Source: an uncultured Draconibacterium sp. (GTDB lineage Bacteria; Bacteroidota; Bacteroidia; Bacteroidales; Prolixibacteraceae). Taken from it: a stretch of DNA of 64,000 bases. The position numbers were made by a program, and so were the translations under genes. Below the pieces are notes generated by a model. That model saw only the letters and a program-made list of their open reading frames with translations. It was not told the DNA's origin and did no database searches. Below, piece after piece: positions 1 to 64,000 of this stretch (position 1 is the first letter of the stretch; each line of letters starts with the position of its first letter). The stretch covers positions 563,001 through 627,000 of the forward strand of contig NZ_OY776411.1 in the NCBI RefSeq assembly GCF_963675585.1, read 5' to 3'.

Positions 1-696
1 ATAGGGGCGTACCGCCAAATTCACCGAACTATCGGCCAATTCTTTCACTCCTACAAACGGTGCCGGATCTTTTAACACTTTTGGATGACCTTCAATAATT
101 TTTTGCAATACATTTTTTGCATCCTTGATATTCGAACCGTAGGAAATCCCAAAAAGCATATCAACCCGAATCACACCTTCAGTAGTATAATTAACAATAT
201 CGCCATTAGAAACTGCCGCATTGGGTAATATAACAGTCTTGTTTTCAGGCGTCAGAAGAATTGTAACAAAAATATGTATCTCCTTAACTGTTCCCAAATG
301 CCCCTGCGACTCTATTAAATCACCCACCTTAAACGGTTTAAATATAAGAATCATCACACCTCCGGCAAAGTTCCCAAGCGTTCCCTGCATAGCCATGCCA
401 ACTGCCAAACCAGCAGCACCAAGTACTGCAATAAATGAGGTAGTTTCAATACCAACCATTTTGGCAATACTTATAAGCAGCATTACTTTTAGCAGAATAT
501 TTATCAAACTTCTAAGAAAACCACGAACAGAAACATTCAGTTCCCGCTTTTCCATAACCTTATTGGTTCTTTGGGTTACAACTTTAATGATCCATAAACC
601 AACTATTAAAACAATTATGGCCGTAATTACTTTAATTCCGTGAGTGATAACTAAATTGTATACCTGTTCGGCATATTCAGAAAATTTTTCATTCAT
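1..696 (-). CDS. MscS-family small-conductance mechanosensitive channel (3' end cut by window edge)
   Basis: The frame is open from an ATG at 694-696 to base 1, giving 232 residues with no stop, so the C-terminus lies outside the window. There are hydrophobic helices at about residues 17-37, 62-82 and 85-105. The third has the Ala/Gly-rich MscS pore-helix pattern GLAVGMAMQGTLGNFAGG, followed by the beta domain with FKPFKVGDLIESQGHLGTV, a typical MscS signature. Proteins of this family are inner-membrane channels that open under membrane tension and release solutes during osmotic downshock. The gene is divergent from the next one, with 133 bp between the two starts. The family call is sure; whether it is MscS-sized or carries a long C-terminal extension cannot be seen. 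Confidence 0.93.
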   Translation of the reverse strand, partial: MNEKFSEYAEQVYNLVITHGIKVITAIIVLIVGLWIIKVVTQRTNKVMEKRELNVSVRGFLRSLINILLKVMLLISIAKMVGIETTSFIAVLGAAGLAVGMAMQGTLGNFAGGVMILIFKPFKVGDLIESQGHLGTVKEIHIFVTILLTPENKTVILPNAAVSNGDIVNYTTEGVIRVDMLFGISYGSNIKDAKNVLQKIIEGHPKVLKDPAPFVGVKELADSSVNLAVRPY

Positions 697-799
697 AATT
701 CAAAGATTAATATTCAGTATTCAATTTACACAAAAAACACCCACAGGTCAAGCTAGTGAGTAACTCATATTCCTGAGGTAATCGAGAAACTTTATTTAT

Positions 800-807
800 T
801 ACATTTG
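800..807 (+). promoter_or_regulatory. Bacteroidetes-type -7 promoter element (TACATTTG)
   Basis: TACATTTG matches the TAnnTTTG -7 consensus of the Bacteroidetes primary sigma factor and lies 22 bp before the ATG at 830. No clear TTTG -33 element is present at the expected spacing. Transcription should start near 814. Confidence 0.45.
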
Positions 808-829
808 TTATAAACCAACTTTGCCTAAA

Positions 830-1954
830 ATGAATACTCAATCTGACTTAAAATTTTCAAGTGAACGATTACTCTCTCTCGATTTTTTTAGAGGTATAAC
901 CATGTTTTTATTGGTTGCCGAAGGAACCAGACTTTGGTCGGTATTGGTGCATGATCCTATTGCAGGTACCGTGTTTGAAACCTTCTTTCAACAATTTCAC
1001 CACCACCACTGGAACGGCCTGCATTTTTGGGATTTGGTGCAGCCCTTTTTTATGTTTATTGTAGGAGTTGCAATGCCTTTTTCGTATGCAAAACGCGTTA
1101 AACGTGGCGATCGGAGAAATAAAATAACAAAACATATTATTCAACGTAGTCTTATTTTGCTGGCTTTTGGCGTTGGATTACACTGTGGCTACCAGCGTAA
1201 ACTAGTATGGGAATTGTGGAATGTACTTTCACAACTGTCGGTTACCATATTAATAGCCTATTTTTTAATGCGTTATAAATGGTCGGTTCAGATTGTTGTT
1301 TCCATCGGTCTTTTGGTCCTCACCGAAACGCTGTACCGAACTTTCCCAATTGAAGGATACAACCAGCCATTTGTAAAAGACCATAATTTTGGAAGCTGGA
1401 TGGATTTGATTTTAATGGGAAAAATGAATAACGGAGGTGGATGGGTGGCCATAAATGCAATTCCCACTGCGGCACACACCATTTGGGGAGTTGTGGCCGG
1501 ACAGTTGCTGCAATCCGCAAAATCGCAACATGCAAAAGTTAAGCTGCTTTTATTAAGTGGCGGAATCATTCTAATTGTTGGTTATCTTCTTGAGTGGACA
1601 TCAATTACTCCCATTATAAAACGTATTTGCACCAGCTCCTTTGTCCTGGCATCGGGCGGCTGGGCGCTTATAGTTCTCGCATTCAGTTACTGGTTTATCG
1701 ATATTAAAAAGAAAAACCGCTGGATTTTTCCTTTTGTTGTAGTTGGAACAAACTCGATATTTATTTACCTGTTTTTTAATACCCTTGGCTCACAATGGTT
1801 TAATGGCTTTGTTGGTATTTTCACCCACGGATTCTTAGCCTGGTTCAATACTCCTCAATTTTTGGTCGAACTATTTACTTCAATCAGTATTTTAGGACTT
1901 GAGTGGCTTTTATGTTATTATTTATACCGCAAAAAAATATTCTTTCGAATATAA
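830..1954 (+). CDS. DUF5009 / heparan-alpha-glucosaminide N-acetyltransferase-like membrane protein
   Basis: This 374-residue polytopic membrane protein has about ten hydrophobic segments. The N-terminus contains LLSLDFFRGITMFLLV, the signature of the DUF1624/DUF5009/HGSNAT acyltransferase family, followed by a His-rich stretch (FHHHHWNGLHFWDLVQPFF), which is also typical. Family members transfer acyl groups across the membrane to sugars; human HGSNAT acetylates glucosamine on heparan sulfate. The bacterial substrate is unknown. The ATG at 830 is preferred to the in-frame TTG at 821. The next gene, a Tat-exported sugar isomerase-like protein, follows after 34 bp on the same strand, so the two may be co-transcribed and act on an envelope sugar. 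The family is well supported; the substrate is not. Confidence 0.85.
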   Translation: MNTQSDLKFSSERLLSLDFFRGITMFLLVAEGTRLWSVLVHDPIAGTVFETFFQQFHHHHWNGLHFWDLVQPFFMFIVGVAMPFSYAKRVKRGDRRNKITKHIIQRSLILLAFGVGLHCGYQRKLVWELWNVLSQLSVTILIAYFLMRYKWSVQIVVSIGLLVLTETLYRTFPIEGYNQPFVKDHNFGSWMDLILMGKMNNGGGWVAINAIPTAAHTIWGVVAGQLLQSAKSQHAKVKLLLLSGGIILIVGYLLEWTSITPIIKRICTSSFVLASGGWALIVLAFSYWFIDIKKKNRWIFPFVVVGTNSIFIYLFFNTLGSQWFNGFVGIFTHGFLAWFNTPQFLVELFTSISILGLEWLLCYYLYRKKIFFRI

Positions 1955-1988
1955 AATCATAATTTAGCAGGAACTTAAATCAATAAAT

Positions 1989-2900
1989 ATGAATACAAAT
2001 CGTAGAAATTTTTTGAGAACCACTGCAGCAGTTACAGCTGGTACCATGTTGGTTTCGCCTGCCTTTGCAGGTTTTGCTGAAAAAAAATCACGTTATCAGA
2101 TTTCCTTGGCCGAGTGGTCTTTTCATAAAGCTCTGTTTGCGAACGAAATGACCAACCTCGATTTCCCGCGAGTTACACGCGAATTGGGTTTGGAAGGAGT
2201 TGAGTATGTAAACCAGTTTTTTAAGGACAAAGCAAAAGATGAAAAATACCTGTCAGAGTTAAAAAAGATTACAAAAAATGAAGGTGTTACAAATGTGCTG
2301 ATCATGTGCGATGGAGAAGGAATGGTTGGCCACCCTGAAGAGGCAGAACGCAAAAAAACCGTTGAAAACCATAAAAAATGGATCGACGCTGCCGCTTTTC
2401 TGGGGTGTCATTCAATTCGTGTAAATGCGGGTAGCCGCGGTGAATACGAGGAACAGCAAAAACTTGCTGCCGATGGTTTGCGTATGCTTTGCGAATACGG
2501 AGACACACAAAAAATAAATGTAATTGTTGAAAACCACGGAGGTTTATCAAGTAATGGTGACTGGCTTTCGGGAGTGATGAAAATGGTTGACCACAAACGA
2601 GTTGGCACACTTCCTGATTTTGGCAACTTTACAATAGATCGCCAAACCGGTGAAGAATTTGACCGTTATAAAGGTGTTGAACTACTTATGCCATTTGCAA
2701 AAGGAGTAAGTGCAAAAACCAATGTTTTTAATGCCAAAGGCGATGAAGCAAACATGGACTACTACCGCTTAATGCAAATTGTTGATGATGCCGGATACAA
2801 AGGTTTTGTCGGAATTGAATTTGAAGGTTCTGAACTATCGGAAAAAGAAGGCGTAATTGCGACAAAGAAATTGCTTGAACAAGTTTTTAAAACATTATAG
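1989..2900 (+). CDS. Tat-exported sugar phosphate isomerase/epimerase family protein (xylose isomerase-like TIM barrel)
   Basis: The 303-residue protein begins with a Tat signal ([15 protein letters not shown]), so it is probably exported folded. The mature part has the AP-endonuclease-2/xylose-isomerase-like TIM-barrel pattern: [11 protein letters not shown] at the first strand, [30 protein letters not shown] (Glu and His, likely metal ligands), [10 protein letters not shown] and GFVGIEFEG near the end. Relatives include hydroxypyruvate isomerase and inosose epimerases, but exported Bacteroidetes members are often next to Gfo/Idh and DUF1080 genes of 3-keto-sugar metabolism, like those near 48-52 kb here. 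Its substrate cannot be read from the sequence. It ends at a good terminator. Confidence 0.85.
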
Positions 2901-2911
2901 AAGAACAAAAG

Positions 2912-2940
2912 AAGCACCAAATCAAAAGGTGCTTTTTTTA
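2912..2940 (+). terminator. Rho-independent terminator
   Basis: AAGCACC (2912-2918) pairs with GGTGCTT (2928-2934) and is followed by a T run. It lies 11 bp after the stop of the isomerase-like gene. Confidence 0.85.
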
Positions 2941-3124
2941 TTTTGAACATCTTTTGATGTGGTTAATTTTTGTTAAATCTGTTATTATTGCTAACAATAC
3001 GAAACAATCAAGGGGAACAATTCGTACGCCATGTTACAACTTTGTATTCCCTAAAGGACTTAAGGGGTTGATTGAATAATTATATACAAGGTTTAAAAAG
3101 GTCATTAGTTGTTTGTCTTTCAGA

Positions 3125-3155
3125 AAGAAAGCGGTGTTAAATTCACCGCTTTCTT
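3125..3155 (-). terminator. Terminator hairpin at the end of the mannosidase operon
   Basis: AGAAAGCGGTG (3126-3136) and CACCGCTTTCT (3144-3154) form an 11-bp stem with a 7-nt loop, 33 nt past the stop of the GH92 gene. Both flanks are T-rich on their own strand, so it may stop transcription from either side. Confidence 0.65.
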
Positions 3156-3187
3156 TGTTTTTATCAATCTTGTATCCAAATCTTAAG

Positions 3188-6100
3188 TTAAAACTTACCC
3201 CACTCCTCATTTGGATTCGGGCCCATCTCCAATTCAAGCATCCCTCCTTTTAGCAGTTCACTTGCAGGAAACTTAAAATCATTCAATTCTTTCCCATTTA
3301 ATTTGGCACTTTGAACATATTTATTCAACCTGCTGGTATTTTTGGCATGTATAATAAACTTGTTGCCTCTTCCGAATCGTTTGCCCAAATCAATTTCGAT
3401 TTTTTCATAAAGCGGGCTTCCAATTTCATAAATCGGGTTAACACTGCATCCACCATCGGTTTGGAACAATCCCATTGAAACCATTACAAACCAGGCACTC
3501 ATTTGCCCCTGATCTTCATCGCCCAAATATGCATTTGCAAGTCCATATCCATAATAACGTTCAAGTATCGATCTACTCCATTTTTGAGTTAACCAGGGCT
3601 TTCCAACCCAATTAAACAAAAAAGCGAAATGCATCGATTGCTGGTTTCCCTGCACCACCGGATAATTCCAGTACTGGTCGTTTAAACCATTAAAGCGTGT
3701 TTTATAACTTTCTTCAAATCCCCAATCAAGACGTTCCACAAACCGGTCTTTTCCAATCATTTCAGCCAATGCTGAAATATCTTGCGGAACAAAAAAAGTA
3801 AGCTGCCATGCATTTCCTTCCACATAATGATGATTGGCCCCCGATTTATAGGCATCAAAATCGGGCAGCCATTTGCCGTGAGAGTCTTTCATGCGTGCAA
3901 ACCCGGTTTCTTCATCAATAATATTTTGCCAATAGTAACCTCGTTCAAAAAAATGCGTGTAATCAGCTTCCTTTCCCAATGCCAGGGCAAACTGAGAAAC
4001 AGTCCAGTCATCAAATGAGTATTCCAAAGAATTGGAAAAACGTCCTTTGTCGAAAGGAACATATTTGTGTTTTAAATAGCTTTCAAGATCACGGTTTCCA
4101 GCATAGCCTCCTCCAACAACCTGTCCGGGCGTAGTTTGCATTTTTTTTACTGCCTCGAAAGCCTTTTCAACATCGAAATCGCGAATGCCCATTTGATATG
4201 AACTCACAATGAGAGGTATTTCGTGTTCGGCCACCATTACAGGAATATACTCCATTCCGGCAGGTCCTTTTGCCAGCCAACCACCGGCATCGTACATGGC
4301 AAGTTGCGACTTCACCCAACGGTTGCTCCACTCGGGAACCACCAGATTCCAAAACTGGTTCAGATTCCAAAACGTATTCCAAAAAGCATCGCAGCCCAAT
4401 GCCGGCGACGAAGGATCCTCCATTTTTCGCAGCTTTTCATCTGCATCCATCCACTCTCCATTCACATCGCTGAATGTATTTCGGCAAAGTGAACGATATA
4501 CATTGTTATAAAACCGAACTTTTTCCAACCTGTTGTTACTTGTAATTTTTATACGCTGTAACAATTTGTTCCACGAATCAACATTGTTTTTTCGTGTGGC
4601 ATTAAAATCCCAACCAAACGGTTCTGTAATTTCCTTTTGGAGGTTCTCGCGGGCATTTTCAATACTTACATATGAAATCCCCGTTTTTAATTGCACCACA
4701 TTGTTTTCGCTGGTATCGAATTCAACTATGGCACCAACATCTTTTGCATTTTTAATATGAATACCATCCGTTTGTTCCACTCCATCTTCTGTCCAAACAC
4801 TAAAACCAGAAATAGCTTGGTCAAATTCGGCCACAAAATGGACTGTATATTCCTGCGAGATTCCACCACTCCATGTATTTGGACTAAGCTGATGACTAAA
4901 ACCTTCAATGGAATTCTCACCTGTTTTTTTTATGTATGCCTCAATAGAATTGTACCTGTATTCGCTTGGTATCACCAAATCGAGCAGTACACGAGAACCT
5001 TCTCTGTCTTTTGGAAATGTGTAGCGCTGAAATCCACAGCGTGAAGTTGCCGTAACTTCAGCCTTAATATTATAATCCGTCAGATTAACTTTGTAATATC
5101 CCAAAGGAGCCTCTTCAGTTGTTTTATCAATTCGCGACCGATATCCACTATCAGGATCATCCTGATCGCCAACTTGTGTTTTCAACGAACCATTGGTTGG
5201 CATAATTCCTAAGCCGCCCATTGTCCATTCGTGAATATGAGAAAAACATCCAATCGATTCGAAGATAGGATCGTAACCACTTTGCCAGCCATCGTTTTGG
5301 TTGTCCGGACTCATTTTTACCATACTAAAAGGCATCCACGGCCCGGGGGCAATCATCCACCGGGAGTGAGCCGAACCTATTTTTGTATCGACATATTCAG
5401 CGGCTGTTACCGATGTTTGAGGTCTTCGTTCTATTTTACCCGATTTGATAATTTCGCCATTAACTGACACCGCATATTTACTCTTTGTTCCTTTTTTTAC
5501 CGCCGGCATGGGAGCTTCAAACATATACCTGCCGGCTTCAACAGTTTCTGAAAAGATGCTTGCTCCATCCAAAAGCACCTTCAGTTTAGGTTGCCCGGAA
5601 AGATGTTCGACATCAACCAGAAGTGGCTGTGCTGTCCCATTTTCTGTCTCAATTTCGTAAGCTGCTGCTTCCACACTTCTCAGATAAACCTCCTTATTTT
5701 GCGTTAAGTGAACATTTGCAGGGCCTTCCATTTTTAGCTGGTCAAATTTTAACCACGAACCGCGTAAAGTAGTCAGGCTTATTTCGTTTCCGCCCGTACG
5801 CATTAATTCATTTGGAACAGGAATTTCGAGCAGATACTCTGAAGAATCGGGAATTTCACCGGTGATGGAATTGTCTTTATTGATTTCCGGGATGGTGTAC
5901 TTCCACGACTTTCCATTTAACGTTACTTTAAAAAGCGGCAAATCTTTTGAATTACAATCCAAAACATCAATCGTAAGTTTCCACTTCCCTTTTTTAGGAA
6001 GTTTGTCGATTCCAAACAATACATTTAATGTACTCGAACGCCACCCTGATGTTCCCCATGTGCCTCCCCATGTATCATTGGTCCCGGGAATTATATAGGG

Positions 6101-6316
6101 CCAATCGGTTTTAGGATCTGAAGTTCCAATCAGAAAATAATTGTCTTCCCAGCCAAAATCGCTTTCTATAAAACGTTCATAATCATTATCTGAAAGTGCA
6201 AATTCAGCTCCGCTGTTATCGTTTTCACCAATTTGCCACACCACTTTATCTTTTACAGAACAAGCCTGCATAAAGAAAGTAACTGTTGCGATTAAAAAAA
6301 GAAATTTATACTTCAT
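3188..6316 (-). CDS. GH92 exo-alpha-mannosidase lipoprotein with extra N-terminal beta domain
   Basis: This 1042-residue lipoprotein (lipobox MQAC) is a probable calcium-dependent inverting exo-alpha-mannosidase. Residues about 25-200 form an added domain opening with VVWQIGENDNSGAEF, which resembles the carbohydrate-binding-like domains of PL4 rhamnogalacturonate lyases. The GH92 part starts near residue 305 (VDTKIGSAHSRWMIAPGPW). The conserved VEGNAWQ (Glu near 833, general acid in characterised family members) and GDEDQGQMSAW (near 930, base-region carboxylates) are intact. The ATG at 6316 overlaps the TGA of the upstream gene as ATGA, implying translational coupling, so the GTG at 6334 is not used. 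It is the last gene of the mannoside operon. The linkage it cleaves is unknown. Confidence 0.93.
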   Translation of the reverse strand: MKYKFLFLIATVTFFMQACSVKDKVVWQIGENDNSGAEFALSDNDYERFIESDFGWEDNYFLIGTSDPKTDWPYIIPGTNDTWGGTWGTSGWRSSTLNVLFGIDKLPKKGKWKLTIDVLDCNSKDLPLFKVTLNGKSWKYTIPEINKDNSITGEIPDSSEYLLEIPVPNELMRTGGNEISLTTLRGSWLKFDQLKMEGPANVHLTQNKEVYLRSVEAAAYEIETENGTAQPLLVDVEHLSGQPKLKVLLDGASIFSETVEAGRYMFEAPMPAVKKGTKSKYAVSVNGEIIKSGKIERRPQTSVTAAEYVDTKIGSAHSRWMIAPGPWMPFSMVKMSPDNQNDGWQSGYDPIFESIGCFSHIHEWTMGGLGIMPTNGSLKTQVGDQDDPDSGYRSRIDKTTEEAPLGYYKVNLTDYNIKAEVTATSRCGFQRYTFPKDREGSRVLLDLVIPSEYRYNSIEAYIKKTGENSIEGFSHQLSPNTWSGGISQEYTVHFVAEFDQAISGFSVWTEDGVEQTDGIHIKNAKDVGAIVEFDTSENNVVQLKTGISYVSIENARENLQKEITEPFGWDFNATRKNNVDSWNKLLQRIKITSNNRLEKVRFYNNVYRSLCRNTFSDVNGEWMDADEKLRKMEDPSSPALGCDAFWNTFWNLNQFWNLVVPEWSNRWVKSQLAMYDAGGWLAKGPAGMEYIPVMVAEHEIPLIVSSYQMGIRDFDVEKAFEAVKKMQTTPGQVVGGGYAGNRDLESYLKHKYVPFDKGRFSNSLEYSFDDWTVSQFALALGKEADYTHFFERGYYWQNIIDEETGFARMKDSHGKWLPDFDAYKSGANHHYVEGNAWQLTFFVPQDISALAEMIGKDRFVERLDWGFEESYKTRFNGLNDQYWNYPVVQGNQQSMHFAFLFNWVGKPWLTQKWSRSILERYYGYGLANAYLGDEDQGQMSAWFVMVSMGLFQTDGGCSVNPIYEIGSPLYEKIEIDLGKRFGRGNKFIIHAKNTSRLNKYVQSAKLNGKELNDFKFPASELLKGGMLELEMGPNPNEEWGKF

Positions 6317-7608
6317 TTGTTTTCGTTTGCCCACTTATTAAACATTTCAATTGATTTCGCCAAAACGCCTGCCGATCCTTTAAAATTTGCCGATCCGGCT
6401 GGTGTACCATCTATTCTATACCATTCGTAAAATCCATCGTTTTTAAGTACCCGCTCAAACATGGGATTCGCCTGTTCATAGGCCTCTTGCACAAAACCGT
6501 TCTCAATCAGCTGTTGAATCATCCGGCCACCAAACCAGGTCCAGTCTCCCCCGTTTTGATATTCGTAAGGACCACACACATTCTCTGCCAAAACTTCTTT
6601 CGGATAAGTTGGGTAAAGTGTTAAACCGATTGAAGGAGCGCCCGATTCTTCCACATTTTTAATCATCTGACTCAATACTTCAGCAATTTCATTTCTATTC
6701 AGAATTCCGGCTTCAATGGCCACTGCCGTTCCTCCGTGATAGTGAATCCTGTTTTCATCAAAGTCTTCGGGAAAAGGCGAATCATCAACATAAATGTGAG
6801 GAATAAACTTACTGTTTTTCGCATCCCACAAGTATTTTCTTATATTCTGAGTGATGTTCGAGTGCATGGATTCAAGCCGCCGTTTTTCGTTTGCCTCAGT
6901 GCTTAAGTCAGCAAGATTCTGAAGTGCAATGGCCAGCATCGCATTGTCGTATACATCAATGCTCCAGTGGGTTAAATCGTCCACATCAACAACCGCACCT
7001 CCTTCCACCTGTACATCGCCCCAATCAAAAGTTGTGGCACCTGTAATCAGACCATATTTTTCAGAGTACCTTTCACGATACAGATAATCAATGGCCCGGT
7101 TCAGCCTTTCGTTTACCGATACTCCGGCAACTATTTCTTCCAGAATACTTCGGTCGTTTGTTTTCGAAATGTATTTATATATAGCCTGAATAAGCGATGT
7201 TTCCTGATCGGTTTCAACTGTGTTTTTAAAACCAATATGATCGGGAGCGGTTTCCGATTCGTAAGTATGCGGATCGCCCCAGGTAAATGCTTCGCGTGGT
7301 ACATATCCGTCTAAAAGTTCACCGTTTTTTTGTTGAAAATGGAAAAACATCAACAGGTTTTCGCGGATGACTGAATTGTCATATTCTTCGCACGACAATT
7401 CGATAAATGTATTTAAATCGCGTGCCCAAACCATTTGATAACCGGAACCCGCATAAAAACCATTAGCCATTAGTTCACGCGCCATACCATACACTTTCTG
7501 CAGGGTTTCGTCGGCGAGGATTTTATTTGCCAGTTCCTTCTTTTCTTTCTCCTGCGAGTGGCACGAAGTAAGAACAACAACTAAAATTAAAATAACAATC
7601 CGATTCAT
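6313..7608 (-). CDS. (alpha/alpha)6-barrel glycosidase-like lipoprotein, copy B
   Basis: The 431-residue protein starts with a lipoprotein signal (VVVLTSC). Its pattern is that of six-hairpin glycosidases: MVWARDLNTFIELSCEE near the start, FKNTVETDQETSLIQAIY, GLITGATTFDWGDVQ, SIDVYDNAMLAIAL and YQNGGDWTWFGGRMIQQLI towards the end. Acidic residues in these motifs (WARD, ETD, WGD) are candidates for catalysis. I cannot assign a CAZy family; GH15, GH63 and GH125 share the fold. It is a paralogue of the product at 11789-13072, sharing nearly all these motifs, and both precede a GH92 gene, as if an exo-mannosidase pair had been duplicated. The end overlaps the GH92 start by 4 bp. Confidence 0.75.
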   Translation of the reverse strand: MNRIVILILVVVLTSCHSQEKEKKELANKILADETLQKVYGMARELMANGFYAGSGYQMVWARDLNTFIELSCEEYDNSVIRENLLMFFHFQQKNGELLDGYVPREAFTWGDPHTYESETAPDHIGFKNTVETDQETSLIQAIYKYISKTNDRSILEEIVAGVSVNERLNRAIDYLYRERYSEKYGLITGATTFDWGDVQVEGGAVVDVDDLTHWSIDVYDNAMLAIALQNLADLSTEANEKRRLESMHSNITQNIRKYLWDAKNSKFIPHIYVDDSPFPEDFDENRIHYHGGTAVAIEAGILNRNEIAEVLSQMIKNVEESGAPSIGLTLYPTYPKEVLAENVCGPYEYQNGGDWTWFGGRMIQQLIENGFVQEAYEQANPMFERVLKNDGFYEWYRIDGTPAGSANFKGSAGVLAKSIEMFNKWANENK

Positions 7609-7626
7609 ATTAAAAGTTAGTTTTTA

Positions 7627-9414
7627 CTATTTTACAAAGGCCTTCACCAGCAGAGCAACACCATCCGACTCATTCGATATTTTATACGAACCGGCAGCTG
7701 CAGGAATTACAAAAGTTTCGGCATAATTAAAACGTTGTTTTATGCCATTTTGAGTTTCAACCAGAATACTTGTTCCCTCGACCAAACTTAAAACGTGACA
7801 TTTATTTTTGGTTTGAATATGAATATCATTATGAAAATGAAAACGATGAACATCATACAAATGCTGCTCGTGTGTTGGCAAGTGGTACAGTTCCCAGTCA
7901 TTGCCTTTCTCCAGCAACACCGGTTTTGATATCAGTTTTTCTTTAACGTATTCACCCTTTCTGTCGAAACAAAGGTTTTCCATTCCGCGCTCAATATTTA
8001 TGGGACGAGGTTTCCCGTCCATATCCAAACGCAGCCAGTCGTACATTTTAAAAGTAAATATGTAGGGTGTTGAGCTAATTTCCAGTACCAGATTATTGAT
8101 TCCGGAACCATGAATTGTACCCGGAGGAATCAGGAATAAATCGTGTTTTGAAGCCGTATGTTTTTGCACATATTTTTCAATATCAACTTCCTTGTTTTTC
8201 TGAATACTTTCAGTTAAAACCGCCTTAAATTTATCGGGTTCAATGTCATTCTGAAATCCAAGGTAAACATCTGCATTGCTCTTTGTATCGAGAATATAAT
8301 AAGTTTCTTCCTGCGTAACAGCCTCGTTAAAATGCTTTTTAGTGTATTCCTTATTCGGGTGGCACTGAATGGAAAGATTGCCTCCATCAAAAGTGTCCAG
8401 AAAATCGAAACGAATTGGAAATTCCACTCCAAATTCCGGGAAAGCTTCTCCTAAAACATTCTGGCCTTCCTGAAACATGACCGTATCGAATGACACCTCG
8501 CACACATTCCCTGAACTTTCGAAAAGCAGGCCATTTTCAGGAACGATGAGCTCAAACGACCAGGCATAATTTGGAACTTCCTTGTTCAAACCCTTAATTT
8601 TATCCTTACTCCACTGCCCGCCCCAGGCACCGGGTTCGAACCATGGCCGCACCCGAAACACATTTTTACTGATCTCATTCAATCCGTGTCTTAAATCATC
8701 GCCCTTTAACCATGTAATTTCGTTAATACGTTGCCCGTCAATTAATACATCAATGGTTGCAAGAAGCTGCTGTTTATGTTTATTCAGCACAATCCAATCG
8801 ACAAAATAAAAACGTTTGTACATGGGTTTTATCTCATCCGGTTTTGCTGCGCCAATGTTTGTAACCGATTTTGCCCGGGCCCTGAACTGCAGTTCATTTT
8901 TTGGCAAATCAACATAGATCAGGGCACCATCCAATTTAGTCAAAGCTGCCCCTATTCCATAAACTACATTTATGTCGGCATTCTCATCAAGACTTAGTTC
9001 ATCCAGCTTCTCTGTTCGAAAAAAATCAGATAGCTCCAGAGTTGTGCGCGTTCCAAAAACCGGATCGTCACCTCCCAAAAATGGCGCAATCATTTTATCG
9101 ATTTCGAACTCCGATTTTAAAGCCTCCGAAACATCAATCCAATTTGATTTTACTCCATTATGATGAAAATGAATCTCAAGCTTTTCACGAAGATTTTCGA
9201 AAAAAACGCCCTGATAACCATCCAGAATTACTGTTTTATGCCTTTGGAATTCATGGGCAAGTTTCTCAAAACCCAAACTGATTTTTTCTTCACCCAACGA
9301 ATGAGTCGGATATAAACTGTAATCTCCAATTCGCTCACTTCCCTTTTGAGCCGGCATTAAAAACTGGCTCGATTTTCTCCATTTATCGTTCATATCCTTA
9401 TTCTTATTAATCAT
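7627..9414 (-). CDS. Class I mannose-6-phosphate isomerase-like protein with long N-terminal extension
   Basis: The C-terminal two thirds of this 595-residue cytoplasmic protein match type I phosphomannose isomerase: [11 protein letters not shown] (near residue 345-355) carries Gln/His zinc ligands, a Glu-rich stretch follows, and [12 protein letters not shown] holds the last His of the cupin. The enzyme would convert mannose-6-phosphate to fructose-6-phosphate. The first 200 or so residues are not part of standard ManA (about 390 residues); they contain [19 protein letters not shown], reminiscent of a uridine-kinase-like strand-loop but without a recognisable Walker motif. The annotated ATG overlaps the upstream gene by 8 bp; a second ATG at 9393 is possible. 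Placed between two glycosidase sets, it supplies the entry of mannose into glycolysis after the ROK kinase. Confidence 0.8.
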
Positions 9415-11767
9415 TTTTTACACCCCAATTTTTGTTTGGAGTGTTTGAAGTATTTAGTTTCAATGTGCCTCCCTCTGTAAATGTTTTCCATGAAAATTCA
9501 CATGAATTCCAATCCTCGCCATTCAAGCTTGCTGACTGAATATAAATATCGTTTGTTGGATTGCCGTTTACCTCAATTACAAAGTTGTTTCCCGAATAAT
9601 AGTTGGGATGCAGTTTAATTGTTACTTTCCGGAAATGCGGCGTTACAATCTGCAAACCTGGTTCTGCATCACTTCCGCCTTTTACATCAAACAATCCCAT
9701 ACCTGCAAGTACTTCCCATGCACCAAGCTGGCCCTGATCTTCATCCTGTCCGTAGCCGTATCCGTGAATTCCTTCAGTTCCGTAAAAATCATTGCAAATT
9801 TGACGAACCCATTTTTGGCTTAACCATGGCGCATCCGAAAAGTTAAACAACCAGGAAATATGCAAACTGGGTTGATTTCCGTGGTTATAAACATTTTGCA
9901 GACCGGCAAAAGCGTCAATGGTTTTACCTCCCCCAAAACCGGTTTTTTGTGCCGTTTCGAATAAGGAATTTAGGCGCTCGTTAAATTTGTCACGTCCAAT
10001 TCTATCAACCAAACCAGTTGGATTGTGGGGTACATAAAAAGTATATTGAAAAGCGTTTCCCTCCTGAAATCCACGCCAGACTTCAAATGGATCAAAATTC
10101 TGAATAAATTCTCCCGAAGTATCGCGGGGACGAATAAAACCCGTTTCATCATCGAACAGCTTTTCCCAACCCGTTGACAGATCCATAAAAATCTTGTAAT
10201 CGCTCCATTTATTTAGTGATTTTGCCATTTGAGCGGCAGCGAAGGCGCTAAAACTGTATTCTAATGTATGCGAGGCCGAAAATTTGGAACCGTTTGCGGA
10301 AGAACCGGAGTAGTACGATTTGTTATCAGTAAGCGGAACATATCCGAGCTCGGTAAAGATTTTTGTGTCTGCTTTTCCAACTCCTTTGGGCCGGTTTTGC
10401 CAGGCCAGTTCATTTCGTCGAACGGCTTCATAAGCCACCTCAATATCAAAATTTCGAATTCCCCGGTTATAGGCAGATGCAACCACCTGCCCGGTAAAAT
10501 TTGTACCAACTCCCGAAACAAATTTAGAAGTAGCAACTCCATCGGCAAGCCAGCCACAATCTTTGAAAATATCCAGCTGACAATTAATAAACTCATTTAA
10601 ATAATCGGGATATGCAATTGCCCACAACTGAGTCAGGTTCCAAAAAGCTCCCCAAATGGCATCGGTATTGTAATGATGGTACAAAGGATCACCATTATTA
10701 TCGCACTCAATTTGTCCAATTGTTCCATCATTTTTTACGTAAGCGCCATTCACATCACTTGCTAAACCTCGTCCTAAAATGGCGTGATACAATCCTGTAT
10801 AAAATTTCGTTCTATCCTTTTGTGCTCCTCCGTCAACAGTAATCCGGGCCAGCATTTCATTCCAATAGTCCTGAGCATTTTTCTTTGCATCATCAAAACT
10901 CAAGTTTTCTGCTTCCTGTTCAAGGTTTAATCTTGCATTGGCAATACTGGTATACGAGAGTCCGAATTTTACAGTAATACTTTCGTTCGCTTCTGTTTCA
11001 AAATTAAAGAACATTCCACAACCAGGTCCCTGTGCTGCCATTTCCTCCGGCTGAATATCCTTGCCAATGAATGTTCCAAAATTCACAGGCGATTTGTCAA
11101 ATTCGGCCACAAAATACATTTTAACCATTGCTCCGGCCTGGTAGTTTTTAACATACTCAGGTAAGGTAATTACAAAACCTTCGATGGAAGATTCTGAAAC
11201 TCTGCGCACAAAAGCATCAGAAACGGCTCCACTTTCACCTTGTCGGTTGCCAATATCGAAAATCAAATTTGACTTACCTGATTTTGGGAAGGTGTAGCGA
11301 TGAACAGCAACGCGTTTTGTGGAAGTTAATTCAGCAGTAACATTGTAGTCATCCAATTTTACCTTGTAATAACCCGGCTGTGCCACTTCGTTTGAATGTG
11401 AAAAACGTGAACGGTATCCACTCTCAGGATTTTCCAGTTCTCCGGCCACTGTTTGCAACTCGCCAACAGTTGGCATTGCTGCAATCCCTCCAATCTGAAA
11501 TTCGTGGAAATTAACAAATCCTTCAATCGATTCGTGGCGTTGATCGTAGCCGGTGGCTTCCCATCCTGATGCATTTCCATAATGACCATTTGTTGAGGCA
11601 GCAGGTTTAGCCATGCCAAACGGATTGGCGGCCGGAGTATAGAAAAACCACCGCGAGTGTGCTGCTCCAATATTTGGATCCACTTCGTTAATTAACGATG
11701 CTGTTTGCGAAAATGCTGAAATGGAAATCAGCGCTACTAAAACAAGTGTTGTATAAAATACTTTCAT
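9407..11767 (-). CDS. GH92 exo-alpha-mannosidase, second copy
   Basis: The 786-residue product has a Sec signal peptide ending near ISAFSQ and then a GH92 module of usual length: [20 protein letters not shown] at the start, [46 protein letters not shown] (Glu near 568) and [12 protein letters not shown] (near 672). The active-site motifs are complete, so it should be an active exo-alpha-mannosidase of the periplasm or surface. It lacks the lipobox and the N-terminal extra domain of the GH92 at 3188-6316, and overall similarity is limited to the core, so the two probably cleave different mannosidic linkages or act at different sites. The gap to the upstream (alpha/alpha)6 gene is 21 bp. Confidence 0.93.
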
Positions 11768-11788
11768 AAATAATTCATTAATGCTTCG

Positions 11789-13072
11789 TTACTCCAACTC
11801 TTCAAACAATACTATTGCTTTGTATAAAACTCCGGCCGAACCTCTGAACGTTCCGGAACCTTCAGGTTTATTTTCAACGGTGTACCATTCATAAAAACCA
11901 TCGTTCTCTTTTACTCGTTTTACCATGGCTTGCATTTGCTGATAAGCCTCTTCTTCAAATCCATTTATTATTAATTGCTGAATCATTCGGCCGCCAAACC
12001 AAGTCCAGTCACCTCCGTTTTGATAACCGTACGGATACATTCCTTTGTTTTCAAACGAACCTTCAGGATAAGGCGGATACATGGTCAGACCAATTGAACC
12101 GGCTCCGGATTCTTTTACATTTTCAATCATTTTATTGAGCGAAATTTTTATCTGCTCCTTTGAAAGCAGCCCAGCTTCAATGGCAATTGCAGTACCTCCG
12201 TGGTAATAAATTTCGTTCTCATTAAAGTCGGCAGGGAATGGCGAGCCATCTATATAAACATGAGGAATAAATTTCTGATTTGTTTCATCCCACAAATATT
12301 TCATGGTGTTAGCAGCAATATTTTTGTAAACCGGTTGCCATTTGTTTTTGCTTGAAGGAATCATATCCATCATATTTTCGAGGGCAATCAGCAACATTGC
12401 ATTATCGTAAATATCGATACAGTATTTGGTACTATCGGTAATAAAAACTCCCCAGGGATGACAATGTTGAACATCTCCCCAATCGGCAGTTGTAGCTCCC
12501 CAAATTAATCCATATTCTTCACTCCAACGCTGATTTAAAAGAAAATCCATCGACCATTCCAAACGTTCGGCAACCGTTTTATCGCCTACTTTTTCATTCA
12601 GGAAGCCGGTATCACCGGTTTTGTTTACGTACTTGTAAACTGCCTGAACCAGCGAAGTTTCATGATCGGTTTCAACCGTATTTTTGTGCCCGGCATAATT
12701 TGGTTCCAGGTCGGTAAAAATATAATCGTATCCGCCTTCAGTCTCTTTTGCTTTGCTTTTGTGAATAAAACCATCTACAATATTTCCATCCTCACCTTGT
12801 AACCTGAAAAACACCAGCAGGTTTTCTTTTAACTTTTCGGCGGGAAAAACCTCTGCCGAGAGTTCAATAAATGTGTTGTAATCGCGAATCCAGACTTCGC
12901 CATAACCATCGCCGGCATTAAATCCTGTTTTTACAACTTCAAGTGCTTTGTTTTTTGTAAAAGCAAAATATTCATTCGACTTTATTTGTTGCTTTAAGGT
13001 GGGCGTTTTGGTACCATTTGTACTACAACTTATTACGCCAATCACACAGAAAAAGAGTATTAATGATTTCAT
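11789..13072 (-). CDS. (alpha/alpha)6-barrel glycosidase-like lipoprotein, copy A
   Basis: This 427-residue lipoprotein (VIGVISC lipobox) has the same motif series as the product at 6313-7608: YGEVWIRDYNTFIEL, KNTVETDHETSLVQAVYKY, GLIWGATTADWGDVQ, CIDIYDNAMLLIALENM, YHGGTAIAIEAG and YQNGGDWTWFGGRMIQQLI. The fold is inferred to be an (alpha/alpha)6 barrel of the glucoamylase/GH63/GH125 type; the CAZy family is not certain. It follows the MFS transporter gene after 13 bp and precedes GH92. Its presence twice in one operon, each time next to GH92, argues that the two enzyme types work together on one glycan, for example by removing a cap before the mannoses. Confidence 0.75.
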   Translation of the reverse strand: MKSLILFFCVIGVISCSTNGTKTPTLKQQIKSNEYFAFTKNKALEVVKTGFNAGDGYGEVWIRDYNTFIELSAEVFPAEKLKENLLVFFRLQGEDGNIVDGFIHKSKAKETEGGYDYIFTDLEPNYAGHKNTVETDHETSLVQAVYKYVNKTGDTGFLNEKVGDKTVAERLEWSMDFLLNQRWSEEYGLIWGATTADWGDVQHCHPWGVFITDSTKYCIDIYDNAMLLIALENMMDMIPSSKNKWQPVYKNIAANTMKYLWDETNQKFIPHVYIDGSPFPADFNENEIYYHGGTAIAIEAGLLSKEQIKISLNKMIENVKESGAGSIGLTMYPPYPEGSFENKGMYPYGYQNGGDWTWFGGRMIQQLIINGFEEEAYQQMQAMVKRVKENDGFYEWYTVENKPEGSGTFRGSAGVLYKAIVLFEELE

Positions 13073-13085
13073 ATTTTTCAGTTTT

Positions 13086-14243
13086 TTATTCCGATTTTTT
13101 TAAAGTATAGAGCGATAAACCCACCAAATAAACGGAGCAGGCCAACAACACGAACATTCCTGCTGTAACATTCATTAAATCGGTAACTTTTCCAACAACC
13201 GGGGGAATAAATGCTCCACCGGCCACCGCCATTATCATCAAACCTGAAATTTCGTTGGCGCGGCTTGCGTATTTTTCAACCGTTAATGAAAAAATAAGCG
13301 GGAATACATTTGAAGCTCCCAAACCTATGGTAAACATTAACATCAGTGCAATTACATTGCTAGGTGAAAAAATAAAAGCCAAAATTGCAAGCAAGGTTGC
13401 CAGGCTCGAGCCAAGAAGAAATTTCTTTGCCGAAATGCGTGTCAATAAAAGGGCACCTAAAAATGCACCTAACATTTTTCCAAAAAAATACAGGCTGCGA
13501 CCTTGTTTGGCAGGTTCCACATCCATTCCAAGTTTATCCATCAGAAACTGCCCCGATGCAGCATTAATTCCAACATCAATTCCAACCACCAAAAAAATTC
13601 CCAACACCATTAAAGCAATGTAGCCAACACCCAAAAGTTTTAAACACGAATGGATAGTGGCTCTTTCCTTGTTTGCTTTTGTTTCCTGAATTTTGGAGAA
13701 ATGCAACCAAACAACCGATATAATAGAAATTCCACCAAATACCAGGAATACAATCTTCCAATCGCCAAAACGGACAGCAAAAAAAGTAGCCAGGTAAGGT
13801 GCAATCATCGATCCGATGGCTTTTACAAACTGCGAAAAACTCAAAAAGCTGGAAGCCTGTTTAGAAGGCACAACATCTATTAATAAAGGATTTGCAGAAA
13901 CCTGAATAATTGTATTCCCGATTCCCAGTAAAGCAAAACCTGCCAGTAAAACCGGGAAAGAATAGACAAAAAACGGAACAACCAGTCCAAGGGCAGTCAG
14001 CAACATTCCAATGTTTAGCATGTTTCGTTTTCCAATGCGGTCTTGCAAAATCCCAACCGGCACCGACAACACAAAAAACCAGGCAAAAACCGCCATCGGA
14101 ATAAATTGAGCCAAAGTATTATTCAATTGAAAATCGGCTTTGGCATTGTCAACGCCAATTCCCACCAAATCGCAGAAACTCATTACAAAAAAAGAAAGCA
14201 AAACCGGGGTTACATAAGTAATTGATAGTTTTTTGGTATTCAT
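13086..14243 (-). CDS. MFS sugar transporter (FucP/GluP-like)
   Basis: The 385-residue protein has about twelve hydrophobic helices and MFS motif A-like GILQDRIGKRNMLNIG between helices 2 and 3. LGIGNTIIQVSANPLL resembles the FucP / glucose-galactose transporter group, which are inner-membrane proton-sugar symporters. In the operon it sits between the ROK kinase and the glycosidases, so it should import the free mannose or small mannoside released in the periplasm. The start is taken at the ATG at 14243; a GTG eight codons upstream is in frame but gives a polar extension. No SusC or SusD gene accompanies it, so outer-membrane uptake must use a porin or a system elsewhere. Confidence 0.87.
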   Translation of the reverse strand: MNTKKLSITYVTPVLLSFFVMSFCDLVGIGVDNAKADFQLNNTLAQFIPMAVFAWFFVLSVPVGILQDRIGKRNMLNIGMLLTALGLVVPFFVYSFPVLLAGFALLGIGNTIIQVSANPLLIDVVPSKQASSFLSFSQFVKAIGSMIAPYLATFFAVRFGDWKIVFLVFGGISIISVVWLHFSKIQETKANKERATIHSCLKLLGVGYIALMVLGIFLVVGIDVGINAASGQFLMDKLGMDVEPAKQGRSLYFFGKMLGAFLGALLLTRISAKKFLLGSSLATLLAILAFIFSPSNVIALMLMFTIGLGASNVFPLIFSLTVEKYASRANEISGLMIMAVAGGAFIPPVVGKVTDLMNVTAGMFVLLACSVYLVGLSLYTLKKSE

Positions 14244-14302
14244 TGTTATTGGTTTAAGTTCTGACACAGTGGTTAAATGAAAATGAGCATTCTTCTCTTG
14301 AA

Positions 14303-15232
14303 TTAGTACATTCCACTTACCAGTTTTGAATAAAAATTATCGTTGCAAAGCCTGGCACTGCCAATCAGGGCTGCATCTTCGTTTAACTTTGATGCAAATA
14401 CTTTTATTTGAATATTTTGAGTCAAAAATTGATTCTCCATATCAGGAAGAAAAAGTGCAAGGCTTTTCGAAATGTTGCCACCAAGAATCAGGCATTCGGC
14501 GCCAAACTTTTGAATCCATGGCACAAGGAAACTCCCCAGATTTTTTCCAAACTCGTGAAATAATTTTTGAGAAACAGAATCCTTTTCAAAATTGTGAAGC
14601 AATTCTTTTACTCCCGAAATTTCGTTCCCCGTTAATCGTTTGTATTCATTCAAAAACCAGCGGGTTGAAAAATATTCGTCGGCAATTCCATTTTTAAATG
14701 GAATGTGGTACAAGAAGCCGTCGTCGGGAACTCCGTATTTTGCGGCAACCGGTACACTGTTTTCTAAAAAGGTTGAGCCAAAACCGGTCCCGAGCGTGAG
14801 TACCAAAATCCGCTTATAGTCTGCTACCGCTTCCTGATTGGCCTCCCCAACGGCAAAACTTGCCGCATCATTTAAAAATCGAAGCGGAAAATTTTCCGGA
14901 AAATCGAGCCTTTTTAAAAGTTCGGACTTTACATTTATACCGTGCAGATTATGAAATTTACCTACGTTTTGGTCAAACAAGGCTATTCCGTCTTTATAAT
15001 TAAAAGGGCCCGGCATTGCAAAGCCGATTCCGATCAAATCGTACAAATTAATTTCTGCCAATGCCTCGTTAATGGCGTAAACCCAGCTACCCAGAATAGA
15101 TTCTTTTGTTCCGTTGCCATCAACGCAAACGCGTTTTTGAGTTCCCTCTAACAAGCGGTTCGTGTTTAAATCGAAAAGTTGGCAGGTAATGTGGCTTCCG
15201 CCAATATCAACTCCCAGCGCAAGTTTTTTCAT
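14303..15232 (-). CDS. ROK-family sugar kinase lacking the usual zinc motif
   Basis: The 309-residue protein has the ROK/actin-fold motifs: LALGVDIGGSHITCQLFD (phosphate 1), GIGFAMPGP, LRFLNDAASFAVGEA (catalytic Asp), LVLTLGTGFGSTF (phosphate 2) and LILGGNISKS. It should phosphorylate a hexose with ATP; in this operon mannose is the obvious substrate, feeding the isomerase-like protein. Most ROK proteins have a CxCGxxGC zinc motif after an E-x-GH segment; here that part reads LYHIPFKNGIADEYFSTRWF with no cysteines, so it is a zinc-free variant, seen in some ROK kinases. Its start is 1 bp from the stop of gntR, indicating co-expression with the regulator. Confidence 0.85.
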   Translation of the reverse strand: MKKLALGVDIGGSHITCQLFDLNTNRLLEGTQKRVCVDGNGTKESILGSWVYAINEALAEINLYDLIGIGFAMPGPFNYKDGIALFDQNVGKFHNLHGINVKSELLKRLDFPENFPLRFLNDAASFAVGEANQEAVADYKRILVLTLGTGFGSTFLENSVPVAAKYGVPDDGFLYHIPFKNGIADEYFSTRWFLNEYKRLTGNEISGVKELLHNFEKDSVSQKLFHEFGKNLGSFLVPWIQKFGAECLILGGNISKSLALFLPDMENQFLTQNIQIKVFASKLNEDAALIGSARLCNDNFYSKLVSGMY

Positions 15233-15233
15233 G

Positions 15234-15962
15234 CTATCTTCTTATTTCGATTGAGTATGTAAATTTTTCGGCAATGTAAAAGCCAATGTTGTATTCCACG
15301 GGACGGTTTCCGGGATCGCTTACAAAACGTTCGCGAATTAACACCGGCTCGCCCTGGTTTATTCGCAGGCGGTCGGCCGTAATTTTTGAAGCAATTCGGG
15401 CTTTAATTTTTTCGCTCGATATACTCACCGGCGTGCTGTATTTTGTTTCGAGAAGTTCGTATAAGGGTTGCGAAAAATCTTCGTTTTCAAGTACTCCCAT
15501 TCTTGGGTGAAGGTAACTTTCAAAATACACAAAAGGCCCGTTCTCATCTCCACGAAGCCGTGTTACACGAAGTACTTTTGAACTTACAGGAATATTAAAA
15601 AATCCGGCAATTTTCTCATTTACCTCAACAAATTCCGATTGAACCAGAAAGTTTGTAAAAAGAATTCCCTTCTCATTCATTTCCTGGGTAAATGAATGCC
15701 AACTGTTTAACTGAGTTGTAAGTGTATTTTCGGCCACTTTTGTACCATACCCTTTTTTGCGAACAATTAATCCTTCATGTTCCAGTTTATTTGTTGCCTG
15801 ACGAATCGTATTCCGGCTAACACCCAGCTTTTTGGCCATTTCAACTTCAGGCGGCAGAAACTCTCCTTTTTGGTATTGCGGCAACTCAATCATGGCACGA
15901 ATCAACTCTTCAACCTGATAATGCAGTGGTAACTTGCTGGAATGATCAATTGTAAAATTCAT
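15234..15962 (-). CDS. GntR-family regulator, HutC/UTRA type
   Basis: The 242-residue protein has an N-terminal winged helix (PLHYQVEELIRAMI, EVEMAKKLGVSRNTIRQATNKLEHEGLIVRKKG in consecutive pieces) and from about residue 90 a UTRA effector domain ending PVEYNIGFYIAEKFTYSIEI. Such regulators usually repress and are released by a sugar phosphate. It is the first gene of the mannoside operon, so it likely controls itself and the downstream genes, with a mannose-derived metabolite as inducer (inference). A 16-bp perfect palindrome 59 bp upstream is the best operator candidate. Confidence 0.92.
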   Translation of the reverse strand: MNFTIDHSSKLPLHYQVEELIRAMIELPQYQKGEFLPPEVEMAKKLGVSRNTIRQATNKLEHEGLIVRKKGYGTKVAENTLTTQLNSWHSFTQEMNEKGILFTNFLVQSEFVEVNEKIAGFFNIPVSSKVLRVTRLRGDENGPFVYFESYLHPRMGVLENEDFSQPLYELLETKYSTPVSISSEKIKARIASKITADRLRINQGEPVLIRERFVSDPGNRPVEYNIGFYIAEKFTYSIEIRR

Positions 15963-16020
15963 GTAATTAGTACTTTATAATCAGAGAATAGATTCAATTT
16001 CTATTTTGTTCATATGTTCA

Positions 16021-16036
16021 TACATTTGCAAATGTA
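16021..16036 (-). promoter_or_regulatory. Perfect 16-bp palindrome overlapping a TAnnTTTG promoter element: candidate GntR operator
   Basis: TACATTTGCAAATGTA is its own reverse complement, so it contains TACATTTG, a -7 consensus, on both strands. On the minus strand it would start transcription near 16022, 60 bp before gntR. A TTTG lies 22 nt farther upstream, slightly long for a -33 element. The adjacent direct repeat GTTCATA-TGTTCATA (16008-16022) and an 11-bp interrupted palindrome CACAAATTGTG (16057-16067) may add to the control region. A bound repressor would block RNA polymerase. Confidence 0.55.
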
Positions 16037-16073
16037 GAAAAAAAATTTACTTCTCACACAAATTGTGCAACAC

Positions 16074-17003
16074 TTATTTTTTACGATAGAAAGGTAAATT
16101 AGGATCTGTTTCGCCTCGCGGACCTTTTCCTGATTCGCCAACTGAGATGGAATATACCAAACCTGCACTAATCTGAAGCGTTAGCGATGAACGGTTGTTG
16201 TAACGCAGCATGTCCTTATCGTCCACTTTTTCGTAGGTGAAATTTGGAACACCGTTTATTATTCCTGAATTAATTACCGTGGCAGTTCCATCCACCTGAA
16301 ACGACCAGCGCTCGTTAATCGAATAATCAAAACCAACTCCTCCTCCCAAATGAAAGGCCGGCCATTTTTCCTGATCAGTATTTGAAGTTCCACGGGCATA
16401 CAAAATTGTATTTGGTAATTCAACAGCATAATCAATCATTGCATTCGTATTTGGATCAAAACCAGGCAATTCCAATTGATTAACATATTCTTCAACTGGG
16501 AATTCACGGTACTGGAAATCGGTACCTACAAAAGCCACCACCCCGGTAAGTTTTACAAATGGTTTTAAAGGCGAAGTTTTAAAGAAAAAGTATTTCCAGT
16601 TTACGGCTACATTAAAAAGTGTTGTATTAAACGCCACGGGAGCATCGTAATAACTGTCCTGAAACTGATTAAAATACGGGGTTAAATAGTAATTGTAAAA
16701 AGGTGGTGTATTGTTGTAGCCTTTTAGTTTTGAATATTCCAACTCGATTCCAAAATGCGACATCGGCGACACCTGAAACAGGATTTCTCCTTCGACTCCT
16801 ATGGTTGGTTGCGGAACAAACTTTTGGGTATTAATGGCAGGAGTGGCAGCTAATGCGTCGGGGTGCGGCACGTCTGATGTACCAAGTTCGTTTACAAACA
16901 CATTTGAGTTAACACCAAGGCGGAAACCAATAAGCTGGCTTTTTGCTGAGCCAACGGCAACAAAAATCAAAAACAAAAGCAATGGAATCTTCCTGAGCGT
17001 CAT
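16074..17003 (-). CDS. Outer-membrane beta-barrel protein
   Basis: The 309-residue protein has a Sec signal (LLLFLIFVAVGSAKSQ) and then alternating hydrophobic strands typical of a small outer-membrane barrel: IGFRLGVNSNVF, TIGVEGEILFQVSPMSHFGI, FNVAVNWKYFFF, HLGGGVGFDYSINERWSF and LTLQISAGLVYSI. It looks like the OmpA-like/PorT-like barrels common in Bacteroidota. The C-terminus is polar, not the aromatic residue of proteobacterial porins. It follows the U32 gene after 67 bp on the same strand. It might be the porin serving the mannoside operon next door, but this is only a positional guess; the gene lies upstream of gntR and its promoter. Confidence 0.7.
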   Translation of the reverse strand: MTLRKIPLLLFLIFVAVGSAKSQLIGFRLGVNSNVFVNELGTSDVPHPDALAATPAINTQKFVPQPTIGVEGEILFQVSPMSHFGIELEYSKLKGYNNTPPFYNYYLTPYFNQFQDSYYDAPVAFNTTLFNVAVNWKYFFFKTSPLKPFVKLTGVVAFVGTDFQYREFPVEEYVNQLELPGFDPNTNAMIDYAVELPNTILYARGTSNTDQEKWPAFHLGGGVGFDYSINERWSFQVDGTATVINSGIINGVPNFTYEKVDDKDMLRYNNRSSLTLQISAGLVYSISVGESGKGPRGETDPNLPFYRKK

Positions 17004-17070
17004 ACAAAATTAGATAACAAGCAGAAAGTTAAGTTGTTTTTGCCAAAAACAAAAGAACAATTCAGATTAA

Positions 17071-18330
17071 CTAACGTCTCTCTTTTACATCTTTTGCATC
17101 AACCATTTTATAGAGTTTATCCGCACGACGAATAACTGCATCAATAGGAACCGAAATGCGCTGCCCTTTAAAACCTTCTTCCACAGGATTTAGCTCAAAA
17201 CGAATTTCCTCAACTTTGGTTTCTACAACTCCGGATGTTGGCCCCGTAATAATTATTTCATCGCCAACTTTTAGGTTTCCGGTTTCCAATTTGAATTCAG
17301 AAACACCAATTTTTTTGAAGTAGTTGGTACACTTTCCAACATAAAGTTTACGTTTAGTGGCAAGCGATCCGTAGTTTTTACTCCACTCGCCCAAATGCTG
17401 GCCCAAATAATAGCCATCCCAGTAGCCACGATTAAAAACTGCGGAAAGTCTTTCATTCCAGTTTTCAATCTTTTCATCAGTAAACGTACCATCAAAATAA
17501 GCGTCAACAGCCTCGCGGTAACATTGCGAAGTTGTTTTTACATATTCGGCTGAACGGGCACGCCCTTCAATTTTTAACACCGAAACACCTGCATCCAGCA
17601 CTTTATTCAGAAAATGAATGGTTTTCAAGTCTTTAGGCGACATGATGTATTCGTTGTCTATTTCCAGCTCGGCACCGGTTTCTTTATCAGTAACAGTGTA
17701 GGCACGTCGGCAGGTTTGCAAGCAGGCACCACGGTTTGCCGATGAATTCATTTCGTGTAAACTGAGGTAACATTTTCCGCTGGTGGCCATACAAAGCGCG
17801 CCATGCGAAAACATTTCAATTTTCATTAACTCTCCTTTGGGCCCCTTAATCTGTTCTCTTTTTATCTGGTCGCTGATTTCCCAAACCCGGCCTAAATTCA
17901 TTTCGCGGGCCAAAACAACTACGTCGGCAAAATTGGAATAAAATTTAACCGCTTCGGTGTTGGTAATATTTACCTGGGTTGAAATATGCACCTCCAGATC
18001 AATCGACCGCGCATACTGAATAACAGAAACATCGGCAGCAATAACTGCAGAAACACCTGCTTGTTTTGCTGCATCAATTACTCCGTGCATTTGTTCCATC
18101 TCACCGTCAAAAATTTCAACATTTAAGGTGAGGTAAGTTTTTACATTGTGCTTTGATGCAATTTCAACAATTTTACGAAGGTCGTCGAGTGTAAAGTTAT
18201 TGGCCGACCGCGAACGCATATTTAAATGTTCCACACCAAAATACACAGAGTTTGCTCCTCCCTGAATAGCTGCCATTAAAGATTCGTACGAACCTACCGG
18301 CGCCATAATTTCCACATCTCTTCTTTCCAT
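17071..18330 (-). CDS. U32-family protein, TrhP/YegQ-like (tRNA hydroxylation)
   Basis: The 419-residue protein has the U32 start EIMAPVGSYESLMAAIQGGAN and AVYFG-like NSVYFGVEHLNMR, the VHISTQVNITN strand, and four cysteines at 180, 187, 203 and 207 (HGALCMATSGKC, GACLQTC), which in this family bind an iron-sulfur cluster. The family was once listed as peptidases, but characterised members act on RNA or ubiquinone: TrhP makes 5-hydroxyuridine in tRNA, RlhA hydroxylates 23S rRNA. Length and a C-terminal beta-barrel-like end (VGDEIIITGPTSG) fit TrhP. No operon partner supports a more precise role. The family is certain; the exact substrate is inferred. Confidence 0.85.
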   Translation of the reverse strand: MERRDVEIMAPVGSYESLMAAIQGGANSVYFGVEHLNMRSRSANNFTLDDLRKIVEIASKHNVKTYLTLNVEIFDGEMEQMHGVIDAAKQAGVSAVIAADVSVIQYARSIDLEVHISTQVNITNTEAVKFYSNFADVVVLAREMNLGRVWEISDQIKREQIKGPKGELMKIEMFSHGALCMATSGKCYLSLHEMNSSANRGACLQTCRRAYTVTDKETGAELEIDNEYIMSPKDLKTIHFLNKVLDAGVSVLKIEGRARSAEYVKTTSQCYREAVDAYFDGTFTDEKIENWNERLSAVFNRGYWDGYYLGQHLGEWSKNYGSLATKRKLYVGKCTNYFKKIGVSEFKLETGNLKVGDEIIITGPTSGVVETKVEEIRFELNPVEEGFKGQRISVPIDAVIRRADKLYKMVDAKDVKERR

Positions 18331-18388
18331 CGTTTTTAAATTTTGCGTGGCAAAGTTAAGATAATTTGGGAATTAAAGGTGAGGAGAA

Positions 18389-18428
18389 AAATAGTGATAC
18401 GCTCACCTGGAGGGAGTGTATCACTATT
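18389..18428 (-). terminator. Terminator of the RND/ABC operon
   Basis: A stem of 15 pairs, AATAGTGATACGCTC (18390-18404) with GAGTGTATCACTATT (18414-18428) and one G-T pair, is followed on the minus strand by TTTTTC. It lies 8 nt past the stop of the last ABC permease and separates the operon from the U32 gene. Confidence 0.85.
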
Positions 18429-18435
18429 AAATATT

Positions 18436-19155
18436 CTATACAAACTTCTCGCGTTTTTGCATGTTATAAAGGCCGTAAAGCACAAATACAAGCATGCCAA
18501 TTCCGAGAAATATGCGGTTTTTCTGAATTGTTCCCTGCCAGATCACTTCATTCAGATTGTTCGGTATCTCAAAGGGATTCAGGAAAATATTCCATTGTGT
18601 GCGTTCCAGAGCATCGGCCAAAATGAGTAATGCTACTCCAATTAAAACCATAACCACAGCTGTTCCGTTCCCGTTTTTTATCAGGGTTGAAAACATAAAC
18701 GACATGGATCCTAAAAACACAATTGGATACATCAGCTGGTAAGACATCTCCAAAACATCAACACGATACAAAATTATGGAAGCAATAATTGCAAAAAGTA
18801 CGATGATTAGAAAAACCAAAACATAAATCATTACCAAACGTACCAGCCATACTTTGTACCTGTAGTTGGGAATCCCGAACAAAATTTCAAGCATTCGCGA
18901 ATCGTCGTCGTTTTGAATTCCAAATACCGATGGATAAAAAATGAGCAAAATACCGGGAAAAATAAGCAGATTGTAAACCGTTCCTTCGGTGAGCGTAGTT
19001 CTGTCGAGCACCACCTGAACAGCAAAAAACAAGAAGAAAGCAAGTGCCGCCAAAAGAAACCAGATAAAACGGTTCGCAAAAATAATTCTCAGATTGTACC
19101 TGATCATTTTTATCAAAATGAAAAGTCTGTTTTTTATGTTGAATGTAGTAGCCAT
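18436..19155 (-). CDS. ABC-2 type permease (last gene of the RND/ABC operon)
   Basis: The 239-residue inner-membrane protein has six predicted helices, as expected of an ABC-2 permease subunit: one at about residues 25-50, then FPGILLIFYPSVFGIQNDDDSRMLEILFG, a segment typical of ABC-2 permeases of this kind, and more helices up to YGLYNMQKRE at the end. The ATG at 19155 starts one base after the TAA of the RND::ABC fusion gene; the in-frame TTG at 19164 is not needed. Because the preceding protein ends in an ABC ATPase without its own standard permease pair, this protein is the natural membrane partner of that ATPase. Substrate unknown. Confidence 0.85.
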   Translation of the reverse strand: MATTFNIKNRLFILIKMIRYNLRIIFANRFIWFLLAALAFFLFFAVQVVLDRTTLTEGTVYNLLIFPGILLIFYPSVFGIQNDDDSRMLEILFGIPNYRYKVWLVRLVMIYVLVFLIIVLFAIIASIILYRVDVLEMSYQLMYPIVFLGSMSFMFSTLIKNGNGTAVVMVLIGVALLILADALERTQWNIFLNPFEIPNNLNEVIWQGTIQKNRIFLGIGMLVFVLYGLYNMQKREKFV

Positions 19156-19156
19156 G

Positions 19157-22100
19157 TTATACAAAGTCTTTTAGTAAGCACAAATAAGCATCTTCCAGGT
19201 GCGGCGAAACATTTACTGCATCAGCTGCCGGTTTTTCTTTCGCCAGACAACGTACCTTAATGTTTTCGCCATCGCGCATGTGGTGAACAATCATTTGTTT
19301 ATTTGCAAAATCGTCGAATTCTTTTGCCGGAATCGAGAATTGCCAAACAAAGTTATTACCCATATTTACCATATCGGTAGGAGTACCAAAATATTTTAGA
19401 TTACCTCTGTTGATTACAGCTACCTGGTTACAAGAGCTCGAAATATCTTCAATAATATGGGTTGAGAAAATTACTATACGTTCCCGGCTTAGTTCTACCA
19501 GTAAATTCCTGAAACGTATTCTTTCCCGAGGATCAAGTCCGGCAGTAGGTTCATCAACCACCAGAATTCGTGGCAGATTGAGCAGAATCTGGGCAATCCC
19601 GATCCGTTGTTTCATACCTCCAGAGAATGCACCGATTTTATCAGTCCGGCGTTCCCACATGTGTACATTTTTCAAAACATATTCCAGTCTTTCCTCACGT
19701 ATTTTTGTATCCTTAATACCTTTTAAAATTGCCTGGTAATCGAGAAACTCCCATGCTGACATATTTTCGTAAGTACCAAAAGCCTGAGGCAAATAACCAA
19801 TTAAGCCCTGCAATTCCTCGCGGTATTTTTGCGTGTCTAAGCCGTTAATCCAGATTTTACCATAGCTCTGTTCCAGAATTCCGGTAATAATACGCATCAT
19901 GGTTGATTTACCTGCACCGTTCGGACCAAGCAAACCAAACATTCCGGTTTTAATTTCGAGCGAAACGCCGTTAAGTGCGCGGAATGGTTTTTTGCGTTTC
20001 CCAATGATAGGAATCTGGCGAACCATTGTAAAATAGGCTCTTCTGATGGCACCAAAACGTCCCTCAATTCGGGCTACATTCACATTTTTATTGTGAACAT
20101 ATTCAGCCGAACGATAGAAGGCCAGCAATAAAAACCAGATAATTCCGATAAAAATTACCATTCCCAGGTTGTCCCAGTTTCTGAAGAAAATAAACAGGAA
20201 CCCTGCCGGTACAAGCCAGAAAATAAGGTTATAAATCCATTTGTTTAACTTCAGATAAAATGCTTTACCACTTGCTTCATTTTTGTTAATCAGCACCTGA
20301 TTTAACGGTACACGCAACAAGAAAAGGAAGAAATAAACAAAGTGCGACAAAATCCATGTCCACAAATTATTATCGAGATAAATAAATGTGAAGTACACCA
20401 TAAAACCGAAGAGTGGGATTTGCCATGCCAGGTCGTAAAAGTCGCGTACTTTTTTGTAATCGCGGGTTAAACCGGCACGTTCACGAATTTTTATACCCGA
20501 CTTCCACTCGCGTACAAATCTGGAATCGCGATCGTAAACTTTAACCAGCTTGCGTATTTTAATGCTAATTGCCGCATTTTCATCAATTACTTTTTCGCTT
20601 GCCTGGCGTAAACTGGTCATGGTAAACGCTACCACTCCCGGAACCAAAATAATAAGCAACATGTAATCGAGTAACTGCCATACAAACGAATCAACTTCTA
20701 ACCAAATAAGAATGGCACCAACCACAAACACAACCAGCATTCCGGTTTTTAATCCCCAATGCAAGGATTTTATCCAGTTCAATGCATTCTCCATACCCGC
20801 ATATAATGTTGGTATAAAAATAAGTGTGAGTATTGTACTTAACGACAAACCACCGATAACGGTAATTGCAAACGGTGCACCAATTGCGCCAACATATTCG
20901 GCTTGTCCCATAGCAAGTGGAAACAAAGCTACGATGGTAGTTATTGCGGTAATCAAAATGGGTCGAACACGCGACAGCCCGGCTGTCATTAATGCCCGCG
21001 ATTTACGATAACCCCGTTTTCGCAGAATATTTGTAAAATCGATGAGAATAATTCCGTTGTTTACCACCACTCCAATAAGGATGATAAAACCCATTAAGGT
21101 ATTGGCGTTGAACAAGCTGTTGCCGGTAAAAATTAGTGCCAGGAATGAACCAATTGCCGCCAGTGGAATGGAAAACATTAAAACAAACGGCGTTGAAACC
21201 GACTCGAAAACCGAAGCCAGAATCATTAAAATAAGAATAAATGCCGCTGCAATTAAAAATTTAAATTCAGCATACTGATCTTCTTCATGTATCACTTCCA
21301 CCGCAATTCCCGAAGGCAATTTATAGGCTCCTATTATTTCATCTATTTCCAAACGGTATGCTTCCAACAGGTCTTTCGACGACTCCGCCTCATCCACAAA
21401 ACGATAAGTAAGTTCGATCTGTTTTTCCTGGTTTACCCGTGTTATACTTGCCATTCCGTTGGAGTAAACCAAATCGGAAATATCCTGCAAATCATGCGTA
21501 CCACCCTGACTGTTGCTAATTTGTAATCTTCTTAAATCCTCAATCCCTTTTTCTGTGTCTTCTTCTTCAACACCATCAGGAAGCTTTTCTTTAATTACAA
21601 TTTCGTATTCTTCGGTACCTTGTTTAAAGTTAACACCCGAAGTAAACTGCCGTGTAAACGTTCCAAGTTCAGAAGTAATATTGTTTAGCGATATTCCGTA
21701 CTCGGTAAGTAAGAGCTGGTTAAAATAAAGATGAACTTCGGGGCGATTATTTGCCACACTAATATTTGCACGGTTTATCGATTCCAGATCTTCAATGTAG
21801 TACAACAAATCTTCGGCAACCCCTTTCATTACCTCGAAGTTTTCGCCTTTAATAACAACCCGTTCCTGGTTACTACCAATTCCCATAAACTGGCTAAAAC
21901 CGGCAGTTCCGGAACGACCGCCGCCACCACCGCCACCACGGAAACTGGCACTTGAAGTAGGTGCTTCGAGGCTTATTTCAGCCTGCGATATATTTTTTAC
22001 ACGATCTTCGACATCCTTTTTAATTTCTGCAATTGTACGGTCGTCAATGTCCTTGTAATCTTCGTCAAGAATAAAAGTAAGAATGGCTTCTTCTTCTTCA

Positions 22101-23881
22101 ATCTTCGAAATCAGGTCTTTCTTTTCCTTAATTTCTCCCAAACGATTTTCCACCTCGGCAACTACCTGGTCGGTAGCTTCAAGTGTTGAACCGGTTGGCA
22201 TAGTAACATACACCGAAAATTGCTCTTCTTCAACTTCACTAAGATTGTTGACACTTATAGCCAACACGATAAATACAGTTAAAAAGAAAAGTACAATGGC
22301 CCCAATTACGGTTCGCGCCGGGGTTCGCATACTTGCTTTTAACAGCAAAATGTAGATCTGAATGATTCGGTTATTTGTTGTTACTTTCTCGTAAAATATA
22401 TTGTGTTGCTGTTTGCCGCGTAATAACAAATGGGCAGCCATTGGAATAAGTAACAGTGCTACAAACAGCGAAACCACCAGTGTTGAAATAATTGAAACAC
22501 CAACGTGATTACCCAACAATTTCACCATATAATCGGTTGAAAAAACAAAGGGAAGGAAAACGGTAATTGTAGTTAAAGTAGCAGCTACAATCGATCGCCA
22601 CACTTCCTGAGTTCCCAATGTAACCGACTTTTCAGCACTCATCCCGCTCCCCGAAAGCCGGTATATATTTTCGAGCACCACAACACTGTTGTCGAGCAAC
22701 ATTCCAATGGCCAGCACCAAGCCAACCAATGTTAAACTGTTAATGGAAATATTAAAGGCGTAAAACAGGTTAAAAGCTGTGAAAACCGAAATCGGAATTG
22801 CCAGAGCGATAAACGATACAATGCGGAAGTTTTTTAGAAACATCCACAAAACAAAAATAGCCAGCAAACCCCCAACCAGGGCTAAATCCATAATCTGGTC
22901 GATGTTTTTTTCCATTGTTTCGGCCAGGTTGGTTTGCACCACAATTTCAACATCTTTTGCTGCCAGTTTTTTGTTTAGCCTCAAAATCTCGTCTTGCACA
23001 CGGTGCGAAAGTTCAATTAAATTGGCTTGCGAATCGCTAACAAGCAACATCGAAACCGCATCTAAACCATTAATCCTACTTATTGATGTTTCTTCTTTAA
23101 CGCCAAAAAATACATCGGCAACATCTTTCAGGTAGATCGGTCCTTCGGCAACTACTATGTTTTCAATGTCAGAAACCTTTTCGTATTCGGCAGTTACGTG
23201 TACAAAATACTGTTTATTCGAATCGTGCAGATAACCGGCAAAGGTTCTATTGCGTGAATTTCCGGATATGGCACTCTGAATTTGCGAAGGAGTAATACCA
23301 TAAGCTTTGCAGGCAGCATCGTTGTAATTCACTTCAATCGATCGTTCTTTTCCTCCAAAAACACTAACCGATGCAACTCCATCAACATTTTCAAACTCCG
23401 CAGCAATCTCCTGATCCACAATATTCCGAACCCTGTCGACACCTCCGCTTCCCCGAATCTGAAGTTCCATAAACTGATTGGTAAGCTGATCGAGATCCAC
23501 TTTATTAACGGTAACAATAAAGTTGTCGTCGAGGTCTGAAGCAATCAGATCGATTTTCTCCTGTAGCTTTAAAAAAGTATATTTAAAATTAACGTTCTGC
23601 TTAAAATTAACCTGAATAGAAGCCGAGCGATTGTTAATATACGACTCCATACTTTCAATCCCTTCCATGGTACTGATCGCTCCTTCAACTGGAATTACAG
23701 CCTGATTTTCCATGTAAGTCGGATCGACTTCAATGCGCGACTGAATCTGAACAAAGAGCATCGGAAGCTCGGCATTTGGCATTAGTTCAACCGGCAGCCG
23801 TTTGTACGAAATGTAACCGAGCATGGTTAGCCCGAGAAACAGCATACTGATGAATATTTTTCTTTCTATGATAAACTTCAT
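19157..23881 (-). CDS. RND efflux pump fused to a complete ABC ATPase (1574 aa)
   Basis: One uninterrupted frame. Residues 1 to about 1030 are an RND permease: TM1 at 10-27, porter domains, TM4 with GMLLDNSVVVLEN (essential Asp near 395), a second porter half with a Gly-rich loop near 646-656, and TM7-12 (GVVVNNGIILIDF). Residues about 1040-1260 add roughly six membrane helices and a basic cytoplasmic stretch. Residues about 1285-1574 are an ABC ATPase with Walker A GLLGPNGAGKST (near 1316), signature FSGGMKQRIGIAQ (near 1418), Walker B ILVVDEPTAGLD (near 1437) and H-loop STHIIED, all intact. The ATPase resembles the separate one at 33223-34116. It probably links proton-driven RND transport with an ATP-driven step, together with the permease that follows. 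A normal RND protein is about 1040 residues. Confidence 0.92.
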   Translation of the reverse strand: MKFIIERKIFISMLFLGLTMLGYISYKRLPVELMPNAELPMLFVQIQSRIEVDPTYMENQAVIPVEGAISTMEGIESMESYINNRSASIQVNFKQNVNFKYTFLKLQEKIDLIASDLDDNFIVTVNKVDLDQLTNQFMELQIRGSGGVDRVRNIVDQEIAAEFENVDGVASVSVFGGKERSIEVNYNDAACKAYGITPSQIQSAISGNSRNRTFAGYLHDSNKQYFVHVTAEYEKVSDIENIVVAEGPIYLKDVADVFFGVKEETSISRINGLDAVSMLLVSDSQANLIELSHRVQDEILRLNKKLAAKDVEIVVQTNLAETMEKNIDQIMDLALVGGLLAIFVLWMFLKNFRIVSFIALAIPISVFTAFNLFYAFNISINSLTLVGLVLAIGMLLDNSVVVLENIYRLSGSGMSAEKSVTLGTQEVWRSIVAATLTTITVFLPFVFSTDYMVKLLGNHVGVSIISTLVVSLFVALLLIPMAAHLLLRGKQQHNIFYEKVTTNNRIIQIYILLLKASMRTPARTVIGAIVLFFLTVFIVLAISVNNLSEVEEEQFSVYVTMPTGSTLEATDQVVAEVENRLGEIKEKKDLISKIEEEEAILTFILDEDYKDIDDRTIAEIKKDVEDRVKNISQAEISLEAPTSSASFRGGGGGGGRSGTAGFSQFMGIGSNQERVVIKGENFEVMKGVAEDLLYYIEDLESINRANISVANNRPEVHLYFNQLLLTEYGISLNNITSELGTFTRQFTSGVNFKQGTEEYEIVIKEKLPDGVEEEDTEKGIEDLRRLQISNSQGGTHDLQDISDLVYSNGMASITRVNQEKQIELTYRFVDEAESSKDLLEAYRLEIDEIIGAYKLPSGIAVEVIHEEDQYAEFKFLIAAAFILILMILASVFESVSTPFVLMFSIPLAAIGSFLALIFTGNSLFNANTLMGFIILIGVVVNNGIILIDFTNILRKRGYRKSRALMTAGLSRVRPILITAITTIVALFPLAMGQAEYVGAIGAPFAITVIGGLSLSTILTLIFIPTLYAGMENALNWIKSLHWGLKTGMLVVFVVGAILIWLEVDSFVWQLLDYMLLIILVPGVVAFTMTSLRQASEKVIDENAAISIKIRKLVKVYDRDSRFVREWKSGIKIRERAGLTRDYKKVRDFYDLAWQIPLFGFMVYFTFIYLDNNLWTWILSHFVYFFLFLLRVPLNQVLINKNEASGKAFYLKLNKWIYNLIFWLVPAGFLFIFFRNWDNLGMVIFIGIIWFLLLAFYRSAEYVHNKNVNVARIEGRFGAIRRAYFTMVRQIPIIGKRKKPFRALNGVSLEIKTGMFGLLGPNGAGKSTMMRIITGILEQSYGKIWINGLDTQKYREELQGLIGYLPQAFGTYENMSAWEFLDYQAILKGIKDTKIREERLEYVLKNVHMWERRTDKIGAFSGGMKQRIGIAQILLNLPRILVVDEPTAGLDPRERIRFRNLLVELSRERIVIFSTHIIEDISSSCNQVAVINRGNLKYFGTPTDMVNMGNNFVWQFSIPAKEFDDFANKQMIVHHMRDGENIKVRCLAKEKPAADAVNVSPHLEDAYLCLLKDFV

Positions 23882-24014
23882 TTTTCTTTTTTTGATGGAA
23901 CGCTGATGACGCTGATTTTTAAGTTAATCCGGCCTCATAAAGTTGGAAGCAGGAAATACTACCTGCAACATGAAACCTGCAACCCGAAACCAATCTATTT
24001 CGTCTACCATTCAT
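23882..24014. repeat. 133-bp spacer with low-complexity near-repeats
   Basis: Between the two RND genes lie short imperfect repeats such as GATGGAACGCTGATGACGCTGAT and AACCTGCAACCCGAAACC with GCAGG/CCTGC inversions (cut here to their key words). No frame of note is present. Similar word-like repeats occur at 27132-27206 and 45113-45240. Confidence 0.4.
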
Positions 24015-27000
24015 CTATTCATTTATTACAACTTGTTCAGTCGTTTTATCCTTTGTAAAGAAACCCCGAATACTATCAAACACATCGTAAACACAAGGAA
24101 TTACAACAAGTGTTAACAGAGTTGAAGTTACCAGACCACCAACCACGGCCAAAGCCATTGGCGATCGTAAAGAGGCGCTCTCGCCAAATCCTATTGTAAG
24201 TGGAATAAGTGCCAAAATGGTTGTTAAACTGGTCATAATAATCGGACGAATACGTTGTTGTCCGGCTTGCAAAATGGCTTCTTTTCGTTCAACTCCATCG
24301 CGAATTAACTGGTTTATCCGATCGACCAAAATAATGGAGTCGTTAACCGCAATACCAACCAGCATAATTACACCGATTATAGCCATAATATTTATGGTTT
24401 TTCCGAGAAGAAAGAATATGAGAATACTGCCCACTACTGCCAGAGGAATTGTAAGTAAGATGGTAAACGGATGGATCAATGACTCGAACTGAGAAGCAAG
24501 AACCATGTAAACCAACACAATTGAAAGCAGCATGGCAAACACCAGGTTATCCAATGATTCCTGACGTTTTTCTTCTTCTCCGGTTACCATAATCCGGTAA
24601 TCGGGTAACAAATCAATTGCTGAAGTTGCTTCCCTTATTTCCGATGAAACATGGTCGAGCGCTACTCCTTTTTGCAACTGGGCAGTAACTTTGCCAATCC
24701 GGTTTTGGTTTCTTCTGAAAATTTCTTTTGGCGAAACACCATACGAAATGTCGGCAATTTCGTTTAAGCGAAATACCTGGTCGCCTGAAGTGATCAGAAA
24801 GGCACTTATTTCATCAATTCCTTTCTCAGGTACTTTGATGGTAATGTCCTGCATTTCACCACTTTTTTCCAACTGTCCGGCATTTTTACCTTCCAACTGG
24901 TCCTGAATTTGAGAAACAACGGTACTGATATCGATGTTGTACATCCCGGCACGCATCCGGTCTACTCTGATTTCCACCTCAGGAGCACCATCTTCAATCG
25001 ATGTTTGTACGTTAAACAAACCATCAACAACAAGCATTTTTTCTTTCACCTCGTTTACAATGTTTTCAATCTCATCCAGTTCATCGCCACGCACCTCAAC
25101 AACTACAGGCGCTTCATCGGTTCCAAGAATCGATTGCAAGGCACTTTCTTCCTGCGAAAAAGAAAGTTCCAGCCCCGGAATATTGGCGGTAAGCTGGTCG
25201 ATTGTTTTTACTACACTTTCAGTCGACACTGTTGATTCTGCAGAAAGAATAACCTTAATTTCAGCTGTGTTTTCGCCCTGGAAAACAGAACTTGCGTCAC
25301 CACTTATTCCAGATGAAGGTCCTGCCTGAGAGTAAATTTTATCAAGGTTTTCCCCTAAATAATCCATTAAAATATCCTCAATGTTGCGAACTGTTGATTC
25401 GGTACGACGTAGTTCGGTTCCTTCCTGAAGTTTCAAATTAATGGTCAGCTCTTTTGTTTCTGTTTTAGGCATAAACTCCGTTCCAATGTACGGCACCAAC
25501 AATACCGAAGCACCAATTGATACAGTGGCAACCAAAATTACAAGCCATTTAACCTTCAATATTTTCTCGAGCAAACGTGCATAGCCGCCCATTTTTACCG
25601 ACCTTACTTTTGAAGGCGATTTTTTATTTCGGTAAAAACGGTGGTACATCATTGGAATAAGAAAGATGGCCACCACCAGCGAGGATAGCAGAGAAAAAGC
25701 CACTGTCCAGGCCTGGTCTTTAAATAGCTCTCCCGATGCTCCGTGCAAATAAACAATGGGAAGAAAAACAATAATAGTAGTTAAAGTTGAGGCTGTAATT
25801 GCACCCCCAACCTGCGAAGTTCCGGTAATTGCTGCTTCGCGCACACTCATTCCGTTTTCGTGGTTCCGGAAAATATTCTCCATCACCACAATGGCATTAT
25901 CAACCAACATACCCGCACCAAGTGCAAGCCCTCCCAAAGTCATAATATTTATGGTGAGGTGGTTAAAATACATCAGGTTAAATGTGGCAATTATCGAAAT
26001 CGGAATTGCGATACTAACAATCATTGTTGTTCCGAACCTGCGTAAAAACACAAATAAAACAACCACTGCCAAAAGAATACCCAACAAAGCTGTTTCCTGT
26101 ACTTCTTTTATGGCGTCGCTGATAAAACGCCCCTGATTGGTAACTCCGGTAAGTTTGTAACCCGGTAATGCTTTTTCAATGTTTACCAGGGCTTCATTAA
26201 TTTGTTCAACCGACTTTACTGTATTGTATTTTGTTTCTTTATAAATTGAAAGTCCCACACAACGCTGCCCGTTAATGTGAACAATGTTTTCGGGTTCTTT
26301 ATTTCCGATTGTAACAATGGCCACATCTTTTAAATAAACAGGTGCCATTTCGCCAACAGTCTGTCCTTCGGTTTGCGTACGAACCAGTTTGTAACCCACG
26401 ATCAGATTCTCAAAATCATCAACCGTTTGCAACATCGATACACCTTTAACAATGTATTGCATTCCCATGTCGCTGATCTGACCTCCGGAAACATTTCGAT
26501 TAAAATTCTGAATCCGCGATGCCACTTCATCCATCGAAAGATTCTGTGCGTCGAGGCGGTAAATATCTGTTTCAATAATTATTTCACTTTCCTCCTGCCC
26601 GGTAAGCTCAACTTCGGCAACCCCTTCCAAACGTACCAACTCGTTTCGGATGTAGTTTTCGGCCACCTTTCTGATTTCATTCATGTCATCAATTTCGGTG
26701 TGCGTTAAACCAATAATCATTACCGGAGTTGTATTCGGGTCGTGCTGAGTTATTTGAAGTTCGTCGATATCGGAGTTCTGAGTTAATGCTGTTAAAGCTT
26801 TTTGCAAGTCAAGAAAAGCCTCATCCATATCTTTGTTCCAGGCATATTCAACCGTAATTTGAGCCGATCCCACACGCGAAGTAGAAGTAACCTGAATTAC
26901 ATCGGATTGGCGAATGGCCAGAGCCTCAATGTTTTTCACGTACTGTTGTTCCATTTCTTCAGGTGGCCGCTCACCCGAAGTTACTTCCACAAAAATGCGG

Positions 27001-27131
27001 GGCGAATTCAGGTCGGGGAAAAGGTCAACACCCAATTTATCGTACGAAATGTAGCCAAGGAGAACAACTCCAAGAACCACCATCAGTACGGTAACCGGAT
27101 AATTGACTGAAAATTGCGTTAATTTTTTCAT
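24015..27131 (-). CDS. RND efflux pump permease (AcrB/MMPL type HAE family)
   Basis: This is a full-length RND permease of 1038 residues, with TM1 at about 12-30, two large periplasmic porter loops and twelve helices. TM4 holds GAGMLVDNAIVVMENIF with the proton-relay Asp, and TM10 holds GIAVNDSIILVDRIN. RND pumps are inner-membrane proton antiporters that pass substrates through an adaptor and a TolC-type channel; both partner genes lie directly upstream (27207-29783). The RND::ABC fusion gene follows, so the two RND proteins may form a hetero-trimer, as MdtB/MdtC do. Nothing in the sequence defines the substrate. The C-terminus is a short polar tail, with no ABC domain. Confidence 0.95.
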   Translation of the reverse strand: MKKLTQFSVNYPVTVLMVVLGVVLLGYISYDKLGVDLFPDLNSPRIFVEVTSGERPPEEMEQQYVKNIEALAIRQSDVIQVTSTSRVGSAQITVEYAWNKDMDEAFLDLQKALTALTQNSDIDELQITQHDPNTTPVMIIGLTHTEIDDMNEIRKVAENYIRNELVRLEGVAEVELTGQEESEIIIETDIYRLDAQNLSMDEVASRIQNFNRNVSGGQISDMGMQYIVKGVSMLQTVDDFENLIVGYKLVRTQTEGQTVGEMAPVYLKDVAIVTIGNKEPENIVHINGQRCVGLSIYKETKYNTVKSVEQINEALVNIEKALPGYKLTGVTNQGRFISDAIKEVQETALLGILLAVVVLFVFLRRFGTTMIVSIAIPISIIATFNLMYFNHLTINIMTLGGLALGAGMLVDNAIVVMENIFRNHENGMSVREAAITGTSQVGGAITASTLTTIIVFLPIVYLHGASGELFKDQAWTVAFSLLSSLVVAIFLIPMMYHRFYRNKKSPSKVRSVKMGGYARLLEKILKVKWLVILVATVSIGASVLLVPYIGTEFMPKTETKELTINLKLQEGTELRRTESTVRNIEDILMDYLGENLDKIYSQAGPSSGISGDASSVFQGENTAEIKVILSAESTVSTESVVKTIDQLTANIPGLELSFSQEESALQSILGTDEAPVVVEVRGDELDEIENIVNEVKEKMLVVDGLFNVQTSIEDGAPEVEIRVDRMRAGMYNIDISTVVSQIQDQLEGKNAGQLEKSGEMQDITIKVPEKGIDEISAFLITSGDQVFRLNEIADISYGVSPKEIFRRNQNRIGKVTAQLQKGVALDHVSSEIREATSAIDLLPDYRIMVTGEEEKRQESLDNLVFAMLLSIVLVYMVLASQFESLIHPFTILLTIPLAVVGSILIFFLLGKTINIMAIIGVIMLVGIAVNDSIILVDRINQLIRDGVERKEAILQAGQQRIRPIIMTSLTTILALIPLTIGFGESASLRSPMALAVVGGLVTSTLLTLVVIPCVYDVFDSIRGFFTKDKTTEQVVINE

Positions 27132-27206
27132 ACTTAAAAAGTTAGAAGTTGGAAGTTAGAAGCGGGTGTTTTACGAAATCCCCGGTTCACTGTTCCAGCA
27201 AAATTC

Positions 27207-28265
27207 TTACAAAATGACTTTAACTTTTGAATTATCGCGAAGCGTTTCAAAACCTTTAATAATCAAACGATCGTTGGCTTTTAAACCTTCAATAATTTCG
27301 ATTTGATCCTGATTCGAAATACCGGTTGTAATTCTGCGATCTTCGGCAGCACTGTTTCTACCCACAACAAATACATATTTGCCACGCGAACCCGACATAA
27401 TAATGTCTTTTGGAATAACAATGGTGCTGTCTTTTTGAGCGGTAACAATATCGGCTTTTACAAACATACCCGGACGAAGTTTTAGTTCGGGATTATCGAT
27501 TTGCAATTTTCCTTCAAAAGTACGTGTCTCGCTGCTAATTACCGGCGACAATTCAGTAACATGTCCGGTTAGTGTGTCCTCGGTAAGCGTATAACTGGTA
27601 ACAACAACTTCTTGTCCTAACTTAATTTCAGAAATATTTTTCTCGGGCAGGTTAAATTCCACATACATTTCTTCGTAGCTCATTAAACCAACCATGGTTT
27701 GTCCCGAAGCTACACGAACACCTTCGGTATAGTAAGGTAAATCAACAATTACACCCGAAAAAGGTGCTACAACCTGCATTTTTGCCATTTGAATTTCGGC
27801 TCCTTCGTAAGCGTATTTTGCATCAATTTTAGAAACTTCGGAGTTACGAAGTTCGCGCAAAGTCACTCCCCCTTTTTCGTAAAGCGATTTTTGTTTTTCG
27901 TATTCCTGTTCCGATATCTCAAGATTTAATTTCCGGGATTCGATGTTAATTCCGTTTACATATTCTTCGTCTTCCAGTTTAATAATTACCTGTCCGGCCT
28001 GAACCCGATCGCCCAGTTGAAATTTACGGCCTGTTTTTGGATTTACCTGCAACTTGTAGTCGCCCGAAATTTCGGAAGCAAGTTCGGTTTCGGAGCGTGC
28101 CTTGGCTGTTCCGGTTGTATTTATAAATTGCTGAATACTTTGCAGTTTCACATTTTCTACTGAAACAGGAACTGCCAAATCGGTAGTTTCAGACGATTGC
28201 TGATTGTTGCATGAAAATGCCACGGCTACAACAGCAACAAGGATAAGTAATTTTATATTTTTCAT
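27207..28265 (-). CDS. RND periplasmic adaptor (membrane-fusion protein) lipoprotein
   Basis: This 352-residue lipoprotein (AVVAVAFSC) has the usual adaptor order: a beta-barrel/lipoyl half-motif around QFINTTGTAKARSETELASEISG, GDRVQAGQVIIKLEDEEYVNGI, a short helical hairpin (residues about 100-150), VVAPFSGVIVDLPYYTEGVRVASGQTM (in two pieces the second lipoyl half) and the membrane-proximal end IVIPKDIIMSGSRGKYVFVV. It bridges the RND pump and TolC in the periplasm. It sits between the TolC and RND genes, 21 bp after the former. No second adaptor is present, so one adaptor must serve both RND proteins. Confidence 0.94.
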   Translation of the reverse strand: MKNIKLLILVAVVAVAFSCNNQQSSETTDLAVPVSVENVKLQSIQQFINTTGTAKARSETELASEISGDYKLQVNPKTGRKFQLGDRVQAGQVIIKLEDEEYVNGINIESRKLNLEISEQEYEKQKSLYEKGGVTLRELRNSEVSKIDAKYAYEGAEIQMAKMQVVAPFSGVIVDLPYYTEGVRVASGQTMVGLMSYEEMYVEFNLPEKNISEIKLGQEVVVTSYTLTEDTLTGHVTELSPVISSETRTFEGKLQIDNPELKLRPGMFVKADIVTAQKDSTIVIPKDIIMSGSRGKYVFVVGRNSAAEDRRITTGISNQDQIEIIEGLKANDRLIIKGFETLRDNSKVKVIL

Positions 28266-28286
28266 AGTTCTACGATTTTCTGATTA

Positions 28287-29783
28287 TTATTTCTGTTCGT
28301 TTAGGTAAAGTTCAGCCGGAATAATTTCTTCGCCGGTTTCGAAGTTGTATAAGGATTGAATTTTAAGGTTCAATAATTCTATTTTGTAATTGATAAGCGC
28401 CTGGCTATACGAAATCTTTTTTTCGGAAAGCTGTGTTTGGTAAAGGTTTAAGTCCATACCCGTTAAATCACCGTTTTCGTATCTCTCCAAATTAATTTCA
28501 TAGGTAAGCTGCGCGTTTCGTTCGTTTTGTTTGGCAATATCAATCTGATTTAGCTGGTTTTGCAAATTGCGATACACCTGTCTGATGTCAACGATGATTT
28601 GCTTTTTCTCTTCCGACAGGTTCAATTCCTGCGAACGAATTGAGGCTTCGGCAGCAGCAATCCGTGCCTTTTTTTCACCCCAGTCGAAAATAGGAATATT
28701 AAAACTTAATGAAACCGACGGACTTTTTGTTGGATTGTCGTAGATTTGATTCAACTGGTAATTATCGCCGGTTATACCAAACCTCAGGTTCATATCGCCT
28801 TTAAATTCGTTTAACGATTTGGTTTGAATTAAATCAAACTGGCTGGTTTCCACATCAATTTCGCGTTGACGAAGTTCCATTCTTGAATTTAGTCCGTTCT
28901 CGATGGCTTTGTCCAAATCAACTGCAACCGGATTGGCAGTAATGTCAGCCAAAATCATAATATCCTCGAATAAATCCATTCCCAGATAAAGCTTCAACTG
29001 ATCTTTGTTGTTTTCAAAATTTACCTCGGCGTCCTGCAAAGTCGATTTCGATGTGGCAAGGTTTAACTCGGCCTGGTACTGTTCTTCTTTAGCAGCCAAT
29101 CCGGCCTGAACCTTGTTTACAATAATATCGTAACTCTTTTGTGTATTAGCCAGTTCTTCTTTTGCAATACTCAAATTCATTTGCGACATATAAACATTGT
29201 AGAAAAACTGTGTAACATTTCGCTCAAGATTGAGGCGCTGCATGGCATAATTCAGGTTAGCGTTCTCAAGATTCAGCTCCAGTGTTTTAAGTTCGAGTTT
29301 TAAGCGGTTGTATGTAAAAAGAGGTTGGTTTAAATTCAGATACAAATTATTAAAAAACACTTCACTTTCAATGTCTGTAGAAGTTGAAGCATTGCTCGAC
29401 CACCCAAATTCATTGGTTAACGAAATTGTTCCATCTGTGACTAAAATGGGTTGCTCAACCCGAAACAAGGTACTGGTTTCAAAATTTTCATTGGTATACC
29501 ACTCCGAAACCCTTGTGTCGAAACGTCTTTGTTTACTGTAATTAACAGGATTTACCTCGAGTGAGAAACGTGATTTTAAAGCAGCACGCTGGGCTTCCAG
29601 GTTTTTCTGATAACGCTCTAAATTTAAAAGCGACTGCTGAAGATCGGGACTACCGGTTTCGGCAATACTTAGCGCTTTTGCAAGGGTCAGGGCTTCCTGT
29701 GCCTGAACTGTGTAGGCTCCCAGTCCCAGCATAAATACAAGGAGAAAAAGCACTTGCAATTGTTTGGTTTTTGTTCTTTTCAT
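28287..29783 (-). CDS. TolC-family outer-membrane efflux protein
   Basis: The 498-residue protein has a Sec signal (LGLGAYTVQAQ) and two repeats of the outer-membrane-factor pattern: a long helical hairpin in each half (ALSIAETGSPDLQQSLLNLER; QQ-rich second half with RIAAAEASIRSQELNLSEEKK) and beta strands such as SVSLSFNIPIFDWGEKKARI. It should form the trimeric exit duct for the RND and perhaps ABC modules of the operon. The ATG at 29783 is taken; the TTG nine codons earlier only adds a polar stretch before the signal peptide. Confidence 0.93.
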   Translation of the reverse strand: MKRTKTKQLQVLFLLVFMLGLGAYTVQAQEALTLAKALSIAETGSPDLQQSLLNLERYQKNLEAQRAALKSRFSLEVNPVNYSKQRRFDTRVSEWYTNENFETSTLFRVEQPILVTDGTISLTNEFGWSSNASTSTDIESEVFFNNLYLNLNQPLFTYNRLKLELKTLELNLENANLNYAMQRLNLERNVTQFFYNVYMSQMNLSIAKEELANTQKSYDIIVNKVQAGLAAKEEQYQAELNLATSKSTLQDAEVNFENNKDQLKLYLGMDLFEDIMILADITANPVAVDLDKAIENGLNSRMELRQREIDVETSQFDLIQTKSLNEFKGDMNLRFGITGDNYQLNQIYDNPTKSPSVSLSFNIPIFDWGEKKARIAAAEASIRSQELNLSEEKKQIIVDIRQVYRNLQNQLNQIDIAKQNERNAQLTYEINLERYENGDLTGMDLNLYQTQLSEKKISYSQALINYKIELLNLKIQSLYNFETGEEIIPAELYLNEQK

Positions 29784-29864
29784 GTTTTTATTATTGTATA
29801 TTTTTTGCAACTCTTACCTGTCAGAAGGCAGGTGGGTACTGTATTTCTAAAAATTGATTTTGTT

Positions 29865-32800
29865 TTACAACTCCACTATTTTAACGGCATCGGCAAAAAC
29901 ATATCGTAAATCCGATTTATCCGACAATTCAATAACTGCTTTATCCGATCCAAAATAGAACGAGCCCAAATGACACCAGCCATTTTCTGCGTTCTGAACT
30001 TCCAAAGCTGCTTCTTCAGCTCCGTCATCGGCATGAATCGTAAAGTTGTAGTTTCCTTTTTCTTCATTTCTGTCGCGGCCTCTGCCACGCATTTTTGTCA
30101 AATAAAAATACACATCGTAGTAACCGGGTTCTTTTACGGGAACATTCCAGGTTGCTTTCATATCGCCAACTCCCGATTTTATATAATGCGCCGATCGGAT
30201 GTATTCGCCATAAAAATCGGAATTGGTTGTGGCAGTCCAGTTTGTTGGCGGTCTCCACCAATTTATGCCTTCGTATTTTCTTTTCGTTTCTTCTTCCTTG
30301 ATAATTAAGCGTTCGAGCAAACTAATATTCTCTGTTACGGTAACTTCAAATCCAGGATCTTCATTATCCACAACAGACTCGTTAGGTAATTTTGTTTGAA
30401 CAGGAACATTTGAAATACGCTCTCCCTCAACGGGTTTTGCCTTTAAATCTTCTTCTACTTCGCGGAAGAACTCCATCATGGTTTGCGGAACGTTTTGCGA
30501 TGTCATGGTATTAAGTATCACCATTCGAGGATCTCCATCGAGCAAATAACTTAACTCTTTGGTTTGGTTGGCTTCCAAAAATATCAGGTTATCGATAACA
30601 TCGCTGCCACCCATACCTCCTCCGCGTCCACCGCCTGGGCCACCCGGCCCTCCACCCATACGAAACGACAGTTTAACCAAACCTTCCACTTCCGAAAAGT
30701 TAGTTACCTTCACCGAAACCATGGTTTTCATTGCATCGCCCGACTTCACTTTTACAGCTTTTATTGGCGAAATTAAATAACCGGGCAACGATTTGGCATT
30801 AAACCAATCGTCCATTATCGGAACCAACTCAATTCCAAAAGCTTCGTAAATTTTGTGATCAAATTCTTCAAACGAAATATTTTTATAACTGCTCTCGGCC
30901 AAAACTTTCCGTAAGAAGGTCTCAAACTCCTGTTGTCCGGCTTTCCATTGTATTTTCGAAAAAAGTACATCACCCTTTAACTTGATTACATTGCTGACAA
31001 TGTCTTTTTGTTCCGGATCAGCCAAAATCTCTTCAAATGTCATGTCCTGCAGTGCAATATTGGCCATTACATCCGGACTCTCTCCATTCATGCTGCTCAT
31101 AAAAACCGAACGCATATCAACCGCCTGGTTTTTCAGATAAGCCTCGAAAATACGATTGGTAATTGGCCATTTATCCGACTGAATATTGTTTTGGAAGTTG
31201 TACAGCATTGGAAAAATAAAATAGGGATTGCCCGACTGTTCCACATCCATTTGTCCACCACGCCCCCAGTTTCTATCTGTTTCGAGTTCGGTAGTAAATT
31301 TGCTAAAAAAGTCACCAATCACCCGAAGTTCTTTATCCTGCGGGGTCATGTCTCCGGCATTGTGCCCCCAGCGGCCAACTCTTTCCTTTTGTTTTACAAA
31401 GTCGGCTTCACGCATCATAAAACCCTTTTCGGGAATAAAAACCTGCTCGGGTTGTACCGCTTCCTGAATAGAAGTCCACATGCGTTCGTAGGTTTTAAAT
31501 TGTGCCGGAACTTCCACAATAGAAAGTCGCGGAGAATTGTATTCAAGATTATACGTTCGTTTGAAGTCTTCAAACCGTTCGGCAATCACACTCGACAGGG
31601 TATCTTTCGACTCGGGAAAAACATCGGCAAAATAATTGTGTCCCCCAAAATACCAAACGCCAAAGGTTACGCTGTCTTTTTCCATTGTTATTTGCTCGTA
31701 ATCACCAATGGCCAGTGAGATCTGGGTTAAACGTGTTTCGTTTTCAAACACAAATTCGCCGGGCGAAACTTCATTTATATTTCCCTGCGAAATGGCTTGT
31801 AACCCATCAGTTGTTTTTACCCGAAGCGTATAATTTACAAACTCCGACTGAAACCAACTCACATTTTTGTCGCTGTACGTTACACCGGTTTTTGGATACC
31901 AGTTGGCTTCGCGTGTTAACAGCACATAATTGGGCTCGATAAATGCATATCGTTTGTCGACATTTAGTACAAACTTTCCATATTTTTCCTGCATTGTTTC
32001 TGCCTCAATATCCAGGTAACAATAGGTTTCGTCAATTGAACCTGAATACACGAATTCAACTTTTGAAGTATCACCGGGCTGAAAATTTACCTGATCGGAA
32101 ATAAGAATAAGGTGTTGATCGCGAATAAATTTGGTTTCTTTTCCGTTTACTTTTAACGATTTCATTTGAAGCCCGACGTTCAAACTAAAAATCAGCTTGT
32201 CAATCGGTTTTTGTTTGTCGTTTGTAATTGTAAGCAAAGAAGTTACATCAATGGTTTCTCCCAAGTGATTTACCTGCAAATCGTTTGCGACAACCGATGG
32301 AACAGTTTCGCCGACATATTTGTTGTTTAACTGAACGATTTCCTCGCGTAATTGATCGGCGTGTTTAAAATAATTAATGTGATTAAAGGCCAGATAACCG
32401 GCTCCGCCAATAAAAACAATACTAAATATCAACGAGAAATAAGTCATTGCTTCCGACTGCGGCAAACGCTTTAAAAGAAATATCGTTAGAAATATAAAGC
32501 CAACCCCGAGTCCAAAATATATTCCGCGGTGCGCCATAATCAAGGCCAAATTTCCAAAGCCAACCACATCAGAACTCAGCATCGGAATATTAAAAGCCAT
32601 GTAATCGAAAATATAGTAAAACTTGGCCTGCAGCAAGAAAAGCGTAATTCCGATGTAGCCCAGAATTAATACAAAAGTTATGGCCTGGTTGCGAATAACA
32701 CTCATTAGCAAAAACGACAAACCCATTATAAATACAAGGGTTGGAATACTGATCAGGAGCAAATAAACTCCGTACGACATCCAGTTTATCGATGTTCCCT

Positions 32801-33212
32801 GCGAGAGCGCGTTAAAGATCAGTGCCATAATAACCACAGCAACATTCAGAATCATAAAAACCTGCATGTTACCGAGCGTTTTTCCTATTACATACTCACC
32901 GTTAGTCATCGAACGCATATAAATAACCTCGGTGGTATCCAGTTTTTTATCCCGTTTCAGGAAATCGGATGCCAAAAACACGGCAATAACAGCCTGTGCC
33001 ACGTTCAATATCAGCAAGTTAAAATATGGAATTCCGCTTGGAATAGCACGAATGGCCCAGCCTTCGCTGCCGCCACCTTCAATCACCATTCCGAAATTCA
33101 TTCCAAAAAGTACCAGAAGCGAAAGGATACTGAATATTCGAAAAAACCAACTGCGAAACAAAGTTTTTCGTTCGTATTTCGCTATTGAAAATATGTTGTG
33201 TAATGAAATCAT
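29865..33212 (-). CDS. ABC-2 permease with M1-aminopeptidase-like exterior (no HEXXH) and golvesin-like C-terminal domain
   Basis: The 1115-residue protein begins with about seven membrane helices of ABC-2 type (residues 15-290; TTEVIYMRSMTNGEYVIGK is a typical first-loop segment). A large extracytoplasmic part follows. Residues about 310-560 resemble the N-terminal beta domain of M1 peptidases (LQMKSLKVNG, EANWYPKTGVTYSD), but nowhere is there an HEXXH zinc motif; the expected site reads VQPEQVFIPEKGFMMREADF. A Gly-rich loop lies near 850-869. Residues about 965-1115 look like a golvesin/xly-type domain (PGYYDVYFYLTK, WCHLGSFYFG, FADAVKIVEL). It pairs with the ABC ATPase 10 bp upstream. I infer a binding or scaffold role for the outer part, not proteolysis. 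Confidence 0.8.
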   Translation of the reverse strand: MISLHNIFSIAKYERKTLFRSWFFRIFSILSLLVLFGMNFGMVIEGGGSEGWAIRAIPSGIPYFNLLILNVAQAVIAVFLASDFLKRDKKLDTTEVIYMRSMTNGEYVIGKTLGNMQVFMILNVAVVIMALIFNALSQGTSINWMSYGVYLLLISIPTLVFIMGLSFLLMSVIRNQAITFVLILGYIGITLFLLQAKFYYIFDYMAFNIPMLSSDVVGFGNLALIMAHRGIYFGLGVGFIFLTIFLLKRLPQSEAMTYFSLIFSIVFIGGAGYLAFNHINYFKHADQLREEIVQLNNKYVGETVPSVVANDLQVNHLGETIDVTSLLTITNDKQKPIDKLIFSLNVGLQMKSLKVNGKETKFIRDQHLILISDQVNFQPGDTSKVEFVYSGSIDETYCYLDIEAETMQEKYGKFVLNVDKRYAFIEPNYVLLTREANWYPKTGVTYSDKNVSWFQSEFVNYTLRVKTTDGLQAISQGNINEVSPGEFVFENETRLTQISLAIGDYEQITMEKDSVTFGVWYFGGHNYFADVFPESKDTLSSVIAERFEDFKRTYNLEYNSPRLSIVEVPAQFKTYERMWTSIQEAVQPEQVFIPEKGFMMREADFVKQKERVGRWGHNAGDMTPQDKELRVIGDFFSKFTTELETDRNWGRGGQMDVEQSGNPYFIFPMLYNFQNNIQSDKWPITNRIFEAYLKNQAVDMRSVFMSSMNGESPDVMANIALQDMTFEEILADPEQKDIVSNVIKLKGDVLFSKIQWKAGQQEFETFLRKVLAESSYKNISFEEFDHKIYEAFGIELVPIMDDWFNAKSLPGYLISPIKAVKVKSGDAMKTMVSVKVTNFSEVEGLVKLSFRMGGGPGGPGGGRGGGMGGSDVIDNLIFLEANQTKELSYLLDGDPRMVILNTMTSQNVPQTMMEFFREVEEDLKAKPVEGERISNVPVQTKLPNESVVDNEDPGFEVTVTENISLLERLIIKEEETKRKYEGINWWRPPTNWTATTNSDFYGEYIRSAHYIKSGVGDMKATWNVPVKEPGYYDVYFYLTKMRGRGRDRNEEKGNYNFTIHADDGAEEAALEVQNAENGWCHLGSFYFGSDKAVIELSDKSDLRYVFADAVKIVEL

Positions 33213-33222
33213 TTAATAAGCT

Positions 33223-34116
33223 TTAGGCGTTTGACCACTGGTTAAGTTTATTCTCCATAAAATGCACATAAGCGTGCTCAAGATTGGGTGCAATTTGTTT
33301 TCCCTGGTAACCGTTAATTTCTGCTGCTACCACTTGCACTTCCCATCCTCCGTCAATCGGGATAGTAGAAATTACCGGATACTTCTCGTTAATTTCCATG
33401 TACTCTTGTTCAGTTGCTTCAATCTGCCAAACATTTCCTTCGGCTTCTTTAATCAACTGCTCGGGCGAACCGGAAAAAGCCAGTTTCCCGGTATTTAGCA
33501 AGGCCATATTATCGCAGGTACTCGAAATATCGCCAACAATATGTGTTGAAAGGATAATAATTACATCGCGTGTACTGATTGTCGACAGCAGATTTCGAAA
33601 ACGAATCCGCTCTTCCGGATCAAGACCCGTTGTTGGCTCATCGACAATAATAATTTTTGGATCGTTTATTAATGCCTGCGCAATGCCAAGCCTCCGTTTC
33701 ATACCACCCGAAAGTTTATTTGCATTTCTGTCGCGTGCTTCAAACAGGCCGACTTCCTCGAGCATCTGCTCAACGGCAGTACGTCGCTGAGCACTGTTTT
33801 TCATACCCGACAAACGAGCTGCGTAATCCAAAAACTCATAGGTTTTCAACTTCGAAAAAAAGCTAAAATCCTGTGGCAGGTAGCCCAGCATCGACCTTAT
33901 TTCGCGGCGGTTTTTCGACAGTTCCAGCTCGTTAAAATACACTTTGCCACTACTTGGTTTCATAAGCGTTACCAAAATTCGCATGAGTGTAGATTTACCG
34001 GCACCATTTGGTCCCAAAAGACCGAACATTCCGTTTGGAATTTCAAGGTTTAAATTATTAACGGCATAACTGCCTCCCTTGTAAACTTTGTTAAGATTTT
34101 CTATTTTAATATGCAC
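33223..34116 (-). CDS. ABC transporter ATP-binding protein (first gene of the RND/ABC operon)
   Basis: The 297-residue ATPase has Walker A GPNGAGKST at 35-43, Q-loop LPQDFSF at 80-86, signature LSGGMKRRLGIAQ at 135-147, Walker B KIIIVDEPTTGLDP at 154-167 and an H-loop STHIVGDISS. The C-terminal tail PNLEHAYVHFM has a counterpart (PHLEDAYLCLL) in the ATPase part of the RND::ABC fusion, so the two are paralogues. The start codon is GTG; no in-frame ATG is near. It energises the ABC-2 permease that follows after 10 bp, and perhaps the whole hybrid machine. Confidence 0.93.
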   Translation of the reverse strand: MHIKIENLNKVYKGGSYAVNNLNLEIPNGMFGLLGPNGAGKSTLMRILVTLMKPSSGKVYFNELELSKNRREIRSMLGYLPQDFSFFSKLKTYEFLDYAARLSGMKNSAQRRTAVEQMLEEVGLFEARDRNANKLSGGMKRRLGIAQALINDPKIIIVDEPTTGLDPEERIRFRNLLSTISTRDVIIILSTHIVGDISSTCDNMALLNTGKLAFSGSPEQLIKEAEGNVWQIEATEQEYMEINEKYPVISTIPIDGGWEVQVVAAEINGYQGKQIAPNLEHAYVHFMENKLNQWSNA

Positions 34117-34163
34117 AGCACACAGTTGTATTTGATTTAGACACTGACTTGGACTTTGGAAGT

Positions 34164-34188
34164 ATTGAATCGTTTAATCCGATTCATT
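34164..34188 (-). promoter_or_regulatory. Inverted repeat upstream of the RND/ABC operon: candidate operator
   Basis: ATTGAATCG (34164-34172) and CGATTCATT (34180-34188) form 9-bp arms with one mismatch and a 7-bp spacer, 48 bp before the GTG start of the ABC ATPase. No clear TAnnTTTG element is seen in the region. No regulator gene lies in the operon. Confidence 0.35.
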
Positions 34189-34363
34189 ATAATTATGTTT
34201 TAAAATTACAAAGAATATAAGTTCACATACAAATTGTTAATCGTCTTTTAGCTAAACACGCGCATTCGTTCGACAAACAATACATTTTTAGATGAAAATT
34301 GACTTTTCGGGAGATAAATTCGGACCCAACAAATCCCATTTTGAATCCATCGGGTTAGCACAT

Positions 34364-34396
34364 AAAAAAAGAGGTCTCAAAAACGAAACCTCTTTT
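34364..34396 (-). terminator. Terminator of the secreted-protein gene
   Basis: AAAAGAGGT (34367-34375) pairs with ACCTCTTTT (34388-34396); on the minus strand the stem ends in a T run. It is 20 nt past the stop at 34416 and shields the RND/ABC operon promoter. Confidence 0.8.
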
Positions 34397-34415
34397 CCTA
34401 AACCAAATTTTGAAC

Positions 34416-35000
34416 TTATAATTTTGCGATGTATTTATGATCTTTAAACTGATCTGTTAATACAATTTCATACTCCCCTTTTTCAAGCTTCGAAAGATCA
34501 ACACATTTCTGAATGGTAAGATCTTTTCCAAGTTTAACTCCATCAATGTGATTTCCGTTTTGATAAACGTTTAAATAAACCTGCGATTTTGGACAGTTAA
34601 AAAACGATACGTTAAGTTTTTTACCATTCATACAAAAATAGGGTTCGTATAAATAGAACACATCTCCTACTGTTATCATTTCATTTTTTACGGCTAAACT
34701 GCGGCTAACACTTCTGTTCCCGAAATTCACACACACGCAGTATGTTCCGTCTCCCATTTCCGAAAAATCAAAGATTTTCTTGTAATCACTGTGTCGTTCT
34801 TTAGTCCTTTTAAAATACACAATCTCTCCATTCGCATTTGTCAAAGTAATTTCCAGAGGCGAAGCTTCTGACGATTCAAATGCGACCAAAGCTTTGTCGT
34901 TTTCTACGTGTACTACATTCATTTTGGGGAATTCGGTGGCAAACCCTATTGCTGCAATAAAGAATGCCAGGCTTGTTAAAACCCATTTTCTTGTTTTCAT
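34416..35000 (-). CDS. Secreted beta-sandwich protein of unknown function, paralogue 1
   Basis: The 194-residue product has a Sec signal (LAFFIAAIGFA) and a predicted all-beta mature part. It shares its layout with the neighbour at 35333-35923: EFPKMNVVHVENDKALVAFE against EKPKMSVVPLTADRAIVSIQ, NGEIVYFKRT against NGDLVYYKQS, YKKIFDF..GDGTYCV against YQKVFDF..ENGSYTM, and LSKLEKGEYEIVLT against LSRLTKGKYDVVLS. The pattern is like DUF3244 or the Ig-like sorting domains of Bacteroidota, but I do not recognise a function. Three or four cysteines not present in the other copy may form a disulfide. The ATG at 35000 is chosen over the TTG at 35030. It has its own terminator. Confidence 0.75.
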   Translation of the reverse strand: MKTRKWVLTSLAFFIAAIGFATEFPKMNVVHVENDKALVAFESSEASPLEITLTNANGEIVYFKRTKERHSDYKKIFDFSEMGDGTYCVCVNFGNRSVSRSLAVKNEMITVGDVFYLYEPYFCMNGKKLNVSFFNCPKSQVYLNVYQNGNHIDGVKLGKDLTIQKCVDLSKLEKGEYEIVLTDQFKDHKYIAKL

Positions 35001-35332
35001 TTTTTTGTTGTTTAATGTTTTCAATGGCAACCGTTAAAACAGCATTGTAAAAAATCTGTGGCTTAATCAGAATTTTTAATGTGTTCAACAATTTAAAATT
35101 TAACTGTTCTCTAATTAACTGACATCAATTTAGCTATGACGTTACATTAAACGGGTATCTTATCGATGAACTGCACAATAACGTAGACAAACACAAAAAA
35201 AAAGGTAACCCAAACTATTTACCTTCTCCAAAGTACCATTCACTCAACCGAACGAGCCGTTTGTACATAAAAAAAAGGCCGCCATCTGTTTCTGCACAGA
35301 TAACGGCCTTTTAAACCAATAACTTTTGTAAC
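35001..35332. other. Intergenic space between the two secreted paralogues
   Basis: Apart from the terminator at 35273-35312 I see only AT-rich leader DNA. The minus-strand leader of the downstream gene contains an A-rich run directly before the ATG, as is usual for Bacteroidota ribosome entry. No further gene is visible. Confidence 0.5.
35273..35312 (-). terminator. Terminator after the second secreted paralogue
   Basis: AAAAGGCCG at 35273-35281 pairs with CGGCCTTTT at 35304-35312, with an inner ATCTG/CAGAT stem. On the minus strand it ends in eight T. It lies about 20 nt after the stop at 35333. Confidence 0.88.
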
Positions 35333-35923
35333 CTATTTTTCCAAACTATAAGTAAATTCATTATTATATGAACTAAGAACAACATCGTATTTGCCTTTTG
35401 TAAGACGAGACAAATCATAACCTGAAGTTAGATTAAACTCTTTTCCCAGTTTTGATTCGTAAACCAAACCTTTTTCATCATAGATGGCCAGGTTGTAGCT
35501 TTCTTCGTCAAAATTCAAATAAGACAGTTTCAATACACCTTCTGTGTAGTTAAAGAACGGATCAAAACGTAATTTTGACTCTCCGATCTCGATACCGTTA
35601 GATGCAACTGAAAAATCTTTTGACAAACGTGTGTCATTTACTTTTAAGTGCATAGTATAACTACCATTTTCAAGCGCTTTAAAATCAAACACTTTCTGAT
35701 AGTTATTTAATGGCTTAGTAGATTGTTTATAATATACTAAGTCTCCATTTTCTGCATGAATGCTTAACTCAAACAAAGCTGCATTGTCGTTTTGAATTGA
35801 CACAATTGCTCTGTCGGCTGTTAAGGGTACAACACTCATTTTTGGCTTCTCCACTGCAGTTGCAATTGCTACAATCGCTACCGCTAGTACTGTCGATAAT
35901 AATTTAATTGTTTTCATAACCAT
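35333..35923 (-). CDS. Secreted beta-sandwich protein of unknown function, paralogue 2
   Basis: The 196-residue product has a signal peptide (LSTVLAVAIVAIATA) and a beta-rich mature region that is paralogous to 34416-35000 (shared PKMxVV, NGDLVYYKQS, YQKVFDFKALENGSY and LSRLTKGKYDVVLSS). The copies diverge over most other positions and each has its own terminator, so they are an old tandem duplication under separate control. An alternative ATG exists two codons downstream at 35917 and gives the more usual start MKTIKLL. It could be an envelope stress or adhesion protein, but nothing shows this. Confidence 0.75.
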   Translation of the reverse strand: MVMKTIKLLSTVLAVAIVAIATAVEKPKMSVVPLTADRAIVSIQNDNAALFELSIHAENGDLVYYKQSTKPLNNYQKVFDFKALENGSYTMHLKVNDTRLSKDFSVASNGIEIGESKLRFDPFFNYTEGVLKLSYLNFDEESYNLAIYDEKGLVYESKLGKEFNLTSGYDLSRLTKGKYDVVLSSYNNEFTYSLEK

Positions 35924-36181
35924 TCAATTTTTTAGTTTAACAATGAATGACGATACAAACATACATGTTTTACAGCATACATGCTCTAAAACATACTTTA
36001 AAAGATTGTAACCTAAACAATAATTTAACATGAAGAAGTATTTTATTGAAAAAACAGACCGTGAAAGCCTTTATATACAGGCTTTATGTCATTCGAACAT
36101 ATTGCTATTACAATAATCATGCCGTTTTGTACTTGGATATATTAAATAATTTTTAATTACATTCGCATCAAAGCGCACAAA

Positions 36182-36871
36182 ATGGACATAAAAATACTCC
36201 AACTCATTGAAGGAGCGAATGTTGCAACAGGAACAACCGTAATTATCGATGTATTCAGAGCTTTCTCAACAGCTTGTTATGCATTTGAAAAAGGAATTTC
36301 AAAAATAATTCCCGTTGGTAACATTGAGTTGGCTTACAAACTAAAAAAAGACAATCCAGATGCAATTTTGGTTGGCGAACGCAACGAACAAAAACCCAAA
36401 GGTTTTGATTTTGGCAACTCTCCGTCACAATTAGTAAATGCTTTAATTACGGCCAAAACAATGATACACACAACCAGTTCGGGCACCCAGGGAATTGCAG
36501 GGGCAGTTAATGCCAACGAAATACTAACAGGTAGTTTTGTAAATGCCGGTGCCATTGTTCGCTATATTCAACAAACGCAGCCCGCTACCATTTCGTTGGT
36601 TTGTATGGGTTATGCCTGCCAGTACCCAACCGACGAGGACACACTTTGTGCCGAATACATAAAAAACGAACTGACAGGAAAACACAACAACTTTGAAAAG
36701 ATGGTTGAAACGATTCAACAAGGCGACGGTGCCCGGTTCTTCGATCCTGCAAAACAAAGCTGGTCGCCAAAAGAAGATTTTAACCTTTGCTTAAGCCTGA
36801 ATCGTTTTAACTTTATTTTAAAGGTGAACAAAGAAAACCATTTGAATTTTCTGGAGAAAATAGATATTTAA
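36182..36871 (+). CDS. comB: 2-phosphosulfolactate phosphatase-like protein (ComB family)
   Basis: The 229-residue protein carries ComB motifs: VIIDVFRAFSTACYAFEKG near residue 20, LVGERNEQKPKGFDFGNSP near 63-81, TSSGTQGI near 98 and PTDEDTLCAEYI near 148. ComB is a magnesium-dependent acid phosphatase of coenzyme M synthesis in methanogens. Many bacteria without coenzyme M have homologues, which may act in sulfolactate metabolism or on another phosphorylated acid. No other coenzyme-M or sulfolactate gene is in the window, so the in vivo substrate is open. It stands alone, divergent from the secreted paralogues. Confidence 0.85.
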   Translation: MDIKILQLIEGANVATGTTVIIDVFRAFSTACYAFEKGISKIIPVGNIELAYKLKKDNPDAILVGERNEQKPKGFDFGNSPSQLVNALITAKTMIHTTSSGTQGIAGAVNANEILTGSFVNAGAIVRYIQQTQPATISLVCMGYACQYPTDEDTLCAEYIKNELTGKHNNFEKMVETIQQGDGARFFDPAKQSWSPKEDFNLCLSLNRFNFILKVNKENHLNFLEKIDI

Positions 36872-37015
36872 TGCAGCTCTTCATCCTAAAGGAACAAACG
36901 CAGCTTCACATATTATATAAATCAAACCTTAACGTCATACGTTTTCTATTCCGAAAAACATTATTTTGGTAGTATATTCCAGCGAAAAACAAAAATTGAG
37001 GTAAAGTCGGTATCT

Positions 37016-38128
37016 ATGGCAAACAAAATAACATCCTGGTTATATCCATTACTTATTTTAATTGTAGTATTTGCAGCACATCCGAAATACACTTTTTCGC
37101 AGGAAAGTATCGACATATCATATACTTCGGGCTCCATATTAGTACACAATTCTAAAATAGAACCAATTTCAAACAATCCTTTAACCGGCTTTTCAATTCG
37201 TTATTCGCGTAAAAACAACAATGGAGATCAGTGGCGAAAATATTACAACTGCCCAAACTATGGTTTTAATTACAAATTCAAGTCATTTAACTATCCCGAT
37301 GTTTTAGGAAACGCCCACGCACTCACTACTTTTTTGCAAATTTCATTTTTAAAACAACAACAGCATTTTGATATTGGTTTTACTGGAAGTGCCGGATTTG
37401 CATACCTGACAAAAACCTACGATGAAGTTTCAAATCCTGAAAATGTGGCAATTAGTACACATTTTAACATCACCGGCGAAGCACAATTTTATACCCGATT
37501 AACGTTTCACCCTGTATATATTGAATATTCGTATGGCCTTAACCATTTTTCCAACGGACTGATAAACTCGCCAAACCTGGGCATTAATTCATTAAACAAC
37601 CAGTTTACGCTGGGTTGGGAGTTTGAAAGGCAAATCGAAAAAACAAAACCGCCCAAAGAAGAAAGAACGCCTTATATAAAAAATGAATTTTGGTTATACA
37701 CTTCGGCAGGTACAAACAAATTAAAAGATTATAACAACCGTTTTCTGTTTTTGGCTGCCTCATTAAACTACTCAAAACAGTTAAATCCAATCAATAAACT
37801 TGGTATTGGAATCGACTTCATAAACGACGAGTCGTTAAATCAATACGCCATTATAAACTACAGGTACAACGGAGACTCCGATCTTAGTTTTCGTTTTGGC
37901 CCAAATATTCAGGGCGAATTTTTGTTTGGCAATCTCAGTTTTTTGGGTGCCTACGGTTTCTTTTTTGGCGATGCAACAAATTATGTTTCGCGCGCTTATT
38001 ATAAAGTTGGGGCAAAATATTATGCAAAAAACATTGTTGCTCTTACTATGATCAGGGCAGTGCCATTGTTTAAAGCGCAGGTTCTTGAATTTGGAATTGG
38101 GTATCGATTTCCACAAAAAAAAGATTGA
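37016..38128 (+). CDS. PagL-like lipid A deacylase / acyloxyacyl hydrolase
   Basis: The 370-residue protein has a signal peptide (IVVFAAHPKYTFSQ) and an outer-membrane-barrel strand pattern. YSYGLNHFSNGLINSPNLGIN contains the H-x-S-N-G core of PagL, whose His and Ser form part of the catalytic triad (here near residues 182 and 184). PagL removes the 3-O-acyl chain of lipid A in the outer membrane and tempers its immune activity. Proteobacterial PagL has about 150-190 residues; Bacteroidota relatives, like this one, are roughly twice that. The acid residue of the triad cannot be placed with confidence. It lies between comB and a C-S lyase gene, without clear operon ties. Confidence 0.8.
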   Translation: MANKITSWLYPLLILIVVFAAHPKYTFSQESIDISYTSGSILVHNSKIEPISNNPLTGFSIRYSRKNNNGDQWRKYYNCPNYGFNYKFKSFNYPDVLGNAHALTTFLQISFLKQQQHFDIGFTGSAGFAYLTKTYDEVSNPENVAISTHFNITGEAQFYTRLTFHPVYIEYSYGLNHFSNGLINSPNLGINSLNNQFTLGWEFERQIEKTKPPKEERTPYIKNEFWLYTSAGTNKLKDYNNRFLFLAASLNYSKQLNPINKLGIGIDFINDESLNQYAIINYRYNGDSDLSFRFGPNIQGEFLFGNLSFLGAYGFFFGDATNYVSRAYYKVGAKYYAKNIVALTMIRAVPLFKAQVLEFGIGYRFPQKKD

Positions 38129-38217
38129 GAAGCCAGTAGATTTCAGTTATCTTCGGCGAACAAAATTCAGGATATTGCATTTATATCTTATTTGCACTAC
38201 GATTTATTATACATGTT

Positions 38218-39387
38218 ATGAAAAAATACGATTTCGACGAAATAGTTCCGCGCAAAGGAACCAACTGTTTAAAACACGATGCCCTTGAAACTTTTTTTAA
38301 ATCGAAAGATCTGCTGCCGCTTTGGGTGGCCGACATGGATTTTAAAACACCCGATTTTATTGTTGAAGCCATAAAAAAACGTGCCGAACACGAAATTTTC
38401 GGCTACACTTTCCGACCCGATTCGTATTTTGAAGCCATTATTAACTGGATGAAACGACGCCACAACTGGGAAATTAAAAAGGAATGGATTTCGTTTAGCC
38501 CGGGTGTAGTAGCAGGTTTAACCTTTGCCGTTGAAAGTTTTTCGAAACCCGGAGATGGTGTAATTGTCCAGCCTCCGGTTTATTTCCCGTTTTTCGACTC
38601 CGTAAAAGGTACCAAACGAAAAATGATTGAAAATCCATTAAAAATTGAAAACGAAAGATACACCTTTGACCTGGAAGACCTAAAATCGAAAATTGACAAA
38701 AACACCAAACTACTGCTGCTTTGTAATCCACAAAATCCGGGCGGTATGGTTTGGACACGCGAAGAACTTGTTGCGCTTACTGATATCTGTCTGGAAAACA
38801 ACATTATGATTATTTCGGACGAAATTCATTCAGACTTGATTTTTGGAGATCACAAACACATTCCACTGGCCAGCATTTCGGAAGAAGTTGCCCAGAACTG
38901 TATGATTTCGATGGCACCCAGCAAAACTTTTAATGTTGCGGGCTTGACCTCATCGATGGTAATTATACCCAACAAAACAAAACTGGCCCGCTACGACCGT
39001 ACGATTGGAGTCGGACATTTGGGCATGGGCAATATTTTTGGATCGATTGCACTTGAAGCTGCTTACACGCACGGCGACGAGTGGCTCGAACAATTGCTCG
39101 ACTATTTATGGTCAAACTTCCAGCTTGTAAATGACTTTATGAAAGCCAGACTACCGCGTGTAAAAGTGATGAACCTGGAAGCAACTTACCTGGTTTGGAT
39201 GGATTTTACAGATTACGGAATGAAAAACGACGATCTGATGAAATTTCTGCTTGAAAATGCAGGAGTTGCACTAAACGATGGCGGACGTTTTGGAACCGGC
39301 GGCGACGGCTGGTTACGTATTAATATTGGCTGCCAACGCAGTGTGCTGCAAGAAGCGCTTAACAAACTGGAGAAAGCTTTTGGCTAA
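38218..39387 (+). CDS. MalY/PatB-type PLP-dependent C-S lyase
   Basis: The 389-residue cytoplasmic aminotransferase-fold protein has DEIVPRKGTNCLKHD at the start, LPLWVADMDFKTP (MalY/PatB signature), LLLCNPQNPGGMVWTREEL, ISDEIHSDLIF (PLP Asp) and MAPSKTFNVAGL with the Schiff-base Lys near residue 239. Enzymes of this group cleave cystathionine or cysteine conjugates to pyruvate, ammonia and a thiol. Length is usual for the family. It could be cystathionine beta-lyase in methionine synthesis or a detoxifying lyase; the neighbours do not decide. It ends just before an REPIN-like inverted repeat. Confidence 0.9.
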   Translation: MKKYDFDEIVPRKGTNCLKHDALETFFKSKDLLPLWVADMDFKTPDFIVEAIKKRAEHEIFGYTFRPDSYFEAIINWMKRRHNWEIKKEWISFSPGVVAGLTFAVESFSKPGDGVIVQPPVYFPFFDSVKGTKRKMIENPLKIENERYTFDLEDLKSKIDKNTKLLLLCNPQNPGGMVWTREELVALTDICLENNIMIISDEIHSDLIFGDHKHIPLASISEEVAQNCMISMAPSKTFNVAGLTSSMVIIPNKTKLARYDRTIGVGHLGMGNIFGSIALEAAYTHGDEWLEQLLDYLWSNFQLVNDFMKARLPRVKVMNLEATYLVWMDFTDYGMKNDDLMKFLLENAGVALNDGGRFGTGGDGWLRINIGCQRSVLQEALNKLEKAFG

Positions 39388-39393
39388 GCTATT

Positions 39394-39541
39394 TTTTGCA
39401 CCGTCTTTCAAGGCGGTGATCCCGAATTCGCCATCTCAGTCAGATTTTTAAAGATTTTTGTATAATTGAATTTACAAAAATCCTTAAAAATCAATACTAC
39501 TACTCCTTCATTCATTCACCGCTCTAAAGAACGGTGCAAAA
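39394..39541. repeat. REPIN-like element: two inverted hairpins with nested inverted repeats
   Basis: Each end has a CACCG-N10-CGGTG hairpin (39399-39418 and 39517-39536). TTTTGCACCGT (39394-39404) pairs with ACGGTGCAAAA (39531-39541). Inside, GATTTTTAAAGATTTTTGTA (39443-39462) is inverted, with one mismatch, at 39473-39492. The 148-bp unit lies between two convergent genes and may also terminate both. Confidence 0.7.
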
Positions 39542-39575
39542 ATACAACTATCAGTGATCGTATTCCGAATAAAAC

Positions 39576-40127
39576 TCATTTAACCTTATCAGGATTCTTT
39601 TTTATAAAGTCGGACCAGTTTTTATATTCCTTCGACTTTTGAGGTTTATTTAATTGTATAAAATGACAAATGGCAACAGCAACGGCATCGGTTTCGTCAA
39701 GTACTTTGTCCATATCTTTTAAGTTGTACACTTTCTGAAGAAAATAAGCCACCTGCTCTTTTGAAGCCCTACCCATTCCGGTAATTGCCTGTTTAACCAA
39801 AAGCGGCGCATATTCGTGTATCGGCACATTGTGCATAAGTGCTGCGGCCATTAGTACTCCCTGCCCGCGACCCAGCTTTAACATCGATTGCACATTTTTC
39901 CCATAAAAAGGCGCTTCAATCGCCATTACGTCGGGTTTGTATTCCTCTACCAAATGCAAAGCCCGCTGATGCAAATATTTCAATCTCATATAATGGTCGG
40001 AGTATTTTTTGGGAGTAATGTTTCCCATGTGCAAAATCACCGGCTTTTTGTTCCGTATTTCTACTAAGCCGTAACCGGTAACTGTAGTTCCGGGGTCGAT
40101 GCCTAATATTCGTAGTGGTTTCTCCAT
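39576..40127 (-). CDS. ruvC: Crossover junction endodeoxyribonuclease RuvC
   Basis: The 183-residue protein has all RuvC catalytic parts: RILGIDPGTTVTGYG (first Asp), DVMAIEAPFYGKNVQS (Glu), and LDETDAVAVAICH near the C-terminus with the last two acidic residues. It cuts Holliday junctions in a symmetric manner with RuvAB during recombinational repair. The ATG at 40127 is preferred to the TTG at 40154, giving a length typical of the family. RuvA and RuvB genes are not adjacent, which is common in Bacteroidota. The gene stands alone on the minus strand, facing the C-S lyase gene across the REPIN-like element. Confidence 0.96.
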   Translation of the reverse strand: MEKPLRILGIDPGTTVTGYGLVEIRNKKPVILHMGNITPKKYSDHYMRLKYLHQRALHLVEEYKPDVMAIEAPFYGKNVQSMLKLGRGQGVLMAAALMHNVPIHEYAPLLVKQAITGMGRASKEQVAYFLQKVYNLKDMDKVLDETDAVAVAICHFIQLNKPQKSKEYKNWSDFIKKNPDKVK

Positions 40128-40361
40128 GCGTTGAAAATAGTAATTTGTTGCCAACCTGCAGGCAAAAGTACCTTTATTGTTTTGTTCCTTCGGAACTTGA
40201 GTTCAATTTATCCACGAATTACACTGATTACACTAAATATTCAGAAAAACCAATAAGATTCGTTTATAGGAACCACAATAGATTAGTTTAACAATTACAG
40301 TTTTTGATTGCCAATTGCTTATTCAATATAAGATTGTTAATCGAAATTCGAACATCTTCAT

Positions 40362-41249
40362 TCATCTCCGTTTCCTTCGATCGAGCTGCTGCACCAGCAC
40401 TCCCGAAACAATAAATAGCAAACCAATAAACGTTGTAACGTAGATGGTTTCCTTTAAAATAAGGTGAATAAATACCAGCGACAGAAAAGGTGCAAAAAAT
40501 ACCAGGTTGCCAATTTTGGCATTGCTGCTGGTCAGATTCATGGCTTTTAACCACAACACATAAGTAATTCCAACCTCAAAAATTCCGGAATAAATGGTAG
40601 CGATAAAAGCTTCGCCCCAATGTACTTTAAACGACGAGAACAATGCTACAACCGGAGTCAGGTAGATTAGCCCGATGGCAAAATTCAGAAAGAGTTTAAC
40701 GATCTGGTCGCGCGTGTCTTTTACATTAAATATCCAGTACAACGACCACAATATTGAGCTTCCAACGGCCAGCACCACTCCCAGCGGATTGGTGTTGCCA
40801 AATCCATCGAAACCTCCCTGCGACGAAATAAAAAACACGCCCACAAAACTTATCAGCAGTGCCACAAAACTTATCCAGCTGATCTTTTGTTTGAGCATCG
40901 GTACCGAAAGCAGCGCCAGCGTAATCGGCCAGATCATATTCAGCGGTTGTGCCACTTGTGCCGGAAGCAATGAATATGCCTTAAATAACACGAGGTAATA
41001 TAATAGCGGATTAAAAGCCCCCATTAACAGCGAATACAACCATTCGCGTTTGGTCTGCTTAAATATTAAATGCGTTTTTCGTTGCACAACCAACACAAAA
41101 AACAAAAGCACCACTGTTACCGCTGACACATAAAATATAAGCTGAATAAAATCGTACTCGCGCAGCGCCAGTTTAAACGATGTGGCCACGGTCGACCAGA
41201 ATAACACAGCCAATCCGGCATATACATATGTTCTAACAATTCGCGACAT
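40362..41249 (-). CDS. EamA-family (DMT) transporter
   Basis: The 295-residue inner-membrane protein has ten helices in two EamA repeats: AGLAVLFWSTVATSFKLAL in the first and LGVVLAVGSSILWSLYWIF in the second, with the usual basic end (DRRKRR). Members move metabolites such as amino acids or nucleosides, mostly outward; the substrate is not predictable here. The ATG at 41249 follows directly from a Bacteroidota-like AT-rich leader. The 207 bp between it and ruvC hold only word-like repeats (ATCCACGAATTACACTGATTA shortened) common in such genomes. Confidence 0.88.
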   Translation of the reverse strand: MSRIVRTYVYAGLAVLFWSTVATSFKLALREYDFIQLIFYVSAVTVVLLFFVLVVQRKTHLIFKQTKREWLYSLLMGAFNPLLYYLVLFKAYSLLPAQVAQPLNMIWPITLALLSVPMLKQKISWISFVALLISFVGVFFISSQGGFDGFGNTNPLGVVLAVGSSILWSLYWIFNVKDTRDQIVKLFLNFAIGLIYLTPVVALFSSFKVHWGEAFIATIYSGIFEVGITYVLWLKAMNLTSSNAKIGNLVFFAPFLSLVFIHLILKETIYVTTFIGLLFIVSGVLVQQLDRRKRR

Positions 41250-41375
41250 AAGCTGGTAAAATCAGAATGCCAAAGTACGAAAAGAAATTGAATGGGTTTT
41301 CTCGGTATAAATGAGGCAAGCCTGCAAAAACGCCCGAAACATTTAGTTTTTCATTCGCCCGTTGCTTTTTTCACC

Positions 41376-41570
41376 CATAAACAAACCTTTAAACCACAAG
41401 AAATCTAAAGGAAGGAGTTTAACCAAACGTTTAAGCCCCAAAAGATTCGCCGGTCGAGGTTTAACCAAACGTTTAAGCCCCAAAAAGGATGATAGTCTGC
41501 GCTTAACCAAACGTTTATGCCCCGAAAGAGCTTTTGGCCATGTTTAAACAAATATTTAAGCCATAAAATG
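41376..41570. repeat. Degenerate tandem repeat, period 42 bp, five copies
   Basis: The core AACCAAACGTTTAAGCCCC begins at 41421 and 41463 (perfect), with variants at 41379, 41505 and 41546. Spacing is 42, 42, 42 and 41 bp. Each core contains the palindrome AAACGTTT; the 14-16 bp between cores are unrelated. Because the period is a multiple of three, repetitive frames arise on both strands (LTKRLSPK on plus, FWGLNVWLN on minus), but neither looks like a real gene. Confidence 0.8.
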
Positions 41571-41703
41571 CTTTTCCCCAATAAACGAATGCAATGGCAA
41601 CAAAAAGTTGGGCCATATGATCGTTGCACAAAATTCTGAAAACAACGCAACCATAACAGCCGAAAAACAATCATCAAAGAAAACCATGGCCCAAAAAGCT
41701 ATT

Positions 41704-42162
41704 ATGAAAAAAGCACTTATCTATTTAGTTTTCATTTTTGCAAGCACAAATTGGTCTTGTGATAAACAAGACAAATGTATTGATGTTGATTGTTTTACCC
41801 CGCCACCCCCCTTTGTGTTTGAGCTGGTTGATAAAACAACAGGAGAAAATCTATTTACATCAGGTGTATTAAGCTCTGAAGACATTCAGATTGTGAACCT
41901 TGATGACAATAGCAATGTTGAATTTCAATTTATTGATGAGAATGATTTTAATGTTATTCACATCTATTCTATCGGCTGGAAAACTCAGACTATTACTTAC
42001 TCGATTGAAATCTCATCAGAAAGGTTGTTTACATTGTTTGTCGATGCTGAAAGGTTAAGTAAGAATTGTTGTGCTTTTACAAGATATAATGAAATAGAAA
42101 TAGACGGTTCGGAATTTGAATTAAACGGACTAAGTGGAATATATAAATTATTAGTTGAATAA
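41704..42162 (+). CDS. Small lipoprotein of unknown function
   Basis: With the ATG at 41704 the product has 152 residues and starts with a lipoprotein signal (LIYLVFIFASTNWSC). The mature part has a Pro run (FTPPPPF) and a beta-rich stretch (FVFELVDKTTGENLF, SIGWKTQTITYSIEIS) ending in ELNGLSGIYKLLVE. It resembles the many small uncharacterised Bacteroidota lipoproteins. Longer in-frame starts reach back to 41608 but place 32 polar residues before the signal and are rejected. It is convergent with the TPR protein gene and lies beside the 42-bp repeats. Function unknown. Confidence 0.7.
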   Translation: MKKALIYLVFIFASTNWSCDKQDKCIDVDCFTPPPPFVFELVDKTTGENLFTSGVLSSEDIQIVNLDDNSNVEFQFIDENDFNVIHIYSIGWKTQTITYSIEISSERLFTLFVDAERLSKNCCAFTRYNEIEIDGSEFELNGLSGIYKLLVE

Positions 42163-42192
42163 AAACTGGAGCAGAAGGTGCTACAGTTGATC

Positions 42193-44082
42193 CTAAAACT
42201 CCGTATTTTCAATGGCCCGCTCAAAAAGCCCTTCGTTACTTTCCGGTTCTTTATCGGGATAAATTTCTCTTAGTTCGCGATACTTTGCCCTCGATTCTTC
42301 AATAAATACACTTCCCGGAAAGCTACTCAACATTAGCTTGTACAACTCTTTTGCTTTTTCTTTTTGATCGAGTTGATAGTTGTAAATTTCGGCCTGCATA
42401 AAAAGTGCATCATCTCCCAAAAGTTCGTAGCTAAAATCTGTTATTATTGTCTCCAGGTATTCAACGGCCAAAGCATAGTTCTGTTTTTCCACTTCAATTT
42501 TAGCTTTTCTGAACAGAATATCATCAACCAAAGTATGGTACGGATAAATATCGGCAATTGAATCGAGCACCTGCATTGCTTCGTGTTCGCGATTCTGAAA
42601 AAACAACAAATCGGCTTTTGCAAACATCTGCAAAGGCACAGCAGTGGTATCCAGGTTAAGGTTGTTTCCAATCATCATGGCAAGTTCCATCGCGTCGTTG
42701 GCCGTCAGCTTCGAGGTACTGGCTTTTAACACATCGAGCTGTGCTTTTGCCCAGCTAAAATTCCCCATGTAATAACCCAAACGAGCCTTTTTCAATTTTA
42801 CATCGTCACCCAGCGTGTTCTTTTTATTGGCATCAATCACTTGCGAATAAATCAACATAGCTTCCCAGGGATCGTCGGCATACACATAAATATCAGCCAT
42901 TTCGGTCTTTAAAAATCCTATTTCTTCTGGTTTTAACTGAGGAATTTTTAATCCCTTTTCCAAAACCAACAAGGCTTTTTCAGTATCGTTTAAATAAAAG
43001 GCCATTAAATGTGCATATTCCTGAATCAGATTCAAAGTAGCCGGTCCGTAGCTCAGGTAATTCAATCCCTTCTCAAATTCATCGGCCAGCGTAATTCCTT
43101 TTGTTTTATCGTCTTTAAATTCGCTTACATACTCCAAATACGAAGCATGGATATTTCGTGCAAAAGCCTGATTAAAATACTCATTTGCTTCGCCTTTGCC
43201 CATTAAATAACCAAAAGCTTTTTTGGCTTCAGCATACTCTTTGCTTCGTAAAGCCATATCGCCCAGTTGCGCAATCTGACCTGCTTCCTCACCGGTTCGT
43301 TTATCCAATGCAATGGACTGACGCAAAGCACTCGAAAATTTCTTTTCCTGCAGAAAAAACCAAATCAACAAACGATTGTAGCCAATAACCTGTGGTTCCG
43401 TTTGAATTCTTGCTAATACCTGTCCTCTGAATTTATCCCGCAATCCATTGTCGATATCCAAACGCATGGCCGACGACAAACTGCTTTGCACACGAGCCAA
43501 ATGGCTTTCGTTTTGTTGCAATAAATTCAGGTACTCCTCCATCATATTTTCGTAGTCGCGCAAGTACAGATACGATCGTGCCAACTCGTAACTAAACGAC
43601 TCGCCTGGCAACATTTCTCTTCCTTTCAAATAGGTTTGTTTGGCCCAGTCGTATTCTCCCCAACTCAAAAAAGCATTGGCCGTGGTTAAATAACTTCCAC
43701 GGTTGGTCTGAATCGAATTTATCGCCTCTTTAAATTTTTCGCTCGCTTCCTCGTTTCGGTTTTGTACATCTAAAATGTGCCCCCAGTGTACCAGGTACTC
43801 CGAACGAACCTGACTTTGCTTTTTGCTGGCATTTTCTATTTCAGCTTCTGCTTTGGGATAATCTTTTAGTTCGATTAAACAAGTGAGGTAATACCGGAAA
43901 TAGGTACTGCTTTTTGTTAGCTGATGCACCTCCTTTAGCAAGGGCATTGCCTTTTCGTAGTCTTTTGCGTTGTAATACCGAATGGCAAGACTCGACTTGG
44001 TTTGAACCTCGGACTGTTTGCGCTGCGCAAAACCGGTATTCAAACCAAAAATCAATAGAAATAAGATTATTAAGTACCTCAT
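42193..44082 (-). CDS. Secreted tetratricopeptide-repeat protein
   Basis: The 629-residue protein has a signal peptide (YLIILFLLIFGLNTGFAQ) and is helical throughout, with TPR-type units such as SSLAIRYYNAKDYEKAMPLLKEV, YPKAEAEIENASKKQ, EYAEAKKAFGYLMGKGEANEY and QNYALAVEYLETIITDFSYELLGDDALF near the end (quoted in part). It is likely a periplasmic or outer-membrane-associated scaffold. TPR proteins of this size in Bacteroidota occur with gliding/type IX secretion and with Bat aerotolerance proteins, but no such neighbour is present. The ATG at 44082 is taken instead of a GTG ten codons upstream. It is divergent from lipA. Confidence 0.8.
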   Translation of the reverse strand: MRYLIILFLLIFGLNTGFAQRKQSEVQTKSSLAIRYYNAKDYEKAMPLLKEVHQLTKSSTYFRYYLTCLIELKDYPKAEAEIENASKKQSQVRSEYLVHWGHILDVQNRNEEASEKFKEAINSIQTNRGSYLTTANAFLSWGEYDWAKQTYLKGREMLPGESFSYELARSYLYLRDYENMMEEYLNLLQQNESHLARVQSSLSSAMRLDIDNGLRDKFRGQVLARIQTEPQVIGYNRLLIWFFLQEKKFSSALRQSIALDKRTGEEAGQIAQLGDMALRSKEYAEAKKAFGYLMGKGEANEYFNQAFARNIHASYLEYVSEFKDDKTKGITLADEFEKGLNYLSYGPATLNLIQEYAHLMAFYLNDTEKALLVLEKGLKIPQLKPEEIGFLKTEMADIYVYADDPWEAMLIYSQVIDANKKNTLGDDVKLKKARLGYYMGNFSWAKAQLDVLKASTSKLTANDAMELAMMIGNNLNLDTTAVPLQMFAKADLLFFQNREHEAMQVLDSIADIYPYHTLVDDILFRKAKIEVEKQNYALAVEYLETIITDFSYELLGDDALFMQAEIYNYQLDQKEKAKELYKLMLSSFPGSVFIEESRAKYRELREIYPDKEPESNEGLFERAIENTEF

Positions 44083-44222
44083 AATTTTCAAAGTCCTACA
44101 AAAATAACACACTTACTCAAACAATGGTTTTTTTGAAAACAATTTTGCTTTTTGATAGTTTATCAAAACTATATAGATGAGAATCTATTTAAGTATTATT
44201 AATTCATTTAAACAGTTTCTTA

Positions 44223-44230
44223 TACATTTG
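44223..44230 (+). promoter_or_regulatory. Promoter -7 element of lipA (TACATTTG)
   Basis: TACATTTG matches TAnnTTTG, 18 bp before the lipA ATG; the transcript would have a very short leader. A TTTG -33 box is not evident at standard spacing. Confidence 0.45.
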
Positions 44231-44248
44231 CACTAAATTTTTTCAGAT

Positions 44249-45112
44249 ATGGCTCACGAGTTGAAAGGAAGGCAGCGACTGCCCAAGTGGATGAAGATGA
44301 AAATGCCAAAAGGCGAAAGCTATTCGAAGGTTAAGAATTTGGTAGACAAACATGGTTTACACACCATTTGCACCAGCGGAAATTGCCCGAACATTGGTGA
44401 ATGCTGGAACCGCGGAACCGCTACATTTATGATACTGGGGAACATTTGTACCCGCAAATGTAAATTCTGCTCGGTACCCAACGGAGTACCTTTGCCAGCT
44501 GATTTGGAAGAACCCAAAAAACTGGCAGAATCGGTTCGTATAATGGGAGTAAAACATTGTGTTATTACATCGGTTGACCGCGACGACATGGAAGATCAGG
44601 GTGCCGGAATATGGGCCGAAACCATACGCGAAGTAAAACGTGTAAATCCGGATACCAAAATCGAGGTGCTGATTCCTGATTTTAGAGGCAAGGAAGAACT
44701 TATTCAGCAAGTAATTGATGCAGGTCCGGATGTAATATCACACAACCTGGAAACCACCGAAAAACTGACACCTTTTATTCGTTTTGCCGCCAAATACCGT
44801 CGTAGTCTGGATGTAATAAAATACGTGGCTGATAATTTTGGAAGAGCAAAATCGGGAATCATGCTTGGTCTTGGCGAAACCCACGAGGATGTTTTAAAAA
44901 CAATGGACGACCTGCTGGAAGCCGGTTGTAAAGTTATGACCATTGGTCAATACCTCGCCCCAACAGCCAAACACATGCCGGTGCAGGAATACATCGAACC
45001 CGAAAAATTTATTGAATACCGCAACATTGGAATAAAAAAAGGATTTAAGTTTGTGGAAAGCTCGCCTTTGGTGCGCAGCTCATACCGGGCCGAAGAGCAT
45101 GTAAATGCATAG
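44249..45112 (+). CDS. lipA: Lipoyl synthase LipA
   Basis: The 287-residue radical-SAM enzyme inserts two sulfurs into protein-bound octanoyl groups. The auxiliary cluster motif CTSGNCPNIGEC (C-x4-C-x5-C), the radical-SAM motif CTRKCKFC and the C-terminal RSSY (VRSSYRAEEH) that ligates the auxiliary cluster are all present. Length is normal. lipB follows 140 bp downstream on the same strand, and a salvage ligase (lplA) lies 11 kb away, so this organism can both make and scavenge lipoate for its 2-oxoacid dehydrogenases and glycine cleavage system. Confidence 0.98.
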   Translation: MAHELKGRQRLPKWMKMKMPKGESYSKVKNLVDKHGLHTICTSGNCPNIGECWNRGTATFMILGNICTRKCKFCSVPNGVPLPADLEEPKKLAESVRIMGVKHCVITSVDRDDMEDQGAGIWAETIREVKRVNPDTKIEVLIPDFRGKEELIQQVIDAGPDVISHNLETTEKLTPFIRFAAKYRRSLDVIKYVADNFGRAKSGIMLGLGETHEDVLKTMDDLLEAGCKVMTIGQYLAPTAKHMPVQEYIEPEKFIEYRNIGIKKGFKFVESSPLVRSSYRAEEHVNA

Positions 45113-45252
45113 TACACGGAAGTTTGAAGCACAAAGGATGAAGAGCCAGAAAAGTAACTGAGTGAATGAGTTAATGGGTGAATGGGTGAATGAGGATGAA
45201 AACTCGCAACTCGTAGCTTGAGGCTTGCAGCTTATGGCTAAAAATCAAAAAT
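45113..45252. repeat. Word-like repeats between lipA and lipB
   Basis: GAATGAGTTAATGGGTGAATGGGTGAATGAG-type septamer repeats (GTGAATG three times) precede GCAACTCGTAGCTTGAGGC/GCTTGCAGCTTATGGC (shown in part). Such degenerate repeats are frequent between Bacteroidota genes; here they sit inside a likely operon. Confidence 0.5.
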
Positions 45253-45921
45253 ATGGCAAATTTTAATTACATCGACGTTGGATTAAAAGACTACAAAGAT
45301 TGCTGGGATTACCAGGAAGAACTTTTAAAAGACGTTTCTGACGATAAACGTGCACTGAAACATGCTTCTGAAAAGAATCATTTTATTTTGGTTGAACATC
45401 CACACGTATATACACTCGGGAAAAGCGGCGACGAAAGTAACCTCCTGGCAGCCGGCGATTTTCTTAAAAAAATTGATGCCACATTTTATAAAATAAACCG
45501 CGGTGGCGACATTACCTACCATGGCCCGGGCCAGTTAGTGGGCTACCCGATCATCGATCTTGAATATTACAAAATCGGGGTGCGCGAGTACATCGAAAAA
45601 ATGGAAGATGCCATAATTGCAACCATTGCCGAGTACGGTGTGGAAGGTGGTCGTAAAGAAGGAGCAACCGGTGTTTGGCTGCAACCCGACCACAAAGTGC
45701 GTGCGCGTAAAATTTGTGCCATCGGTGTTCGGGTTAGCCGTTATGTTACCATGCACGGGTTTGCTTTGAATGTGAATACCGACATGCGTTATTACAATTA
45801 CATCAATCCTTGTGGATTTGCTTCTTCTGCAGTAACTTCTCTTCAACAGGAATTAGGACATGAAGTTTCGATGGATGAAGTTAAAAAAGTGGCAATGGAA
45901 AAGTTCAATTCTATTTATTAA
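45253..45921 (+). CDS. lipB: Lipoyl(octanoyl) transferase LipB
   Basis: The 222-residue protein moves octanoyl from acyl carrier protein to lipoyl domains. NRGGDITYHGPGQLVGYPI is the family signature, ARKICAIGVRVSRYVTMHGF has the conserved Lys near residue 154, and NPCGFASSAVTSL holds the catalytic Cys near 187. Length and motif spacing are normal. It acts before LipA, encoded directly upstream. A good terminator closes the pair. Confidence 0.97.
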   Translation: MANFNYIDVGLKDYKDCWDYQEELLKDVSDDKRALKHASEKNHFILVEHPHVYTLGKSGDESNLLAAGDFLKKIDATFYKINRGGDITYHGPGQLVGYPIIDLEYYKIGVREYIEKMEDAIIATIAEYGVEGGRKEGATGVWLQPDHKVRARKICAIGVRVSRYVTMHGFALNVNTDMRYYNYINPCGFASSAVTSLQQELGHEVSMDEVKKVAMEKFNSIY

Positions 45922-45976
45922 AATTGGATTGAAAGAGCAGTAGTTCAGAATAGAACCTACATATTAATATAAAAAG

Positions 45977-46003
45977 AAAAGGAGACTCAATAGTCTCCTT
46001 TTT
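45977..46003 (+). terminator. Terminator after lipB
   Basis: AAAAGGAGAC (45977-45986) and GTCTCCTTTT (45993-46002) form a 10-bp stem with a 6-nt loop and T tail, 56 nt after the stop. Confidence 0.88.
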
Positions 46004-46110
46004 AAATGTTAACCCCCAAACACACATAATACCTGAACGGTATTACACTGCAATAATAATTCTTTTCGCTTTCCCTCCAAATAAATCGGATATGATAAAT
46101 AACATATTAA

Positions 46111-46372
46111 CCTGAGTTCGACACTAAAATATTTTCACAGAAAGTCAGATTTGTGTCAGATTTGTTTCGAACATACTGAAGGAATAACGGGTTATTTCAA
46201 AGGATTTTTGGGACAAAGATGGCGTAAATATGACTTTTCGTTTGGACTTTGCTCTTTTTGCCGTAAACTTCCTTCACTTTTCTCGAATTATCCCGATAAT
46301 CCTTCAAAAACCGAAGAAAGTTTATGACTAAAAATAGCGAAAGCTGTGGACATATTTTAAATCGAACTCAGG
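46111..46372. mobile_element. MITE-like element with 11-bp terminal inverted repeats and TAA duplication
   Basis: CCTGAGTTCGA (46111-46121) is perfectly inverted at 46362-46372 (TCGAACTCAGG). Both ends are flanked by TAA (46108-46110 and 46373-46375), fitting a 3-bp target duplication. Both ends continue inward with a similar AAAATAT-type word. The 262 bp contain no transposase or open frame, but have a direct repeat GTCAGATTTGT and the palindrome ATTATCCCGATAAT. It is probably a non-autonomous derivative of an IS elsewhere in the genome. Confidence 0.7.
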
Positions 46373-46426
46373 TAATTAAATTAAAAAAGTTGCAGACAAT
46401 AGTTCAGAGCGACTACTAACACACAA

Positions 46427-47320
46427 TTACCTTTTGTGCTTCTCGTCGTAATCTTTTATTTTTTCAATAACACCGGGCTCAGCATTGTCGTACATTTCCC
46501 GAATAAACGGATCGTTAAATGGCATGGTACGTTCTTCAAAAGCCATGTCATTTACACGTTCAAACAAACGTTCTTTTGCAGCTTTTATATCTTTCCCGTA
46601 AATATGGTACGAGTCGGCATGCCAGTTCATGCGGCCCAGCTTTACTGTTTTACCGGTTTTTTCGGCAACCCCTTTTGCAATTACTTCCTTACTAAATTGT
46701 ATAAATCCAAACATATTCATAAAACTGGCACCCCAGGCATCGTTACTTCTAAATCGAATGTTGCTGTTTAACCAGTACACCCCGTTTTCGTCTTCCAAAA
46801 TACGGTACCAAAGCGATTGCAAACAAGGAGGATCGTAACAAGTCAGATCAAGATTTGGCATCCAGGTTATCATTTGTGCCTGCCGGGTAAATGGTTGCTC
46901 CGACAATTTATTGATCACAAACTCAATCTGATCAACTTTAAACGGGCCAACTTCAGTTGATTCCCCATCAACCAGATCTTTCCAAACACCATAGTTTTTA
47001 AGCCGTCCGTGGTAAGTATATTCCCAACGAGTATCCTTTTCGTCGTTCATATTTTTTACCCAGTGGTTTTTGTAGCCTTTCAGCTCCAGCACATACTCCT
47101 TTAAATCATCAATTCCTCCCGGAAAAGCCATGTGGATCATCGGATCGGTTTCCGGCTCCATTATCGTCATATTCATGGTACAATCAATACTTAAGGGATC
47201 TCCGGGTTTATCGTACTGTGTTTGAAACCGGGTGCCTTTGCCATACAAATAAATAAGTGCTGTTTCATAAGTTTCAGCCAACGATCTTCCGGACACGGTA
47301 ATTACAGGAATGTTTTTCAT
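46427..47320 (-). CDS. Thymidylate-synthase-family protein, divergent
   Basis: The 297-residue protein has the order of ThyA motifs: TCYDPPCLQSLWYRI with the probable catalytic Cys166, then RFRSNDAWGASFMNMFGF (Arg191, Ser192 and Asp194 match the phosphate and folate region) and NWHADSYHIYGKD (the D-x-H-x-Y site). The canonical G-x-P-F-N reads G-A-S-F-M-N with one residue fewer before it, so the Asn that selects dUMP is Met201 or shifted to Asn202. It may be a true thymidylate synthase of an unusual branch or a dCMP/UMP hydroxymethylase or methylase. The ATG at 47320 is preferred to TTG at 47392. No folA gene follows. Confidence 0.72.
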   Translation of the reverse strand: MKNIPVITVSGRSLAETYETALIYLYGKGTRFQTQYDKPGDPLSIDCTMNMTIMEPETDPMIHMAFPGGIDDLKEYVLELKGYKNHWVKNMNDEKDTRWEYTYHGRLKNYGVWKDLVDGESTEVGPFKVDQIEFVINKLSEQPFTRQAQMITWMPNLDLTCYDPPCLQSLWYRILEDENGVYWLNSNIRFRSNDAWGASFMNMFGFIQFSKEVIAKGVAEKTGKTVKLGRMNWHADSYHIYGKDIKAAKERLFERVNDMAFEERTMPFNDPFIREMYDNAEPGVIEKIKDYDEKHKR

Positions 47321-47543
47321 TCTGGAACGTTTAGATTTTATACAACATATTGAAGTTTTTAAAGATAAAAAATTCAACATCATAAGTGCCAATCAGCCTG
47401 GCAAATTAATTAACATCATCTTTGAACAAAAGACTACTTTGCTAATTTTTTTAATAAGTATTTAATTTCTTTAGAATTATTTTTAAATTTCTTTCTATTT
47501 TTATGCACGTAAACTTAATTTTCAAAATCTATTACCAACTAAA

Positions 47544-48815
47544 ATGAATTCTAATAATCAATCAACAAGAAGAAAATTCTTAAAAAGTGCCCTGGCTGCC
47601 GGTGCCGGTTTAACTATCGTTCCGCGCCACGTACTGGGAGGCAATGGTTTTTTGGCCCCGTCTGACCAATTAACGAAAGCAATTATTGGCGTTGGAGGAA
47701 TGGGCCGTGGACACATTCCATACGAAGGAACTAAAGTGGTGGCCATTTGCGATGTTGATAAATTACATCTCGATGAGGCACAAAGTTTAATCGACTATAA
47801 AGTAAAACATTTCAGCGATTTCAGGGAAGTTTGCCAATTGCCCGAAGTTGATATTGTACACATTGCCACACCGCCTCACTGGCATGGTATAATGGCGGTT
47901 GAAGCCGCAAAAGCCGGGAAAGATATCTGGTGCGAAAAACCCATGACCCGAACCATTGGTGAAGGTAAAAAGGTAGTGGAAGCGGTAAATGCGCACGGAC
48001 GTATGTTCCGCCTGAATACATGGTTCCGTTTTAAAGATACTTTTTATGGTCTGGGAACCGATGTAAAACCACTTAAGAAAGTAATTGACAGCGGCATTTT
48101 AGGTTGGCCGCTAAAAGTTACTGTGAGCGGAATTACAGGTTACAACTGGAAGTTTTACTGGAGCGGAGAGCACAATCTTGCTCCCGAACCAATTCCTGAG
48201 AACCTGGATTACAACATGTGGCTGGGACCTGCTCCCTATAAACCGTACAATCATTTACGGGTACATGCCAATTTCCGTGGTTACTGGGATTACGACGGTG
48301 GCGGATTGGGCGACATGGGACAGCACTACCTCGATCCGGTACAGTACATGCTTGGCAAAGACGAAACCAGTCCGGTAAAAATTGAAGTGGATGCACCTCA
48401 GCAACATTACGATGCAGTGGGTTCGTGGAGACGTATTACTTATACATACGCCGATGGTTGCCAGATTATCCTCGACGGTGAAAACCGTGATAAAGATGCG
48501 GCTTATATTGAAGGTCCAAATGGTAAAATATACCAGGGCTTTAAGTCCGACATTCCTAACCTGCAGAGTTTTATTAAAACTTTGCCTGAGCCGGAACCAC
48601 AAATTGGAATATTCTCCGAGTCGGTAAAAACGCGCAAAAAATTTGCCTTAAACGAAATGAACGGATTCCGCTCGGCTACGCTGGTAAACCTTGGAATTGT
48701 GGCAGTTCGTTTGGGACGCACATTGAACTTCGATCCCGATAAACTCGAATTTATAGACGACGAAGGTGCAAACCGTTTGATTAACCAACCCATGCGTGCA
48801 CCGTGGACAATTTAA
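47544..48815 (+). CDS. Tat-exported Gfo/Idh/MocA-family oxidoreductase
   Basis: The 423-residue protein begins with a Tat signal (TRRKFLKSALAAGAG). A Rossmann fold follows with AIIGVGGMGRGHI near residue 48, VVAICDVDKLHLDEA, HIATPPHWHGIMAVEAAKAG and the catalytic WCEKPMTRT (Lys of the E-K-P motif near 134). The C-terminal domain has YWDYDGGGLGDMGQHYLD. Such periplasmic NAD-dependent enzymes oxidise or reduce sugars at C3 in 3-keto-glycoside pathways. The gene after it encodes two DUF1080 (3-keto-disaccharide hydrolase-like) domains, supporting this role. They are 33 bp apart and surely co-transcribed. Confidence 0.9.
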   Translation: MNSNNQSTRRKFLKSALAAGAGLTIVPRHVLGGNGFLAPSDQLTKAIIGVGGMGRGHIPYEGTKVVAICDVDKLHLDEAQSLIDYKVKHFSDFREVCQLPEVDIVHIATPPHWHGIMAVEAAKAGKDIWCEKPMTRTIGEGKKVVEAVNAHGRMFRLNTWFRFKDTFYGLGTDVKPLKKVIDSGILGWPLKVTVSGITGYNWKFYWSGEHNLAPEPIPENLDYNMWLGPAPYKPYNHLRVHANFRGYWDYDGGGLGDMGQHYLDPVQYMLGKDETSPVKIEVDAPQQHYDAVGSWRRITYTYADGCQIILDGENRDKDAAYIEGPNGKIYQGFKSDIPNLQSFIKTLPEPEPQIGIFSESVKTRKKFALNEMNGFRSATLVNLGIVAVRLGRTLNFDPDKLEFIDDEGANRLINQPMRAPWTI

Positions 48816-48848
48816 AGGATTTTTTGTAAACGATTATTGACAATTAAA

Positions 48849-51800
48849 ATGAAGAAAAATATATTCCAATTTCTATCAATCCTTATGCTGGCGGCGTTCA
48901 GTCTGGGGACTTATGCACAAGACAACCGAACGTTCGACACAAAAGTTGCCGATGTGCTGGCACAAATGCCAACCAAAGATCTCAACCATTGCGATAAAGT
49001 GATGAAACAAATTCTGGCTTTGGGACCGGAAGGATTTTCAAAACTTACTGCGCAATTAACTGCTCCCGGTGTTGGCGACGATACTGCTGTACGTTTTGCC
49101 ATAAACAGTTTTGCTCGTTATGCCAGTCAGTTCGGACAATGCGAAGCCAGAACTTTTGCCGAAGATAATTTGCTGAAAGCACTTCAACTACAAAGTGATA
49201 TTGAAGTGAAAACATTTATTCTGAACCAGCTAAATCTGGTTGGAGGTGATAAATCCATCGATGAAATTAAAAGCCTTTTAAACGACGAAAAACTGGTTGA
49301 ACCTGCTACTCAAACCATTTTAATGATTGGTAGCCCAAAATCAGCAAAGTTGTTTATGGAAGCGCTGCAAAATGCCGGACCTAACGCACAAATGACTTTG
49401 GTTCGTGCTTTGGGCGAATTACAATGCAAAAAGGCAGTTTCTCTTGTCACGCCATTTGTAACATCCGAGTCGACTTCGAAGCAAAAAACAGCTTTAACAG
49501 CCCTTGCAAATATTGCATCTCCCGAATCGTACAAAGTTCTTTTAAAAGCTGCTTCATCAGTTAATTTTAAATACGAAGCAAGCAATGCAGCCGAATCGTT
49601 TATTCATTACACTAACCGACTGGGTGAACAGAACGAGTTGGAGCTAATGAGAAAAGCCTGCAAAACAATTTTTAAAGCAAACTCCTCTACCGAGCTTTTG
49701 CATAACTATTCCGCAGCATTAAGTATTTATGCAAAATATTTAGGTTACGAAGCTACTCCGCTTTTGCTCGGTGCAGTTGATAACAGCAACAAAGCATTCC
49801 GATATTCAGTACTAAACACTGCCGAAAACCTGGGAGGAATTGCAGATACACGCCAGTGGATTTCCAGGGGAGAAACTGCATCGCCGGAAATTAAAGCCGA
49901 TATAATCTCTATGTTGGGCCGCCGCGGATGTACTCTGGCAAGTGAGTTTATTGCTGAGAACCTGAATTCTGCATCGGATGCAGTGCGGCAGGAGTCAATT
50001 GTAGCTTTGGGAAAATTAGAGGAAAACAAAGCCATTCCAGCTTTGGTTAATCATTTAGCCACAGGTAAGGATATTAAGACAAGTAAAACGGTATTAAACC
50101 TTTTACTGGACAAAGCACATTTATATCAGATTGCCGACCAGCTATCAGAAACATCAGGAAAAACACGGGCTGCCTTTATTGATTTAGTGGCTGCAAAAGC
50201 CGGCACACAATATTTCTCCGAAATTGTAAGCTTCACCTCATCAAACGATGCAATTGAAAAAGCAGCTGCCTTTAAAGCTTTGAAACGTGTTTCGGACTAC
50301 GAAGATACCGACCAACTGCTTCACTTATTACTCACCGTTTCTGACAGTACCGAAATAAGTGAAACACAAATGGCAATTGTTGCAGCCACTGCAGGTGTTG
50401 AGGCCGAAAAATTAGCAAGCGGGAAAGTTTTAAGCGCATTAAAATCGACTCCTAAAAAAGAACGTATTATTGCAATTCTACCGGAAATTGGCGGATCGGT
50501 TGCACTGGCAACGGTTACTCAAAGTTTTAACACATCAGGTGGTACTTTAAAAAAGGCTTCTTTTGTAGCCTTAAGCAACTGGAAAGATTATTCAGCATCA
50601 ACAGCGCTTTACTCCATTTGTAAAACATACGACGGAGAATTCAGGGAAAAGGCTTTCACAAGCTTTGTGCGTATGGTGCGCACTGCAGAACTTCCGGACG
50701 ACCAGAAACTTTTGCAGTACCGAAAAATTATGCCTCACGCCTCTTCAAACGATGATAAAAACAATGTGATTTCGTCCATTGGAGCTTTAAAAACATTCTT
50801 ATCGGCGGTTTACCTGGAACAATTTCTCGACGAAAAAGAATTGGCAGAGGCAAGCTCGCGTTCGATTATGCAAATTGTATTGCCCAACAACAACGAAAAC
50901 AATGGTTTATCGGGCGATATAGTTCGAAGGATTTTAAGCAAAGCCGAAGAAGCCTTAAGCGGAGAAGACAGCCAATACGACAAAATCAACATGAAAAAAT
51001 ACCTGGATGAAATGCCTTCGGGGAAAGGTTATGTTTCGATGTTCAATGGCAAAAACCTGGACGGCTGGCAAGGTATGCTTTTGGATGGAAATCCTATTGC
51101 AATTTCGAAGTTAAGCGATAAAGAGCGTGCGAAAGCGCAAGCAGAAGCCAACCTGAAAATGGTGGAAAACTGGAGTGTAAAAGATGGTAAAATTGTATTC
51201 AGCGGAAATGGGCACAACCTTGTTTCAACTAAAAATTACAAAGATTTTGAAATGATTGTGGACTGGCTGATCACCAAAAAAGGCGACAGCGGAATTTATC
51301 TTCGCGGTACTCCACAGGTACAGATTTGGGATACGTCGCGTGTTGAAGTTGGTGCGCAGGTTGGCTCGGGCGGTTTATACAACAACAATGCCGACAATGT
51401 GCGCGATCCGCTGAAAGTAGCCGACAACCCGATTGATGAATGGAACACTTTCCGCATTACAATGATTGGCGAGAATGTTACTGTTTATTTAAACGGAGAG
51501 TTGGTGGTTGACAATGTAAAAATGGATAACTACTGGGACCGCAGCATTCCAATTTTCAGCGAAGGAACCATTGAATTGCAGGCACATGGCAACGAACTGG
51601 CATTCCGCGACGTGTATGTTCGTGAGATTAAAACCGAGGAAATTGGATTAACCGATGACGAGATCAGCAACGGATTTGTATCGCTTTTTAACGGCAAAAA
51701 CCTGGATGGCTGGCAAGGAAATAAAACCGATTATTATGCCAAAAACGGCGAATTGGTAGTAAATCCTAAAATGGGTGGACACGGCAACCTTTTTACCGAA

Positions 51801-52250
51801 AAGGAATACAGCGATTTTGTTTTTCGCTTCGAATTTAAATTAACTCCCGGCGCCAACAACGGCCTTGGAATTCGGGCACCGCTTGAAGGTGATGCGGCAT
51901 ATGTAGGCATGGAATTGCAAATTCTGGACAATACAGCTCCCATTTATGCGAACTTAAAAGAATACCAGTACCACGGTTCGGTTTATGGAACTATTGCAGC
52001 CAAACGTGGTTATTTGAATCCGGTTGGAGAATGGAATTCGCAGGAAGTAATTGTGAAAGGCAGCAAAATAAAGATCACTTTAAATGGTGAAGTAATTTTG
52101 GACGGCGACATTAGCGATGCCCGCGAAAAAGGAACAAAAGACGGACATGAACACCCGGGATTAAAACGCGAAAAAGGATTTATCGGATTCCTGGGACATG
52201 GATCGGAATTGTTTTTCAGGAATATTAGAATCAAAGATTTACATAAGTAG
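48849..52250 (+). CDS. Secreted HEAT-repeat protein with two DUF1080 (3-keto-glycoside hydrolase-like) domains
   Basis: The 1133-residue protein has a Sec signal (MLAAFSLGTYAQ), then about 700 residues of alpha-helical HEAT-like repeats (NSFARYASQFG, KTALTALANIASPESYKVLL, RQESIVALGKLEENKAIPAL). Two DUF1080 lectin-like domains follow, from about 727 (VSMFNGKNLDGWQGM) and 941 (VSLFNGKNLDGWQGN). DUF1080 proteins fold like laminarinases, and some hydrolyse 3-keto-disaccharides. The double domain on a HEAT scaffold suggests a surface or periplasmic complex rather than a simple enzyme. The ATG at 48849 is preferred to TTG at 48837. It is coupled to the Gfo/Idh gene. Confidence 0.88.
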   Translation: MKKNIFQFLSILMLAAFSLGTYAQDNRTFDTKVADVLAQMPTKDLNHCDKVMKQILALGPEGFSKLTAQLTAPGVGDDTAVRFAINSFARYASQFGQCEARTFAEDNLLKALQLQSDIEVKTFILNQLNLVGGDKSIDEIKSLLNDEKLVEPATQTILMIGSPKSAKLFMEALQNAGPNAQMTLVRALGELQCKKAVSLVTPFVTSESTSKQKTALTALANIASPESYKVLLKAASSVNFKYEASNAAESFIHYTNRLGEQNELELMRKACKTIFKANSSTELLHNYSAALSIYAKYLGYEATPLLLGAVDNSNKAFRYSVLNTAENLGGIADTRQWISRGETASPEIKADIISMLGRRGCTLASEFIAENLNSASDAVRQESIVALGKLEENKAIPALVNHLATGKDIKTSKTVLNLLLDKAHLYQIADQLSETSGKTRAAFIDLVAAKAGTQYFSEIVSFTSSNDAIEKAAAFKALKRVSDYEDTDQLLHLLLTVSDSTEISETQMAIVAATAGVEAEKLASGKVLSALKSTPKKERIIAILPEIGGSVALATVTQSFNTSGGTLKKASFVALSNWKDYSASTALYSICKTYDGEFREKAFTSFVRMVRTAELPDDQKLLQYRKIMPHASSNDDKNNVISSIGALKTFLSAVYLEQFLDEKELAEASSRSIMQIVLPNNNENNGLSGDIVRRILSKAEEALSGEDSQYDKINMKKYLDEMPSGKGYVSMFNGKNLDGWQGMLLDGNPIAISKLSDKERAKAQAEANLKMVENWSVKDGKIVFSGNGHNLVSTKNYKDFEMIVDWLITKKGDSGIYLRGTPQVQIWDTSRVEVGAQVGSGGLYNNNADNVRDPLKVADNPIDEWNTFRITMIGENVTVYLNGELVVDNVKMDNYWDRSIPIFSEGTIELQAHGNELAFRDVYVREIKTEEIGLTDDEISNGFVSLFNGKNLDGWQGNKTDYYAKNGELVVNPKMGGHGNLFTEKEYSDFVFRFEFKLTPGANNGLGIRAPLEGDAAYVGMELQILDNTAPIYANLKEYQYHGSVYGTIAAKRGYLNPVGEWNSQEVIVKGSKIKITLNGEVILDGDISDAREKGTKDGHEHPGLKREKGFIGFLGHGSELFFRNIRIKDLHK

Positions 52251-52276
52251 CTTTTTTCAGTAATTTAAAAGTTAAA

Positions 52277-52307
52277 CGCCATCTTCTCTTCGGGGAAGGT
52301 GGTTTTT
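52277..52307 (+). terminator. Terminator after the DUF1080 gene
   Basis: CCATCTTC pairs with GAAGGTGG (one G-T pair) around a TCTTCGGG loop, followed by six T, about 30 nt after the stop at 52250. Confidence 0.75.
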
Positions 52308-52322
52308 TATACTTCATAAAAC

Positions 52323-52367
52323 AAAGATGCCATCTTTATCTACATGAAGAATAAAGATGGCATCTTT
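52323..52367. terminator. 17-bp perfect inverted repeat between convergent genes
   Basis: AAAGATGCCATCTTTAT (52323-52339) is perfectly inverted at 52351-52367 around an 11-nt loop. It lies 26 nt beyond the end of the minus-strand PhnA-like gene and after the DUF1080 terminator, so it probably ends transcription from the minus side. Confidence 0.7.
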
Positions 52368-52392
52368 TATGATTTCGAAAAATAGTGTTTGT

Positions 52393-52971
52393 TTAATTCT
52401 TCTTCACGTACTGCGTTAAAATAACAATTTGCTGTCCGCTTACTTTTCCTTCAATCTGCTCGGGATTATCGTGAACCAGCGAAATGTTACGCACGGCAGT
52501 TCCGCGTTTTGCAGTAAATCCACCCCCTTTAACATTCAGGTCTTTTATCAGCACCACCGTGTCGCCCGCTTGTAAAACAGCGCCGTTGCTATCTAAATGC
52601 CGAATCACCTCATCCGGATCGATTCCCTCGCCGGTGGCTGCTGCCCAGGCTTGCAATTCTTCATCCAGGTACAACATATCTAATAAATCCTGTGGCCAAC
52701 CTTCGGCTTTTAAGCGATTTAACATTCTCCAGGCTACCACTTGTACCGCCGGAACTGTGCTCCACATACTGTCGTTTAAACAGCGCCAGTGGTTGGCATC
52801 CATGGTTTCGGGATTATCGATTTGTCCTGAACAAACTGAACAAATGTAAATGCTATCCTTTTCACTCTCCTGTGTTGCCGGAGCAACGGTGTAAACACCT
52901 AAATTATCTGATGAACCGCAAATTTCGCAAACCGAATTACTGCGTTTCACCAATTCTCTTTCTATACTCAT
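52393..52971 (-). CDS. PhnA/YjdM-like zinc-ribbon protein
   Basis: The 192-residue protein begins with a zinc ribbon (CEICGSSDNL near 14-23 and YICSVCSGQID near 42-52). Its C-terminal part, LQAGDTVVLIKDLNVKGGGFTAKRGT and VRNISLVHDNPEQIEGKV (in two pieces), is the PhnA/YjdM domain. In spite of the name the E. coli protein has no shown role in alkylphosphonate use, and related proteins are often found without phosphonate genes, as here. It is longer than E. coli YjdM (111 residues) by the middle helical segment (VPAVQVVAWRMLNRLKAEGW). Function unknown, family secure. Confidence 0.87.
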   Translation of the reverse strand: MSIERELVKRSNSVCEICGSSDNLGVYTVAPATQESEKDSIYICSVCSGQIDNPETMDANHWRCLNDSMWSTVPAVQVVAWRMLNRLKAEGWPQDLLDMLYLDEELQAWAAATGEGIDPDEVIRHLDSNGAVLQAGDTVVLIKDLNVKGGGFTAKRGTAVRNISLVHDNPEQIEGKVSGQQIVILTQYVKKN

Positions 52972-53108
52972 TTAATTATTTGAATAATGTTCCATCACTC
53001 CGTCTGCCTTTTGACGGATTCGGAATCGATTTATGAAGATGCTGAAACAAGTTCAGCATGACGTAACTGTTTTTCTTCAACCTTCTGCCTTCAACCTTCT
53101 GCCTTTCT
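52972..53108. repeat. REP-like hairpin and tandem words between phnA-like gene and trpS
   Basis: ATGCTGAAACAAGTTCAGCAT (shown by its arms ATGCTGAA and TTCAGCAT) is a hairpin of a type scattered in Bacteroidota genomes. It is followed by the tandem word CTTCAACCTTCTGC twice. No gene. Confidence 0.5.
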
Positions 53109-54110
53109 TTAAAACAACTTCTTAAAACCAATTACGTCTTTTACTTCCTGAAGCGTTTTTGCTGCCGACTCACGTGCTTTTTCAGCGCCCATTCGAGCTA
53201 CTTTTGCAAGGTATTCATCGTCTTTCAAAATTTCAATAATACGTTCGCGGATTGGTGCTGTGTAGGCAACAATATCTTCGGCAAGCTGTTTTTTGAGATC
53301 TCCGTAACGAATTTCACATTTGTTGTACAATTCGTCGAAATGTGCCACAGTATCAGGCGTTGAAACAATGTCCATCAGGGTAAACAGGTTTTGAATTACC
53401 TCCGGCTTTTTCTGGTTCATTTCTGTTGGTCCCGAATCGGTAACTGCACGCATCACTTTTTTACGAATCGATTTTGGATCTTCGTAAAGATTAATTGCAT
53501 TTCCTTCCGATTTGCCCATTTTACCGCTTCCGTCCAAACCGGGTACTTTAATCATATCGCCACCGCCAAAAGTAAACGGACGAGGTGTTGGAAATACATC
53601 GGCTTTGTACATGCGGTTAAAACGTTTCGCAAATTTACGAGCCATTTCAAGGTTTTGTTCCTGGTCTTTTCCAACCGGCACAAAATGCGCTTTATGAATA
53701 ATAATATCAGAAGCCATTAAAACCGGGTAAGTCAGCAAACCTGCGTTTACGTTGTCCGGATTCTGGCGGGCTTTGTCTTTAAACGATGTTGTACGTTCCA
53801 GTTCTCCCAGGTAGGCATTCATATTTAACAAAGCATACAACTCCGAAACCTCGGGAACATCACTTTGAATAAAAATGGTTGCTTTTTCAGGATCGATACC
53901 GCATGCCAAATATTCGGCCAACACCTGGCGCACACCTGATTGCAAATTTTCAGGTGTTGGATGTGTGGTTAAAGAGTGAATATCAGCAATAAAAAAGTAG
54001 CAGTTAAAATCGTCCTGCATTTTTAAAAAATTCTGCACGGCTCCAAAATAGTTACCAAGGTGCAAATATCCTGTCGGTCTAATACCGCTTACAACTGTCG
54101 GTTTATTCAT
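53109..54110 (-). CDS. trpS: Tryptophanyl-tRNA synthetase
   Basis: The 333-residue class I synthetase charges tRNA-Trp. It has TVVSGIRPTGYLHLGNYFGA with the HIGH-like motif (LHLGN), FIQSDVPEVSELY, PVLMASDIIIHKAHFVPVGKDQEQ and GSGKMGKSEGNAINL with the KMSKS-like loop. Length is normal. It has a clear promoter of its own and is divergent from a Trp-codon leader and trpB2, so two Trp-related genes share one intergenic region. Confidence 0.97.
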   Translation of the reverse strand: MNKPTVVSGIRPTGYLHLGNYFGAVQNFLKMQDDFNCYFFIADIHSLTTHPTPENLQSGVRQVLAEYLACGIDPEKATIFIQSDVPEVSELYALLNMNAYLGELERTTSFKDKARQNPDNVNAGLLTYPVLMASDIIIHKAHFVPVGKDQEQNLEMARKFAKRFNRMYKADVFPTPRPFTFGGGDMIKVPGLDGSGKMGKSEGNAINLYEDPKSIRKKVMRAVTDSGPTEMNQKKPEVIQNLFTLMDIVSTPDTVAHFDELYNKCEIRYGDLKKQLAEDIVAYTAPIRERIIEILKDDEYLAKVARMGAEKARESAAKTLQEVKDVIGFKKLF

Positions 54111-54171
54111 TTTTTCGTTTTTTCATCGGGCGTATGGTTTGAAACAGAGCCCTCTGATTTTTAAGTAGCTG

Positions 54172-54201
54172 CAAAAATAGACATTCAAGTTGAAAGGCAA
54201 A
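54172..54201 (-). promoter_or_regulatory. Promoter of trpS
   Basis: Read on the minus strand, TTTG (54198-54201), 18 bp, TATTTTTG (54172-54179) fits the Bacteroidetes TTTG-N18-TAnnTTTG pattern. It lies 62 bp before the trpS start. Confidence 0.6.
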
Positions 54202-54348
54202 ATCAAAAAGTAAGGTAGTTGATATTATTCGCTTCATTATTTGTTTTGACTTAACAAACCTTAAGCTATTTCGTGCAGAAATTGAAGGGGATATTATTTG
54301 CATGATTCGAAAATATGGTTAGTTTTATAGTCTGAATAAGAGAGATAT

Positions 54349-54438
54349 ATGTACAAAATGCCTTTATACGGAAAAGAGTGGCACTGGCGTAACGTAAAAA
54401 TGGAAACGCGGGAGGATGCTATTATTTTTCGGACATAG
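54349..54438 (+). CDS. Putative Trp leader peptide (29 aa) of trpB2
   Basis: An ATG at 54349 opens a 29-codon frame ending at TAG 54436-54438. Codons 11 and 13 are TGG (54379-54381 and 54385-54387), in the context KEWHWRN. A strong terminator hairpin begins 7 nt after the stop and the trpB2 ATG is 74 nt after it. This is the layout of a transcription-attenuation leader: ribosomes stalling at the Trp codons when charged tRNA-Trp is scarce would alter the hairpin. I found only a weak alternative pairing (GCGTAAC at 54387-54393 with GTTGCGC at 54455-54461), so the switch mechanism is unproven. A near-consensus TATTATTTG at 54292-54300 could be the promoter. Confidence 0.6.
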   Translation: MYKMPLYGKEWHWRNVKMETREDAIIFRT

Positions 54439-54445
54439 GCTGAAG

Positions 54446-54483
54446 AAGGGATTTGTTGCGCGCGCAACGAATCCCTTTTTTTT
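54446..54483 (+). terminator. Intrinsic terminator between leader peptide and trpB2 (attenuator)
   Basis: AAGGGATTTGTTGCG (54446-54460) pairs with CGCAACGAATCCCTT (54463-54477) with one T-G mismatch, followed by eight T (54476-54483). It lies 30 nt before the trpB2 ATG and directly after the leader stop, so read-through must be regulated for trpB2 to be made. Confidence 0.85.
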
Positions 54484-54512
54484 GTAAAAAATTAATCCAA
54501 AAAATAAAAATC

Positions 54513-55889
54513 ATGACCAGACAAAAGAAAATCTTTCTGGAAGAATCGGAAATGCCAAAACAATGGTACAACCTGGCACCCGATCTGCCAACCCCTTTGA
54601 ATCCGCCACTTGGCCCCGATGGAAAGCCCGTTGGACCGGAAATGCTGGCTCCGGTATTTCCAATGAACTTAATTGAGCAGGAAGTAAGCCAGGAACGCTG
54701 GATTGACATTCCGGAACCCATTAGAGAAATATTGGTACAGTGGAGACCCAGCCCGCTTATTCGTGCTTACGAGCTGGAAGAAGCTTTGGGCACTCCTGCA
54801 AAAATTTACTATAAAAATGAAGGTGTTTCGCCGGCAGGAAGTCATAAACCAAATACAGCTGTTGCACAAGCCTGGTACAACAAAGAGTTTGGAATTAAAA
54901 AACTAACCACCGAAACCGGTGCCGGACAATGGGGTTCTGCTCTTTCGTATGCCTGTGCACAAATTGGCGGAATCGAATGTAAGGTATTTATGGTTCGTGT
55001 TAGTTTCGACCAAAAGCCTTTCCGTAAAATGATGATGGAAACCTGGGGAGGAAAATGTATTGCCAGCCCAAGTACCGAAACTCAGGCTGGTCGCGATATT
55101 TTGGCTCAATTTCCTGACACACCGGGAAGTTTGGGAATAGCCATTTCGGAAGCAGTAGAAGCTGCCGTTACCGACCCGACAGGAGGAACTCGCTATTCTT
55201 TAGGATCGGTACTAAACCATGTAATGCTGCACCAAACCATTATTGGACTTGAAGCCAAAAAACAACTGAAAAAAGTGGGTATCGACAAACCGGATATAGT
55301 AATTGGATGCTGTGGTGGTGGAAGTAACTTTGCCGGTCTTTCGTTTCCGTTTATGTACGACAAAATCAACGGAGCCGATATTCAGATCATCGGAGCCGAA
55401 CCATTTAGCTGCCCAACCTTAACCAAAGCACCCTTTATTTACGATAACGGTGATGTGGCACAAATGACTCCGCTTTTAGCCATGAATAGTTTGGGACACA
55501 ACTTTGTACCTGCACCAATTCATGCGGGTGGATTACGTTACCACGGAATGGCTCCGCTGGTGAGTGCTGCCTTACGCGATGGTTTAATGGAAGCTGTGGC
55601 AGTTCACCAAAGTGAGTGTTTCGAAGCCGGATTACTTTTTGCGAAAACCGAAGGAATTATTCCTGCACCGGAAACAACACATGCCATTGCTGCCACTATT
55701 CGCGAAGCCAAAAAAGCAAAAGCAGAAGGAAAAGAAAAAACAATCATTTTCAACTTTAGCGGACATGGTTTGATGGATTTGGTTGGATACAACAGATATT
55801 TAGCGGGCGATTTACACGATTACGAATATCCGGAATCGGAAATTGCTGCCAACCTGAAAAAATTGGAAGGTTATCCACTTCCAAAATAA
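54513..55889 (+). CDS. trpB: TrpB2-type tryptophan synthase beta chain
   Basis: The 458-residue PLP enzyme belongs to the long TrpB2 branch, which starts with [20 protein letters not shown]. The PLP Lys is in [16 protein letters not shown], the substrate Glu lies in [14 protein letters not shown], and the phosphate-binding loop is [11 protein letters not shown]. It makes Trp from indole and serine; TrpB2 enzymes often act without TrpA, and no trpA is adjacent. The ATG at 54513 is chosen because the upstream TTG frame starts inside the terminator. Expression is probably controlled by the Trp leader and attenuator upstream. It ends at its own terminator. Confidence 0.94.
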
Positions 55890-55909
55890 TTAAACAGCTA
55901 TAAACAATA

Positions 55910-55941
55910 AACGTCGGAGCAATTTTGTTTCGACGTTTTTG
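55910..55941 (+). terminator. Terminator after trpB2
   Basis: AACGTCG (55910-55916) pairs with CGACGTT (55931-55937) and leads into a T run, 21 nt after the stop. Confidence 0.75.
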
Positions 55942-56127
55942 TTTGTCAGAAGTTTGGGAACAAAATTATTTAAAGAAGTTTAGCCACCCAAGAACAAAGG
56001 CAGACAAAGCAGAACACACTTTTTGTACCACTTAAATATCAAATTGCGCTGGTATAATGCCGGTACATATTCAAAGTGCTTTTAGAAGTGAAACGCTATA
56101 AAGGCGCATTTTGAATAGTAATCGGCA

Positions 56128-56433
56128 TTATTGTCCTAAAACAATAACAAGCAGCCACGGCAGTGCGGTTAAAATACTTACGGCAATTCCAATTTTTGAA
56201 AGTGTTTTGTATTTCTTGCCCCGCATCGATAAAAATCCAAGCACAATTCCGACCAGGCTACCCAAAAAAACAAAAATAATTCCCAACAATCCAACGATGA
56301 TGGATGCCCGGGCCATTTTTTGATTTTCGTTGTGTTCCTTACTTTCGGTTAAATACATTTTATAAAGTGTGTAAATAGAGAACAAAGCGCTTCCAATTCC
56401 TGAGCCTAAAACAATTTGCCAAAATAGATCCAT
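56128..56433 (-). CDS. Small membrane protein (DUF4190-like)
   Basis: The 101-residue protein has three hydrophobic segments: residues about 5-24, 45-68 (IIVGLLGIIFVFLGSLVGIV) and 80-98. The pattern and the MRGKKYKTLSKIGIAVSILTALPW ending (quoted in part) are those of small inner-membrane DUF4190-like proteins of unknown role. Its ATG lies inside the end of lplA, overlapping by 28 bp in another frame, so it is translationally linked to lplA. It could be a chance frame, but its length, hydrophobicity and tail argue for a gene. Confidence 0.65.
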   Translation of the reverse strand: MDLFWQIVLGSGIGSALFSIYTLYKMYLTESKEHNENQKMARASIIVGLLGIIFVFLGSLVGIVLGFLSMRGKKYKTLSKIGIAVSILTALPWLLVIVLGQ

Positions 56434-57404
56434 CCGGTGCTTGGTTTAAAAAAGTTTAAAAGTTGAGTTTCGTGTAAAACGATGTTGTTTCGCTGCAGCA
56501 CTTTGCTAAAATCCTCATAAAAATGACGTTTTCCAACAAGTTCAGCCGAAATTGTTTTGGCGCTGTTTTCAGGTAAAAAATTACCCGACAAGGTACATTC
56601 TTCCACATGCCCCTTTTTTACATCAAGCTGAATCTCAAGACTCTTGCCGTTTATTTCAAGCTTGTTTTTAAACGAATATTTTGGTGAATATCCATAATTC
56701 CAATCCCAGGTTTCGAACTTTTCTGTTGCCAGTTGCGAAATTATTTTTTCGTCGTTTTCAGTCAGATCATACTTCGAGTTTCCTTCTTTCCGAAGCTGAA
56801 CATCAATTAAAAATTCGATAAAGTTTTTAACGCTTAATTCCTTTTTAAGAAACGACGAAATATTGGCAACAGGACTTCGGTTGGATTGAACAGCTTTACT
56901 TTCATACTTTCCGGGGACAACTTTTATGGCCTGCCCGAGGTTTTCCAAATCGGAGTTAAAAAGTAATGTTCCATGATGCAATACACGTTTTTTAAAAACA
57001 TGTTCGGCATTTCCCGACACTTTAAATCCTTCAATCAGCAAGTCATTTCGTCCCGAGGTGGTAGCTTCAACACCTAGTTCGGCCAGTGCCTCGCGTACCG
57101 GTTCGGTAAACTGGCTAAATGAGATTTCAGCCGGGCTTTGTACATTTTTTATAAAGGTAAAGTTTACATTCCCCGAGTCGTGAAAAACAGTTCCGCCTCC
57201 TGAAATACGACGTGCTACACTAATGTTTTTTTCGCGTACAAAAGCATAATTAATTTCGGCAAGCGCATTTTGGTGTTTTCCTAAAACAACAGAATCCTCG
57301 CTTTGCCAAAGCATAAAAATATCATCATCGAAATTTTTTAGCAGATATTCTTCGCTTGCCAGGCAAAAATAAGGATTGGTATTTTCTAAAACAATGCAGA
57401 TCAT
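56406..57404 (-). CDS. lplA: Lipoate-protein ligase A
   Basis: The 332-residue enzyme attaches free lipoate to apoproteins with ATP. LWQSEDSVVLGKHQNALAEIN and VARRISGGGTVFHDSGNVNFTFI (lipoate-AMP site) are diagnostic, and KVSGNAEHVFKKRVLHHGTLLF contains the catalytic Lys near residue 131. The C-terminal domain (about 245-332) is complete, as in long LplA. With LipA and LipB about 11 kb upstream the cell can use two routes. The ATG at 57404 is used in place of a GTG two codons before. Confidence 0.95.
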   Translation of the reverse strand: MICIVLENTNPYFCLASEEYLLKNFDDDIFMLWQSEDSVVLGKHQNALAEINYAFVREKNISVARRISGGGTVFHDSGNVNFTFIKNVQSPAEISFSQFTEPVREALAELGVEATTSGRNDLLIEGFKVSGNAEHVFKKRVLHHGTLLFNSDLENLGQAIKVVPGKYESKAVQSNRSPVANISSFLKKELSVKNFIEFLIDVQLRKEGNSKYDLTENDEKIISQLATEKFETWDWNYGYSPKYSFKNKLEINGKSLEIQLDVKKGHVEECTLSGNFLPENSAKTISAELVGKRHFYEDFSKVLQRNNIVLHETQLLNFFKPSTGWIYFGKLF

Positions 57405-57466
57405 GTCCACAAATTTACATCTTACTATTTACAAAATGGAATTAAGTTTGAGGTATTCAAACAAAA

Positions 57467-57495
57467 AAACCACTTGCCTGGGAAACAAGTGGTTT
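57467..57495 (-). terminator. Terminator hairpin downstream of the CarboxypepD-like gene
   Basis: AAACCACTTG (57467-57476) pairs with CAAGTGGTTT (57486-57495). On the minus strand it runs into a stretch of seven T. It ends transcripts from 57651-58004, leaving a 3' untranslated stretch of about 155 nt that also holds a CCACC/GGTGG hairpin near 57600. Confidence 0.8.
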
Positions 57496-57650
57496 GCACA
57501 ATTCATGTCATACTGTAGTAACTTGGAGGGATTGCTACTTAAATTGTATTTCAATCATGACCTTTAAACTAAACCTCAACTATTTAACGATCAAAACCAC
57601 CCCTGCTCTCAGAGGTGGATTCAATCTTAAGTATCTACTGAATTCTAATC

Positions 57651-58004
57651 TTAATTAGAAGACTGTAGTTTAATTTTAATATCGTTTTCTTTTGAATCTA
57701 CTTTTAAAACCTCCGACTTTTTCTCGTATGAAATGTAGTTGGCAACCAGTTTATATTCGCCGGGTTTTACATTGTTGAATGAGAAATTTCCGTCAAAATC
57801 GGTATAGGTTTTTAAATCGGTACCTTCAATTTTAACTTCAACACCTACTAACGATTCACCAGAAAGTTCATCAGCAATTGAGCCTGATAGCATCATCGTT
57901 GCTGTATTTTCGGTATCGTTGGTTTTTGTTTTTGTATCGCTCTCTTTTGCATTTACTGCAACAACTGATAAAATCAATAATGCTGCTATTAGTACTTTTT
58001 TCAT
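57651..58004 (-). CDS. Small secreted carboxypeptidase-regulatory-like domain protein
   Basis: The 117-residue protein has a signal peptide (VLIAALLILSVVAVNA) and one CarboxypepD_reg-like (Ig-like) domain: MLSGSIADELSGESLVGVEV, DFDGNFSFNNVKPGEYKLV and ISYEKKSEVLKV. The same domain stands at the N-terminus of the TonB receptor 3 kb upstream (SDSKTNESLIGTTVYIKG, DFDGNYIIQKVEPGKYTLAV, ISYDPQEFEIEV). Free-standing copies are common in Bacteroidota, but their role is not known; a partner for the receptor or a transthyretin-like binding role is possible. Confidence 0.82.
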   Translation of the reverse strand: MKKVLIAALLILSVVAVNAKESDTKTKTNDTENTATMMLSGSIADELSGESLVGVEVKIEGTDLKTYTDFDGNFSFNNVKPGEYKLVANYISYEKKSEVLKVDSKENDIKIKLQSSN

Positions 58005-58265
58005 TGTAGTCGTTTTTTGTTGTGAATACTTACATTCTTTACTGCAAATATAAAGGAGTGCGATTACGCTGTAGTTACAGAAATATTACAGTTTTATTAA
58101 AACTGTGAAAATCGAAGGATGCGATCCGTATAAGTTGACTTATACACGGATCGCATCCTTTATTGCAAGGTCATTTCGAAGGAGAGCAACGACTGAGGAA
58201 TCTTTCTTTAATTACCTCATTATGCTCAATAAAATTGGATGAACTCACGAAATGACAAGTTCAAA
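58005..58265. repeat. Long hairpin and REP/MITE-like repeat (58115-58160; 58170-58256)
   Basis: AAGGATGCGATCCGT (58115-58129) is inverted at 58146-58160, and the inner part ATAAGT-TG-ACTTAT closes the same stem. Directly next, GTCATTTCG (58170-58178) is inverted as CGAAATGAC (58248-58256), bounding an 87-bp element whose start AAGGAGAGCAACGACTGAGG matches a type of repeat I know from many Bacteroidota. The first hairpin may end transcripts from the MORN-like gene. Confidence 0.65.
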
Positions 58266-58724
58266 TTAATATTCCCGTTCACTGGTTAAATTTCCTTGTT
58301 CATCGTACTTTTTCCATACGCCGGTTTTATTGCCATTGTCGTATTCCAGCTCGTACAACAAGTTACCATAGTCGTTCCAAATGGTCCATTTACCGTGCTT
58401 TTTACCATTTTTGTAACGGGCAATCGAAATTTTAATTCCGTGCTCGTTGTACATTACCCACTTGCCATGCATCAGGTTGTGTTTGTACGAACGGATTTCG
58501 TTTACATGGCCATTCTCAAAATAGATGGTGGTTTTACCATGCTTTTCACCCTTTTTAATTTTTACCTCACTTTTTACCAGATTCTCAGAATAAAAATCAA
58601 GGTAAGTGCCGGTAAATTTTTCAGAATTCTTGTAAAAAATTCCGTCAATCTCTTCGATTTTCTGTGCTTTTGTTGCAGTGGTTATCAAAGCCAAAAATCC
58701 TATTAATACCAATAATTTCTTCAT
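58266..58724 (-). CDS. Secreted MORN-like repeat protein (YwqK-like)
   Basis: The 152-residue product has a signal peptide (VLIGFLALITTATKAQ) and at least four repeats of the MORN-variant type: GKTTIYFENGHVNEIR, GKWVMYNEHGIKISI, GKWTIWNDYGNLLYE and GVWKKYDEQGNLTSE. Databases often call such proteins YwqK-family antitoxins, but they are not toxin-antitoxin components in a proven way, and no toxin gene is next to this one. It is probably an envelope or surface protein of unknown role. Its gene lies just beyond the terminator of the beta-helix lipoprotein. Confidence 0.8.
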   Translation of the reverse strand: MKKLLVLIGFLALITTATKAQKIEEIDGIFYKNSEKFTGTYLDFYSENLVKSEVKIKKGEKHGKTTIYFENGHVNEIRSYKHNLMHGKWVMYNEHGIKISIARYKNGKKHGKWTIWNDYGNLLYELEYDNGNKTGVWKKYDEQGNLTSEREY

Positions 58725-58752
58725 GCTTTAGCTGTTCAAAATTTATAAGAGG

Positions 58753-58780
58753 AAAGCCCCGGAAATGAATCCGGAGCTTT
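58753..58780 (-). terminator. Hairpin after the duplicated lipoprotein gene
   Basis: AAAGCCCCGG (58753-58762) and CCGGAGCTTT (58771-58780) form a stem with one mismatch about 100 nt past the stop of the lipoprotein gene and just before the MORN-like start. The T tail is poor on the minus strand. Confidence 0.5.
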
Positions 58781-58879
58781 TAAAACTGGAATTAAAGACC
58801 AGCTTTAATAAACACTGCATATTTTCTATGTATGTTTTTAATATCCTCTTTATAACTGATTATTATAATTCCAAGTCTA

Positions 58880-60862
58880 TTATAAACCTGCACTAATCCA
58901 GGTCCATCCCGAAATATCGATAACATCGGCGTCTTTTCCTGAATTTAAGGTGTATTTGTGCGATTCGCCGGAGATTAAAGTTGCATCGGCATCGGCACCT
59001 GCAATTTTAACATTCGAAGTGGCTCCGCTGTCTTTCATGTCTAAATCAACATCGTAACCCGCAATGTTTAATCCTGTAATTGTTGCCCCCGATTCAGCTT
59101 TAAACTGAAGTGCAGTTCCACCGGTTGTTGATACACAAGTTACGTTAGTAAATAACGGATTATTGTTGGCTTTGTCGCCTTCAAAAGCTGTTGAGAAGTC
59201 TTCTATTGTGTGCGAGATATACGTATTTGTGATACCTCCGCTCCAGCCTTCTGTCCAGTCAACTGCATCGTCTTCGTTGTTTTCAAGATAGATGTTTGTA
59301 ACTGTTGCAGTACCGCCAAAGAACTCAACACCGTCATCGGCTCCGTTGATTACAGCAATATTTTCAAGTGTCGTACCCGAACCTACTGCGTACAATGAAA
59401 CACCGTTGTATTGCGATTCGTCGTTAATTTGAGCTCCGGTTCCTTTAATTACTAAATAAGTAACCGAACCCGAATTATCTGCATCGTCGCTACCACCGTA
59501 GATAAAACCACCTACTTCAGCTTCAGAGTTAGCACCGGCAGTTGTAGTAGCTTTTCCACAAATTGTTAAACCACCCCAATCGGCAGGAGTTCCAAGATCT
59601 GAAGCAATTACAACAGGGTTATCATTTGTTCCGTCGATGTTAATTTTACCACCCATTAATACAGCAATGTACACATCAGTACCACCTGCATCGGCATGAA
59701 TTTTTGTTCCGGCAGGGATTGTTAACGTACCACCGTCTTTTACAATGTAAGAACCTGTTAAACGGTACGATTTGCTTGCATCCAGTGTTTCGTCACCTGT
59801 TACTTCACCATTTAAAACCACAACTTCAACCAATTCAGCATCAACCCATGTCCATCCGCTAGGATCAACTGTTGCAGGATTGTTATAACTTTTTGCAGGA
59901 TCAGCTTCTACGCCATCGATAATTACATTCGACAGTGGACCACCGTCTTTCATGTCGATTGATTTTGAGTAACCTGCCAAAGATAAACCAGTGATCGTCA
60001 TTCCTGATTCCTTTTTAAACTGTAGAGCAGTACCGCCAGTTGTTGAAACTGCAGTCAGGTTGATAATTTTTGGATTGTTGTTTACTTTATCTCCTTCAAT
60101 TACAGTTGAAAATCCTTCAATTGTATGCTCAACATAAGCGTTTGTAACCGTTCCGTTCCAACCTTCTGTCCAGTCAATTGCATCGTCTTCGTTGTTCTGT
60201 AAAAACATATTTGTAACAGAAGCAGCACCACCAAAGAATTCAATACCATCATCAGAACCATTGATAATAGCGATGTTTTCGAATTTTGTTCCCGAACCAA
60301 CTGCATACAACGAAACACCGTTGTACTGCGACTCGTCGTTAATTTGAGCACCCGTTCCTTTAATTACAAGGTAAGTAACCGAACCCGAGTTGTCGGCATT
60401 GTCGGTTCCACCATAAATAAAACCACCCACTTCTGCTTCTGCATTTTCGCCGGCAGTTGTAACACCTTTACCACAGATGGTTAAACCACCCCAGTCGCCA
60501 GGATTTGCATTTGCCGAAGACATAATTACCGGGCTGCTTGCCGATCCGTTGATATTAATTTTACCACCCATTAAAACAGCAAGGTAAACATCGGTACCAC
60601 CGTTATCAGCAGTAATATTTGTTCCTGCAGGAATCGTAAATGTAAAACCTTCGGGAACAATAAAAGAACCGGTAAGTTTGTAGTTTACTGACGCATCCAA
60701 AGTATAATCTTCGGTAAGCGTTCCGTTCATAATTCCGTTTTCAAGATTTTCGATCACCTCCGGAAGTGGTTCCGGAATTGGATCGTCACCATTGTCGCAG
60801 CTGGTTAAAACTGCTGTTGCCAAAAGGGCAAGACCTAAGAAATTTAAAAATGCTTTTTTCAT
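58880..60862 (-). CDS. Lipoprotein of two tandem near-identical right-handed beta-helix-like halves
   Basis: The 660-residue lipoprotein (TAVLTSC, Cys near 22) has two copies of a roughly 310-residue unit, at about 36-345 and 350-660. Long stretches are identical: SGSVTYLVIKGTGAQINDES, YNGVSLYAVGSGT, EFFGG, NNEDDA and VSTTGGTALQFK. Strand-turn repetition and Asn/Gly-rich turns suggest a beta-helix, as in surface carbohydrate- or matrix-binding proteins. The DNA of the two halves is also similar, so the duplication is fairly recent or homogenised. The TonB receptor gene directly upstream (33 bp) makes this a receptor/surface-lipoprotein pair in the place of SusC/SusD, but it is not SusD. Ligand unknown. 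Confidence 0.8.
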   Translation of the reverse strand: MKKAFLNFLGLALLATAVLTSCDNGDDPIPEPLPEVIENLENGIMNGTLTEDYTLDASVNYKLTGSFIVPEGFTFTIPAGTNITADNGGTDVYLAVLMGGKININGSASSPVIMSSANANPGDWGGLTICGKGVTTAGENAEAEVGGFIYGGTDNADNSGSVTYLVIKGTGAQINDESQYNGVSLYAVGSGTKFENIAIINGSDDGIEFFGGAASVTNMFLQNNEDDAIDWTEGWNGTVTNAYVEHTIEGFSTVIEGDKVNNNPKIINLTAVSTTGGTALQFKKESGMTITGLSLAGYSKSIDMKDGGPLSNVIIDGVEADPAKSYNNPATVDPSGWTWVDAELVEVVVLNGEVTGDETLDASKSYRLTGSYIVKDGGTLTIPAGTKIHADAGGTDVYIAVLMGGKINIDGTNDNPVVIASDLGTPADWGGLTICGKATTTAGANSEAEVGGFIYGGSDDADNSGSVTYLVIKGTGAQINDESQYNGVSLYAVGSGTTLENIAVINGADDGVEFFGGTATVTNIYLENNEDDAVDWTEGWSGGITNTYISHTIEDFSTAFEGDKANNNPLFTNVTCVSTTGGTALQFKAESGATITGLNIAGYDVDLDMKDSGATSNVKIAGADADATLISGESHKYTLNSGKDADVIDISGWTWISAGL

Positions 60863-60895
60863 TTTTTCAAATTTTTAATTATACGTTTCGTTTTT

Positions 60896-63634
60896 TTAAT
60901 TCAGACTTATTTTGACACTTAAACTAAGGTTCATTCCTTTTTTATACGAGCTAACCACTTCGGTTGTAGCTTCGGCCGAAAGAGGTTTAATCTCTTGTGT
61001 TTGTTTGATTTCCGGATTCAGCAGGTTTTTTCCTGAGAACTTTAACGATATTCTTTCGCTCAGTTTTTTACTTACAATAAGATCTACTGTAGCAAATCCT
61101 TTTTCAACAATTTCGTTGTTAAATAATGTGGCACTGTTATCAAAATCTTCAGGAGCGCCCAAGGCAAATATTTTATCATCCGAGTAGTTTCCGGTAATGG
61201 TTGCCACAAACTCTTTTTCCTTATTATTTGAGTAGCTTAAAGCAGCATTGACAATAAATCCGGAAGCGCCTTGTAAATCGGTTTCTGTCTTATTGTTGTA
61301 CTGAAAGATTTCAAGTAAATCCTGGTTAAACCACATTTTTGTAGCATTTACAACCATGTTTAAGCCCGGCTCACCGGTCTCCTCAGCTTTAATAATATCG
61401 TAACGTGCCTCAAACTCAACACCATAAACATCAGCTCTTTCTCCAGTATTTTCGTAAATAAAGTTTCCTGAAGATCCGCGTGTTTGTGCCAGGTTGATCG
61501 GATCGTTGATCATTTTATAGAATCCCGTAAGCGAAATCAGCTCTTTGGTAGTTGGGAACATTTCCCATTTTACATCCAAATTGTAGTTTTGCGAATGTTT
61601 TAAATCGGGATTACCCTTTGTTACACGCCCTGTTGGCGAAACGTACTCAAACGGAGCAAGCTCTTTAAACTCGGGTAGAGTAACCGTTTTACTGGCCGCC
61701 AAACGAACGGAATGTTTCTCGTTAAGCTGGTATTTCAGATTTAAGGCAGGAAGAATATTGTTGTAAGTATTCGATAGGTTTCCTGTTCGTCCCACATAAT
61801 TTGCAACATCCCATTCCACATCAATCTGATCCATTTCGTAACGCACACCCAGGTTTCCCGAAATTTTTTCAAATTCAAAACCAAAATCTGCAAAACCTCC
61901 GTAAACATCAAGATTTGCACTGTACATATCAGGAAGCCGTTCTTTAATAATTAAATCACCGCTCTTATACAAGGCATCGTTTAATAAGGCTTCATCCAAA
62001 TTATCGATCGACTTTACCTGAACACCTTTTGCGCGAACTCCAACTGACATGGCATTAAAGTCGCGTTGTTTCATACGAAAGTTTCCACCCAGATTTACTT
62101 TCAACTTTTTAGCCTCGGTATCCACAAACTTAAACTCGTCTTTCAGGTATCCGTTTACTTCCGAATCTTCAATATTCTGAAGTGACTTACGTTGCTGAAA
62201 ATCGCCAACGTGTGCAAACTGAACCGTGTTTTCGTCCAGCATATTCACCTCGTTCCTGATTCTATTTGGTTCATCAGCATTTACCCAGTTGTAACCCAGT
62301 GCCCAGTTCACTTTGTTTTTATCGTTGATGGTGTGCGTTCCCAGCAACTGGTTGATGTAAATTTTTGTTTCTTTACTATTCTGATCGCGAACAAAAGCAC
62401 CATCTTCCTGTGGATCCTGATCGCGAACATAACCTTCGCCATTTCTACCCTGTTCGTACAACTCATCCGTTGTTTTATAAATCAGCATGCTGTTAAAATT
62501 CAGGTTGTGATTTTCGTTAAAATCATACGCAAGATTTAACAGCCCCGTGGTATTGTATTCCGTATTAAAAGTTTCCGCATCGGTAAATGAGTTGTTCAAA
62601 CTATTCATGCGGTACTTTTTATAAACGCCGTTGCGGTATTCAAAATCGTTGGAGTGCGAAAGTGTTGCAAATACTGAAAAATCGTTGTCAAACAATTTCA
62701 GTTTTTTCCCACCCATTAACGACAAACCTCTGTTTAGTGGGAAGCTTCTTTCGGTGGTATTCCAACTTTGTTTTTTAATGGCATCGATTGTTGCATATGG
62801 TTTGGTGTACATGCCAAATGAAACATCTTCCATGTTTTGTGTTGATTTAAAATTTCCGAAAACTCCATCGGCAAACATATTGCTTGAACTCCCGGTTGAA
62901 GCTTCGATTTCAATCTTATCAGAATAGGTTTTTGATCCGATATTTACCGCACCAGACGACTGGTCGCCATAGGTTTCAACGGCAAATGTTTTATTAATAC
63001 CTACGTTTCCAATAATGTCGGTTGAAAACAAATTGAGGTCGATGTTCTTTTTCTCAACATCATCGGATGGAATAGGCAATCCATTCATTGTAGTGGTTAA
63101 ATACCTGTCGCCTAAACCACGGATATAAATATCGCCGCTGCCTTCGTTTTTAGTAACGCCCGAAATTTTTGTTGTAGCCGCAGCCGCATCAGAAACTCCA
63201 AGACTGGACATTCGTTTTGAACTGATACTTTCCTTAATACCGGAAGCATTTTTCTGGTCAATCAGAAGCATGGCTTCCGACTCGCGTTTGGCCTTTGCCA
63301 CCACCTGTACTTCGCCAATATCGAGTGTTGCCGGAGCTAATGATACATTAACTACGGTTTCTTCGTTGGCTTTTACTTCTATTTCAAATTCCTGTGGATC
63401 GTACGAAATAAATGAAACGGCCAGGGTATATTTTCCCGGCTCTACTTTTTGGATTATGTAATTCCCATCGAAATCGGTAATACCTCCCTGGGTGCTACCT
63501 TTAATATAAACTGTTGTTCCGATTAGTGACTCGTTGGTTTTAGAATCGCTCACCGTTCCTTTAATTGTTCCGGTTTGAGCTGTTACCAACAATACTTGAA
63601 TTAGCAATAAACCGCTAATAATAATTTCCTTCAT
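60896..63634 (-). CDS. TonB-dependent outer-membrane receptor with N-terminal carboxypeptidase-like domain
   Basis: The 912-residue product has a signal peptide (LLLIQVLLVTAQ), a CarboxypepD_reg-like domain (residues about 22-100), a plug (SGVTKNEGSGDIYIRGLGDRY; NGLPIPSDDVEKKNID) and a 22-strand-type barrel with TonB-receptor features (SYSNNKEKEFVATITGNYSD, KKLSERISLKFSGKNLLNPE). It imports a ligand across the outer membrane using TonB energy. The beta-helix lipoprotein gene downstream is its probable partner. The ATG at 63634 is used; the longer frame to 63724 has a polar start with no signal. Not SusC by length and partner. Confidence 0.9.
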   Translation of the reverse strand: MKEIIISGLLLIQVLLVTAQTGTIKGTVSDSKTNESLIGTTVYIKGSTQGGITDFDGNYIIQKVEPGKYTLAVSFISYDPQEFEIEVKANEETVVNVSLAPATLDIGEVQVVAKAKRESEAMLLIDQKNASGIKESISSKRMSSLGVSDAAAATTKISGVTKNEGSGDIYIRGLGDRYLTTTMNGLPIPSDDVEKKNIDLNLFSTDIIGNVGINKTFAVETYGDQSSGAVNIGSKTYSDKIEIEASTGSSSNMFADGVFGNFKSTQNMEDVSFGMYTKPYATIDAIKKQSWNTTERSFPLNRGLSLMGGKKLKLFDNDFSVFATLSHSNDFEYRNGVYKKYRMNSLNNSFTDAETFNTEYNTTGLLNLAYDFNENHNLNFNSMLIYKTTDELYEQGRNGEGYVRDQDPQEDGAFVRDQNSKETKIYINQLLGTHTINDKNKVNWALGYNWVNADEPNRIRNEVNMLDENTVQFAHVGDFQQRKSLQNIEDSEVNGYLKDEFKFVDTEAKKLKVNLGGNFRMKQRDFNAMSVGVRAKGVQVKSIDNLDEALLNDALYKSGDLIIKERLPDMYSANLDVYGGFADFGFEFEKISGNLGVRYEMDQIDVEWDVANYVGRTGNLSNTYNNILPALNLKYQLNEKHSVRLAASKTVTLPEFKELAPFEYVSPTGRVTKGNPDLKHSQNYNLDVKWEMFPTTKELISLTGFYKMINDPINLAQTRGSSGNFIYENTGERADVYGVEFEARYDIIKAEETGEPGLNMVVNATKMWFNQDLLEIFQYNNKTETDLQGASGFIVNAALSYSNNKEKEFVATITGNYSDDKIFALGAPEDFDNSATLFNNEIVEKGFATVDLIVSKKLSERISLKFSGKNLLNPEIKQTQEIKPLSAEATTEVVSSYKKGMNLSLSVKISLN

Positions 63635-64000
63635 ATTTATAAACTTGCAGTGTTTAATAATAAATTCATCTGTTAAGCATTGTCTATTTTTATGGCAACA
63701 GATGGAACCCCCACGCTTAATCATTTTCGTTAGCTGAAAACTTTATCCTGGTCGTTTCATTGAACTTACAGCGGCAAAGCAAGCCCTTATATGTTACAGG
63801 AAGATTACACTACATTTAAATTTGAATTACATTACTTTAATCAATTTGTAATTATTCTCCTTAATCATAAGTCTGTACTACAGTAGAGCCATCCCAAAGC
63901 AAAACATTTAAGTTTATTGTAATCGTAACCATTGTGTAACAGATTGTTAATGGCAATTCGTCTAATTTGTAGCGCATACTGTAAAACGATGAATACTAGA
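63635..64000. other. Region upstream of the TonB receptor gene
   Basis: About 366 bp of AT-rich DNA without a convincing frame on either strand. It must hold the receptor promoter; I see no TAnnTTTG box in a good position. The far end may belong to a neighbour beyond the window. Confidence 0.4.

Follow-up and report, generated by a model that had tools for sequence, protein, structure and literature searches.

The class of a tripartite exporter is given by the engine in its inner membrane, which is an ABC, an RND or an MFS transporter (PMC8277102). Mixed RND trimers have a precedent in the MdtB2C1 heterotrimer (PMC7015380), and in E. coli inner-membrane suppliers feed TolC-dependent pumps, a close interaction between supplier and pump being only postulated (PMC4822809). 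Here, we describe a locus from an uncultured Draconibacterium sp. (family Prolixibacteraceae, phylum Bacteroidota) that encodes an RND permease and an ABC ATPase in a single chain within a cluster of seven genes. It lies in a window of 64,000 nucleotides, the whole stretch of DNA that was analysed (NCBI RefSeq assembly GCF_963675585.1, contig NZ_OY776411.1, positions 563,001 to 627,000), and all coordinates below are positions in that window.

The RND part of the fusion resembles HAE-type permeases such as AcrB and MdtB/MdtC in its full-length ACR_tran match and in the Asp of TM4 and the Arg and Thr of TM11. Unlike AcrB and MdtB/MdtC, the fusion has about 545 more residues, comprising six helices and an ABC ATPase, and it carries Asn at the positions of two AcrB residues that we take to be D408 (in TM4, as is D407) and K940 (in TM10). 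As in MdtABC, two RND genes adjoin one adaptor gene. The ATPase motifs and the predicted fold of the downstream permease recall ABC-2 type exporters (DrrA/GldA-like ATPases; NosFY, PmtCD); in contrast to these, the chain of the fusion starts with an RND pump, and between strands 1 and 2 its ATPase is predicted to hold four inserted helices that split it. Relatives of the cluster's 1115-aa protein presumably go by the name ABC permease / M1 aminopeptidase, and they share with it an ABC-2-like N-terminus and an M1-like part, adjoining an ATPase. Two such relatives, L086 and L092, both next to lone ATPases, keep the HExxH motif, whereas it is absent from the M1-like part in 28/28 cluster members (L187 being a fragment).

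Like MacAB-TolC, the locus brings an ABC ATPase together with an adaptor and TolC in what would be a tripartite pump (PMC8277102); MacB, however, carries its ATPase N-terminal to its own permease, while the ATPase of the fusion is C-terminal to the RND part and the permease is a separate gene. Two-step efflux from cytoplasm to periplasm to the outside, with its postulated close interaction, also relates the function proposed below to the supplier transporters that cooperate with AcrAB-TolC (PMC4822809), yet those are separate single components and the fusion is a covalent ABC-RND joint.

Searches of open-access full texts yielded no description of the RND-ABC fusion, the cluster or the split ATPase. 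Automatic database names of homologues already mention both halves. The parts are known; their joint architecture appears to be new.

Domain order of the fusion protein

The fusion is encoded on the minus strand by one uninterrupted frame of 1574 aa (19157-23881); the plus-strand translation of the same stretch is full of stops. Pfam ACR_tran matches residues 2-1028 at 551.8 bits (cut-off 28), which covers the full length of PF00873, ABC_tran matches residues 1303-1447 at 96.0 bits, and six hydrophobic peaks lie between the two matches. The first-pass annotation, which had described an RND permease and an ABC ATPase in one 1574-residue frame with about six extra membrane helices, is confirmed in both respects, and a motif scan bears out the intact ATPase motifs that it had reported: Walker A (GPNGAGKS, residues 1319-1326), signature (FSGGMKQ, about 1419-1425), Walker B (ILVVDEP, with Asp-Glu at 1443-1444) and H-loop (STH, with His 1475). 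By sequence, the closest solved relative of the RND part is MdtB, and ABCA4 is the first ABC entry of the list. The fusion falls below the NCBIfam cut-offs of the named multidrug RND subfamilies (RND_permease_2, 432 bits versus 1250; TIGR00915, 295 versus 940), as it does for the best ABC models, GldA (175.9 versus 402.6) and DrrA (167.4 versus 312.5).

The first-pass annotation had read the extra helices as either a purpose-built linker or an ABC membrane domain that had degenerated, ahead of the ATPase; four of the six instead sit inside the predicted ATPase fold. The split rests on one AF2 model of residues 1031-1574 (pTM 0.59; pLDDT about 73-83 around the first strand) together with the A-loop motif. 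In the model, two helices precede a first strand (Table 1), and helices 115-138, 142-174, 178-205 and 209-234 (model numbering) lie between this strand and strand 270-280. A structure comparison of the whole model returned ATPase rows throughout; for example, 1vpl aligned to it over 234/238 residues, with 1vpl residue 2 falling on model residue 75. The A-loop Tyr is invariant in 53/53 aligned rows, the window included, and the A-loop motif lies 180-282 residues ahead of Walker A in 238 of the 240 listed homologues and at most 60 residues ahead in none of them. The predicted order in the chain is two helices, ATPase strand 1 with the A-loop Tyr, four helices within the ATPase, and the remaining ATPase, such that the nucleotide-binding domain would not be contiguous and would hold an insert of about 183 residues between predicted strands 1 and 2.

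Table 1. Parts of the fusion and genes of the surrounding cluster, as positions in the window
Feature	Position	Strand	Basis
ABC-2 type permease, 239 aa	18436..19155	-	Predicted ABC-2 fold; ATG one base after the stop of the fusion
Fusion: remaining ABC ATPase (residues 1300-1574 + stop)	19157..19984	-	ABC_tran; motif scan; invariant columns
Fusion: predicted insert in ATPase, amphipathic helices + four membrane helices (residues 1117-1299)	19985..20533	-	Model; distance from A-loop to Walker A
Fusion: predicted first beta strand of ABC ATPase with A-loop tyrosine (residues 1107-1116)	20534..20563	-	Strand 77-86 of model; 1vpl; invariant Tyr
Fusion: two membrane helices behind RND domain (about residues 1042-1095)	20597..20758	-	Helices 12-32 and 36-65 of model; hydrophobic peaks
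Fusion: RND permease domain (residues 1-1030)	20792..23881	-	ACR_tran; MdtB closest solved relative by sequence; TM4 Asp, TM11 Arg and Thr kept
Second RND permease, 1038 aa	24015..27131	-	ACR_tran 738.1 bits; conserved neighbour
RND periplasmic adaptor (MFP)	27207..28265	-	TIGR01730 200.6 bits (cut-off 94.9)
TolC-type outer-membrane channel (start codon uncertain)	28287..29810	-	Pfam OEP 148 bits
ABC-2-like permease (N-terminal) + M1-peptidase-like part without HExxH + Golvesin_C end, 1115 aa	29865..33212	-	Golvesin_C 63.1 bits
Stand-alone ABC ATPase, 297 aa, first gene of cluster	33223..34116	-	Motifs intact; 43% identical to ATPase of fusion

The seven-gene cluster

The genes run in the order second ATPase, ABC-2-like/M1-like protein, TolC (where present), adaptor, second RND, fusion and ABC-2 permease. 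The gene behind the fusion had been named an ABC-2 permease at first reading, and its product is indeed predicted to be a six-helix ABC-2 membrane domain with a fold like NosY and PmtCD. Two things go beyond what the first-pass annotation had described: the split in the ATPase, and a cluster in which the ATPase, the ABC-2-like domain and the RND each have a second copy and to which an adaptor and TolC belong. In the 1115-aa protein, Golvesin_C scores over the Pfam cut-off, and ABC2_membrane_2 and Peptidase_M1 score below theirs; the protein probably joins an ABC-2-like permease to a peptidase that is conserved although dead. Kinship by sequence between the two ABC-2 membrane domains of the cluster was considered and is not supported, since hhalign does not link their profiles (probability 0.5%, E 0.11). 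Upstream of the cluster, two small predicted secreted proteins of similar sequence are encoded at 34416-35030 and 35333-35923.

In most loci whose surroundings were compared, the adaptor, the second RND and the second ATPase accompany the fusion. Among a first 24 fusion loci, 17 have the full seven-gene order and six are cut by contig ends. The exception is L066 (G101:C30), where the fusion and the permease are present, the second RND does not adjoin, and other genes run up to the contig end. We also compared 13 loci from the phyla of L081 (Latescibacterota), L107 (a Gemmatimonadetes genome) and L121 (an Acidobacteria genome). The second RND and the adaptor each adjoin the fusion in 12 of them (L195 is cut), and the second ATPase is present in 11 (L186 and L195 are cut). 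A frame matching the permease profile follows the fusion in 13/13, at 25 bits or more in 10; the three weaker frames score 20-24 bits and have 5-6 hydrophobic peaks. The 11 loci of the phylum of L121 (L185-L193, L196 and L197), of which L186 starts at a contig end, showed no TolC gene next to the cluster. Across an even sample of the phylum of the window, the permease profile was found in the same 6/392 genomes as the linker, plus one weak partial match; the adjoining permease, whose recurrence had been in question at first reading, thus recurs with the fusion.

A complete cluster shows parity of parts: ATPases, ABC-2-like membrane domains and RNDs number two each, with a single adaptor. Together they look like the components of an ABC exporter and of a pair of RNDs.

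Distribution and descent

The linker (residues 1031-1300) has matches in 126/140 genomes of the window's family, its own genome included, in 21/23 genera and in 98/103 high-quality genomes. Of the 131 linker matches in the family, 117 lie in open frames of at least 1,454 aa; four of the 14 shorter ones were inspected (L062, L073, L074 and L075), and all are cut by a contig end. The first-pass annotation had raised the prospect that the two modules are separate genes in every close relative, and these fused-length frames are the reverse of that. One genome of the window's genus (G062) has two full-length fusion frames, of 1578 and 1577 aa, on contigs C7 and C6. With matches in 6/392 genomes of the phylum sample, the window included, the fusion does recur in Bacteroidota, as that annotation had left to be seen; it is widespread in a single bacterial family and scattered outside that family. 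A 1432-aa frame in genome G474 (L072) was set aside as not the fusion, its ATPase match lying at residues 1029-1323 and its sequence having no match to the RND references.

Close database homologues are named Prolixibacteraceae, Draconibacterium and Maribellus, and among the best 120 of 3773 homologues, 120/120 carry both Pfam domains. Loci from the genome scan include two Bacteroidales bins, an uncultured Proteiniphilum, Parabacteroides massiliensis, a Carboxylicivirga bin and the Latescibacterota contig L081. The last has one 1443-aa frame, cut at both ends, that is 32% (RND part) and 60% (ATPase part) identical to that of the window. A database search with its last 544 residues (E <= 0.001) gave 4525 homologues, the best 120 of which all have both domains; among these 120 are the names KSB1, Calditrichaeota, Gemmatimonadetes/Gemmatimonadota, Acidobacteria/Acidobacteriota and Latescibacteria.

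Whole-genome searches found matches in 19/247 genomes of the phylum of L121, seven of them at E 1e-25 or better, and all 11 that were fetched, weak ones among them, are fusions. In the phylum of L107, 2/200 genomes matched, one strongly and the other through the Walker A part in a 365-aa frame; in that of L081, 2/16 matched. In several of the genome searches, no more than 3 to 13 first-look candidates were scored for each genome, which makes their counts too low and their absences soft. In the genome of L081 itself, a single-sequence search gave no match and a profile search found the fusion. Five genomes of other phyla gave no match, which is uninformative on absence; a plasmid search also gave none. 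Many of the named records are metagenome bins in which single phylum labels may be wrong, but a general labelling error is unlikely because of the number of records named for other phyla. The fusion occurs in bacteria assigned to at least five phyla. An assembly or frame error is ruled out, with a residual probability that we consider negligible, by the linker in 126/140 family genomes and by database proteins named for several phyla. The RND-ABC fusion is real.

Two ATPase trees were built by a quick method from short searches, with SH-aLRT support only and with loci thinned out (9 in the first tree, 14 in the second). In the first, 31 fusion ATPases lie on one side of a branch (SH-aLRT 99) versus 21 cluster ATPases and 12 others; in the second, 26 lie on one side (SH-aLRT 100) versus 18 cluster ATPases and 60 others. 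The cluster ATPases are on another branch in both (SH-aLRT 87 and 89). The trees fit a single origin of the fusion, without showing or dating such an origin. The lone ATPase with the highest identity to that of the fusion among those listed (49%) is encoded on a Candidatus Heimdallarchaeota chromosome (L082, 10001-10825).

Conserved residues and proposed mechanism

The motif scan finds Walker A, the signature, the Walker B Glu and the H-loop kept in 40/40 fusions, and the catalytic motifs are kept in 29/29 stand-alone ATPases of the cluster; L055 and L061 have a changed residue before the H-loop His, and the Walker A of L061 reads GANGAGKS. The signature is SGGMxR in 29/29 cluster ATPases versus [FY]SGGM[KR]Q in the fusion, which suggests that the two are differentiated halves. 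The Gln also occurs in 11/12 other lone ATPases, a weak control given that these loci were chosen with a pattern containing that Gln.

In the RND part, the proton-site Asp of TM4 (AcrB D407) is kept in all 39 fusions that cover the position (L195 is cut there), and TM11 has Thr in 40/40 and Arg in 39/40 (Cys in L185). The AcrB D408 and K940 positions are Asn in every covered row of both RND proteins; the second RND has an extra Asp beside the TM10 Asn in 27/38 rows, and its TM11 Thr is missing from a single row (L054). We considered whether this loss could prove that ATP has replaced protons, and rejected it: among six unfused RNDs of the same genome that were looked at, one, L005, matches the fusion in all six letters compared. 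Because the Asn changes are also found outside the fusion, they do not show a takeover by ATP. Given these same changes, proton coupling of the RND pair is not assured.

We propose that the cluster is a two-stage relay, a reading to which we give an even chance, in which an ATP-driven stage hands its substrate to an RND stage. The first stage would carry the substrate across the inner membrane, and the second would then push it onward through the adaptor and TolC. Judging from gene content alone, one asymmetric exporter would arise if the stand-alone ATPase pairs with that of the fusion and the ABC-2 membrane domains pair with each other. Both RND proteins may sit in a mixed trimer, like MdtB and MdtC. 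By keeping the two machines together at a shared adaptor, the covalent joint could prevent loss of substrate on the way from one to the other, and the four-helix insert may fasten the ATPase in the membrane alongside the RND trimer. As the TM4 Asp and the TM11 Arg and Thr are retained, protons would still drive the RND stage. With a permease partner for the ATPase of the fusion encoded by the neighbouring gene, an ABC exporter attached to an RND trimer is also the economical reading. In favour of the relay are the parity of parts, the conserved gene order, the intact motifs of both ATPases with their differing signatures and separate branches, the occurrence of the permease in the same genomes as the linker, and the precedents of MdtB2C1 and of the supplier transporters. 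Against it count the unlinked profiles of the two ABC-2 membrane domains, the ABC-2 label of the 1115-aa protein scoring below the cut-off, the Asn at the D408 and K940 positions, and the loci of the phylum of L121 in which TolC was not found beside the cluster. As for the substrate, our guess is an amphiphile or an envelope lipid drawn from the membrane.

The main rival to the relay, which we regard as unlikely, is an ATP-powered RND pump, with the conformational cycle of the RND trimer driven or gated directly by ATP hydrolysis in the split ATPase. Two helices tie the ATPase covalently to the RND part, the ATPase has a predicted membrane insert of its own, and the Asn at both AcrB relay residues points the same way; however, L005 has the same Asn residues without being fused, the two ABC-2-like membrane domains of the cluster would give the ATPases an ordinary job, and we know of no RND in contact with an ATPase. 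A dual-energy transporter, in which ATP at the insert-clamped ATPase powers or gates the RND rotary pump and ATP and the proton gradient are coupled in one complex, seems to us unlikely.

Alternatively, the joint may be a mere scaffold, with the ABC exporter and the RND pump acting on different substrates and fused for co-assembly or dosage. Fusions often do no more than fix stoichiometry, and the order of the cluster varies, the first two genes being divergent in L185 and L187. We nevertheless hold a scaffold to be distinctly unlikely, as the fusion ATPases group together in the trees, with a constant joint, insert and neighbours, and a single adaptor gene serves both parts. The loss of the two relay residues would also agree with an envelope machine run by ATP, whose RND part would have ceased to pump protons and would serve as a conduit in the periplasm through which the ABC part pushes lipids or lipoproteins; so would the presumably periplasmic M1-like part, which lacks the HExxH that L086 and L092 keep and looks as if turned into a binding or coupling part. 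A conduit is hard to square with the near-invariant TM4 Asp and TM11 Arg and Thr, which are difficult to explain without a proton site, and we consider it very improbable.

In summary, the fusion joins two of the engines by which tripartite exporters are classed in one chain, and genomes assigned to several phyla keep the joint. The fusion makes testable a question posed in PMC4822809, namely whether a TolC-dependent pump has to be in physical contact with the inner-membrane suppliers that feed it. An ATPase broken by membrane helices just behind its A-loop would be a new way of coupling an ATPase to a membrane machine. Finally, a dual-energy transporter, if true, would add a fourth class to the tripartite pumps as grouped by energy source, present across several bacterial phyla.
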